Shown one piece after another: positions 1-64,000 of a stretch of DNA of 64,000 nucleotides; position 1 is the first letter of the stretch; every line of letters begins with the position of its first letter. A model generated the notes under the pieces. That model had not been told where the DNA came from and searched no databases. It saw only the letters and a list, made by a program, of their open reading frames with translations. The translations under genes were made by a program, and so were the position numbers. Origin of the DNA: Tubiluchus corallicola (taxonomy: Eukaryota; Priapulida; Priapulimorpha; Priapulimorphida; Tubiluchidae). Location of the stretch: assembly GCA_030141605.1 (NCBI GenBank), contig JAQGDQ010000033.1, positions 861,214-925,213 of the forward strand. Direction: 5' to 3'.

Positions 1-235
1 TATACAGTACAAGATATTGAGAATGTATTTTAATTTAACGCTGCAGAGTGTAGACGTTCATGATAATAGTGCAAACAGCTTTTAGAGGAAAATGCTACAT
101 CATATAATAAAAGATTTTTCATTTATGAGCAACGTAGAATTAAAGCGAAGCCGATTCAAATTCGGTGTTATCAAAAGCAAGAGATATCGTGGTTAACATA
201 GTTGGACATACACGGACATAATAAAATACAGATAC

Positions 236-5757
<5,522 letters not shown>

Positions 5758-5854
5758 CGCCTGTATATATTGTCGTTTGGAATTTAACAGTTACTCAACC
5801 TTTTCACAAAATGACAATTAAACGCCAAGAAAACACAACTAGGCGTACATAAAT

Positions 5855-5950
5855 TTCAAGATGGCTTCCTCCTTGTGAATGACTCAATTTTTCCTAGAGG
5901 GCCCCCTACAATTGATCGCATGACGTCAGCTCAAGCGACGTGGCGTCACA
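5855..5950 (-). promoter_or_regulatory. Probable Rab1 promoter with CRE and ACGT-core elements
   Basis: This block lies 100-190 bases upstream of the Rab1 start codon. It holds a palindromic CRE, TGACGTCA, at 5921-5928, a GACGTGGC at 5937-5944, a GGCGTCA at 5942-5948 (TGACGCC on the gene strand) and a YY1-like CAAGATGGC at 5857-5865. ACGT-core boxes of this type bind CREB, ATF6 and XBP1 family bZIP factors in animals. That would suit a secretory-pathway gene, but it is inferred. The transcription start was not seen directly. Confidence 0.5.
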
Positions 5951-8288
5951 TGATGAAAATTTCACGTTTATCATTTTTGTTTCCGAAAAGAAGATAAAAC
6001 AACAAACTCGAACTTTTTTTATTTAAAAATAACAAAAAAGAAAAAGAACGAAATAACAAAGAAATAAATTTCGCAATGAAGGAAACCTAATAAAACTGTA
6101 ATATTTTTTTTAATTTGAGTTTTAATGGTGTTCCTATCAAAAACGCGTTCTTCCTAGTACTGTATTATTTTAACAGAAAAGTTTTAAAGAAGCCTATTAA
6201 AAAGTGCCAACTGCCTCTTTCATCTTAACAAACCCACATTGCAATTAAAATTTTTGGTAAAATGATGGTAACAAACCCACAATTTTGACATCATACTCAA
6301 AAAATGGAAAATGCCAAAATTGCAAAGCAGCCTGGACTTGAACCTCAAATCTTCTGTTTGCAAGACAAATGCCTTAGACCACTAGGCCTAGGTATTCCCC
6401 AGTGAAGAATGTTTTATAGCCAGCCAACCAAATAAGAATATCGCTCTGATTCTAGTGTGAGCAACCTAGCGTTAAAAATGGTTGGCCAGCTACATGTATT
6501 ATATAAGAGACGAACTTTGGATAGCCTTGGGCGCTGGTTAATATGGTAGGCTAGTAGTATAAGGCTACCTTGTAAGCCTATCTGCCCTGTAAGCTTAAAG
6601 TCCCCATTTCACATTGGGCTGTATCACTCAGCTGCACCTGAGTGATATAAAATTAACTATTATTAAGTAGCTCAGATCCTGAGTGCTCTTAATCAATTAT
6701 ATAAAATTGAATCTTAAACCTGATTTAGGATTATGCAAACAATCACATTATGCACTTTAAGAAAACATAATATTTCCAAAAAAAAACAAATTCAGTAAAA
6801 ATATTTGTATTTACAAAGACAAAACTATGATATAACAAAGCAGTTAATAAATGTGTAAGACGTGTAGGTAATTGCTGATTTTATAATTTACAGTCATTTA
6901 ATCAAAGGATAGGTCAACTCCAAATGCAATAAGCAAGCCTCACAAAAAATTATGTTGACATTAAGAAACTTTTCAAATATGTATAAGATCGTTGTTTTCA
7001 CAAGCTATGCCTAGGTTAAATGTTAGTTAATTAACGTACAGAACAATTTTAAATGCAGCAAGAACTATCGCTCATATTTTATAACTCCAAAAAAAACAGT
7101 AAATCACAAGTATTAGAAAACTACCACAATATAATTATGTTCATCCTTATACAATGAATATACAGTACAAGTTGTGCTAGTATATTTTATATGTCCTAAT
7201 GCTGAACTAATAATATAGCATAACCATTATCATTGTATGCTTTTACATGTTAAGGCTTACAAACAGTACTTAGAAGCTAGTATCGTAGGCTATGTATGAC
7301 AAGTAAAAGCCACAGTGTAGTGGATTAGATTCAAGGTTGCATGGTGATCTAGTGGATAACAAGTTACGATGTTAATGCTGGCTAATTTGATATGGTGAAA
7401 TTTTTAGCAGGGTACACTTTTTACACCTGAAATTGCTTCTAAAATGTTGTACCATGTCAGGAAAAGGTATTCGTGATAAACAGCAAGAAACATAACCATA
7501 TCTGTGATTAGAAGTAAGGAACAAGATTAGTATTTTCAGAAATGTTCACCGATCAGCACAGTTGAGATGACACGCTTGACACGCTTAGTTGGTAGTTGAA
7601 ACTGAGCAAGCAGGCATTGATGATCTGATGAGCAAGTCAGAAAGTTTAGCTGTGCGAATATACTAAAAATTTATTATTAACCACATTTGTTATTAGAATT
7701 TACTGTCCAACAATATGGATAGACAGACATGTTCCAGCTCTTGCAATAACAGCAAATACTTCAAAGTCTGTATTTCCAAATAAAGAAATAAGGTCTTGAT
7801 TAGTTAGCTTCCAAGTCAGTAAAGCAAAAGATTTACTTTCTCCAAAACATTAGATCACTGAAAGCTAGTTACAATGTGACACTTCTCTAAAATTCATGAA
7901 AGTTCAATTTTTTGGTAACATGATAAATATAACTCAGTAAATCTCTTACTCCAGTACAAGAATTTCTCAGCAACATCACTCTGCATTATTGGAAAATTCC
8001 AAGGTTTAGTACAGGATCAGTTACAATCATTTTTTAAATTTAAAAACACCTTTCTGCTATGTACAAACTTATACATTACAAAACACATTCTTTGATATGC
8101 TTTAGCCATTTAAAAAGTTATAGTCTGATATATTCACTCACTGACTGAACACACTTTGTTGCAATGTTCTTTAACAACTATACAATAGTTCTTTTCTTCA
8201 TAGCAAGACTTAACCAATATCTAGAACTTGCATGTTATAAGGATTCACAACTGCTCTGAAAATGAATATCCACACATTCCTCCAGCAA
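5951..8288. other. Intergenic stretch between Rab1 promoter and SPRYD7 3' end
   Basis: AT-rich DNA with frequent stops in all frames and no exon-like segments that I could support. It contains the tRNA-like element at 6331-6395. The portion next to 8289 probably carries the 3' untranslated region of the SPRYD7 homologue. Confidence 0.5.
6331..6395 (-). repeat. tRNA-like SINE head or tRNA pseudogene
   Basis: Read on the minus strand, it has a box A-like TAGTGGTCTAAGG (6372-6384), an anticodon stem-loop TTTGT-CTTGCAA-ACAGA and a box B GGTTCAAGTCC (6334-6344). The anticodon would read TGC (Ala). The acceptor stem does not pair, so this is a tRNA-derived SINE or tRNA relic, not a working tRNA gene. 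The body may continue to about 6230. Confidence 0.55.
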
Positions 8289-10544
8289 CTATAACAGTGA
8301 CTGTTCAATCATAATTTTGTCATAACCACTTGGTGGTCGATGGAAGAAATCACTAAACAACACGTCCATAATTGCACCTTCATCGACTAGAAACAAAACA
8401 GTACGACAGATTAAGCAGGACTTGGATGAGGACAATTTTCGCACATTATGCTGAATAATTATTGCAGTGCACGTCAATTATCATCATCACAAAAAATTTT
8501 AGAAACTGAAAAACTTCTCACATTTGACATTTTTGGTCAAAATTGACTCAAAAAATAATATCTAAGCAAAAATACGACAATCTCACACAGTTAACTTAAT
8601 TGCCTATTTAAAATGTTCTAGCAAACATTGTTTTGAGGTTAGTTGGCTCAAGCAACAAATTACCATGCTGTTAAGTAATTGCCTCTAAGTTATAAATGCC
8701 CCAACAATGTTCTTTTGAGAATAATTGGCCCAGGTATTTGTTCAGTTAGAATGTCAGCCTGCATGAAACTGTGGTGGTTAAACCACTTTAGGTTATACGT
8801 TAACATGACTGTTTGTTTGCTCATCTATAAAGAAAGCATACTTACCAAAAAACACAGGGTATAATGTACCACGTATTCCTATCACTGGTGACTGCAAATG
8901 ATTTCCATTTAAATAGAAGTTCATTTCTATATGATCATAAGATATGCCCTATAATAGAACATACGTCAGCAAATTATAACTACTTTTTCACTAATAAATT
9001 ACTCGTGCTCGTAAATGTTTTAAATTTTATCAAATTAAAACTGTTGAGTTCCACACTCATCTGCATTTCTAAATGGCATAAACTGCACTCTCGCTCATTC
9101 TTATTTGTACTTTTGCTGAAAAATAGATGTCATATAAAAGTGCTCGTCTGTATTTTATACCAGTAGTCATTAGCTAAGTGTGTTTTAGGTATTTATTTGT
9201 ATACCCTTTAAATGACATAAACATTTGTGCATAATTTCTACTTGTTCCGTGTAATTTGAATAATTAACACACTGCTATTCCAAGTGTTTTTTCTCCATTG
9301 CCAGTGCAAGATAACTCACAGCTAACACATGTCATAAATGCTTGCTTCACTTAAAGTCATACAGTATCACTCCATGTCATGCCAGTGCATACATATGCAA
9401 GTGCTCAGACAAAAGACAGCAAAGCTTTTAACGGTGTTGACGGACTGCTAAGCACTTCCATGCGTAGTATAGCATATATTAAATAACTAAGAGTGTACTT
9501 GTAGTAGCAGTAGGCCCTGGAGCATAACCTAGTATGAGCATACTCCTAGTTGGCAGTTAATGTATTAACTGAAACCTTCTGAAAACTATCATAATTCAAG
9601 AAATAGGTAGTTTAGTTAGAACACACTTACAATAACATCACCTTCTTGTGGCATTTCTGATATTGTAATCTTTTCTTCACCATTTGTGTAAACTTTACCA
9701 TCTGATCGTAAAACCCAGCTTTCACCATCATTGCCTAGCTGACCACTATTTAAATCTACGTTCCGAGTTGCTAAGCCTAGAGCCCACACTCCTAAAAAAT
9801 TGAACTTTAAATGTTACAATGGTGGTCGTAATGTGAAAATATACTAACCATGAGAACACAACCAAACATTTAAACAGTTAGAGAGTCAGTGTTGTGAAGT
9901 TATGTTGTAAGTGTCAAAATATAACACTCCAGCAAAGATAACTGGGTTTGAGGTATTGTGTAAATTGATCTCCTGCATTTTTAAGATTTTATGAAGCCTG
10001 TTTGACAAATGGAACCGATCAGTAAATGGTCAATAATTAAGAAAATAAAAAGGTTGCTTAATCACAAATTGGCCCAGTCATAACCCTTAAATTACCTTTC
10101 AATGTCAGCCTGCATAACTCAATCATGTTGAGTCAAAATCTCTCCCATATTTCTGACTGAAATTTGGTTTTTCATCTAGAGAAAAAATAATTTTTGTCTT
10201 TTTCTCCTGTAAAATTACCTGTCTGCTGTAGTTTCACTTCAAAGTATGCTTTGTCCTGCACGATAGGTACATTTGCTAGCGCTGCTCCTATTCCACAAAT
10301 TCTGCGGCCATTCTTCACAATTACTACATCATTACCTAAAAAAAGAAAAATTTTGTTAACAAACAATAAAACAGTATATTTTTTTAAAAACTGAAAAATG
10401 TGATAGTCAAATTGCAAGAACAAATAATTTACCCATATGTTTAGTGTCCAAAACAACGCTAGGTAATTCTTTCAATCTTTCATGTCCAGAATTAAAACCT
10501 TGTGCAGACCAGAAACGACAGAGACAACAAAATATATCATCCAT
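8289..10544 (-). CDS. SPRYD7: SPRY domain-containing protein 7 homologue, complete, five exons
   Basis: Minus-strand exons are 10544-10433, 10335-10219, 9791-9631, 8948-8846 and 8386-8289. They join in frame through GT-AG introns into 196 aa plus stop, the same length as human SPRYD7. The product starts MDDIFCCLCRFW and carries LDTKHMGNDVVIVKNGRRIC, then a SPRY-fold core with AYFEVKLQQTG, ATRNVDLN, GDVIGISYDHIEMNFYLNG and GIRGTLYPVFF, and ends DKIMIEQSLL. These match landmarks of the vertebrate protein, including the cysteine-rich N terminus and the DDSAIL-like segment (here DEGAIMD). SPRY domains usually bind peptides, but the role of SPRYD7 is poorly known. The start is the first ATG of the exon whose sequence aligns with the human N terminus. 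It is the neighbour of, and co-oriented with, Rab1, with no sign of a functional link. Confidence 0.93.
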
Positions 10545-13500
10545 AGTTTACAATTATGTAGGTGTTATTATGACAACATTATCCCAGAAAAGTATTTAAA
10601 TAAATACACTTATTTATATCCACACAGTAAACTAAAATTATAATAAGATTCTATGAGATTCTCAAAAACCGATAAGTTTGCAAACTGAGATTGTGTTGTG
10701 AGTTTTGTACGTTCCTGCGTAAAGGATATACTGTGCTGCCACCTTCAGTAAATTTAAGTACTACAATGAAATATGCTCATTGTGGCCTTTTTTATGGACG
10801 ATATCAGAGCTTAGTCGTGTGAGGAATTGAGGATTTGTAAACTCAGGATAGAACTGCTTCTTAATCTGCTGGGTGTGCGTCGCGACATTTTACTTCTGAA
10901 AGCCAGCAAATTAATAATACTAAAGTTCTTTAACTCTATTTTCTTCGTTTGTAAGCTTATGGAACAAGTTCATACATTTCTAACGAAAACTTTTAACTAT
11001 CTGATATGACCACACTTTACGTAATGTAATTACCATAATTATTACGGTTACACAACTGTTGACAACTGTAATTACTAAATTGATTATAATTATTGTTATT
11101 CAAATTACAATACTTAATTTTTGTCTTCTGAATTACACAATCATGTGTAGATAGGTCTATTCAACCTATTTAAGTCATAATAGGTAGAATTAAAAGAAGC
11201 ACCTCTAATAGTGCCTAAAAGATTTAACTGTTCGAATTAAAAATGCACTTGAAACGTACGTGTTACGCGATTTTTTTTATTTTTTACCAAATTGATGCTT
11301 TCCATGTCAGTGCATTTGTGTACCAGTACCGCATTCTTACACACTCCCAGCCTGTAACCGGGCAAATAAGAGGCTATGTAACAGAATGATATTGCTGACG
11401 GATATTTTATTACGCCTCACTTTTAAGTTTTCATTTGGTTGTAGATTAAATCAGTCGCTACAGATATGAGCGTCACTGCAGAGTCTGTAAATGTGAACTT
11501 CGAAGATATCTGTGGTGAACAGTGAATTCGGTGAGAATGGACAATATTGAAACTTGAAAGCCATTATGAAAATGCGAGTTTTTCCACGTGTGAAGTTACG
11601 CGTTCATCCTCTTAGTAGCCTACCACAGAGATTGATGCACCGATGACAGGGGTGCAAGAGTGCAGCCGCAGTTGTAGGTGCTGCCCAGCGCTAGCACCAC
11701 GCACACGGTAGTCGTTCACTCACAATGTAGCTTTTGCCTTTAAAAGAGTAAAGACACACTTGTTATTTTCGATTTTGGTGGGTGAATCCATAAAAAGAAT
11801 GCTGCAAAATGCATTATCTAGCCATAGACCATGCGCAGCGTTTTGCGTTTATACTGATAGCCCAGCACCAACACACTAAAATCGTTTTATGTTTGTTATA
11901 AATTGTTTGGACTTAATGGATGAACGCTGGCGTCGTTCAGAATCTACCATGCTTGGTTTCATTGGTTTGCGGTTTATTTATTTAACCGCATGAAACACTA
12001 CAAAATTCTCATATTTACTACTCATATAAATTGTAATTTCCACAAGCTTTGGTGGCTTTTTGTTTCTGACTCATGTACACAGCTATCTGAGCAAAGCTTA
12101 CGTAGGATATGAGCCCTAGCTTCCCATTTAATCCACAATGGACAACACGGCAACTTTTTTTATATATAAATCACCCCAAACAAAGTAGTTACTACAATAA
12201 AAGACGTGAAGATGTGAATACGTCCAGAGAATTCGCTTTTGATAGACGGCATTGTTAATTAACGTTCTTCTTGAACAGAGTGAGGTTATAGCTTCAGCGA
12301 AACAATTTCTCAGTAGAGAATTCCAAAGAAGAAAAGCCGGAGAGAAAAAACTGGGCTTTATAAGCAGCTATTAATGGTGATGTGTTTCAAAATTTGGTTT
12401 GTCACAATCAGTCACACACCTGTTTGATTTTAGAGCTCACAACTAAGATTAAACAACTATCTAGCTTTTACGTCCCTGAAAACCTCTCAATTAAGAAGAA
12501 CTTAGTCCAAAATGCTGTATTCAGAATATACCCACGGTCGCACGTCGTGTATGAATGTAATTATTAGAAACTGTCGCACTTTTGTATCATTAACTTATTT
12601 TGTGTTTCGGTCATGGTATCGTGATGATTAATAATAAAAGCATCAACGAAAGGCTGTAGTAAGAGAAAAAAATAATTGGTTTTTACTACTGAACTTCTTT
12701 TATATTTTTACTATTATTCAAATGGCTAGACACTGCGGTTGGATAAATTATTGTTGAGTAATTATATAACACAACTTCTTAAACATTCACACATCACTGC
12801 CATTCGTTAATGATGAACAACAACTCACTGGTTTGAATCCTGCCCTTTTCACAATTGTCAGTGTTACTCCTTGGCTTGAATTCTGAATGTGTAGATTTTT
12901 AAAATTCCAGCGCTTTGGATGCTTAAATAATGTCCTGTTGGTCACATGACATGGCCACAATTCCAATAAATTTAACTTACTTAGCAGTAGGCGGCAAAAT
13001 AGAAAGCGTTATTATGGAGATTGGGCATTAAAATAAACTGGAAGCGGAAACTATAACGGAAAAATTAAAATGTGCGTTTAAAGCTAAGATAACAGTCCGC
13101 TCAAGACAAAAATTAATCTTTATAGCTTGACAAGTTGTTCTCAGACACGGATGGCAGTTTTCGGTCTGAAAAATATTTTGAATAAGGCGATTATCCCAAC
13201 TTCTTTCTCTGCAGATGCATGACGCGTATTTATAGCCGATTTGCAGCTATGAAGTCAAGCGCATCCCGGCAATGCTCCCGGCTTCCTTATAGCTTGTCTG
13301 CAAACTGGGAAACTAACTTTGGACACAAGGACACAAGCAAAAACTTTGGTTAAATGTTCGTCACAATTGCTGCGTTTTAGCTTAGTGATAGAAAACTACA
13401 AAATCGTATGAGAAAAATTGTGCGCAGTGAATAATATAAAAGTAGCACTCGTTTCACAGTAATGTGGGATAATGGTACAGTACTTGGTACCTGCATAATA

Positions 13501-13712
13501 TACAACTGATGCTGCAGCTCTTTAAAGAGTAGAGACACACCGCGTGTAACCCATAAATTAAAATATACGTAACTTTTATATGGTTATTAAACTCACGAAG
13601 TCAGGTGTTCAAGATTTCAATATCTAATTATAAATAAACTGCGCTGGAGGGTTTCACTGTTTTAGCGTTGTGGTTTCAAGTGATTTTCAACCACACCAGA
13701 TCTGTATAATTC
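10545..13712. other. Intergenic stretch upstream of SPRYD7
   Basis: AT-rich and full of stops; a GC-richer island at about 11600-11720 could belong to a promoter, but no core element was recognised. Open frames near 10827 and 12382 lack splice signals or coding character. A box B-like GGTTTGAATCC at about 12831-12841 has no matching box A. Confidence 0.4.
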
Positions 13713-13876
13713 ATGCTGGGGGCTCTTTTGTGTTGCGAACAAGGAAAAGGGAGACAACAAGGAAGTCCTCCCAGAGAAAGGAGACGACTTTCAGCTCCGA
13801 CTAGCTACGCGTTTCAACTAAGAATGGTAGAAGAAGAAGAACAAGTGGAAACGTCATTCAATGATGGAGAGAGAGT
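13713..13876 (+). CDS. Candidate first coding exon of unknown gene (possible alternative start for the tandem gene)
   Basis: From ATG at 13713 the frame reads MLGALLCCEQGKGRQQG, then a basic stretch with RERRRLSAP and an acidic VEEEEQVE, and reaches a strong donor AGA|GTAAGA after 13876 in phase 0. Codon content is less AT-biased than the flanks and there is a paired cysteine near the N terminus, as in palmitoylated proteins. RRRLS fits a basophilic kinase site. The reading frame continues open past the donor to 14051, but that part lacks coding character. No downstream exon is visible nearby; the next phase-0 acceptors on this strand are the second exons of copies A and B. I infer, without proof, that this may be an upstream alternative first exon. 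It could also be the start of another gene, or chance. Confidence 0.35.
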
Positions 13877-16620
13877 AAGAATGTTAACGATTGTTACTCA
13901 TAAAAGTTTTAGAGTATATAGACGCAGCCAGAATTTTAATTCGTGCTTGACGTTGGTGTTAATACTCCCAATAATTCAGCACTATTTCATACAGTTTTAC
14001 GCACTGCAGTTCCATTGTCCTTACCCTTATGCTGTTGTGGCAGATCTTTAATAGTAATAACATCCCACCGCAGATAAAACACTGAACTGCAGAGATTCCT
14101 TTGGCATGTTTATAGTTGTAATTACGTAACACATTTACGTAACTCGGACGGTATGACAGTTCGAATCGCCTCATATTTGTAACATGTTTTTTTAAATAGT
14201 TTCCAGTTTCTCCCAAGCGTATATAAGACAATAATGTCATAAGGACATTTTGGTTATAAACTCCTTAACTTTAATTATTGCTTACTTCGAAAGCGGCATT
14301 TTTTGACTTTAAGACTCGTTTTTCTTTGTAAACTCATTACAGCATTAAATTTTTATCTTTATAAACTTGATTTTCTGGTTTTACTAAGCTACTTACAGCA
14401 CTAAGCTATTAAGGTAGTTACAATTTGGCAACATAATGTTGTCTTGATGCCATGAAATCACCACTAAACAAATTTACAGGCTTTTAGTATAACCAATATA
14501 ACTTCATCCAGCAGCTGCTATTCTCATTACAGTGAGGTACTGTAAAATAAGTACTAGTTCTGGTGAAGGTGGTAGTGACAATTATTATTATACTAGGCCT
14601 ATACGTTTTTCTTTTATCTCGCGACATTTACTTTTTGCACCGTTTCATACGGAGCACGCTCAGCTAAAAACTAAAAATAACTAGTGTATGTGATACTGTC
14701 ACGCCGCTCGAGTATGTTTCTTACTTGTTCTATTTTTGATGTAATTTATATGTCCTCTAGCTTATTCTTGTATAAAAGTTTCATCTGTTATAAATAAAAC
14801 GAGTAGTGGTCGTTGCAGTCTCTGCAAATTGTAAGTGTTTGGCTTATATATGAGTTGTGGTTCTTGTGAATGATTACTTCTTTTGGTTTAGACTCATTTT
14901 TAGCGCCACAAATTTGGTTTGCCAATTTCGGTCTGTGTTTTATTTTTAGTAGTTCTGGTTCCTTTTCTTTGATTCTCAGGTACTTCAAACTGCTTACAAA
15001 TCTGATACAGCTTTTCGGTTTAGGCCCACAGCCTATTGTTCTTTCAGGAGACGCACTGATTTCCCGCAAAAATTGATATGATGTAAACCCGGATATTCAA
15101 TAGTACGGGAGAGGGGACCCAAGAAAATTATTTCAGGGCCCTTCAATGGTTTATGCCACTATTATAATGACGTGCAAATTTGTATCAGAAATCCACAAAA
15201 AAATTAATAGACAGATTCGATGCCATATAATTTTGTGAAATAGAATACAGTCAGAAGCAAGCTCTGCAAACGACTGTTTTCGCGCTTTAGTTCGCTTTTA
15301 TTTATCCTTCGCACTAAATAAATATACAATTTAGGCCAATCGCCAGTTAACGCGTGAAGCTCAAAACAGAAAACCATGAATCTAGGGTACGTGTAGCAGG
15401 CAGGCTTCCGTGGAGTCAGTGGCACCAGTACGTGGGACAAGTACACATTTGTTTAACCTTGAAATTTGATTTAACGCCAGCTATAAACACCCACGTATAA
15501 TTGAATGAATTTATTTATAGGCTGCATCGTTAAAACTTTATAGATAATTATCAAGAAAAGTTCTATATCATGCAGCTTTTACTCAAGTTAATTAGAAGGA
15601 CATCTTGTTGTATTAAAGAACGGGCCATTACCAAGATGCTTGTATCAACTGCTAACGACATGCGTGCTAAATTATTTTGATACAACGTGATCGAACGTGC
15701 AAATTTTACATTCCTTGTTGTAGCTAAAGGCTAAAGGTGCTGAGGTCAATGGTATTGAGGTAGTGAGTGTTACGTTTGTTGGCACTGAGAAATGTCAAAC
15801 ATGCGCTTTTTTGTACGTAGGATTTAAATTTTGAGCTTTACATGACAAAGACGCTTATTTGAGTTCCTTCTGGTTTTTACTGTCTGGCTTTCAATAGTCT
15901 AGCAAGGATCGTTCCTGTTCAGTTTTGTTAATCACTACACATTTGTACGAGGTTTATGTTCATGCACAATCTGATCCCTAGTAATAAATTCAACCTACCC
16001 TTCAGCTAATAACTACGAAAACGCACCGCATAAAAGTCATATGATATGCACGTAGAATTTCAGATGTGTAACACGAATGGAAAACTCTTAGCAATAATTT
16101 ACTTAATCAACCTACAAAACACGAGAATTAGTGTCCAAAACTAAATTACGTATGATATTTTAATCAACTTGTGTTGAACTAGCAGAGCTTCCGGTATGCT
16201 TCCAATTTGTTTTGCAGGGTGTGGCTGATCACTAAGTATGTGCTGCAAATCATTCATTTTATAGACACAGGGTTGATTTCAGAAAAAATTCTTAAACTTT
16301 AAATTAATAGTGTCGTGTTTTCTTCATTTTTTGCGCTGGAAAGTTTATTACGTAAGGTAATGGGAATGTAAGCTTCTGAAGCCTGCAATGCAAAAAAGTT
16401 AGACACCCTTTGTCATATCGAAAATTATATATTGGCAACAAAGATGGCATACTGCTCAAATAATCTTATGCAAATTTATTTACAACCTTTCGAGTAACTG
16501 CTTATTCGCTATCAGGCTTGGGAATTTTTACGTGTAAGAAAATACAACCTGATTACAAACATAGTTAATATAATGAGTTGCTACATTACAAATGTTCAGC
16601 AGAATAATTCACTGTAGTGA

Positions 16621-16680
<60 letters not shown>

Positions 16681-18441
16681 ATATATATGTGTGTGTGTGT
16701 ATGTATGTATGTATGCATAGGATTACTTTAGCAGTATGCCAGCTTTGTTGTCAGCATGCATAAAATGTTAGCTACATATTAGTTTCAAAGCTACTAAGCC
16801 TAAATAACGCAAATATTATTTATTAGATAATAAAGGAAGCACTCTTTTTTAATAGAGTTAACTGACCGTCTGCTTCTTTCAACAGCTAAAGTGTAGACCG
16901 TTTTGTTCTTGTTACTTATGAGAGCATTACTAAGACTCTATGAAAAGGTTACCTGCAATATATGCATGGCTGGACATTCTATTTCGACTACTGTACTGGA
17001 CTACTGTAGCATATTGAAAGACTTCTCTTGAGACAAAAACCCGGGTCGTATACGATATGGAATCGCCTGGTGCACTTGCAAGACGAATAAAGACAATTTC
17101 AGAAATGGCAGAGGAGTCATGAAACAACTAAAACGGCTTTTTGCATCTAACTTGAACCATGCGTCTCCAGTAAGATGACAAGCTCGGAGAAATCACTTCA
17201 GTTTTATGAGCTAATAAATTGTCAGTAACCACGTGTTTCATAATTATTGTCTGTGGTGGTTAGAGTGAACGTAGTATCTACATGTTTCCATTCATTTATT
17301 TCTGGAATATTGGCCTTTGTTTCTGTATAGACATAATTCATTGGTGTAACAAAATCGTTTAATGTGATATAGTTACTTAACTTTTCTTGTTTCCAAAATG
17401 TTTTTGGCATAATCGACCTAAGCTTAACGCATTCTCAAGACGGGTAGATTGTGCGATTTTCAGACCTTTTAAGGTCGTCTTTTGTCTTATCCGTCAAAGC
17501 TCAGTAAGACTAAACCACTCTCCAATCGTTGCATGAAATGGAGAGCGCAAGCAATATTTTGTCATTATTATGATTTCGAGAAATTTTATGGATTCTTCTT
17601 TTTTCTCTAAGATCTAGCAGTTGTAATAGTACTTACAGTAATACATATGGGGGCTTGATGAGTTTGTTGTTTCACCTTGATCTGTACTAACAGAGAGTTG
17701 CTTATTTTGTATCCCAATCCAGATTGTCTATCTAATTTTAAAGTAGTAACTAATTTACCTATAGTGATAATTGATCAATAAAAACCCACAAGTATAATTC
17801 ATGGCTTATAGCGATCGTTTTGTTAAGCGCTGCGAAAAATCGATAGTCAGTCCTATATTCGCAAACGAACTAAATCGCTGTGCGGGTACGTAGTTTTAGT
17901 TACCGGAATTAAAATTCGAATTAAATTGAAGTAAATTCATACTGCTGCAGTCATACCGTTTCTTTATGCTATTGGGGCTGTTACCATATGACTATCTATT
18001 TCAAAATCTAATGTATGACGGACTGTCAGCTCCAGTTGGGAATTGCATGATCTCTGTAAACTGACAGCGCTCGCGTCTACTTTCAATCAACCAGCAATGC
18101 CGTGTCTCACGTGTTACCTGCGTGGCTTTACAACGTTTATTAATGCAAATGCAATTGCGCCACTACTCAATAATTCATGAAGACAATAACACAAGCAAGT
18201 TATTGGGATCAAATGTAAACAGGAATGTTTACCTTGAAGCTTGCGACTTCATAGAGCGTGCATTACAGTTTTAAGGAATGGACAGAATCAGAGCAATGGT
18301 CGTCGTAATTATCTTTGATTTACAACACGTTGTATTTGATTATTGAGGTTGTAGCTTCTGTTAGATAAAATGAAACCGTCCGGCTAAAAACAGCAAAAAT
18401 GTTTTCATGGACAATGTGATTTTCTGAGGTTTCATGTGATA
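13877..18441. other. Long stretch without supported genes
   Basis: Mostly AT-rich noncoding DNA. It holds a TA/TG microsatellite (16623-16715), a possible minus-strand exon at 16930-17127 discussed under findings, and minus-strand frames at 14788-15069 and 17222-17410 that look mildly protein-like but show no recognisable domain. Confidence 0.35.
16623..16715. repeat. (TA)n microsatellite grading into (TG)n and (TATG)n
   Basis: About 50 bases of uninterrupted TA dinucleotides, followed by GTGTGT and GTATGTAT tracts. A plain compound microsatellite. Confidence 0.95.
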
Positions 18442-18678
18442 ATGGTGATGAGTAACATAAACGAACTTTGCTACGACTGTTCCGATTTCGCTCTAAAAGA
18501 AAAGGGCTGGCGCAGACGATTTGCTGAATTTTTCACTCGTTCGAGTTCTAGCGATGGTTATTGTGTGTGCACATCATACAGCGTTACTGAATTAAGTCAC
18601 AAGTATTTTCAAACTGAAAAAGAAGATAGTATAAAACTATCTAGTGATACTGATAGTGATTACTCTAATAGTAGCTGC
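18442..18678 (+). CDS. Candidate first coding exon of unknown gene (possible alternative start for copy A)
   Basis: Reading from ATG at 18442 or, more likely, 18448 (MSNINELCYDCSDF), the frame encodes GWRRRFAEFFTRSSSSDG, then YSVTELSHKYFQTEKED and an acidic-serine tail SSDTDSDYSNSSC. It ends at a consensus donor TGC|GTAAGT after 18678 in phase 0. Length is 77-79 codons. Copy A's second exon (23707) begins in phase 0, so this exon could splice to it in frame and replace the basic exon at 23068. Joining to the 23068 exon itself would break frame. There is no equivalent visible upstream of copy B. The protein part is not recognised, and only RNA evidence could confirm that it is expressed. Confidence 0.4.
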
Positions 18679-19233
18679 GTAAGTTGGTTAGTTATATTAC
18701 CTACCTGCGTGTTTACTTTAGCAGATAAGCACAGCTTTTTGGATTAGGCACGTATTCTGTATCACCATTAGCAGGATACCCTTTATTTTAATTAAATGGT
18801 TATTTTTGTAAACACGTATTTTACTTTATCAAGTCAACCGCTGTCAAGTTAATATATGCGGTTTTGACACACATAATACATGTTCTGCTTTTCTGCACAC
18901 AAAACAACGTCTTGAACAAACAAGAATTTGCAAGTCTGAATGAATTCAGATCCAAATAAGGGAGTGTAATGCCGTAACCGTGTTTACACCTGACTGTACC
19001 TAGTCGAGTGTGGCTAACTCATGTCTGCACTGTAGATTATTACGTTAAGTGTAACTAACCAGTGTGATGGTGCTTGTGACTAATTAGTTAAGTAATTATC
19101 ATTTTACTGTACCTAGTTCAATGCGATTTACTCATGCGTGAATAGCCTTTTTGCCCCAATTCACTGTCCGGTGTCCTTGACGTTTTGACAGGAGGGGCTG
19201 TTCACCATGCCACTTTCAAGGCTCTACTCTAGG

Positions 19234-20706
19234 CAGGGGCGTAGCCTGGATTGGTTCTAAGTTAGTAGGAGCAGGCAAGTAGGCCTACTATTAGACAATC
19301 GTGTGGCAAGAATATGTCTGTATGTATTTATTGACCAACAAAATTATAATAAGATTACAAATTACAGGGAAGATGTAAGACGTTAGTCAACAACAAGGTA
19401 TATTCCTTACTGCTACATCAGTGACGTCACTTAAATACAAATTGGGTGCATGTTAAAAAAGCTTTTAGCAAAATTAAATGCAAGTAGTATTATGGGCAGC
19501 ACTTTTGAACAACAGTAATGCAAAATAATTTCTTTATGTCTAACTATACGTGTACATTCAGGGAAATAATAACAAACCTTTGTGCACTTATTCCACTTGT
19601 TTAGCGGTATTATTATGTGCAAATATTGACGATGATGTGTCTATGTCAGAATATCTAGGTAGCTGTCTAAGACGAGCGGTTATAGGACACAACACAAAAG
19701 TACATGCTTCTCGTCTTGTCCTTAGCAGTATTATATATAATATAATATTGAACTGATGGTGGCTCCTCGCCACCCGGGAGTGGTTCGGGTCTGCAGGTAC
19801 GGAGGCGGAGCAGCCTAATAATGGTTTCCACATAACCACAATTAAACAAAGCTGAATTAAATAACGCTGACCATTTAACTAGAGAGAGATTTAAATATTA
19901 CACGGCCTAAACTAATTGTGACAAGATTTTAAACAAATTAGAGAAAAACAGAAAAAAGAAATAAAGTGGAGAGACTGATACCTAACTTGCCATATAGCGC
20001 GTAATAGGAGAGCTCTACGTCTGATGGAAGAAACACAAGCACAAGAACTACCGACTCTGCACAACCCGATTACCACTGCAGCTCCGAAGTACGGCAGGTT
20101 GTCACCATCCCTTTATAACCTTCCTCAAACTAGTGTACATGTCAGAGATAGAGCCAAAATGAAACCGGATTGGTTGAAAGCAAAAAGGTGTGAAGATTTA
20201 GCCAATAAGAACCGAAATATTTGTAGAAGAATAATTTAGAAGACTTAGGTTTGAACTACTGGTACATTTAGGTGTGACATGTAACACTAGTTTGGTAACC
20301 ATACTATACTTTGGAATGAAGGTATAGGTTGTGCAGGGTGGGCCGCCCAAGCACCTGCGCTACAATAACATTAATTTTGTACTATATACATAATACATTG
20401 TTATACTATATTGTAACAATTAGATTTGGTGTAATTTGATCCTTGGTTCAATCAGTCAACCTTGACAAATGAATTACGCAAATGCACGCTCATTTGATAC
20501 ACAGGATGCAGGTTGGTCGATTAAAGTAATGACTCCAAAGAATCCTTCCAAAGCCTTGTGATTAAAAAAGTAAAAAAGATTCAACTTTTATTTGCACAAG
20601 TGAACTAAAGTGTTAAAAAATGTTGAGAAGGCGTCAATTTTGAAAATGTACTCGGGGGGGGGGGGCGAGGACGGTTTCCCCTTGTTCTCTTATTAGCTAC
20701 GCCAGT
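19234..20706. mobile_element. Possible nonautonomous DNA transposon (hAT-like ends)
   Basis: The left end reads CAGGGGCGTAGCCTGGATT from 19234, and an inverted GCTACGCC core occurs at about 20697-20704. CAGGGGCGTAGC is a common terminal motif of invertebrate hAT-like elements. The enclosed 1.47 kb has a GC-richer patch and an open frame (20024-20239) without a transposase motif. A solo copy of the end, GCAGGGGCGTATCTAGGG, occurs near 32534. Target-site duplications are not clear, so the boundaries are uncertain. Confidence 0.35.
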
Positions 20707-21534
20707 AACCCTGGGTGTCTGCCTTTGCGAATTTCGTTTGTCCTGCCCACTGCGCTTGCGAATTAAAAGTTGGTGGCCTAATTTTTACATTTTTGGTTCC
20801 TGTCTCGGGCTCTTAAATAATCTCATCGAAGTTCCGTAAATCCCCAGGTGTACACCTATTCCACCTATTTATCCTGTCTAAATACCTGTCTGTTTTAAAA
20901 TTCGTGACTCTAGCTGAGTTGAGAGACAAAGACGTTTGCTCTAATTTCCAATTTTGATTTCTGTCTCAGACCTTTCAGCATTCAAATTCAAACTAGATTT
21001 ATTAGAACCAACACAAAATAGATAAACTGTTACGTATAACACAGTGTTTGTGTTTGTCAATTCATGTTGCTAAAATAAGCAACATTAAATCATGTGTGTT
21101 TTCGGGGAGACCAAGGTAGCCGCAACTTATAGGGCTACAGAGAGAGCAATGTTATAATTATTAAGAATATATTAAGAATTACGGCAATTTTTGACTGGAT
21201 TTTGTAAACATTTAACGTTTGCGGTTAGCAAGTTAGTAAGTTAGTACAGCAAGTGGAGAGCAAGCGTAATTTTCATTTTTAATATTTTTTTTGTTCCAAG
21301 GACATTGCACCACTTTTTATAATATCCATTTTATACTAACTGCTAATGATGGGGATTTATATGTGATAGACATCCATGATTGGGTGCGCAATAATAAGTC
21401 TACTGAATCAGATCCTGTTCAAGGTTTGCCATGCAATAGTTATGGGATGGTATCTGAAGTGTAAGCGCTGAGTTCGGTGGCAGAGTGATTTAGATTTATG
21501 GTTGCAGCCTTCAGCTCGAGACTAACGGCTGAGG

Positions 21535-21593
21535 AAGGGGAGAGAGAAAAAAAGAGAGAGGGAGCAAGAAAGATAGGGAGAGAGGGTTAGAGT

Positions 21594-21632
<39 letters not shown>
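21535..21632. repeat. GA-rich microsatellite
   Basis: Degenerate GA-rich DNA that becomes a pure (GA)n of about 34 bases at 21597-21631. Confidence 0.9.
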
Positions 21633-21634
<2 letters not shown>

Positions 21635-22139
21635 AAGATTTTAAGACAGAATTCAGACAGAAGACGGGGGGGGGTTGCGTGTAAGTGAATTGCTGAACCG
21701 CCAAAGGAGTCTTAGCCACATCGGATGTACACACATCTTCTGTCATCAATTCAACTCATCATTTCATTGAACAGCCTCCAATTGCTTAACTTTGATCGCT
21801 AAGCACACAATGTGACCACTCCGCTAATCTCACGCGTAAAAATACTAGGAACTTTTCATTACGTTCAGTTCCCATCCCACACATGAAACGTAAGGAAAGC
21901 AGTATAAGCAAATTATTCATGGATTTCTACTGCTACTGTAAGAGGATTCACTTAGAGACAATGTTTCTAAATAGACTAATCTAGTTAAAGTCTTTTCATT
22001 TCTGTGAACAGGAGCGATATGAATAATGTATATGTTCACGGGCGAGCACTGGAATATGTGAAGCATTTACTCTTCATTAATGCTGCATATCTTTCCCAAA
22101 TTACGCTGAAGCTCTGTAGATCTGAAAAATGCAACTTTT

Positions 22140-22335
22140 TAAAATCATCGTCGTTGCAGTCGTTATTGCGGTCGTCTACATCTGTATTCATAATAATCAT
22201 CGTTGTTGTTATTAGCATCACAATTGCGTTCTCAAGACCGTCACTAGGATCTATATCTTGTTCCTCCTCGTTGTCATCATAAACACCATCATCATCATCG
22301 TCGTCGTCGTCATTACCACCATCATCACCATTTGC
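22140..22335. repeat. Degenerate CAT/CGT trinucleotide repeat region
   Basis: Many ATC, CAT and CGT triplets, including a nearly pure run around 22285-22330. It explains the poly-Asp open frame on the minus strand. Confidence 0.8.
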
Positions 22336-22547
22336 TACTAAAACATTCAAATTTGAAAGTTACAGCTAAGTGTCTTTACAATTGATTGTGTTATAAGGAA
22401 GTAATTATAAAAGTGTTAAAGTAGTAAAATACAAGTTTCCGCCCATGCACCAATTATAATATGTTCTGTGAGTTTGTTTAACAATTTGCGGTAACATACC
22501 TATTAATTTGCGGTACCTTTGTTTCTGAACGTATATGTCTGACGGTG

Positions 22548-22640
22548 TCTGATCAATACAGCCAGGTAACTATTTACCGTGCATAGGGAATTTTAATGAA
22601 ACTGATGTTACCACTCGCCGCTTGGCAACCGTGCATTTCT
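22548..22640 (+). promoter_or_regulatory. Upstream block of copy A conserved in copy B
   Basis: TGATCAATACA, then CTATTTACC, CTGATGTTACCAC, CTTGGCAACC and TGCATTTCTC occur in the same order and similar spacing at 31765-31873, upstream of copy B. The block sits about 430-520 bases before the copy A start and about 430-540 before that of copy B. TTGGCAACC resembles a half X-box of RFX factors. It may be promoter, enhancer or a noncoding first exon. Confidence 0.5.
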
Positions 22641-23017
22641 CACAGATGCATAATAATAATTCATTAGCTACTGCACATTCTTTCCTGGAGCTTTACTCTT
22701 TTTCTGTGGTAATGATTTGGCAGCAAAGTAACGTGATCTTCCAAATGCGTGGTGCATTTCATTATACGTGCTTACAAATTTCTGTTATGAATTGCCTTTT
22801 TGTTAAAATAATGATTTTCGCAATTGGCTTTGGTGAGAAAAACCATAATATAAATCATGAAGCCAGACACATTAAAATCGCATAAGTGAGCTCCCAACGA
22901 CCAAAATGTTTGCGAAAAACGATTACTAAATTCTAACAATTTTATAAAATTATTCTACATCTAAAGCATGAGCTGTCACAGTGCAATGATTTTGTAAGAT
23001 GCTTTGGAAACACGTTC

Positions 23018-23025
23018 TATATAAG
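23018..23025 (+). promoter_or_regulatory. TATA box candidate of copy A
   Basis: TATATAAG lies 43 bases before the copy A start codon at 23068, which would place transcription start near 23045-23050 with a very short leader. An in-frame TGA at 23047-23049 precedes the ATG, supporting this ATG as the start. Copy B lacks an identical box; it has a weaker GTATATGG near 32217. Confidence 0.45.
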
Positions 23026-23067
23026 GAGTCTTTCGCGTCAAAATCGTGAGCTATTGTTAACCTCACG

Positions 23068-26000
23068 ATGCAGGAAAATAAACTGAGAGGTGGAAGACCT
23101 TATTCTCAGAAAGAATCGTCGCAATCGAAAAGGGAGGCATCAAAACTGAAACACACGAAGGTTGCGAAGTTAGGAAAGGATTCCAGATTGAAAAAGGTGA
23201 AAGAAAGATGGGAAGATATTCAGTATATACATGTAAGGTTTTCGCGGATTCAGCGCGTATATATAGACCTGGGTTTACAAACTAACTGAAACAATTAGAC
23301 ATGGTATTGTATAGTTCTGTGTATCGCCAAATTTTGTTAATAAAAGATACAACTACCGGAAAATGGCATAACATATAGGAAAATTCCTCCTAAATAGCAG
23401 AACTATAAAATTCTAAGCTTAAGTGATCAAGTTTAGGATTTGTGGCTGCCATTGACCGGTTTCGGTCGAAATATAGTGTTCTAGTTTAGCAGTATGTCAA
23501 ACAAACTGTACTGACTCAGACCTTATTCTAATTCAGGAGCCCATCTAAATAATTGTTACTGTAAGCAATAAATTGTTAATGATCATCAAGTATAGTACGG
23601 GACATGTCGTATAACTCGTACATAATTATAAAACATGTGTTAACATATCCTATTATATTGATCATACTGTCTCAACGTGCAGTGATTTCGATATTATTTT
23701 TGGCAGGTATCCCCAGAATTAGACGACACTGCAGACAATGTAGATGAAAAGGCGCTATCTGAAATTGCAACTAGTGTAGCATCAAAGACTACGATAACAA
23801 CGCCTCTATCAGATGAAGAAGACACAAACAGTGGCAACCAGAGTGCTAGCAATGTACTGGTCAGTGCCAGCAGCTCTAGTAGCGCTAGCTCTAGTCAAGA
23901 AAAGTCTCCAGTGGACAAGCTCTTTCTTTTTGACTTCTTTGAGGAACCTGAAATGAATCCTGAAAATGACGGTATTTTTAAAATAGTTTTTCCTCACAAA
24001 TGTGTATCTTGGAATCTATATTATAAAGAAATAAAAAAAATCGAGAAATGAGATAGATGAGATTTTATAAGTATTTTATAGTGTAGAGACTATAGCTGAA
24101 GCTCCTTACAATCATGTTCGTTTAACTGAGGTAATACTGTAAACGTTGACCATTATTGTACTTTCGGGCTTATTGGCGGCCTAGGCGCATTATTCCCACA
24201 AGCATTGAGTCCATGGTTTTTATGCTACATCACGAATCTAATCAATGGCTCAAAAACCATAACAGTACATTTGTTCTGTACTTATGACGCAAAATATTGA
24301 TCAATGCTTTTAATTAATGGGCTGCCAACAAGTTGTAAATAGATAATTTAGCATATGCTTGTATCATAATTATCTTGTATGTATAACGATAATATATACA
24401 CGTTATTAAACACATTACTAAACTTGGTTGCCTGAATTTGTAAGCTATAAATTACCATATCGTATCAATATTATGTGTTTCAGAAGAAGCAGACGACACA
24501 TTCCAAGATAACTTCAAACGAGCTGCTAATTTTGTTAAACAAAACAAGAACTTCGAAGAAGGAATGTTACTACGGAATATCACAGACGATGGTAAAATTA
24601 TTAAAAGAAAAAAATAACGCAATCGCTTGAAAATGATCACATCGACATTGCAAACCATTTTTTGATTATGCATAAGCATCAAAAATTGGCTTAGAAGTTT
24701 CAAATCTACAAACCAAAAAATAGATAAATTCGTATGTTACTATTGTTAAAATTTATTGCGAGTACTCTTATGTGTTCGCCATTTTCATTGCAAACTAGAT
24801 GAAAGCGTTTCTTCAAACAGCTGATACAGTTTCTTCTGTAACATGTACTCCTTTAACGGATATCTGATCCCAGCATTTTTTGACGACCATGATGTAAACT
24901 GATTGATTTCGTTCTTGTTTTGCTGCCATGTATTGAATATTTTATATGTCAACGGTGGCTGTTTTCCAATAATGATTAGCTGATATTGTTCCAGCATTTA
25001 AATTTTTAAGGGCCACTAAAGCTATATATTTCTAATTTTATCAGCCAAAAGCTAATGTGTTGTAATGTTGAAGTATGAAATTCCAACTTTGTAGGCAATT
25101 ACTTCTAATCTAGTTTTTCGTTGATAAGACTGCCAGAGTTAGGTGTAATCGCATATATGTCATGGTCATTCACGTTCATTTGAATGAGTTGCTGTCGTTA
25201 TTGCATCGCCACTAAGGCGAATTAAGTAAGACAAACTCAGAAGGTTATATTACGTGACAGAACATAGGTGGGTCTAACAATAAGTAATGATAGGTAGGTG
25301 ATTTGACTTGGACAAGGTAACTGGCACTGCTTCCACATTACTCCTCTTTAGGTTTAACTGGTGTTAGTTTGAGAAAAAGTTTCAGAAATTTAACATTGTA
25401 TCTGAATGGATAGAATCATTGACAAATAGCTATGCTGAAATAATGTGCGAATATACAGTCAGAACAAAGCTAACTCAACTATTTTTTCGTTGTTTGCATT
25501 CTTTGAGACACAATGGATATCGTCTCTTTAACACAAGTCGCAGGGTGGCGGTACTTTACCGGTAGGGACGAGCTCATCTAGATCAAAATGCTTTGCATAG
25601 CCAAAAAATGCCTGATATCCAAATGACTCCATATCCACAAGCATCTGTAGAGATTACGAAGATGACCCATATGGCTTAAAACCAAATTCATTTTTCAGAT
25701 GTTTGTTTCATTGTTTTTGTTTGTTTGTTGCTCATATGTTACTTGTTTGTTCGTTCATTTATTTGGTCACTTGTTCATTCATTCTTCCCTTTGCTTCTTC
25801 GTTTCTTTGATTATTTACCTAGTTGTTGTTTTTTTGTTTATTCGTTTTCACTTATCTATTGACGTTCGTTCGTTCGTTCGTTCATTGATTCATTTATTTA
25901 TTTGTTCATTTGTTCATTTAAGCACTCATCGTTCACTTATTCATTTGTTCATTCAGGCATTCGTGTATTTCTATATTCTGTATATTGAAATATTGAAAAA

Positions 26001-28562
26001 AAATCCGAGAAGTTGCTGATTTCTTTTGCTTCAAGATTCATAGTTGATTTTTTAGATATGCTTAATTGACTTTGAGGTATTTTAGCATTCGTTTTGCGAT
26101 AAATTTGAGCATTTTTTTCATACTGAACATGTTTTCGTGTTTTTGGTTTTAGGGTTATATACATATATGCATTACGCAGTATTTAGTGCGAAGACTCAAG
26201 ATATAGTAAAACTTTCAAAAGAAGTCAAATCGTTTTATACTGACACTGTGAAGAACTGTTTTGGTAAATCACAAAAGCATTTATCAGGTAAGTTACGTAT
26301 ATACTTAGCGGCTTAATCACATAATGGAAAGAAATTTGACACAGAACCAGTCTGAGAATGAATTGTCATCCGAAGTACTACCATTTTGCAATTTAAACAA
26401 TCCATAAGGCAGTAATTAAACTACTTAATTTGCTGCACGCAAAATCTATTAAGTTTTTAGAAGATGAAGGCTTAAAAGTACGAGCTTTTTTAATTTTGTT
26501 CAAAGTATTTAGTGTGGTATTTGGGCAGTCAAGCCTCCTTCATTTGCAAAAAAATTCTGGCCAGTATAAAACGATTTATGCAGTTTGTCTTTGTAACAAA
26601 AATAAAATACGTTTTTGATATAAAATTTGAAAGACAGGAAATACAAAAAAGTTAGAATGGAGCCTGAATTTTAATACGAACCTTGCACTGCAGACGACTT
26701 AGTGTACTAGGACACCACATTCCTCAGTTAAGGTAGTTCAGTGTTCATCTTTTATGCTGGCTAACCAATTTCAGCATTTCCAATGTCAAATCGCTCACAG
26801 TACAGTGATTCTAATTAATTATATTATCTTTTATTATTTTTTTAATTAATTAATTATAATCTTAATTATTCTTAATCCTATCTTTCAAGTTTTGTATTAA
26901 AATTAATCAATTGTGGGTTTGTAACATCATTAATAATAATTTTGACATCACTATTATAATGATAGCATTGGTTACTGTTTCAATAAGTTGCGGCTCCGTG
27001 ATTTATTATAAGCTCTTATTAGGTACGTTTGTCGAACTGGCATCAACTGCAGCACCGCAGGTGGCTAAAGAATCAAGAAAACCGACCAATCAGACGACTG
27101 CATTCCTTGTAGCAGCTTACAAACTTCTGCCCGAAGCTGATCTTGAAATTATGGACAAAACCTGGGCTGTTTGGAGTGGCGCTAGGACAATGTACAAAAA
27201 TATGCCAAAAAATATGGGTGAGCTATCATCACCAACAATTATTTGCGTTGTCTGTAGACATGTAAATATTATAATATATAATGATAAAGTGGTACTTATT
27301 CTAGGATTCTTGACAATATAATATTCTTAGACGGAAATATGAATTGTTTGCATTGAATAAGTGCATTATATTTCTGTTGTCTTTTTAATCAGTCCTTGAT
27401 TTAGTTTGAGCAATGACACATAAAATGCTGCACTGTCTGCCCTAAATCAAACATTTTAGGAAAAACATGCATTCTCTTTGGAATCCCGTGGATAGAATAG
27501 TCTGAAACACTAAAAAAACCAAATAAAGTGTTTGTGACAGTATATTTATTTTTTCAACTGATTAAACAAACTGTAAGTGACTGGCCTACTACATGGCTAA
27601 CCATTGTATACATTGATTAATTTGCGATTTGTAGTTTCATTGACTGACCGACGAGTGGACACTTCAGCATTTAGCACCTGAATAACTAGTTGATAAGTTG
27701 ATTTCATTGATTAATTTGCATGTTCATCGATTAATCAACATTTGTTTGGACTGATTTGTTTATTTGCTGATTGACTAGTTAGTTGGTCAACTGAGCAGCC
27801 AAATCATGTGTTTTTCAGAATACCAGCTAATTTAAATATTTCAACTTTGATCAGTTAACAGATTGCCATATGTTTCATTTTGGTTGAAAACTTTAGCAGG
27901 TCGTTCAAAAGACAGTAATGTGTTAAGTCATCCAACACTTCCAGCTCTTTTTGACCTGCTTTTTCATTTTTTTGAAATACCTGGAATATAATTGGGAATT
28001 ACAACTACAGTTTACATTTCTAGTATGCAAAAAATCGTGTCATGGATTGCCAACAAGAATCAAAGCCCAATAAAAACGTTTAGTGAATGTTTTTTAGCAT
28101 TTTATAATGTTGTTTGTTGGCAGTTGGGTCGTCTATCGTCCTAAGTACGTTAATTTTTCTAGACAAGAATTTTTCTAATAGAATTTTCTTACTAGCATTA
28201 TTTCAAAAGGACAGTGATAGGTTCACAAAAATGTTTTATTTTGAAAAAAATCTTTCTTTTTTTGCTACTGTATGATATCTGCAAGTAGTAAAGGTCTTGG
28301 CTAAATTTTGTTAGCAGACCTACAGTAATAACTAAAACACTTTATCATTTGTTTTTTTTCAGGTTTGAAGAGACTAAGTTTCCACAAATCAGCTATAGAA
28401 AAAGTGCGAGGAAAATATGGCTTTAACTATGCCTTAGTAGCCGAATGTTCCAATGTTCTGTCTTCAGAGGTTGTGCTAACGCCAGCTTTGAGATATATAG
28501 ATGAACTAAAGGCTAGAAAGTGTGGAGATATTGGACTGTATGCATTATTACAGACATATTAA
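23068..28562 (+). CDS. Unknown protein, tandem copy A (355 aa, six exons)
   Basis: Exons are 23068-23232, 23707-23971, 24484-24591, 26153-26287, 27023-27217 and 28363-28562. Intron 1 is phase 0 and the rest are phase 1, all GT-AG. Exon 1 is strongly basic (MQENKLRGGRPYSQKE, then KLGKDSRLKKVKERWED) and could act as a nuclear or nucleic-acid contact tail. Exon 2 is acidic and Ser/Thr-rich, with a run of serines, and ends in KSPVDKLFLFDFFEEPE. Exons 3-6 form a domain of about 212 residues with NFEEGMLLRNIT, YMHYAVFSA, FGKSQKHL, TFVELAST, LEIMDKTW, NMPKNMGLKRLSF, KVRGKYGFNYAL and CGDIGLYALL, probably helical, without signal peptide or membrane segment. I do not recognise the family. The same exon-intron plan recurs in copy B with about 75 % identity over exons 3-6 (counted by eye), which shows the model is real and under protein-level constraint. 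Confidence 0.85.
25695..25965. repeat. Degenerate TTCG/TTCA/TTTG tetranucleotide repeat in copy A intron 3
   Basis: Repeated GTTTGTTTG, GTTCGTTCGTTC and ATTTATTTATTTG tracts make an open frame of 106 codons rich in Phe, Leu and Ser, which is a repeat artefact. Confidence 0.8.
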
Positions 28563-30719
28563 AATAAGTAGAGCTGTAGGTCTAATAGCTTCTGTTGTGT
28601 AATTAAGGAAAAATATTGACAACGGACTAATGGCATTTTTATGTCAATTTGCCTATATTTGACATATTTGGTCAGAAGAGAAGTATCTTTTCATCTTGTT
28701 GACACCTACATAGTTCAAACATATTGTTAATCTATACTCATGGCCTGAAGAAGATTACATTTGTGGTTTTTCTTTGTGTCTTTGATTAAAGTATGTGCTT
28801 AGTTTAATTATTACTATTGACTATTCTGGTAAATTAAGTACGTGTGGGTACATTATGCTATGAACGAAAACCAAAAATGAAAAAGGACACAAAATATTGT
28901 AATACACGAAGACATTGCAAAAGGAAGTTGAGGGTTTCATACAGACGGGGTATTCAGTATGCAAACTGTGCCGCGGTTGTTGTGCAACTTGGCATAGTTT
29001 TTAATGTATGCACATTGAGCCTTAAATTGGTACAATCAATAATCAGATTCTCCAGCACTTGTTGCACACATTTATTGGGCTACTTTTGAAGGAATCAGTC
29101 AGAGGCACATTGTTTTTAACTGATGCTCTTGGAACTACTGCAAGGTGTGCTCGAAAGCCATTGAACTTGTTACTAGTTTCACTGGGCTCCTGATTCGGTC
29201 ATTCTCACTTTCACGAAGTGACTATCCACAAAGTTACAGGAAATGACAGGATTTCAAAACCTTCAAACAAACTAAGAATATACTGAATACTCGCGAGATG
29301 ACACATTTTGGCAGGCTACGATGTATTAAATTTTTCTCTGCAATCATTTGTTTTTTGTGTCATGGTGTCATCCTGACAAAATGTCTGTGTATCATGCATA
29401 CAACCTTGGACCCTATAGATGATAAATATAGGTACGATGAAGAACAGAAATAATTTGAGGTGACCACATGAAACTTTATAATTTCAAATATCCTCATGTG
29501 GGTACTATAATTAGGATGTGATCCAAAAACAATTATAACGTCTATGAATTTCTGGCATTTATTAGTATTTTAAGTCAGATCCACATGCATATTTCAATTA
29601 TCATTGGTACTCATTTGCATGCAAAATAACACTTATCTCCAAGAAGTTAAAAGTAGTTTTCAAATGTAACAGACTTAATTCAAGCTTTCTTTATAATTAA
29701 AACTTTTGTAATTAACGAGGAGTTGACTCCTGATGTACGAATTAAAATTACAAAGGTCTTGCGTTTTGCTAGAATTTGAAAGATTGGCTAATTTGGCTTA
29801 GCAGTCTGGAGTACTGATCAATGGGGCATCTACTCGCAATTTCGAGATTTTTATTGCTTATTATAAAGCTTGTGTATGATGACAACGGTCAAGTAAATGC
29901 AAGCTTCAAATCCTTGTTATTTGCAGATACATATAAAAATTCACGTTGCTATTGTCTATAACTATGGTGCGTTTTATATTAATATTGATTTAAGTAAAAT
30001 TCTATTAAGACTTTTAATTGAGTTTTTTGTATTCGATTTGCATAGTGAATTTTGCACAGGGCTTGACATTTGGACGAACAAAGGCCCTAGATTATTCCAC
30101 TTGAGAGGCCTCCCAATCCACCACCCTCAGTCACGACTGGAAGAGTACTTTTAAAACAAAATTTAGTAAAGCTGAGGATGGTGTTAACAATTTCGAAGTT
30201 CACAGTATATTGCTGAATACTGTGGTGGATAAAAAGTGAAATACCAATCTGTTTATTCCGTCATTAATAATAATCTCCAAGGAAGTTTCAGGTTTGAAAT
30301 TAATCAAAAATATAATCTAAATAAGGTACGATCACTTTAATGGGAGCCAGCTGATATAACACTGGAAATGCTGAATTTTTTTAACCAGCTATAAGGGATG
30401 AAGTTTGGACTACCTTAGTCAGTAGTAGTCGAAGGCTTTTGCCTTGTAAACAGAAGGGACTTCTTACAAATCCAGGCTGCATTGACATTTTCTCATCAAT
30501 TACGGATTTGTCCCATCAAAAAAGGTTGCCTCATCGCCATGACTGTCAGGTTTACAGACTCCAGGTTGCCAGTATACTCCACTAAAGTGAATCACTTTAG
30601 TAGAAAAGTTCCACTGGTAAGATGGTTCATGCTAGCTTCTCAAAATCTGTCAACATGCTTGGCCGTTCTTCAGGATGCAGAGCATATTTTTGAAAGATGA
30701 TTATGAGGTTTGTACCCGA

Positions 30720-31140
30720 TGGCATAGCTCAATGGTAGTGTGCTCGCTTACCAACTGGGATGTCTAGGCTGAGTCATACCAAAGACTTGAAAAGGTACCG
30801 CTGGTCCTTCGACGAAGCATGTGGGTTTATCGAAGTAACTTGCAGGTTATAATAACCAGGACCACCTTGGAATTAAGTATTGAGTTGCTTAACGTGTTAT
30901 CCTTGGACTATGTCCCAAGGGAAATTATTATTTTTAGTAGTGTAGCAAACTACTTCGAGCAGAATCAACGAAGAGTGCTAACTTGAGTGACTATCGCTCA
31001 GTGACACGCTCTCGATGTCAGCTGCTACTGTGAAGTTGTGAACTCGTGACTACGGAAATGCAGTACAACAGGAATCAAACCGCGGCCTTGTGTGCAGGCA
31101 ACGGTTCATCCTACGTCCGTTCCAGAAAAATGGTGCCGTC
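30720..31140. repeat. tRNA-like SINE material
   Basis: On the plus strand GGCATAGCTCAATGGTAG at 30721-30738 resembles a tRNA D-arm or box A, with a degenerate box B about 30-40 bases later. On the minus strand GGTTTGATTCC near 31072-31082 resembles box B. GC content is above its surroundings. This suggests one or two decayed tRNA-derived SINEs; the borders are not clear. Confidence 0.4.
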
Positions 31141-31764
31141 TATCTTGCTGAATGTTCCGCAAGCTGACATTGAAACTATCTATGGTAGGTTCTTGTTCGT
31201 AATCCTGCTGTTGCGACCATAACATCAAGCGACCTTCAGGCAAGTCAAGAGCAACTTGGATATCAAGAATGAATAAAGATCTACAGCACCTAAGAGCAGT
31301 GCCATAGTAGGTGAAAACTTTGGCTGCAGACAGGAAACAGTGGAGTGCTCTAGTAAAAAATAGAGCCCTCGCTATCTGCAATAGATGTGTAGAGCAGCAG
31401 CAGCAGAAGAAGAAGATTATTTTTATGATTCTGGTAAATTTAAGTTAAATCTGTACAAAATATAATTTAGAGCTAATATTAAAAAAATGGCAAACGGAAA
31501 GAGCTTGCAAAATTGTAATATCTTAAATTTAAAGTAGGAAATCACATTTTGTGGCAAGAAATGGCATTTTGTGCTTTAGAGAGCAAACTTCTTTTCTAAA
31601 AGGTGTGACTTTTGAGCTTGCTTCTTGGCTTGATCCGCAGTAGGTCTGTGCTTCTCCGCGCTTGTTCCACTGTTGAGCTCCGTCGCTCTGGCTAAGAAAG
31701 ATATGATTAAACATATGAGACCACCTAAACGTCGTCAACGAAATATTGGATGTGTATAATGGTT

Positions 31765-31873
31765 GATCAATACAATCTCTTGGTCAGATAATTATTTACC
31801 AGGCAGCCATTGTATTTCTTTCTTAAACTTCGCTGATGTTACCACACATAACTTGGCAACCATACATTTCTCC
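31765..31873 (+). promoter_or_regulatory. Upstream block of copy B conserved in copy A
   Basis: Counterpart of 22548-22640. It shares TGATCAATACA, TTATTTACC, GCTGATGTTACCAC, CTTGGCAACC and ACATTTCTC in order, with one insertion of about 16 bases. It lies 431-539 bases before the copy B start. Confidence 0.5.
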
Positions 31874-32303
31874 ATAATGTCAACACAAAACACAACAGAG
31901 CAATATCAGCAGTGCGCACATTTCTAAATGTCTTCAGCTCACTAAGATGAAAGTTAGTGAAATGTCTAGAATGTCAAGTGAAATAAGTGACGTAAAATGA
32001 ATTTTACGTATATAACCATGAAAAGTGCTATCGCTAATTCATTCATTTGTCTGTGGAATAAAACGTGAATACCTGCAATATAGACTAAGTCAGTTAGCAA
32101 GGAAGTTTGTTTTTAATTTTCTATACATCCTGCAGGAGCAATTGCCAAATTATTTACATACGTCAAGTGCGTAAAATACTTCAAGGTGGGCCCTGTCAAG
32201 GGCAAAAAGTACATTGTATATGGTTTGTTAAAATAATCTGAAAGTTTTGTATGTTTAACATCTCTTAGTGGAAGTTATTACTGTTCTGTATAGCTTATTG
32301 ACG

Positions 32304-35300
32304 ATGCAAGAAAACAAATTAAAAGGAGCCAGATTTCATTCACAGAAGGAATCGGCGCAATTGAAGAAGGACGTGTCAAAACTGAAACACGCAAAGGCTG
32401 CGAAATCAGGAAAAGATGCTAGACTGAAAAAGGTGAAAAAAAGAAGTAAAGATATATTAATTTGTCAGAATGCAAGGTAACCGTGGATTCCGGATATTTG
32501 TAGGCCGTTCCTTTTAAATGGCTTACAGTCTGCAGGGGCGTATCTAGGGAGAATGACGCCTATGGAAAGCACTGAAAGCCCTGTCCAAACATCTAACACC
32601 AATCTTTTTTTATTTTTATTTATTTTATTCAAATTTACCCAGAGAGTACTGTGGTAGGATACAGAACGAACTATTCAAAGGAAGAAAAATTCAAAAGACT
32701 TTGTGAAATGGAAAAGCAAATTGAGGAACTAATATGTGACGTAAATGTTTGGTAAGGACGAGATATTTAAGGAAAATCCAAGCACCCGTCATTAAATAAA
32801 AGTTTTATTCAAATATATATTTAGACTTTACATAAGACTTTTGTTCAAGTATATATTTAAGGCTATATACTATATGCATTGTCATGTAGATGAAGCAGAA
32901 AGACTCACCAGAACATAAATAAAACTAAAATCTGCTTAAGCCAGTGGTACCCAAACTATGAAAATTACACTGCAGAATTACTGCATTGGTTCTTTGAATA
33001 CTACATCAAAAAATATTACATGTCTAGTTTTTGCGGAGAATGGTCTTACTACCAGTTGCTATTGAACATGAGCAGTGATAATCGCCATGTAGACCGAAGC
33101 GCTATACTTTTACATAATAACATACACAAGTTCCTTAACAATCTGGCCACTCTAGTGCTTCTCAGGCGCTTATAAAGACAGATCATGCATTTGGAGAAAA
33201 TTCATTTTTTAGAAACTGCTGAGTGGCGCTCAGGGCACCTCCCATACCCTACATACGGTTCTCCCAGTCTGATAATTACACAAAAGTAATAATTTCATTA
33301 AACTGTAATTACTGTATGAGATTGGGAGGTAACTCTGTTACTATGAATTTGTCGAATCAAATTATGTTACCAAAATCATTTAGTTAACTAATGAAGACTG
33401 TACAAGTACACATTTATCATTTGTTCATTTTCGATTCCTTGATGGTGAAAATAAAAAGCTCCACGATAATATCACGGAAAAACAAACAAGTTCCTGTGAT
33501 TAATGAATAAAACGCTTGCACACTAGTATTGCACTAGATTTGAACTCATAACCGCGCGATCTACTTTTTACATCCTCGAGACAAATGACGTAGCAGAAAG
33601 CCTTACTTCCAAATAAAACTTACACAGAGAGATCATCTTCATCATCATCATCATCATCATCATCATTCGTCATCATCATCGTCATCTATAGAACCACGTG
33701 CAGGAACATGATTCTGTTCACCTCGTTAATACCACGACTCCCTACCTACTGTAACGGACAAAGTGCTTCTATCGTTGAAGGACCAGTGCAACGGATGCAA
33801 AATTTGAATTATGTCAACACCTGTCCTCCTGCTGTTTTTCTGGCTGATTCTCATTGCTATTGCTTGTTGAAGAACGATTTTCACTGCACTATCTGGTAGT
33901 CCAAGCATATACACAACCCGTCTTAAACAACGCCTTTTCATTTTTCTTGTCCATCGTTCCTCTTTTATTTTTTTTTAAATACAGGTCCCTAATTGAAATT
34001 TTCTTTGGTCATCTTATAGCCAAAATATTCGCCTTTGAAACGCGTCTATTTCAGCTTTATAATTTGCTTTTTATTTCCGGAATTAAAGTTATATAAAAAT
34101 ACAGTTTCAAATAGAGAAATATTGGCACGCGAACGAAATTTCAAAATCGTAACCGATAGGCAACTTTAATGCACCACTACTACTGTATGGGGAATCTTAA
34201 TGTTATAAGTGCATAGCTCTTCGTAAAAGGCTGTTGCACTCTTTATAAAACCTGTTAAGGCAATCTAAAATTTTAAATGCTTGCCACGCCCCCTAGAGGT
34301 TTTGCTGAGAGTGAGTCCATGGTGAAAAAATTTCGAGTTACAGGGCTTCGCCTGGACCAAATTTAGTTCTTTTACCTTAGTCTCCCTGTCATTAATTTCA
34401 ATTCAATTCAGTTCACCAATAGTGACCAGAATTCTTTAGCGGTTCAACTTAACCAGTAGTTAAGAAATAAGCGAATTTCTTTAATTGACACGTAAGTTAG
34501 CCTAAGTAAATTTAAACGTGTTGACAGAGTACATATTTTTTGTGATTTTATTATCTGTGTCGTTTTAAAATAAAATTTTAAATGCACAGCTGCAAGCCCA
34601 GACTAGTTTAATTTTTTTGTGGTGAATGTTTGTTTCAAAACTCAACCAGAAGTTTGTCACGAGGATTTTTTTATATGTCTATCCTCTTTTTTTCTGTTGA
34701 CGGCATATAATACAGCGCTTTTGATCATCCTAATAATATATTTAGGAATAACATTCAACACATTTCATCGAAATGAATTCTTTTTCTTTTGATTGTAATT
34801 AAAAGAAACATAGTTTCATACATTATTTTAATGAATACACTGTACTACTATATAAATACAATGGTGAAAACAACTCAGTGCTTATTAGTGGGCAGAATGG
34901 ACTCCGAGAACCCCTCTTTTAGAATAAAGTGATGAAATCGCCTTGGATTTTGTGTCAAATATAATCGGTTTTGCAGATATTTCCAGAGTCAGGTGGCACT
35001 GCAGAAAGAACAGACGAAAGGACTCTATCGCATACCGCAACAAGTCCTACATCCAAAGCTGCAACAACTACACCCTTATCAGATGAAGGTGGAGGAACAC
35101 ACGGCAACAACGGAAGAGTCGATTCAGTAGCTAGCAGTAGCACCACAAGTAACGCCATAGATGCAGTCGCCACCTCTAGACATGAAAAGTCTCCAACAGA
35201 AAAGCTTTTTCTCTTCGACTTTTTTGAGGAACCTGAATTCAATGCTGACAACGATGGTCCTGTGAATTAGTCTAAGTTTAACTTTAATTTCACAAATAAA

Positions 35301-38300
35301 ATTTAAATTTCTTAAATGTGCTCTTTCGTAATTAAAAATGAGTGAAGATAATTATTTAATTAGGAAGAGTTGCGTCCTCGGGAATGATTGCGTTTGCCTG
35401 GGCAATCCATTGCACCTTTTTATTTTTCTTTATTTACCAATAGGGGCAATGGGTATTTAACGAGGATAAATGCTTTGGGCAATGTTGACATACGCACGAA
35501 GAGGATTCCTGTTAGATACGAAGCGTAGAAGCTCTATTTAGATCGCGTCTCACAAATACTATGCATAATTTATTATAATAGATAGAAAGAAATCAGTTTT
35601 CAAAGCAAAAGCGCTAGAATTGCTTAATAAAAATTTTACTCTCACTTCTTTTTGAAAAATAAAAGTTCCTATTTAATATCATTCATCTATGAAGTTTGAA
35701 ACGCAAAATGAAATTCTATAAATGTCTTTGAAAGTATTGTATTACACAACTATATTTTTGTGTTTGCAAAAATGGGGAAGAGGTTTTTGTCTGCCAAGTC
35801 AGTTATTTTTGCAAAAGCATAGCAAAAAGCTGGTATATTATAATAGTGATCAAACATATTATATACCCTGTATAAAACATATAATCACTTAATCAGCGAC
35901 TACTAATCAGTTCTGATTTATAATTTCTAAAGATGGAAGCGTACATTTTGTAAAGCAAGACGTTTACTGTTCATGTGGCCTAAACTGGCAGTTCAATTCT
36001 GTTCTATGCTGTAATATGCTTTATAATTAATTAATAGCAAGCAACTGCAGTTTATAATTAAGGCACAGCATCTTATTGAATATCGTCAGTTTCTTTCTGT
36101 TTTGCTGTTTCTCTAATTTTTAACGTCGAATAGAGCAGCTAAAGCCAACTTGCATGGCAGTTTAATTTATAACGCTTGTAATATTAATATGACAATTTAT
36201 ATAATGTTGTAGAAGACGCAGAAGAAATTTTCTTGGATAACTTCAAAAAAACTGTTGATATTGTGAAAGAAGATAAAAACTTTGAAGAAGGAATGTTACT
36301 GCGGAATATCACAGACCATGGTATTGCTCGGATCAATCTTCTTTTATCAATAAGTTCAATCTTTCGCTTAAACTGCTTTTAATTTACTAGCTCAGTTGAT
36401 TTTTTATGATACGAATCGCAAAAAAAATTACAAGAATTTGGCTATTTCACTGATTAGTTTACTTTTGTACATGCGGAAAAATGAGATGACTGAGAGAGTC
36501 CTGTTGAAAAATCCATCAATTTCGGGAAAAACCTTGAAGTTCAAAATATTGACGGCGATTATTGACAAATGATTTCTTTGTGTGACGTGGCGACCAGGTA
36601 GGAAAATGGTTAAAATTTGAGGCTATATCCATAATTTTAACTCAAAGGAAACAAACAAGATGTTTTTGAGGTGTACTCACTAATCAGGAAACTGAAATCG
36701 CCCAAAAAAAGAAACAACACAACTGCCATTATTATGAAAAGATTTTTCACATTATCTTTATACTAAAAATCAACCAAAATTGTCAATGCAACTTTAGTTG
36801 GTTTTTCAAATACAAAGTATTAAAAAGATTACTCTTAGCATGTTTTCTTCCTTCTGCGCCATTACGTATTTCCAGGGTGATCACAATGTTCCGTAAGTAA
36901 GCATTGTACCAAATATTATCCCTGTGTACACTGTGAAACCGTAAACGCGATTAAATAGTTATTGAAATTTTATGCGCTATAATCTTTGTGCTAAAGTGGC
37001 TTTGAAATAGTACTTCTCGGAAATTGTTTTTTAATGGTAAACTTGTTCATTCATTTTTTTAAATTTAGGTTTATACGCCTATATGCACTACGCAGTATTT
37101 AGTGCGAGGACACAGAAAGATATAAGCAAACTATCAAAAGAAGTAAAGTCATCCTACATTGACACTGTAAAACGCTGTTTTGGCAAGTCTCAAAAACATT
37201 TATTAGGTATTTGCATTTTGTGTTGAAGCAATATAAAGGGCATACTTTACGTGTAGATTGTACCTTAATTAGCTTGTCTTCAAAATCAAAAAGTATTCCA
37301 AAGAAACAAAGTCTGTTCATATTGAAAATAGTACACTGCTATCTTTGGTATTAAAAAATTACGTATTATATAATTTGTACCAATAATATTACTATAAGTG
37401 GCATCTTATTATAATTCTACAAAACTTTTTAGCGCAACGTATACTTCCAAACAATTTTAGAACTTAGCTGATAATGAACGATATCATTAATTAGATTATG
37501 GCTGTGAATGAAATAAGTTGCTGGCATTCACAGTCAATCTATTTAATTATTTTAGAAATCAGTTTTGAATTTCAACGCTGATCTCAGTAACTTTGAACTT
37601 CATGATGTGAACATTGCATTCTTGACAACTTAATTCACAGGTACCTTTGTTGAACTGGCTTCAACTGCACTACCGGATGTGGCCGAACTGCGGAGGAAGC
37701 CTACTAATCACACTACGGGATTCCTTGTTGCATCCTTCAAACTTCTTCCAGGAACTCACCTTGAAATCATGGACAAAACTTGGGCCGATTGGAGCGGTGT
37801 TAAAACCATCTACAGAAATATGCCAAAAAACATGGGTGAGGGCGACTGTTTAACTATTTAGACAGACGGACTAACTGCGTAGTTATCAGACAGACTGTTT
37901 TGATAGATTTTGAGCGATTATTCTATGGTAGAATTTGGCAGAGCTTGCAACGATGCAACGAGACGTGAAAACGAAAACAAGGAAACCGCTAATTAGCACC
38001 CACGCTTTCGACTGATGCACAGTGACTAGTGTCGACGTCATATTAAGTGGTCTTCCTTTACAACCCAGGCATCAAGCCTGTTTGTTTGGTTTCGATGACC
38101 TTGCAGATAAGTTCGGTACTCAGTATAGTATAAAACCTTATTATTCTTTCAGTCAAAGTGGTGGTTCAGAGAACCATAGTGATCCTTCTTCCTACAGTTC
38201 TAGAAATGATTTGTGGAAAGTCAGAGATTTAGTTTTGTGAATTACGAGCTCCTACTTTACAGACTAATATAAATGATTTATAAGCTTATTTTTTTTATTT

Positions 38301-38553
38301 GATCAAATTAAATTAATCAAGTAAAACAAGTAATTTGTTCGTTCGTATTGTAGGTTTGAAGCGGTTAAGTTTCTTCAAATCAGCGGTAAATAAAGTACGT
38401 GGAAAATACGGATTCAACTACGCTTTAGCACTCGAATGCTCCAATGTGCTATCATCCGAAGCACAACTGATTTCAGCCTTAAGATATGCCGATGAACTAA
38501 AAAATAAAAGGTGTGGAGACATCGGACTATATACACTGCTAAAAATTTATTAA
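32304..38553 (+). CDS. Unknown protein, tandem copy B (362 aa, six exons)
   Basis: Exons are 32304-32471, 34977-35256, 36213-36320, 37069-37206, 37641-37835 and 38354-38553, with the same phases as copy A. Exon 1 (MQENKLKGARFHSQKE) is again basic. Exon 2 is a diverged Ser/Thr/Ala linker ending in KSPTEKLFLFDFFEEPE. Exons 3-6 repeat the unknown domain: FEEGMLLRNIT, YMHYAVFSARTQ, KRCFGKSQKHL, GTFVELASTA, LEIMDKTWADWSG, NMPKNMGLKRLSF, KVRGKYGFNYAL, CGDIGLYTLL. Exon 4 has one extra residue (TQKD). The intron 1 donor is GCAAGG at the place where copy A has GTAAGG; using the GTAACC five bases on would shift the frame, so a GC-AG intron is the better model. The exon 2 donor, G|GTCCTG, is also weak. 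The gene is intact at protein level, so both copies probably function. Confidence 0.83.
33629..33692. repeat. (CAT)n trinucleotide microsatellite in copy B intron 1
   Basis: A near-pure run of CAT triplets with a few CGT interruptions. Confidence 0.9.
38023..38240 (+). CDS. Possible alternative terminal exon of copy B
   Basis: Inside copy B intron 5, an acceptor TGCACAG precedes an open frame that matches the phase of exon 5 (1 base carried). It reads VTSVDVILSGLPLQPRHQAC, then LFGFDDLADKFGTQYS, a Ser/Asn-rich stretch, and LWKVRDLVL before TGA at 38238-38240. The composition looks protein-like and the region is less AT-rich than nearby intron. If used, the transcript would replace the last 66 residues with 72 unrelated ones. 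Copy A intron 5 shows no counterpart. It could instead be a fragment of another gene, and the pyrimidine tract is weak. Confidence 0.3.
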
Positions 38554-38925
38554 ACCGTCGATCAGTGTACATTATTAGGGAAAAATTTTTTCGTGACAAC
38601 CACAATGAATCTTGTGTGCAAGGCACCATTAGACACGCTGAGCCTATCTGACGAATGTTCTTTCAGATTTCAGCTTAACTAATTTTATCGCAGGCTTAAT
38701 TGATAATTTAGTTTCTTCAAAACTTGTGATAATTAAACTACTGTATACTTTGTTAGCTTACCTAAATGTATATTGCACGATTATTTAATAATAATTACGA
38801 ATAGTTTAAACTACTGGTTTTTACTTTCATAATATTACGCTACAATCCTCTGTTAAGAAAATTAAATATATTATGGTGCATTTCTAATCAGTTAATGATT
38901 TCTTGACCTTGCCAACCTGCCACAG

Positions 38926-38983
38926 GGAAGGAACTGAAGTTTAGACCAGGCAATCTCATAGACGCAATTCTAGAATTTATGGG
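38926..38983 (+). CDS. Isolated exon-like segment downstream of copy B
   Basis: A 58-base segment lies between a good acceptor (CTGCCACAG) and a good donor (GTAAGC). Entered with one carried base it reads KELKFRPGNLIDAILEFMG, a helix-like peptide, and exits in phase 2. Entry phase equals that of copy B exon 6, but no partner exon downstream was found. It may be an alternative exon, a relic or chance. Confidence 0.25.
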
Positions 38984-40569
38984 GTAAGCATCCAGAATAC
39001 AATGAGTCTCCTATATCATAATCTACAACATTAAGTAAACCGCAAAAATAACCAGAGACAACGCAATAGACGTAAAGTTGAACAAAAGTGACTCTGTAGA
39101 CTGGTTGTTTACTACATAGACTGGATGCTTACTCCACAAATCTCAACGCTGCATTAAAAGGCAGAGGGTATCGCTAAGGAAGGGGAAGTTTCAGTTCTTT
39201 TAATTCATTTCATTAATACGCAGTTACATATCCTACTCTCAAGATACAAATCCAATAACTAATTTAATCAAATTGATACATTGCAAAATAATACAGGTAG
39301 ACTGTATTCAATATGATGAATTTATGTTTTTTTAAATTTCAATTAAATGATAATATTTCATAATAGTACATACAACAAAAAGATGTTTTCTAAGTCATAA
39401 ATATATATATCACGTCCTGTGAAAACAATTTAAATATGACAAGATTCTTCAACAGAATTATTAATTGGTAAAGGGTGTACATAAACATATGTAAACTTCA
39501 ACTAATTACTTTTCAAAATGTCCAAAGCAAAATATGAACTAAGTATTCATAATTAATATTGAAAGTCATAAACTTATGAACAAGACATTATTATACAACA
39601 GCTACTTCCGTTAATTTCCCAAAACTGCAATTTCATTTCAGTCCAAATCTTTAAGCATTTATTATAGACAACTTTCCTAATATGACATAAAAATTAATCT
39701 AAGAGCTTTGTCAACATTAATTCTATATCTCTATTGTGCCATCTGCAGGCTAGCAAATAAACTAATTGGTGCAGATACTGCTTCGTATTATACAACAACA
39801 AAAAAAAGAACCTTTGAACCTCAACTATGAACGTTGTCTAACGATCTCTAAGAATATAGATACATGATCCAATATGTACTGAATTTATACAACAACTACA
39901 ACAAGAATATTTACAAACCGTGTACTACACACCGAGAAATTAATAACAAAAGCAATGATGTGCCAGATTTGCTTCAAGTCACAAATGACATTCAGCAGAC
40001 TCACTTTGACCATAATTTTTTCCTAACAGATCATGTCTATACATAATCATTTTATATTTGCACACAAGACACAGTTTCCAACAAATTCAACAAGAACTGT
40101 AGAATACAGCGTTGTCTTCAGATGAAGATTCGAAAAGGACATAATTGGGTGCTAGAAAACTGCAGAACAACAATGTGCTACTTGCTACTAGGCACACCCA
40201 TTATTAACATATTTATTATAAACTTGTATCTACACTTCTCATTTCTACATTCAGTTGCAAATCATCGTCTTTGAGACACCCAAACTATCGTATAGATTTA
40301 CACAGTACAGAATAAATATATATTTTAACACTATACCACAGAGAACCGATACATTAAAAGAAAATATAGAAGCCCAACACAAAAAATTACATATGCAACT
40401 AGCTGCGAACAAGATTAACCAATTCCAAATAAAAACATTTCAACTGTTTTATTCAGATTTAATTTGGAAACAAATAAAATCATTTGATTTGCTTGTAAAT
40501 CCAACAAAAAGTTTTTATGTGCAATTTGCTCATCTTGTTCTTGGTGCAATTGTCAATATTTTTTCACAA
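38984..40569. other. Convergent intergenic stretch
   Basis: AT-rich, stop-rich DNA between the plus-strand copy B and the minus-strand zinc-finger gene. The right part (about 40200-40569) is presumably the 3' untranslated region of the zinc-finger gene; an open frame at 40255-40686 on the plus strand overlaps it and has no coding support. Confidence 0.45.
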
Positions 40570-43098
40570 TTAGCTGTGTTGTGTTTTTATATGAGTTTTC
40601 AAACTGTGTGGCTGCGTAAATGCTGCTGTACACTCCGAGCATTTGTACGGCTTCTCTCCCGTATGTGTCCGTTTGTGGCATTTTAGCGTGTAAGATGCGC
40701 GGAATGTTGATGAGCACACCTCACACTTGAAAGGTTTCTCTCCTGTGTGAATGCGCATATGAGAGATGAGGCCATTCCGGTCGCTGAACGTGCCACGGCA
40801 GTCCTCGCAACGATAGGGTTTTTCACCGGTGTGAGTGCGGATGTGTCGGGCCAGTCCCGCCTTGCTGTTGAAGCTGGCATCACACTCAGGCTGAGTGCAC
40901 TTGTATGCTCGATCTCCACCGTGCGAACGCATATGCTGTGACAAGCCGTTGTTGTTCATAAAAGTGGCGCGACAAATGTCGCACTTGAATAGAGGCTCTT
41001 CAAGTGGACCGTGTTTAAACTGTTTGTGATTTTGCAGATCATTGAGTTGCCGGAATGCATCACCACACGTATCACAGCGATATAGCTTCACTTTGCCAAC
41101 GGCATGAGATCGCTTGTGTAATTCTAAATCATCATTTGTCACGAACACTTCTCCGCAAACATCGCAAGCAGTTGCTGTTTTGTCTATTATTGGTTGTTCA
41201 TTGGTCAACGATATTCCGACCTCATCTTTTAATGCATCCTTGCTATGTACTTTCTTGTGTGCATAGAGACCACTGCGATACGAATACGACGCACCACATA
41301 TTTTACAAGAATATGGCTTATCTCCACTTAGTTTTCTTTTTCTTTGTTTTCTAAAATCGGCATGATCAGGAAATGCGCCTTTCAGAATGACATGGTATGC
41401 GGTGAAGTGTTGCTCTAGCATTTCACGCTGTGTAAATCTTTCTGGGCACTGACTACACTGGAACAGGCGAGGTTTGATATGTGTTAGCATGTGCTGTTCC
41501 ATTTCCTTTTGACCATCGAATCTCACATTGCAGACGTTGCATTGAAACGAAACAGCAGCTTCTAAACTGTGAGCTAGCTCATGCTTGTGCAGACTTGACA
41601 TGTCTGAAAACACTGCCGTACAGATGCCACACTTGAGCAAGTTCATGTGACTAATGATGGGATGGTGCATCGACAAATTTCCACCATTACTCAACCCAGC
41701 ACTCATAGTGAGCTGCAGCTGCTGCTGCTGAGCCAGTAGTGCTTTCTTGTTCTCTGCTGCATGACTAATTAGATGCTCTTTCAGATCCTCTTCCTCGCGG
41801 AATGTCTCCCCACACTGAGTACAGTTCAATTCCTCATCGTCACTGTTACCACCTGCATTTACCTTCCCTGTAGCATGTGTCGCCAAGTGGCCAATCAGAC
41901 TATCTTCATCGTTAAAGGTAACACCACATTCATCACAATTAAAATTTTCTTCGCACTGCACAATGTCTTTACTTAAATTTACGCCATGAGCTGCTAGAAT
42001 GTGATCCTTAAGATTTGCTTCAGTTGGAAACTTTGAATTACATTTATCGCAGCTGTACACTTCAAAGGGGTTATACGCACTGTCAGTGGCATGACTAACT
42101 AAGTGATTTTTTAAGCTAACTTCATCTTGAAAGTGTAGTCCACAAATGTTGCAGCTGTGCACAATGTTCTTATATGTAAAAAATGACTTCACTGCAGCAT
42201 GCGTAGCGAGATGTTGATTAAATGATGCCTGGTCAGTAAATGCTGAACCACATTCTGCACAGATGTATGGTTGCTTGTCAGGAGGCTGGCTTTGGTACGG
42301 CTGTTGTGCTGCAAGTGTAGCCAGTTCCTTGAGACGGTCTTGGTCACTGTAAACACCATTACCCTCCTGCTTGACAGGACTACTGCTATAACCTGAACTC
42401 GTTCCTGTTGTAACATGCGTTGACATGTGCTCGGTTAAACTCTCTTGTCTACTAAAACTAGCCGTGCATTCATTGCAGTTAAACTGTTTCTCACGTATTT
42501 TGTACTGATAAGGTTTGACTGCAGTGTGAGTTGCTAAATGCTCTTTCAAACTATCGAGTGTGCTAAAGCTAGCTCGGCATTCATCGCATGTGTATACTTT
42601 TTCTCGCATCTGAAAAATTTCGACTGTATTCCATCGATCATTTGGGGCAGGCTGTTGGACATATGGGAGACCATATACAGCTAACTGTGAACTGTCCAAT
42701 CCAGCATAATTGTTGAAATTTGGATATGCTAGACTGGAAGTGTTCAAACCAGCAGTGCTGATATCTGTGGAAACTATGTTCTGTACAGAGACAGACGGTT
42801 TTGCAGCCGCTTGAAGGCTCTCGCACGTACGGCACTTCACTGGTTCCTCTCCTCGATGGAATGTAACACTACCACACTTCTGACAAAGATACGGTTCTCC
42901 TTGCCCATGTGACGATTTTGTGTGCGCTGCCAGTGCCTCCTGAGTACTAAATGTTGCACTGCAAGTTTTGCACTTATGTGTTGGTGCAGGTGCTGGCACT
43001 GATACTGATGCAGTTTGAGGCTCTTGGTCCCCAGTACGTGAAGGCTGTGTCATAGCAGTCGTTGTGGTGAGTGTGTCACCACTATTACTGCTAGCCAT
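40570..43098 (-). CDS. C2H2 zinc-finger protein, 842 aa, 19 fingers
   Basis: A single uninterrupted coding exon. The N terminus (MASSNSGDTLTTTTAMTQPS) is Ser/Thr/Pro-rich and disordered. Nineteen C2H2 fingers follow, first CKTCSATFSTQEALAAH and last CSECTAAFTQPHSLKTH. An early CQKCG...CRTC pair may form a C4 zinc knuckle. The first fifteen are separated by long, variable linkers and often share the form CxxCxxxFxxxxxLxxHLxTH. Only the last four are joined by canonical TGEKP linkers, so those are the best candidates for sequence-specific DNA binding. A glutamine run (QQQQLQL) lies between fingers 8 and 9. It is probably a nuclear transcriptional regulator. I cannot assign orthology. A splice acceptor (TTGTAG) lies just upstream of the ATG, so the 5' untranslated region is spliced. 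Confidence 0.93.
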   Translation of the reverse strand: MASSNSGDTLTTTTAMTQPSRTGDQEPQTASVSVPAPAPTHKCKTCSATFSTQEALAAHTKSSHGQGEPYLCQKCGSVTFHRGEEPVKCRTCESLQAAAKPSVSVQNIVSTDISTAGLNTSSLAYPNFNNYAGLDSSQLAVYGLPYVQQPAPNDRWNTVEIFQMREKVYTCDECRASFSTLDSLKEHLATHTAVKPYQYKIREKQFNCNECTASFSRQESLTEHMSTHVTTGTSSGYSSSPVKQEGNGVYSDQDRLKELATLAAQQPYQSQPPDKQPYICAECGSAFTDQASFNQHLATHAAVKSFFTYKNIVHSCNICGLHFQDEVSLKNHLVSHATDSAYNPFEVYSCDKCNSKFPTEANLKDHILAAHGVNLSKDIVQCEENFNCDECGVTFNDEDSLIGHLATHATGKVNAGGNSDDEELNCTQCGETFREEEDLKEHLISHAAENKKALLAQQQQLQLTMSAGLSNGGNLSMHHPIISHMNLLKCGICTAVFSDMSSLHKHELAHSLEAAVSFQCNVCNVRFDGQKEMEQHMLTHIKPRLFQCSQCPERFTQREMLEQHFTAYHVILKGAFPDHADFRKQRKRKLSGDKPYSCKICGASYSYRSGLYAHKKVHSKDALKDEVGISLTNEQPIIDKTATACDVCGEVFVTNDDLELHKRSHAVGKVKLYRCDTCGDAFRQLNDLQNHKQFKHGPLEEPLFKCDICRATFMNNNGLSQHMRSHGGDRAYKCTQPECDASFNSKAGLARHIRTHTGEKPYRCEDCRGTFSDRNGLISHMRIHTGEKPFKCEVCSSTFRASYTLKCHKRTHTGEKPYKCSECTAAFTQPHSLKTHIKTQHS

Positions 43099-44076
43099 CA
43101 GATCTGCCTACAACAAAAAGTTAAGTAATTACTTTAAACACTGCTAGCTATTAATTTTGCTAATATATGTTTTTATACACATGGATATATGGTTTCTATA
43201 GATTATAGAGTCCAGTGACGCGGTTGGTAGTCATACCAGTGGTTAACGTCAGGTCTGGATTATGACATTTTGGGGCACATAGGCTAATGAAATTATGAGC
43301 CCCCTCAGAAAGAGCCACCCAGTAACTCGCTAGCGCCAGTCTTCAATATTTATTCCTCGTGATACACTTTACATAGCTTGAAGTAAACTTACTGCATATT
43401 TGGCCTCGTTTTTAAAGTTGAAACTTTATTTTAAGATATTTTCAAAAAAACTGTGTTTGAAAATCTTTTAGCATAGGCCCTAGTCAGCAGATATACCTCA
43501 CTGGTATATCTTTATTAGTGCAGAAGAGTCAAATTTTCTGTTTTCCGATCATTCCTGCTTTTTGAATGTTGCAGCGCGAGAGTGCTAGGTTGCCTTGTAT
43601 CACTCAAGCAATGCTTTTGACAAGAATAACCACTTTTACATTTTTCAAAGGGAGTGAAACATTCCATTCTTAGGTGTGACTGATGACAGGTATGACTGAT
43701 ATGAATGAATTAGTTTGTATCACGTACTTTACAGATGGCAGATTTGAGCCTGAACAGACTGGGCAAACAATATACTGTCTGGTTTGAAAGAAAAATTGAA
43801 ATTTACTGCCATTCTTTGGGTTCTGTGATGGAGCTATAGACATGAATAATCATAGAAATTGTAGTTAATTCATTCATTTGCATAAAAGCCATGAGTTGAG
43901 CAAGTCCTAATTAAAACGTGCTTGAGATGCTGTATGCTTAAATAAGTTAGTGAGATTTAATCTGAAATGATTTTTTGTGTGACAATAGTAACACTGAAAC
44001 AACTCTTATCATTAATACAAAAATCATTTATGCTTCAGTTATGCAAAAATGGTCAAATGTTGCGCAGAAACTATAA

Positions 44077-44110
44077 TTATATATATATATATATATTATA
44101 TATATACATA
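44077..44110. repeat. (TA)n microsatellite
   Basis: TA dinucleotides with one TT interruption. Confidence 0.85.
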
Positions 44111-44527
44111 TAACTCCTAATCTAGACTAAATATAATTTTTTTGGAAATTTAACCAGAATGGTTAATTATTGTCTAAATTACTGTGCATTACTGTAAAAG
44201 TAAATAAAGGCACATATGTTATTCTGATATAAATGGTGTTTGTAATAAAACTACAACACGCTCTTTAAGAAGCAAAACAAAACTTATTCGTCTGATTTTT
44301 TTTATTAAAAAAATTTAACACAAAGATAAATGAGTAAAGATACAAAAATATACCCTGTATTGGTACTATGTATATGTCTAGACTCAAAATATATGTTCAT
44401 TAAATAGACTGATAATCAATAATGCCGAATATTACACATAGTGTTTATCTACCCTTTCCACCATTAATTTTGGCAATGGGAATAGACTTACAAATATTTA
44501 TCAAGTCACCTTATAGGGCTATGCACA

Positions 44528-44870
44528 TTAATAAGCATACACAGTTTTGCAAGCCAGAATTTCTCTAAATGGAACCCGGATCATAGTTGTTTGTCCTGGT
44601 GGACATAGTAAAAAAGAAGTACTAAACACTCCCTCTGAGACCTCCATGAAGTGCTTCACGAACATTTTTGTAGGTGGGTAAAGTTTTTTGACAAAAGAAC
44701 CAGCAAAAAGATTCCTATTTTTGCACCTATACCTGCCTTTCTTCACAAAGTTTCTCGGAAGTCTGTTAGATAGTTTTTGCGCAATACTGCCATAACAGAC
44801 AAAAACAATCAAACAAACAGACAAACAAACAAATAAACTGTGAAGCATAACTTCCTTGGCAGAGGTAAAA
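44528..44870. repeat. Probable 3' end of a non-LTR/RTE- or SINE-type repeat
   Basis: An ACAAACAGACAAACAAACAAA tract is followed by CATAACTTCCTTGGCAGAGGTAAA. From general knowledge, such an ending (CCTTGGCGGAGGTAA) is widespread in repeats of marine invertebrates. The region also gives a 158-codon minus-strand open frame that I attribute to the repeat. The exact family is not determined. Confidence 0.4.
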
Positions 44871-47384
44871 ACAACTAAAATTATTATCCTCCACTGTAAC
44901 TCTAACCCTGAGCACATATTGTTACTAAGCATGCTATTTTTTCCTGTGCTATTTTTACCTAATCTGTCATTTGTGCCATTTTTCCTACTTTTCCATTTGT
45001 GCAATTTTTACCATGCCATTTTTTCCTGTGCCATTTTTACCTACATTCGCAAAGGCACTAGAGATACTAGTGCCATCACGCCCAAACTAATACAGCTTAC
45101 TTTTGCCTGTACAATGCCTTTGGTCAGTTTTAAATGTGATACGAGTACTAGCGAAGACAGGTCTAAACTGTATTTTGATACCGAATCACATTTTGCCTTC
45201 ATTGTTGCTTTAAGATATATGAAAAACATACGCACATACACATACTTCATAAAAATCTTGAAGAAATCTCACATCTCTTTAGAAAGAAAAGTGTTGGATT
45301 ACATGATGCATTTTCTCCACCTGCTTAGATTCAGTTGTGATCAACATTATTTATCTTATCATTTTTACTCTCTACATAGCCTTTACTTACTATTACATAC
45401 ATACCAGCATCTAATGCATTACTTTCAGGACATTTTAATATACTTTCACTATAATGACATTCTAGTAATTATAAAGATCTTGATTCTGCACAGGATGTTT
45501 TTGAGAGGCCTTTTGCTTACAAAATCTATTAAGATTTCAAGTGTAATTGAATCAGTTTTCTCAGTATAATAAATAAATACTGTTAATTGGATTTATAAAT
45601 ATAAAAATATTGAATTCAAGTTCTGTTAAAAGGTGAAAAGTTAATTCAGAACACAATAAGTGTAAGCATTCCAGATATTTGGGTTATGCTGTAAGAAAAC
45701 TTCAAGAATTTCTTTATGAATGAAGCAAAGTTAAACAATACTAATACTCACAAGAACCTTGAAACTGGCTACTTAGTTCCGTGAAAAGAATATATCCTTT
45801 TCAGTTTCTATTAATATATTGTATAGTCAATTTCAGTGAATATAATCCGTATAATTTCATGAACGTATCAATTTTACTTAGTCAGTACTTAATCTAGCAA
45901 GCTTAACACCAAAAGAGGTGCATATCAATATTTCTTCAAATATTCCAGACATAACACGAAAATATTATGAATTTTTATTGCTGATTATTTAAAAAACAAA
46001 TTGTGCTTTGTTGTTTAATGACTTAGCCAACCAAACATTAATGTGCAGATATACAGTAAACTGAGGCTATTATCTGCAAACACTGTTTAAGGTTTGCTAA
46101 GGTGAATTAAAAAAATATATTCCAAATTTCATTTCCTGCTTGAGGTACAAATGAGAAATGTGACTATCATAAAAAATTTAAATACTTTGAATATGTAGTA
46201 AGTCAACTAAGTTATTGCATAAGCAATTAGGTAGTTTTAAGGTATCAAGCAAATGTAAAGCTTACCTTTAAGTTCTTCAGGATTCTGATATTCTAGCCCA
46301 GATAAATGAAAATTGAAACTGTTTGAAGAAAAGAGATAAGCTAATAGTGATTTATGGCAGCTCTATGGACTTGTGTAGCTGTAACTGAAAAACATAACAA
46401 TTATAAATAAGCGCCCGCATTTTTTATTTCGTTTCAATTGATTTGTGTTAAATATAGAATGTATACTTCAAGACCAACTTTCATTTTAGGTGATACAAAA
46501 TTATACTTTTTAAAACATTCTCTTCAATCAATTGAAATTCCTATCCAACTTTCTCATTAGTTCTACTGTAGAAATAATTCAAAAAACTCTGCTTTATCAA
46601 ATTAGCTAGTCTAGCATGTTAATTAGTACCAGTAGAGCATTGGATGTTGCATTAGATACACACATCAACTGACTCCTATGAACGTAATTTTGTGCATAAA
46701 TTGACATGGTACTATTGCTATGAATTACAATGAGGAAAAATCTTGGAGGTAATTCATTGTATGTACATGACTAAATTTTTAATAACTCAATTTGAATCAC
46801 TCAAATTTACAAATAAATATTTATGCAACCAGAAATGATTTGCATTGAATTAGCCTACATAATTTCTCATTACCAAATCACCTTTAAATAACAGTGCATA
46901 TCAAGAAAAGTCTCATCAGATTACCTCTAAGTCATAATTCATAGATGCAATATCATATTTAAGTAATAAATGAACAGTGTAAGAAATCCAAGTCAAAAAC
47001 TGCATCCTCGTTTAGCTATACTACTACATATTGGCATATTGAATATTCCAACCTTTTACTTTTATATTTCTCTATCACCTTAATATTAACAACAGAGGCA
47101 AATTCAAAGTGTCTTAAATTTAAAAAAAAAATGTCAAAAAAGGTCCATAAGGAAATAATAAGCAGATCCTTTTTTGGTTAAATCCAGCAATTTTTGTAGA
47201 ACTTAAAATAGTCAATGAAATTAGTTTATTTTGCAAACTGGTTGTTCAAAACGGCAGCATCTAAATACCAATTCTGAATAAAATGAATGGATTTTAAAAT
47301 TCTTCAATGCTTTTAAAATTTTAAATAGAAAATACTGGTAGTTTAAAGCTGGGAAGAAAAGGGAATTTTAAAGTATATCCGAAA

Positions 47385-47780
47385 GAACTTTACATACAAA
47401 GTTATATTACTTAGTATTATATTTATCTATTTGAAGGACTTATGTAATTGGAAAAGAAAATTCTTAATAATTTAAAATATTCACGCCCCTTGGTAAACGA
47501 TCCTAGTGAGCACCACTGATTCTCCAGAAAACAAATGATTGATCTTACTGACAATAAAAAGTAATTTAAACTATTGCTTAGTTGGGGAAACTGTGCTATG
47601 AATGCTCTGATAATCTTTTTAAACTTTACTGAATGCTATCTAAACTCATTTCAAATAATATACCATTAAAATGGCGGCATGTAATTGTCATTGTGGGAGC
47701 TCACATTCACAAGCTTTATACACAATCTCTAAATTATATGCAACAATTTCAATTCAAGCTTTTTAGGCTTTATTTATGAA
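47385..47780 (+). repeat. Dispersed repeat, copy 1
   Basis: Shares ordered phrases with 59895-60335: AAGTTATATTACTTAG, TAATTGGAAAAGAAAA, GAGCACCACTGATT, TGCTATCTAAACTCATTTCAA, AAAATGGCGGCATGTAA and CAAGCTTTAT. The two copies are in the same orientation and clearly diverged. No coding capacity seen. Confidence 0.65.
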
Positions 47781-48651
47781 TGGTGGTGTATTTTAACAAA
47801 TAATATATATGACAATAAAAAGAAATATTATCCATACAGGCTTTTTGAAAATCAATAAAACATAAAATGCAGTTTATGAATGTTCTAGATTCTAGAATTT
47901 AGAAGAAAACAATAATCAGGTGCAAGCTTTGCCTTAGTGATGGCTGGAATTATGTAAAGTGCTTAAGAACATTATATTTATATTCAATGAACAAGCTTCT
48001 ATTGAAATACCATTTAATACAGAGAATAAAACTTCTCTTTTAATACTACAGATGATGTTGCCTCCAACATATAATTATTACACCAAACAAATAATAATTA
48101 CAAAATTATCAATTTTTATAGTGCTGTTATGATTGCGTATGAAATTTCAGACTTACACAGAAAAGTAGGTTAAACAGACCCCAAGCTTACCTTTTTCTGA
48201 ATACGTTTTTCCTGAATAGGTTAGCTGCAGTTATTTTAAGGAGTATTATCTTTATGCTGTTACTGATCTAGAACAGGAAGACAAAAAAATGTCCGAGACT
48301 CTGGGTCAGTAGTGTCATTCTAATTAATCAGTGGTGATCTGTTTTTACAACAAATATGAAGCGAAGTTCTATGACACATGCTTACTAAGAACCCCAAACT
48401 GTTCTTAACTCTTACAAAAGTTTTAATACAAACATAAGTTCAATAATGATGTTATAATGTTACAAGAAATCTCCGAGACTCGTCGACGTACAGTATACGG
48501 TACAGCACGTAACCATGTTGTTCCGCCAGATGGGTGGGTTTTAAGTAAACCCCTTAGAAATTCAAATGACTTTTTCATAGTTCCCAAATAGATTCTACAA
48601 AAACATAAGAAGGTTTATTTTCTGTATAAGTCATAGACTTCCTATACGTAC

Positions 48652-48800
48652 CTTTCGCCGAGAAACAATCAACATGTGAGATAAAATATGCTCCCAAATT
48701 ATGAAAATTTCTTTGTTGGGGCGCTGATAATTTCGATGGTGCGCAAACTACTGTACAAAGACGGAATCAGCGCCTCCTATTGAGCATGCGCAAAATTAAC
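48652..48800 (-). promoter_or_regulatory. Probable promoter and noncoding first exon of the zinc-finger gene
   Basis: GC-richer than its surroundings. On the minus strand a consensus donor GCGAAAG|GTACGT occurs at 48652/48651, and just upstream (48784-48792) is GCATGCGCA, the core of an NRF1 site, typical of housekeeping animal promoters. A second TGCGCA lies at about 48741. The assignment to the zinc-finger gene rests on strand and position only. Confidence 0.4.
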
Positions 48801-50962
48801 TCTACAGCATGTCAAACCTGTAAACCCAAGGTGGATCTCATGAAGCCAAACAATTTATTTAGAACAAGTGATACAGATGAGCAATTCTGAAACATTTTTT
48901 GTCATGAGTATTTTTAATAATACGTATTGTGAACTGCTTTATATTTCATAATTTTGTTACTAAACTTGTACACCTAAAAGACATGAAAACATAGCCCCTA
49001 TAAAAATAAAATCTAATTTTGCTGTATACAGATTTCTAACAATATGATTAGAATTTCTGCCTTTTTTCAGTAATAACAACCAATAAGATTGGCTGGCAAG
49101 TTGACAGTGACAACTGCCAGTGTTTGTAGTATCTATCTTATGCCTAGCACTTTACAATTTGTTTGAATAGAATATTTATAGCACTATTATCAAAGCCTAA
49201 ACAACAACATTTAATTATACAAATGTAAATCTGAGTAATAATGTTGAGTAAAGCCTACGCTAAGCTATTACTGGTACTTTTTTTTAATTTGGCGGGCACT
49301 AAAATTATGATATTATATACTGGCACAATAAAACTGAATATTTTATTTAATTCTTTAGGAAGAGAAAAAAATTATACTTCCACATAGTTTTAAGATAATT
49401 TATATAAATTAAACTTTTGTGTAGTTATTTATTTAAGTTGTATCTGACAGTGAGCTAGCTTTTTTTTTTAAATTATAGTTTAAAGAAAGCCGGTAAACTA
49501 TGTACTAGACTTGGAAATGTTTGTAACCCACATGCAAGTTTAAAACAGAATATAAATGGATGGCAAAAGACACCATTATTTGAATAAATAATATTATTAT
49601 ATTAACTTCATCGAATTTATACAGTATTACAGTCATGTAGTATAAATATTATAAGCCTAGATGATATCAATTTACTCATTAAAAGATGAACCACATACAA
49701 GTCATTAACAGTATGATAAAAAGTAGGAGCTCATTACATGAACTTATATGACGCATTAATATAGCTGTACTGAGAATGTTCTTCAAAGAAATCATCTTTT
49801 TTAATGCAAGAAGTTAATTATGTTAATTAGAAAACTTTTAAATGCAAGTACTTTGTATTACACACTGATTAATGACTATCACATCATAATCATATATACA
49901 ATTTAGAGCTAACTCAGCTAGTACTTAAGTGTAGAACAGTTTCAAGTGATATTACATATTTGTTCATAGCAGTGCAAACTGTAAAATGACTAAAACACCT
50001 ACATGTAACCGCAATGTCAGCCAGTGTTAGCCCACATTTAAATGGCTGATGGGTAAGCTCTTAACATCTGTAACAGCCAAGAATACTAATTAACGGCCTC
50101 AAGAAAAAAAAACAGTCTGAATAAAATGGTAATAACAAACTAATAATAGCATTTTGAAATGAAACATGTGAAAACTAGATTTAGTAATGAAATATCAATT
50201 AAAAAAATGAAAAGCAAGTTCTCCAAAATGACAACAAAATTTTAATACAAGTGTATAAACTGTAAACCTTGAATTCAAATGAAGTCACAAAACTTTAATT
50301 AATAATATCAATTAACAAATTTTACCAATAAAGCAATAATACAATATTCAATTAAATTAACGTATTAGAAGATAAATAATGAAGTTAAATACTGATGTAA
50401 AAAATATACTTCCATGTCCTACAGCTATTCTAATTAATTTATTCACTTCAATTGCTAAAATGTTTAATAATTCTGTTCGTCACACCAAAAGATTGAAGAA
50501 GCAACCAAACTGCATAGAAATTACACACCTCCTATAGCTTTCAAATTATAATTTGGTTAAACACTTAACAAAATAAACCACAGCAAAAAAAAACTTGTCA
50601 TAATAGATCATTGTTGAATAAAGACACGAAAATTCTATTTTCGAATATAAAGATCAAATTAATTGTTTTTAATTAGTTTTAACATTGTCATACTATGGAT
50701 CTAATTTTAGGGACTCACTGTTAAAAGCCACGTTTTTTATGCAGTTATTTACCCAAAACCACAACTGACTTACTAATATTGATTAATCACATTACTTCAG
50801 CAATGCGCATCACATTGCAATGTCATTTTATTCATGGTAGGCATACTATAAACTGTTGTGCAGTAGAAGTAAAATAAAACTTTGCTCCACTAGAAATTTA
50901 CGGTCTAACGTATTAACATGAAATGTTTCAGCTAGTCCAAACACTGTGCAACTAGTGTACCT
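48801..50962. other. Intergenic stretch between zinc-finger promoter and MDM2-like 3' end
   Basis: Very AT-rich, with frequent stops. The right part probably includes the 3' untranslated region of the MDM2-like gene. Nothing else was recognised. Confidence 0.45.
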
Positions 50963-53900
50963 TTAAACAAAGAAGTTTTTAATAATCTTCTGAATAGGCC
51001 TTCTACAAACAGGACATGGTTTTCCTCGCCTCCTTAACTTTTTTGCACATTTGTAGCAAGACACTTGGTGCCCTGTATGTCCATGGACAATACTGGCATC
51101 TTTCGGACGGGTAGTGCAAATCAGGCAGGTAACACAACCAGTAACAGGTTGAGGAGCATTTGTATTTGACTGAGTACTAGACTGCCTTTGTCGCCTACTC
51201 CTCCTGCCTTCTTGAGATGTTCCTGGTATTGCGATACCACTATCTTGACTACTAGACAATGTCAGCATATCGGCATTTTGATCGGTCCTTTGAGAATCTG
51301 CTTGCCTTTGTAGGTCTCTGACATTTTGCGACATAACAGAAACAGTTATGCCACTGTCTTGACTACTAGATGCTGAAGGCATAATAATATCCTGATGCAA
51401 AGGTTGCAAACTCTCTACTGATTGTGCTTGATTAGCACCGTTACTAGATAAATTAGGAACAAACTCTTTTTGTGTTGGAGTACTAATGCTTTCACACTCT
51501 GACACGAGTTCTCTTAAAACTGATTTCACAGCTTCAGTGTCTCCATAGTTTGACACTTTATAACTGTCTTCACGACTTTTTAAAAAGCTTGTACTTGTGG
51601 TTCCTTCGCTTATCAACACACAACTCATGCTCTTACAAGAATGTACATCTGCTGCACCAGTAACTATGTTGGAAAATCTGCTATCTGCTGTTTCTTCACT
51701 ACTGGACACAGCCGCCGGTGCAGAGATGGAACGACGATAACCAACGTTGAGCTTGATTCGCCGGTGATGCATGCTGGGAAGCCAGTCCTGCCTCAACTTC
51801 CAACACCTTCCGCAGTACCGAATTCCTGGTTTGTTTAATGTTTTGCACTCTCTACACCTCCACTTATCCTGTAAAGCAAATGAAATGGCAAAACATTAGT
51901 AACTTTTAAATGATAAACCACAATGTCAGCTTCTTAATTGCCAATTCTGGTTTACGAATTTACTCACTAACATAATAAAAAAAGATTATCATTATCAGTG
52001 ATCATCTTGCATTTGACCATCAACACAAAAACTTCTATGCTTTCAAGCACACATTACACCTAACAACACAAGAAATAATAATTTGTAATTCACTAACATC
52101 CAAGCACATGAATTTAGCACCTACATTGGCACACACAAACTTACTGATTTTTGATTTCTGGAATTGTAATCACCATCAAATATCTAATTTCACTCCATTA
52201 TGTTCAAACTACACACAGTAAGACAGTTTTCTTACATTAATAACTGGCAACCAAGCAAAAAGTATTAAGCAACCCAACTTTTTCTAAGGTGATAAATGAT
52301 CCCGTGTTGCTTGGTGATATAAATCACGATTTGTTGAATACGCATTGAGGCTATTCTCACTATTGGCCCTGACTCAAAGCAGTAGGAACTGACACACAAC
52401 CAACTGTAACATACATAAGTGGAGATGTGCTTGATTCATGTGCCAGTCAGACTATGTCTATGTTTGGAATTTTTAATAACAACGACGACAAAAAACTAAG
52501 ATAATGCATAGGAACATCAAAAGTGAAGATTTCCTCATAATTTTGCATCAACTGCCAGGTATGTTTGTGGGTAAATTATAGGTGTTAACCATGAGACTCC
52601 GATAACTCAATGCGTTAAATGTTGATAAAAACGACTTTCTAAATATGTTTAATTAAAATATTGCACTTGCACTGCTCCTTGAAAAGTGCACTTCGCATTC
52701 AGATGTTCAAGCCATGGTGAGTACAACTGGAAATCATTTAACAAAACTTCATAAGGAACATTTAGGGTCTAACTGAGTCATGTTTACCACACTAAGGTCG
52801 TCAAATTTCATTTTCCCATTTAACCTTGCAAGCCTACGAGATTTCAAATCCCACTAATGCCAGAATGACAACACACTCAGATAATACCCATGTGAAATTG
52901 ATACCGATTATCAAAGTTTACCCTTACACTGCAGACACAGCATTGGGAATGTAGATTTTTTTTATAAATTTTATTATTGCACATAATTCCCCTTTAAAAG
53001 TGAAATTACTGGAAATAAACACACTTGTGTTGTTTGACAAAATTATGTAAGCTGATATTTACTGGTTTTATGCAGACAATTCCAAACTTTATCAGCGAGC
53101 ACATAGCACTCTAAGGATGATGTAAGGGCCACAAATAATTCAGAGTTACGATTTGGTTAACTGTCAACTTCAATGGTTGTGACAAAATATTTTGCTATTG
53201 CAATTTTTGTTGAGACAAATCTTTTATGGTGTTAAAATGAACAACGTTAGCAATGTAAGATATGCATTTAAACAACAGCCCTGCTAGTTTACATAATCAG
53301 AAGCAGTTGGACCAAGTCATGGATTTATCAAATGGAGGTGTACCAACCCACGGTGACGATTCCTTGTACGATGATTCCGATAGTTCCCTGGTTGTCTATA
53401 TGATGTACCACCAGCTTTTCTGGCAACAGAAGGAAGAGAATATAATGTGCAGCGGAATTGTAAAAATGAAAGATTATATTATATTCGATTCTCCATTTAG
53501 GTGTTTCTACGATTTCTAATAATTATCATTAAAATGACAATATTGTGGCTTGCATCAAAACAAGGAATAAATAAATAACGACGTAACGCAACCTTTAAAA
53601 AATTGCAAAGTTACAAATCATATTTGGTAAATTGAAAATAATTATAATTTTTTCTACAAGTTGCCATGCTGCAAGCTGAAATCTAACACTCAAAGGCAAG
53701 GCTACTCGATGTTTGTGGCACGACAAGAGCCTGGCTCATTATCAAGGATATCCCTGTAAGATAAGCTACTGAACCAGGACAGATGTTTCAGCCATGTTGG
53801 GATAACCTCCCTCTACGAGATAAACAGAAACGTTTACGTTTTATATCACCCACAGCGAGTATCGAACCCACAGCGGCCACATGCTACTCATGTGAAGTGA

Positions 53901-56900
53901 AATGTTACACAACTCACCAGGTGCCCTCAAGATATGTTAACCAACTGGCTTTAACTTTAATTTCAATTTTAAGGGTATTTTACTCTCACTTAAAAATCTA
54001 GTTAGGCGAGCTGCACAAAATATTTGTTTTGATAATAGTCACCAATATTGGTAAAATGATTGTTGTTACAGCAAAGATGCTCAGTTACAACACAATTTAG
54101 CAGAACTTGGTACACACTGAAAAAAACTCAATAAACACTAGTCACTCACACACGTTAAACATACAAACATTTTCTTTCATTCACTATATGAAAAAAAAAC
54201 ATTAAGAGGTTAATATTTTAGTGATGATAACATTAAAAGAGATTGAAAAAAATAAATAAATTTTATTGAAATGAGCAAAAAAATAACATTTGAACAAATA
54301 GTTTCATTTGAAATATAACTATTGCAAATATATTACTGGTACCTATATGAACAAATTTAGAACCTGCATTGACATCAACAGAAAATTGTTTATGATGCAA
54401 CTTACATCTTCGGATAATTCAGGATCAGATGAGTCGGAGTCAGAAGCAGAGTAATCAGCTAAATAAAATTCATCTTCCGACTTTTCACTTATGAAAACAT
54501 GGGCTTCAACAATGGCCTGGAAAATGAGATTCTTTCTGTAAATTATCAAGTAATGAAAAGTGCGTCAATGAAAAATATGAGAATGTTTTAATGAAAGTAA
54601 ACCTGTATCTTGATTAGGTACACCTACAGTGAGCTGAGCTGTGAAATTGTCAAAATTACCTGAAATGAATGTTGGAAATTAGCTTATTTGCTTTCTTTGT
54701 TTATTTTATATTATAACCAAGTCTGTCATTTTGATGTTCTGGCACTTAAAATTAATTTAGTCAAAGTAGTTCTATATGGTGTTTTAAATATTGTTATATT
54801 CATTTTTCATTTGTTCTAGTTGCAAAATGCTTGCATTTGACAGTATTACATGAAACTTGTGAAGTCATTTATACAAGAATTCCCTCTACCCATTCAGTGT
54901 GCTTGTGTCACAGCCCAGTAGTGGCAGAACGTTAGTTTCATTTTCATATTTGATTAATCGGATACAAAACACCTCGATAAACAATTATAATCAGTTTATT
55001 AAGTTCAATGCTGTGGAATGCCATTTTCTGCCATTTTGCAAGCGCGGCACATGCAAAAACTACATGCTTATGCTTAAGAAAAACCCTCACATCTAAGGAG
55101 CATCGCTACTATAACCAAAGCAAATTTAGGCATAAACAAAAAAGTAAAGCCAGCTAGTCAATAATTTTATTGTGATATCCTTCTAGTAGCAAATAGCAGT
55201 AGTACACTACTCATAAGGCAATGTGACTAAAAGGCTGACAAATTTTGATATTCAAAGGCACTAAACCTGTTGGCTTAATCCTTCAATTCCAGAGTTAAAA
55301 GATCAAATGCTCATGCAGTTGTAAATCTCAATAATGAATACGCTGCAGACCAATTCTACTCATATAGACCAATAACTGCATGAGTGCTCATTCTGTTGTT
55401 ACGGAACACAAATATATCAGCTATTTTAAAAATCAACATAACAAGTGCAAACTAAAAAAATTGAGAAGCATGTTGGAATTTTCAAAAACAAGTAAACATT
55501 TTAGGCCAAATTAATAAGAACATCTCTGCTTACACATGTAAATATGCCTGTTCTATACAAGATAGAGAACAATCATATGAGGGCATTATCTACATCCAGC
55601 AAAGTGAACTTAACTGTGTATTTTTTACAGTGAATATGGTACTCATTACTGAAAAATTCATTTAGAAGAAGAGTATAATTTACTTCTTCATCAGATGTAC
55701 ACTCAGAAGAATTCACACTGGCACTGTCACTTTCCGATGACTCAATTTCATATTCTACTGAGAAGTGATCATCGTCTAGTTGAAGAGTACTTAGAGTTGT
55801 AGCAGCATCTACATCACTCCCAACATACCAAATATCCTCATCATTATCTGTGTCTTGAACAAGAGCTGTCTCACAATCCTACAATAAATCATTTCAAAAT
55901 GAAAAATAATTTAATGTACTATCAGCAGAACATACCCAGTGGATTTGGTTATCCTACATCAGACTGGGTAAACTGGTATAGTACTCCACTAAAAGGAACT
56001 ACTAAAAGGAAAACGTTTTCTCGTGGCATGCATTAAATTGAGCAATAAGCAAGGTGCAAATTTAATGCCAATCTACACAGAAATGCTTGCTAAATTTGCA
56101 ACCTGAATTAAGGATTATCCAGATATAAAGAAATACTAGCCCTTTATTACAAGATCATGTGTCAAAGAGAAAGTGTTTTTGGTCTTAGGACTAACTGCCA
56201 AACTATAAATACTAATCTTCATGCAGAATCAAAGAACATTCGACCCTGTCTAGTGTTTACACAAGTAGCAGACTTGCATACCCCTTTCCTTATGCATGTC
56301 ATGTACCTGATTGTTAAGATTCAAAGGCAGCAATGAAATTGAAAGAATTTTTATTCCCAAATAAAACTGTGTATTTTAACTGACTACAATTGAATTAAAC
56401 ATTCAAATATTACAAGTTAAGGACATGAACAATGTTCACTGAACATACGAGTTACAAAAATTAGTGTTTTGTCAAGCAGGACATATGCTGTTCTTCTCAC
56501 CCTTGTCTGCCAGACTTCTTAATTACTTATATTGCATTCTTTATCCATGAGTTTAGTTTAGCGTATGTATTAAATCTCTGGGGAATATAAAAATCTAAAT
56601 TATCTTTTCCAGTGTTCAACTAAAAGCCCATTTATTGCTATTTTTATTCGGGACCTGAAATAGGCCATTTTAAATTTCAATATTGAATTTCATTGGGGTA
56701 ATTAACCTCTTCGTAAAGAAATCATGTATTGGTAGCTCGGGTTTTATATGTCACCCCTATAGTTTGGTCTGCCACATGCTTCCAATAGATACAGATAATT
56801 AATCGATGCTGGTTTGCTAACGCTGAATTACAGTTGTTCAAATGTGCAACTAACTATTCAAATAAGCAATTTACTCATGACCAACACTAATGTGCTTGAG

Positions 56901-59900
56901 TGTAGGCTGACATTTGTTTTCAATAAACTGACGTGCAAATTCATAAAAGCCAATCAGACGTTATTTAACCTATTTTACTGTTTTTTACACCAAATGCTGA
57001 TGTCTGTCTGTGACAGACTACTACTTCATGATGTCCAAAGTCAAAAAATTCATGTTTGAGTAGCTTTATTAAGTTTTATCTGTAAGAAAAATCATAACAA
57101 AATATAACAAGCTAATTTGAGCCAAAAAAGAAACAAAGAAATTAATAATAAAGTGAGACCGAGTAATAAAATAAACATACATCATGGCTCTACTACTCTT
57201 GACAAATAAATGGTTTAACTGAGGCAAACAACAACAACAACTCTCTCAGCCTGCCAACAAGCCAGGTAAACTAGCTCTGTTAGTAGAGCATGACAAAAAG
57301 AAGCCAAGTCAAGACATACATACGAATGCAGTTATAAAGGACAATATAAGGGGCTTACAGAATGAGAGAAGACTGAAGTAGTAAAATAACCTAAAATCCT
57401 TTACACTGCCCCTTTAAATGCGACTTTAATTACAGGAGCATTTACCAAAATAATTGAGTTTACAACAGAAATTAGATGTGTCGTTCAATTAAACATAATT
57501 GAATAATATGTCGTCTTAGAATGCCAGAAGCTGTCTTCAATGTTGCAAACCGCACCAAACCATCTTCCTCCGGACTGGCTACCACTACTTTGCCTAGAGC
57601 CCAGCTGCTTCGCGGAGTCTGGATGTCTTTAATTAAGACGATGTCACCTTCTTGGATGTTTTTCTTGGCTCTGTTCCATTTAGACCTTTGCTGGAGCATA
57701 ACTATATATTCCTTCCTCCACCTTTGCCAAAATATGTTGGCCATGCGTTGAATGTGGCGCCATCTTCTTGTGTATACATCACAGTCGGTTAATTTTCCAG
57801 GTGGTAGAGTAGGACCACTGCGCAGCAACAGCAAGTGATTAGGAGACAGAGGTTCGCAATCGCGAATGTCATCTGAAACTACAGAAATCGGACGACTATT
57901 CAGGATATTCTCAACCTGACAAAAATATGTGTGTAGTGCTTCATCATCTATGGTGTGCTTGTCCATGATAAAGGTAAGTTCATTTTACGCTCTTTCTTAG
58001 GTGCTCCCAAACTCCTCCAGTATGTGGAGACTGAGGAGCATTAAATTGCCATTCGATTCCCTTTTTTGTAATGTCTTGGAAATGTCCTCATTGTTCCACT
58101 GCTCGATCGATCTCTTTAGTTCGCGATCTGCTCTAGTTAAATTAGTGCCACAATCATCGCAGCATCTTGAGCTCGCCTTTATGATAAACAAATACATTAA
58201 TTAAGGAGTCACTTTCCATTGTATATAGAATTTTCAGATGGACTGCTCTGGTAGCTAAGCAGGTGAATATAAGACTATACCGTTTGACATATGTTCTTGC
58301 TCTTTTGACATGATAAGGTCCAAAACAATCCAAACCAGAAAATTCAAAAGCAGCAGAGTCTTGCACCCTTTCGTCTGGTAAATCAGACATTTTCTGTTGC
58401 ATCATTTTACCAAGTTTTCTTCTGCAAAGTCTGCACTCTCGTATTAGTCTCTTCATCATGACTCTCAAACCGATTACCCAATATCTGGATCTCACCAACA
58501 AAATAACATGCTCCTTACCAGCATGACCGTAAGCCTCATGATAATGAAGCACAATTAATTCTGCAAAATGATGTTTTGGCAACAAGTCAGACAAAACCGG
58601 GTCAAGCTTATATAGGCAACTGGATTTGGCTACAAGTTGTCCTGATAAGAAAGCTTCATACTCATTAGTAAAGTAGAGCTTTTGCAGAGTCCTTACAACT
58701 TCATTATGTGCGTCGTTTATCTCCGACATTGACACGTTTGGAGAAAGAAGTAGAGTCTTGTTGGTGACCTTGGCCTGTAAGATGTGTTTGAATCGCAGCA
58801 TCCAAGCGACTGCCCTGGAGAATTTGTATGATGGTGAGAAGTGAACCAACATTTTGTCTATTGGGTTCAACATGTCATGGCCAGATTGCACTAAATTGAC
58901 TTCTACAGATTTCTTTACCTCGCTGTCATTTTTAAGGAGATCTAAGCTGGGCCACTCACTCGCGTATTTCAGAAGAAAGCTTGGTCCATTAATATGTATT
59001 GACAATAGTGCCTTCATTTTCAGCTTTGGACTGGGTAGAATTATTAGGCCCCCTTTAATAAACAGTGCCGGGTAATTACCGGGCACAAAAGGTTAATAAA
59101 TCTTTACAATGGTACGAAATAATTTGTATAATGAAGCTGCAAGTTAAATATAAAGGATTCAGGACTCAAAATTGACTTATATCTACAAAGAAACATTTTA
59201 TTGCTGACCAGTTGCAAAAATTGCAGGAGGATATTTTAAAAACTTCGGTGTCATTTTTTCCAAACATTTCATATTTTTTTGTGTAAACATTGTTTAATAC
59301 ACTTCAGCATTAATATCTATCAGTGATCTACACTTAATGGCAGAACCTACTTAATATAAATAATTGTTGTACTACTAGAATGCAACTCATTGTTTCCTCT
59401 TTTTCATGATTCTGAAGTAAACCAAAGCATTTAATTCAGTTTATTTGATAAGTATTACACTAATGTTTAACATGTATTTATTGGAACATTATATCTGATG
59501 CATTATTGCATATTACAAATGTGATACCTATTCAACTTATTGACGAATCTTATGTGCTGACAGCAATTGAATTTGAAGTTTGATATTCATATTAATTTTT
59601 TGCATAATATAGTTTTTGTAGTTGTTTTGAACCAGAACTCTAGTTCTAGTAGTAAGCTATTGATGTGTTAAAGACAAAAAAGGGGCACCAGAATTTCGGA
59701 AAAATCGCCTTAAAAAATTATATTATTTTATAGAAATTTTATGCATATATCGTACTCACGTTGAAAGTATTTTTTGCTTGTTTTGATTTTAAATCTCCCG
59801 CAATACTGTTCTGACCGTGCCATTACATGATGTCGTATACACACAACGTAAATCAGGGGAAGAAAGGACGTGTTAAACTATGTAGCAAAATACAGTCCAT

Positions 59901-62900
59901 GCAAAGTTACATTACTTAGCATTTCGCTTACCTGCTTGAAAAACTCGTGTAACTAGAAAGGAAAATGAGTAATTATTGAAATGTTTTCACCAATTGGTAA
60001 AATGCCGTTGACTTACCTCCAGGGCGCACCACTCACAAATTAAAAATGTATATTAAAATTATTGACAAGGTACAGTAATCTAAAATTTTACTTAGTTAGT
60101 GACGTGTGCGATACAAGTACTTTGATTATTTTTTCAAACTTCACTCAGTGTTATCTAAACTTGTTTCAAATGACTTAGCGTCAAAATGGCTGCATCTAAC
60201 GGTCATCGCGGGAGTTTAAATTTACAAGTTTGTACAGCATTACTGCCGACACAACCCCTGTATGTAAAAAAGGCAGTATGTAAGTGATATAAAATCTCAA
60301 GACAAATTTTTCAAGCTTTATGTAAGTGTAGGGTTTTCTTGTGCTTTAATCATAATAATGTGTAATTTACTTTTACTGTTAATTTTTGTCATTACAAATT
60401 ATTTGAATACCATTACACAATGTAGCAAACTTAGGGACCCTATAAATGTTTTACTATAAAAGGCAGCACGTAAAACATGATGGAAAACTTCTTATTTTTG
60501 TCCTTGTTTTACCTGAAGACTAAGTACATCTACATCAGGTTTCTGCACTTTGAAATACCATGGTAACCCTTCACCATCATCTTCAGTTAAACAAATACTC
60601 AAAGATGCTCCCTTCTTAAGGTTTTTCTTGCCACCTCCAGATGACGCAGACACTGACGAATCTTTGCTATCTGCAAAAACAAATCATATGAATTTACAAC
60701 AAAGCAATAAACACTTAATTAGTGTCTTGTTAATAGGAGATAATGTATGATAAAAGAGATGTTAATAAGAGAAAATAAGAGAGCTACATTATGATACAAA
60801 TTCATGTAGCACTTCTTCTGCGAAAAAATATGAAGTGATTTTCAACTAAAGGCACAGCATGACAACAGCCAACAGCATTAACATTGAAATTTGATAATTA
60901 TATTAATTTTTTATATAATATAAATTTAGTAGTTGCTTTGAGCCAGACGAACTCTAGTTCTAGTAGCAACATAGTAGGAAGAACCATAATGATGTATGAT
61001 TTAGTTTTACTGTTAAACACAGATAACCACTTTCAGATTTCAACAATCAATTTGCAACATATATAAATAATAATTATTATGTACATTTACATATTTAATA
61101 ATTGCTAGTTCTCTTTAAGATTACATAATGTTAGAAAGAATATTTAGCTAAAGGTCTATATTTACAAATGAGGTAGTCCGACTTTCCTGAAAATAGAAGT
61201 AATGAGGATTTAATTATTATATAAATTATAATTTCATAAAATATGCAATAAGAAAACTGATAAAATAATGAGTTATTTGTAAAAAATTGTAAAATGAATA
61301 AAAAGAAAACATTGTTACATTCTCCCCAAGGCAATGACGAAAATGCCGAGTTCTCTGACGATTCCTGCAAAAACAGCAAGCAAGAAAAGATCAAGATAAT
61401 AACCAATGAGCACAAGTATGGGCAAATAGCACTACAAAGATAGCATTTCCGTTTTTAGATACTGCAACTTACCTGACTAGAAAAAGTCTAGCTTTATACT
61501 GTGGCGTTGTAAACCTCTACTTGCCCAGTGACGTGTGGGTATGCTATGCTCCACACACTCTCTATGCTCAGTGGTTAAAATATATGTGCTGAGGTGTTAC
61601 CACACCACAGTATCACATACAAACATGGACTTCAAACCAATCTCATACCACTGTGCTTTCTTTTGCGCTTCTGGCCAATTTTCTCAGCAGCTTCGCTTGT
61701 CTTCTGGTCGTTAAGGTTTTCTTTGTTGTTGTGATATTCCGAATCAATGCTAACAGTGTTGCGGGCTATCAGTCCCCTATAAAAATTATTAACCATACAT
61801 ACACATCTTTCTACAATACAGGAAGGATTCCTTTTTTCAATTGGTTTAGCAAAAATGTAATTTTGAAAAGATTTGTCATGCTACATCACATGACTGTAGT
61901 ATCAGGAATGGTATGCATATCCTTATCTGATCTGTGTTGCAATAATTTCTGATGAAATCCAACTGCCATTTGCATTTTGAAAAAAAAAATTCCAAATCTG
62001 CAATCCCGCCTGCTCCACAAATCTTATAGTTCTAAAACTAACAGACTGCAGAATCTGTAATTTGAAAGAGGTTCAAATATCAAATATTCAAATATATAAT
62101 TATATATAATAACACAATGATATCCTAAATCTCCTACCCATTTCCTAATGTTATGGTCTGGACAGACAATTCTTTTCCAGAGATACTGCACGATACGGGC
62201 ACTTCTATTTTCAGGAAAAGGGTGGGTAGCTCTTAAAAAGAGCTTTATCGTGTTTTATGGGATATGACAATACAAATTTCAAATATTTTCATTATGACAG
62301 CAGTCATTAACTCAGTTTTACAAATCCGCAACTGTTATCATTTGTCCGTATTTGCCTTGCATTTAAGAAATCTGTAGTGTCAAGCCGTTTTAAGTGTTAT
62401 ATGGATCAGTACCTCTAGTCACTGCCTTTTTTTAAACATTACGTTCTGTATGTATCCACTTTGCGATCTGTTTGATCGTCGGATGCCTTCACATGTTCCC
62501 GTTAGCTGCATGTCATGGCATCTTACAGTTGAGGCTGTTGGCTATAATATTCTAATTTTATTTATTATCAACTATTTAGTGCACTGTTATAAGTTGATGT
62601 AGCTGTTGGTTTTCATGTATTATCGTTTGGTTTTTTAAAATTTCGTCTATTTCATTCCTGTATTATTGCAAATGCCTAAAACTTCATTCCTTCCGTTCTT
62701 GTATTGAATAGCAGTCATGCATTCGTGTATTTCGTTCGTGTATCTTGTACCAACACTGATTGGTCCGCACACACCGCACACCCAAATGGCTATGCCATTG
62801 AAGATTCCACACAATCATGTATGTCTTCATATAACTTACTATAACTAACGTTATATAACGGAATTGTAGGGCTACAGTCAACTAACTAAAATAATACCCA

Positions 62901-63627
62901 AAGATAGAGACAGATATTTTATTTCCGAAAAAATATAGTCACCACTTAAGTAAGGACTTACAATAACGATTTTTTTATTTCAGTTTCATAACCGTACACT
63001 AGCCAGCCTTGGCTTCCATGCAAAATGACATCTTTTTCAAAATGAGATTTTTTCACAGGTGCCTAGAGACTAAAATTCAACCCAAAAGAAGATTGCAGCT
63101 TTCTCTTCAAATACAGTCTGCGTACTATTCAAATACTCTTGTAAGGTTGTTTGAAAATTACATATTTTGCTGAGGTAACATGGCACTGTCACGTGGAAAT
63201 CGCTTTTTGAATTAATAAAAGGAATTTATTTTGCACTACGATTTTAAAGTTTTCCCAACAGAAATGTGAACTTTTTAAATGCACCCCTTAGTTCTCTTCT
63301 TTGTACAATCTTGTGCATGGGAATTATTGTACAATCACAAATTATTGTAGAATGAGAATAGACTGTACTGGTCCAGTAGATGAATGATATTTTGCTTGAC
63401 CACCCAAAACCAAACGATAGTAAAAGTTTGTGACTTAAAAGTTTTTTAACAGTGAAAGATAACTTTCTTTTATAGTTAGATATCGAAACTCACATGACAT
63501 CAGATATAGTGAATGACTTCACACCAAATACATGCCCAAGTTGGTCATGACTGCAGTTTATTGTCTGAGGGTCATCTTTGTCATATAGTAGTTTCTGGGC
63601 AATGTATTGTTTCAAATACTTTAATAC
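50963..63627 (-). CDS. MDM2: MDM2/MDM4 homologue, p53-regulating E3 ligase (partial; 5' exons right of the window)
   Basis: MDM2 binds and ubiquitinates p53. Exons on the minus strand: 63627-63494 (SWIB), 62838-62811 (tentative micro-exon), 61364-61319, 60670-60513, 55878-55684, 54516-54406 and 51868-50963; phases agree throughout. The SWIB part reads VLKYLKQYIAQKLLYDKDD and LGHVFGVKSFTISDV, matching human MDM2 53-96; Leu54, Leu57, Ile61 and Tyr67 of the p53 cleft are kept, while Met62 is Ala and His96 is Val. Then come ESSENSAF, an acidic stretch with DDHFSVEYEIESSESDS, and the RanBP2-type finger WRCRECKTLNKPGIRYCGRC. The C-terminal RING reads CLICTTRPKDASIVHGHTGH, then CAKKLRRRGKPCPVCRRP, with the C2H2C4 order and an aromatic tail (KNFFV) like human YFP, which is needed for ligase dimer activity. 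MDM2 rather than MDM4 cannot be decided; it may be the single ancestral gene. The N-terminal ~50 residues are outside the window. Confidence 0.93.
53840..53900 (-). repeat. Possible SINE fragment (box B-like) in MDM2 intron
   Basis: The minus strand reads GGGTTCGATACTCGC, like a tRNA T-arm or box B, but no box A at proper spacing was found. Probably a decayed tRNA-derived SINE. Confidence 0.3.
57472..59086 (-). mobile_element. Truncated BEL/Pao LTR retrotransposon (integrase region), frame-broken
   Basis: Three successive minus-strand frames resemble the 3' part of BEL/Pao pol. In 59086-58154 there is a segment with HYHEAYGHAGKEHVILLVRS and CRLCRRKLGKMMQQ, the HHCC zinc-binding domain of integrase, followed by FEFSGLDCFGPYHVK and ATRAVHLKI, the start of the catalytic core. 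58197-57997 continues in another frame (CGTNLTRADRELKRSI). 57966-57472 holds the downstream part with NSRPISVVSDD, LSPNHLLLLRSG and the C-terminal domain FWQRWRKEYI. Protease and reverse transcriptase are missing, frames are shifted and no LTRs were recognised, so this is a dead insertion. It lies in the same orientation as the host MDM2-like gene, in the intron between exons 60513-60670 and 55684-55878. Confidence 0.88.
59555..59665. repeat. About 100-base repeated segment, first copy
   Basis: TTTGATATTCATATTAATTT, then GTAGTTGTTTTGA and AACTCTAGTTCTAGTAGTAA. A second copy at 60865-60980 shares all three phrases in order, in the same orientation. Confidence 0.6.
59895..60335 (+). repeat. Dispersed repeat, copy 2
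   Basis: Second copy of the element at 47385-47780: AAAGTTACATTACTTAGCAT, TAACTAGAAAGGAAAA, GCGCACCACTCA, GTTATCTAAACTTGTTTCAA, AAAATGGCTGCATCTAA and CAAGCTTTAT in the same order. It sits just upstream (gene sense: downstream) of the MDM2-like exon at 60513-60670. A shorter related piece (CAGTGACGTGTGGGTA) may occur near 61535. Confidence 0.65.
60865..60980. repeat. About 100-base repeated segment, second copy
   Basis: TTTGATAATTATATTAATTT, GTAGTTGCTTTGA and AACTCTAGTTCTAGTAGCAA match 59555-59665 in order. The two lie either side of an MDM2-like exon, about 1.3 kb apart. Confidence 0.6.
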
Positions 63628-64000
63628 CTGAAAACAGAAACATGGCTCTATTTAAACAGAAAAATAGTAAGCAATTAGCTGCTTATTTTTAGTGTCTGTT
63701 TAGCACATACATTTAGTAACTTAACGGAAATTGGAACAGGGCCGAATAAAGACTTAAAACAATAAAAAAACTGCACCACAATCCAATATTTATATGCACA
63801 AATACACATGAAACAATAACAATTCAAATATTTCTAGTTGCAAAAATCAGTAGATAAAAAGACAAGAGTTGTGGCAATAACAAGAAAGACAACTGCAAAA
63901 AGAAGATGGAAGCACAAAGGCAAAAATAAACAATTAAGTTTATAATAAACAACAAAGTCGATAAAAAGCAATAGGCAAAAATGTAAAGGTAGAGATCCAA

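Follow-up and report, generated by a model that had tools for sequence, protein, structure and literature searches.

The window analyzed here, a 64-kb stretch of DNA that forms part of a 1.05-Mb contig in an assembly of 343.5 Mb, harbors two adjacent genes on the forward strand, gene 1 (23068-28562) and gene 2 (32304-38553), each split into six exons (table 1). The frame is open from ATG to stop codon in both genes, yielding proteins of 355 and 362 amino acids, respectively, and the phases of the introns following exons 1 to 5 are 0, 1, 1, 1, and 1 in gene 1 as well as in gene 2. The shared exon number, intron positions, and phases that a preliminary description had attributed to the pair were thus recovered, with the qualification that intron 1 of gene 2 reaches its phase only if a GC donor, or one of the alternatives close by, is used. 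The introns, in order from 1 to 5, measure 474, 512, 1561, 735, and 1145 bases in gene 1 and 2505, 956, 748, 434, and 518 bases in gene 2. In agreement with the same description, the product of exon 1 is basic (pI 10.2 in gene 1 and 10.4 in gene 2; net charge +9 and +13). Exon 2 encodes an acidic segment (pI 4.1 and 4.6) in which Ser and Thr make up 28% of the residues in each copy, so that its earlier reading as a low-complexity acidic/Ser linker stands for this composition and fails at the KLFLFDFFEEPE end, which is not linker.

Table 1. Exons of the tandem pair and conserved blocks upstream of them (positions in the window; the slash marks the exon boundary)
Feature	Position	Strand	Remarks
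Upstream block of gene 1	22550..22641	+	conserved, probably non-coding; core 22602-22641, starting 466 bp before ATG
Gene 1 exon 1	23068..23232	+	basic N-terminal tail, 55 aa, pI 10.2; followed by a GT-AG intron
Gene 1 exon 2	23707..23971	+	acidic Ser/Thr-rich linker; ends in KLFLFDFFEEPE
Gene 1 exon 3	24484..24591	+	
Gene 1 exon 4	26153..26287	+	
Gene 1 exon 5	27023..27217	+	W-x2-W-[ST]-G ... MPK motif
Gene 1 exon 6, including stop	28363..28562	+	ECSN motif
Upstream block of gene 2	31764..31872	+	same conserved block; core 31833-31872, starting 471 bp before ATG
Gene 2 exon 1	32304..32471	+	likeliest donor GC (AAT/GCAAGG); in-frame alternatives exist
Gene 2 exon 2	34977..35256	+	start could move with the donor chosen
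Gene 2 exon 3	36213..36320	+	
Gene 2 exon 4	37069..37206	+	
Gene 2 exon 5	37641..37835	+	
Gene 2 exon 6, including stop	38354..38553	+	

Further features of the window lie on the reverse strand. Just downstream of gene 2, a single frame of 842 amino acids (40570-43098) encodes a C2H2 zinc-finger protein with 18 zf-C2H2 stretches. A frame of 277 amino acids opening from TTG (50963-51796) carries a C-terminal RING that matches solved MDM2 RING domains and MDM4 (best E 7.7e-22), and from this similarity it is assigned to an MDM2-type gene. A frame with an Integrase_H2C2 match (58154-59086; E 1.1e-8) and a further integrase-like frame recognized by eye (57472-57966) are probably retroelement remains. 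In view of its intron-bearing genes and of the MDM2-type and C2H2 zinc-finger genes, the DNA is regarded here as animal.

Divergence of the copies and integrity of gene 2

Over the whole proteins, 240 of 355 aligned residues are identical between gene 1 and gene 2, and the products of exons 3-6 share 159 of 212, a count that exactly reproduces the approximate one made beforehand. The dN/dS check proposed for the two copies returned values that are not near 1 (Nei-Gojobori), with 0.175 across all codons, 0.117 within exons 3-6, and 0.287 within exons 1-2. The corresponding pN/pS values, with ranges drawn from 1000 bootstraps for each codon set, were 0.30 (0.24-0.38), 0.22 (0.16-0.30), and 0.43 (0.32-0.60). 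The pair is under strong purifying selection, with the strongest figures in exons 3-6; the earlier claim of such selection on both copies is upheld for the pair, a two-copy comparison being by itself unable to show each branch. The dS between the copies (~1.0-1.3) is close to saturation, which renders the dS values rough and indicates that the duplication is old. On the basis of their sequences, gene 1 and gene 2 are described here as old tandem duplicates in which the protein has been kept in both.

Comparison of the gene regions by blastn (E up to 1e-3) produced nine matches, seven of which are exonic, one corresponds to an upstream element, and one to a TCATCA simple repeat; wholly intronic matches numbered 0 of 9 at this threshold. 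The match at exon 4 also takes in roughly the last 40 bases of intron 3, and apart from these bases no alignable intron sequence was found, which, together with the differing lengths, bears out the view that the introns diverged while the protein was kept.

The gene 2 model carries its uncertainty at intron 1, where no GT donor keeps the frame in combination with the AG aligned to that of gene 1. The GT at 32477 (GTAACC), joined to this acceptor, breaks the frame of gene 2. When aligned by eye, the gene 1 donor CAT/GTAAGG corresponds to AAT/GCAAGG at 32472 in gene 2, that is, to a GC donor, which brings back phase 0 of the intron. Seven in-frame donor/acceptor pairs are available including the GC donor, the other six shifting the donor, the acceptor, or both, and the uncertainty is confined to the residues next to the intron 1 junction. 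A GC in place of the aligned GT, along with the frame break produced by the neighboring GTAACC donor, might also be read as the onset of pseudogenization in a decaying gene 2. We hold this to be very unlikely, as gene 2 conserves 362 codons in an intact frame, its remaining four introns are GT-AG, and the pN/pS of the pair is well under 1, a figure from two sequences that cannot tell which branch is constrained.

Family membership, domain extent, and paralogues

Comparison with Pfam placed both proteins in PF23672 (DUF7153), with E values of 1.9e-37 (129.2 bits) for gene 1 and 9e-36 (123.7 bits) for gene 2 against a curated cut-off of 27 bits, and with positions 1-169 of the 170 in the profile covered in each. 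By sequence, the products of gene 1 and gene 2 are accordingly assigned to DUF7153, an already catalogued domain of unknown function. The preliminary description had presented the pair as an unrecognized and undescribed family and had named in advance a confident match of exons 3-6 as decisive against it; both proteins match PF23672 far above the cut-off, and the "unrecognized" reading is therefore overturned. An undescribed, possibly lineage-restricted family is scarcely tenable: a limited literature search by the terms DUF7153 and PF23672 found no paper naming them, no sequence match to solved structures fell below E 0.7, and scans with two short peptide patterns each confirmed 0 relatives among 192 pattern stretches in prokaryote genomes and 0 among 246 in viral contigs, but a Pfam model for the domain exists and is matched at the E values given above.

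In Pfam, only DUF7153 passes its cut-off, in a search where weak matches may be filtered out. The other Pfam candidates were rejected as lying under their cut-offs (Na_trans_assoc, E 0.052; YwqH-like, 0.22; SoxE_N, 0.66 and 0.81), and such matches as the phage families (PHROGs) produced were weak (E 0.011 and 0.12). A sequence search of solved structures with the window pair yielded nothing up to E=10; with a three-sequence profile, three rows of threonyl-tRNA synthetase appeared at E 0.7-0.95 and were taken as chance. None of the 14 control genomes, at least eight of them prokaryotes, was matched in the family search.

In the genome itself, the family search returned six exon-level matches, all six above the cut-off, which fall in four genes, namely the window pair and two paralogues on other contigs (C1159 and C1999). 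Repeated searches with the C1159 protein and with gene 1 recovered the same four genes and no fifth, counts of this kind being lower bounds for large families. The C1159 paralogue is an intronless frame of 495 amino acids (L001 649-2136); its N-terminal part is long and rich in acidic residues, and its domain is 26% identical to that of gene 1. The C1999 paralogue matches DUF7153 at 9e-32, and its fragments are 52-56% identical to C1159.

The KLFLFDFFEEPE segment that closes exon 2 is identical between the copies at 12 of 12 positions and lines up with the beginning of the domain in the distant C1159 paralogue. Judging from these alignments, the DUF7153 domain, from the end of exon 2 onward, comprises about 235 residues and is wider than the Pfam boundary. 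The motifs W-x2-W-[ST]-G, MPK, and ECSN are common to the window genes and C1159, and two of them are altered in C1999, reading MPS and ECLN.

The C1999 paralogue also holds two phase-1 introns whose positions coincide in the alignment with those of introns 3 and 4 in the window genes (N-G/FLIPYIYY against D-G/LYTYMHY at the intron 3 site, and H-A/CFQEL against S-G/TFVEL at the intron 4 site), and no intron where introns 2 and 5 of the window genes sit. From the shared positions we infer that introns 3 and 4 predate the split from the C1999 lineage. Because C1999 carries introns within the same domain, the intronless C1159 gene may be a retrocopy, or it would have lost introns 3 and 4.

Upstream element shared by the two genes

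The conserved blocks ahead of the two genes contain a core of 40 bases with 33 identities between the copies (blastn E 3e-5). When the 1 kb ahead of each gene was aligned locally, the best score was 26, and none of 200 shuffles exceeded 19. A coding reading of the element was set aside by eye, the changed bases being without third-position bias. The element also has the words TGATCAATA and TATTTACC, and words in it are presumably forkhead-like and Onecut-like. The half sites GTTACC and GGCAAC, which are RFX-like, lie 11 bases apart in the element, an arrangement detected nowhere else within the window. An element shared in this manner could tell which cells use the genes.

According to PMC2375033, the RFX X-box consensus places 1-3 bases between the halves, and the 11-base spacing in the window genes fails the consensus as given there. 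In the C1159 paralogue, an X-box-type sequence GTTGCCTGGTGAC (GTTGCC-T-GGTGAC) precedes the start codon of the frame by 71 bp (L008 6162-6174). A strict X-box pattern occurs once in the 83.8 kb made up of the window, L007, and L008, and a looser pattern, near that in PMC2375033, gives 11 hits in the same 83.8 kb, two of which are one palindrome. We regard the X-box-type sites as an after-the-fact lead and not as evidence of regulation. That DUF7153 proteins would be animal tandem ferredoxin-like proteins with an internal alpha+beta barrel, acting in ciliated cells under RFX control, is in our estimation highly improbable.

Predicted fold and putative function

The domain of the C1159 paralogue was modeled with AlphaFold from an alignment of six rows, five of them fragment rows (fragment alignment A3 was left out as misaligned), and the whole model has a mean pLDDT of 47.7. 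Its C-terminal strands and helices follow the order E-H-E-E-H-E, with 10-residue pLDDT means of 62-82 across residues 141-230. This suggests a ferredoxin-like beta-alpha-beta-beta-alpha-beta topology for the C-terminal half of the domain, predicted on the intronless C1159 paralogue. In a Foldseek search against solved structures, the best E value was 0.010, with no match at E 0.001, and entries that by title are dimeric ferredoxin-like proteins, monooxygenases, EthD, or IsdI comprised six of the first ten rows and 17 of the 50 matches listed (2od6, 7bio, 2op5, 3kg0, 3kg1, 2omo, 3bb5, 2zdp, 2ftr, and 3fmb being of this type). VIA-align ranked MscS and PheRS domains above dimeric alpha+beta barrel proteins. 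For the N-terminal half, the AlphaFold model is weak and the order of strands and helices is, by eye, compatible with a ferredoxin-like fold; fold searches with this half gave nothing usable, and no internal repeat was detected when the domain was inspected for one.

The ferredoxin-like prediction could be an artifact of the thin alignment, the domain having some other fold, which would fit the six alignment rows, the mean pLDDT of 47.7, the weak model of the N-terminal half, and a Foldseek search with nothing at E 0.001. The pLDDT of 62-82 in the C-terminal half and the recurrence of one fold type by title in six of the first ten Foldseek rows argue against such an artifact, which we deem unlikely. 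The combination of DUF7153 membership, two intact genes, and a ferredoxin-like C-terminal half is, taken jointly, the likely explanation of the locus.

In each protein, the basic tail and the acidic Ser/Thr-rich linker precede the domain of about 235 residues, which forms the C-terminal part. The two halves of the domain might pack as an internal pseudo-dimer, in the manner of dimeric alpha+beta barrel proteins, and the resulting tandem ferredoxin-like module could bind either a partner protein or a small hydrophobic molecule, with the charged tail setting location or partners. The pseudo-dimer, the binding module, and the role of the tail are proposed jointly as a possible, if rather doubtful, mechanism. 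The domain could instead be an enzyme of the antibiotic-biosynthesis-monooxygenase (ABM) or EthD type with the barrel as active site, in keeping with the Foldseek ranks of the RslO4 monooxygenase (3), the SnoaB monooxygenase (16), and EthD (36) and with the conservation of W-x2-W-[ST]-G, MPK, and ECSN in the window genes and C1159. The likeness of fold is generic, however, with other domains ranking higher in VIA-align; only DUF7153 passes the Pfam cut-off, and two of the motifs read MPS and ECLN in C1999. Because a sequence link is lacking, the enzyme is less likely than the binding module, and we consider it quite unlikely.

These observations remove a false lead, the domain thought to be unplaced being already in Pfam, and they provide DUF7153 with a wider boundary, a tentative fold for one half, and a four-gene family in one genome with comparable introns. 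Proteins of the ABM and EthD types group as dimeric alpha+beta barrel proteins. The window proteins differ from these in having no Pfam match to any such family, and each would carry two such units per chain. NECAB proteins, which occur in animals, carry an ABM domain at the C-terminus and also EF-hands; Pfam finds no EF-hands in the window proteins, and the likeness would lie in the placing of an ABM-type fold after other segments in a protein of animals. Compared with PF23672 itself, the window proteins are conserved for about 40 residues ahead of the Pfam start (the last part of exon 2 together with most of exon 3) and possess the basic and acidic N-terminal exons that the model excludes, whereas the likeness consists in a match to nearly the whole profile, far above the cut-off, in both window proteins and in both paralogues.
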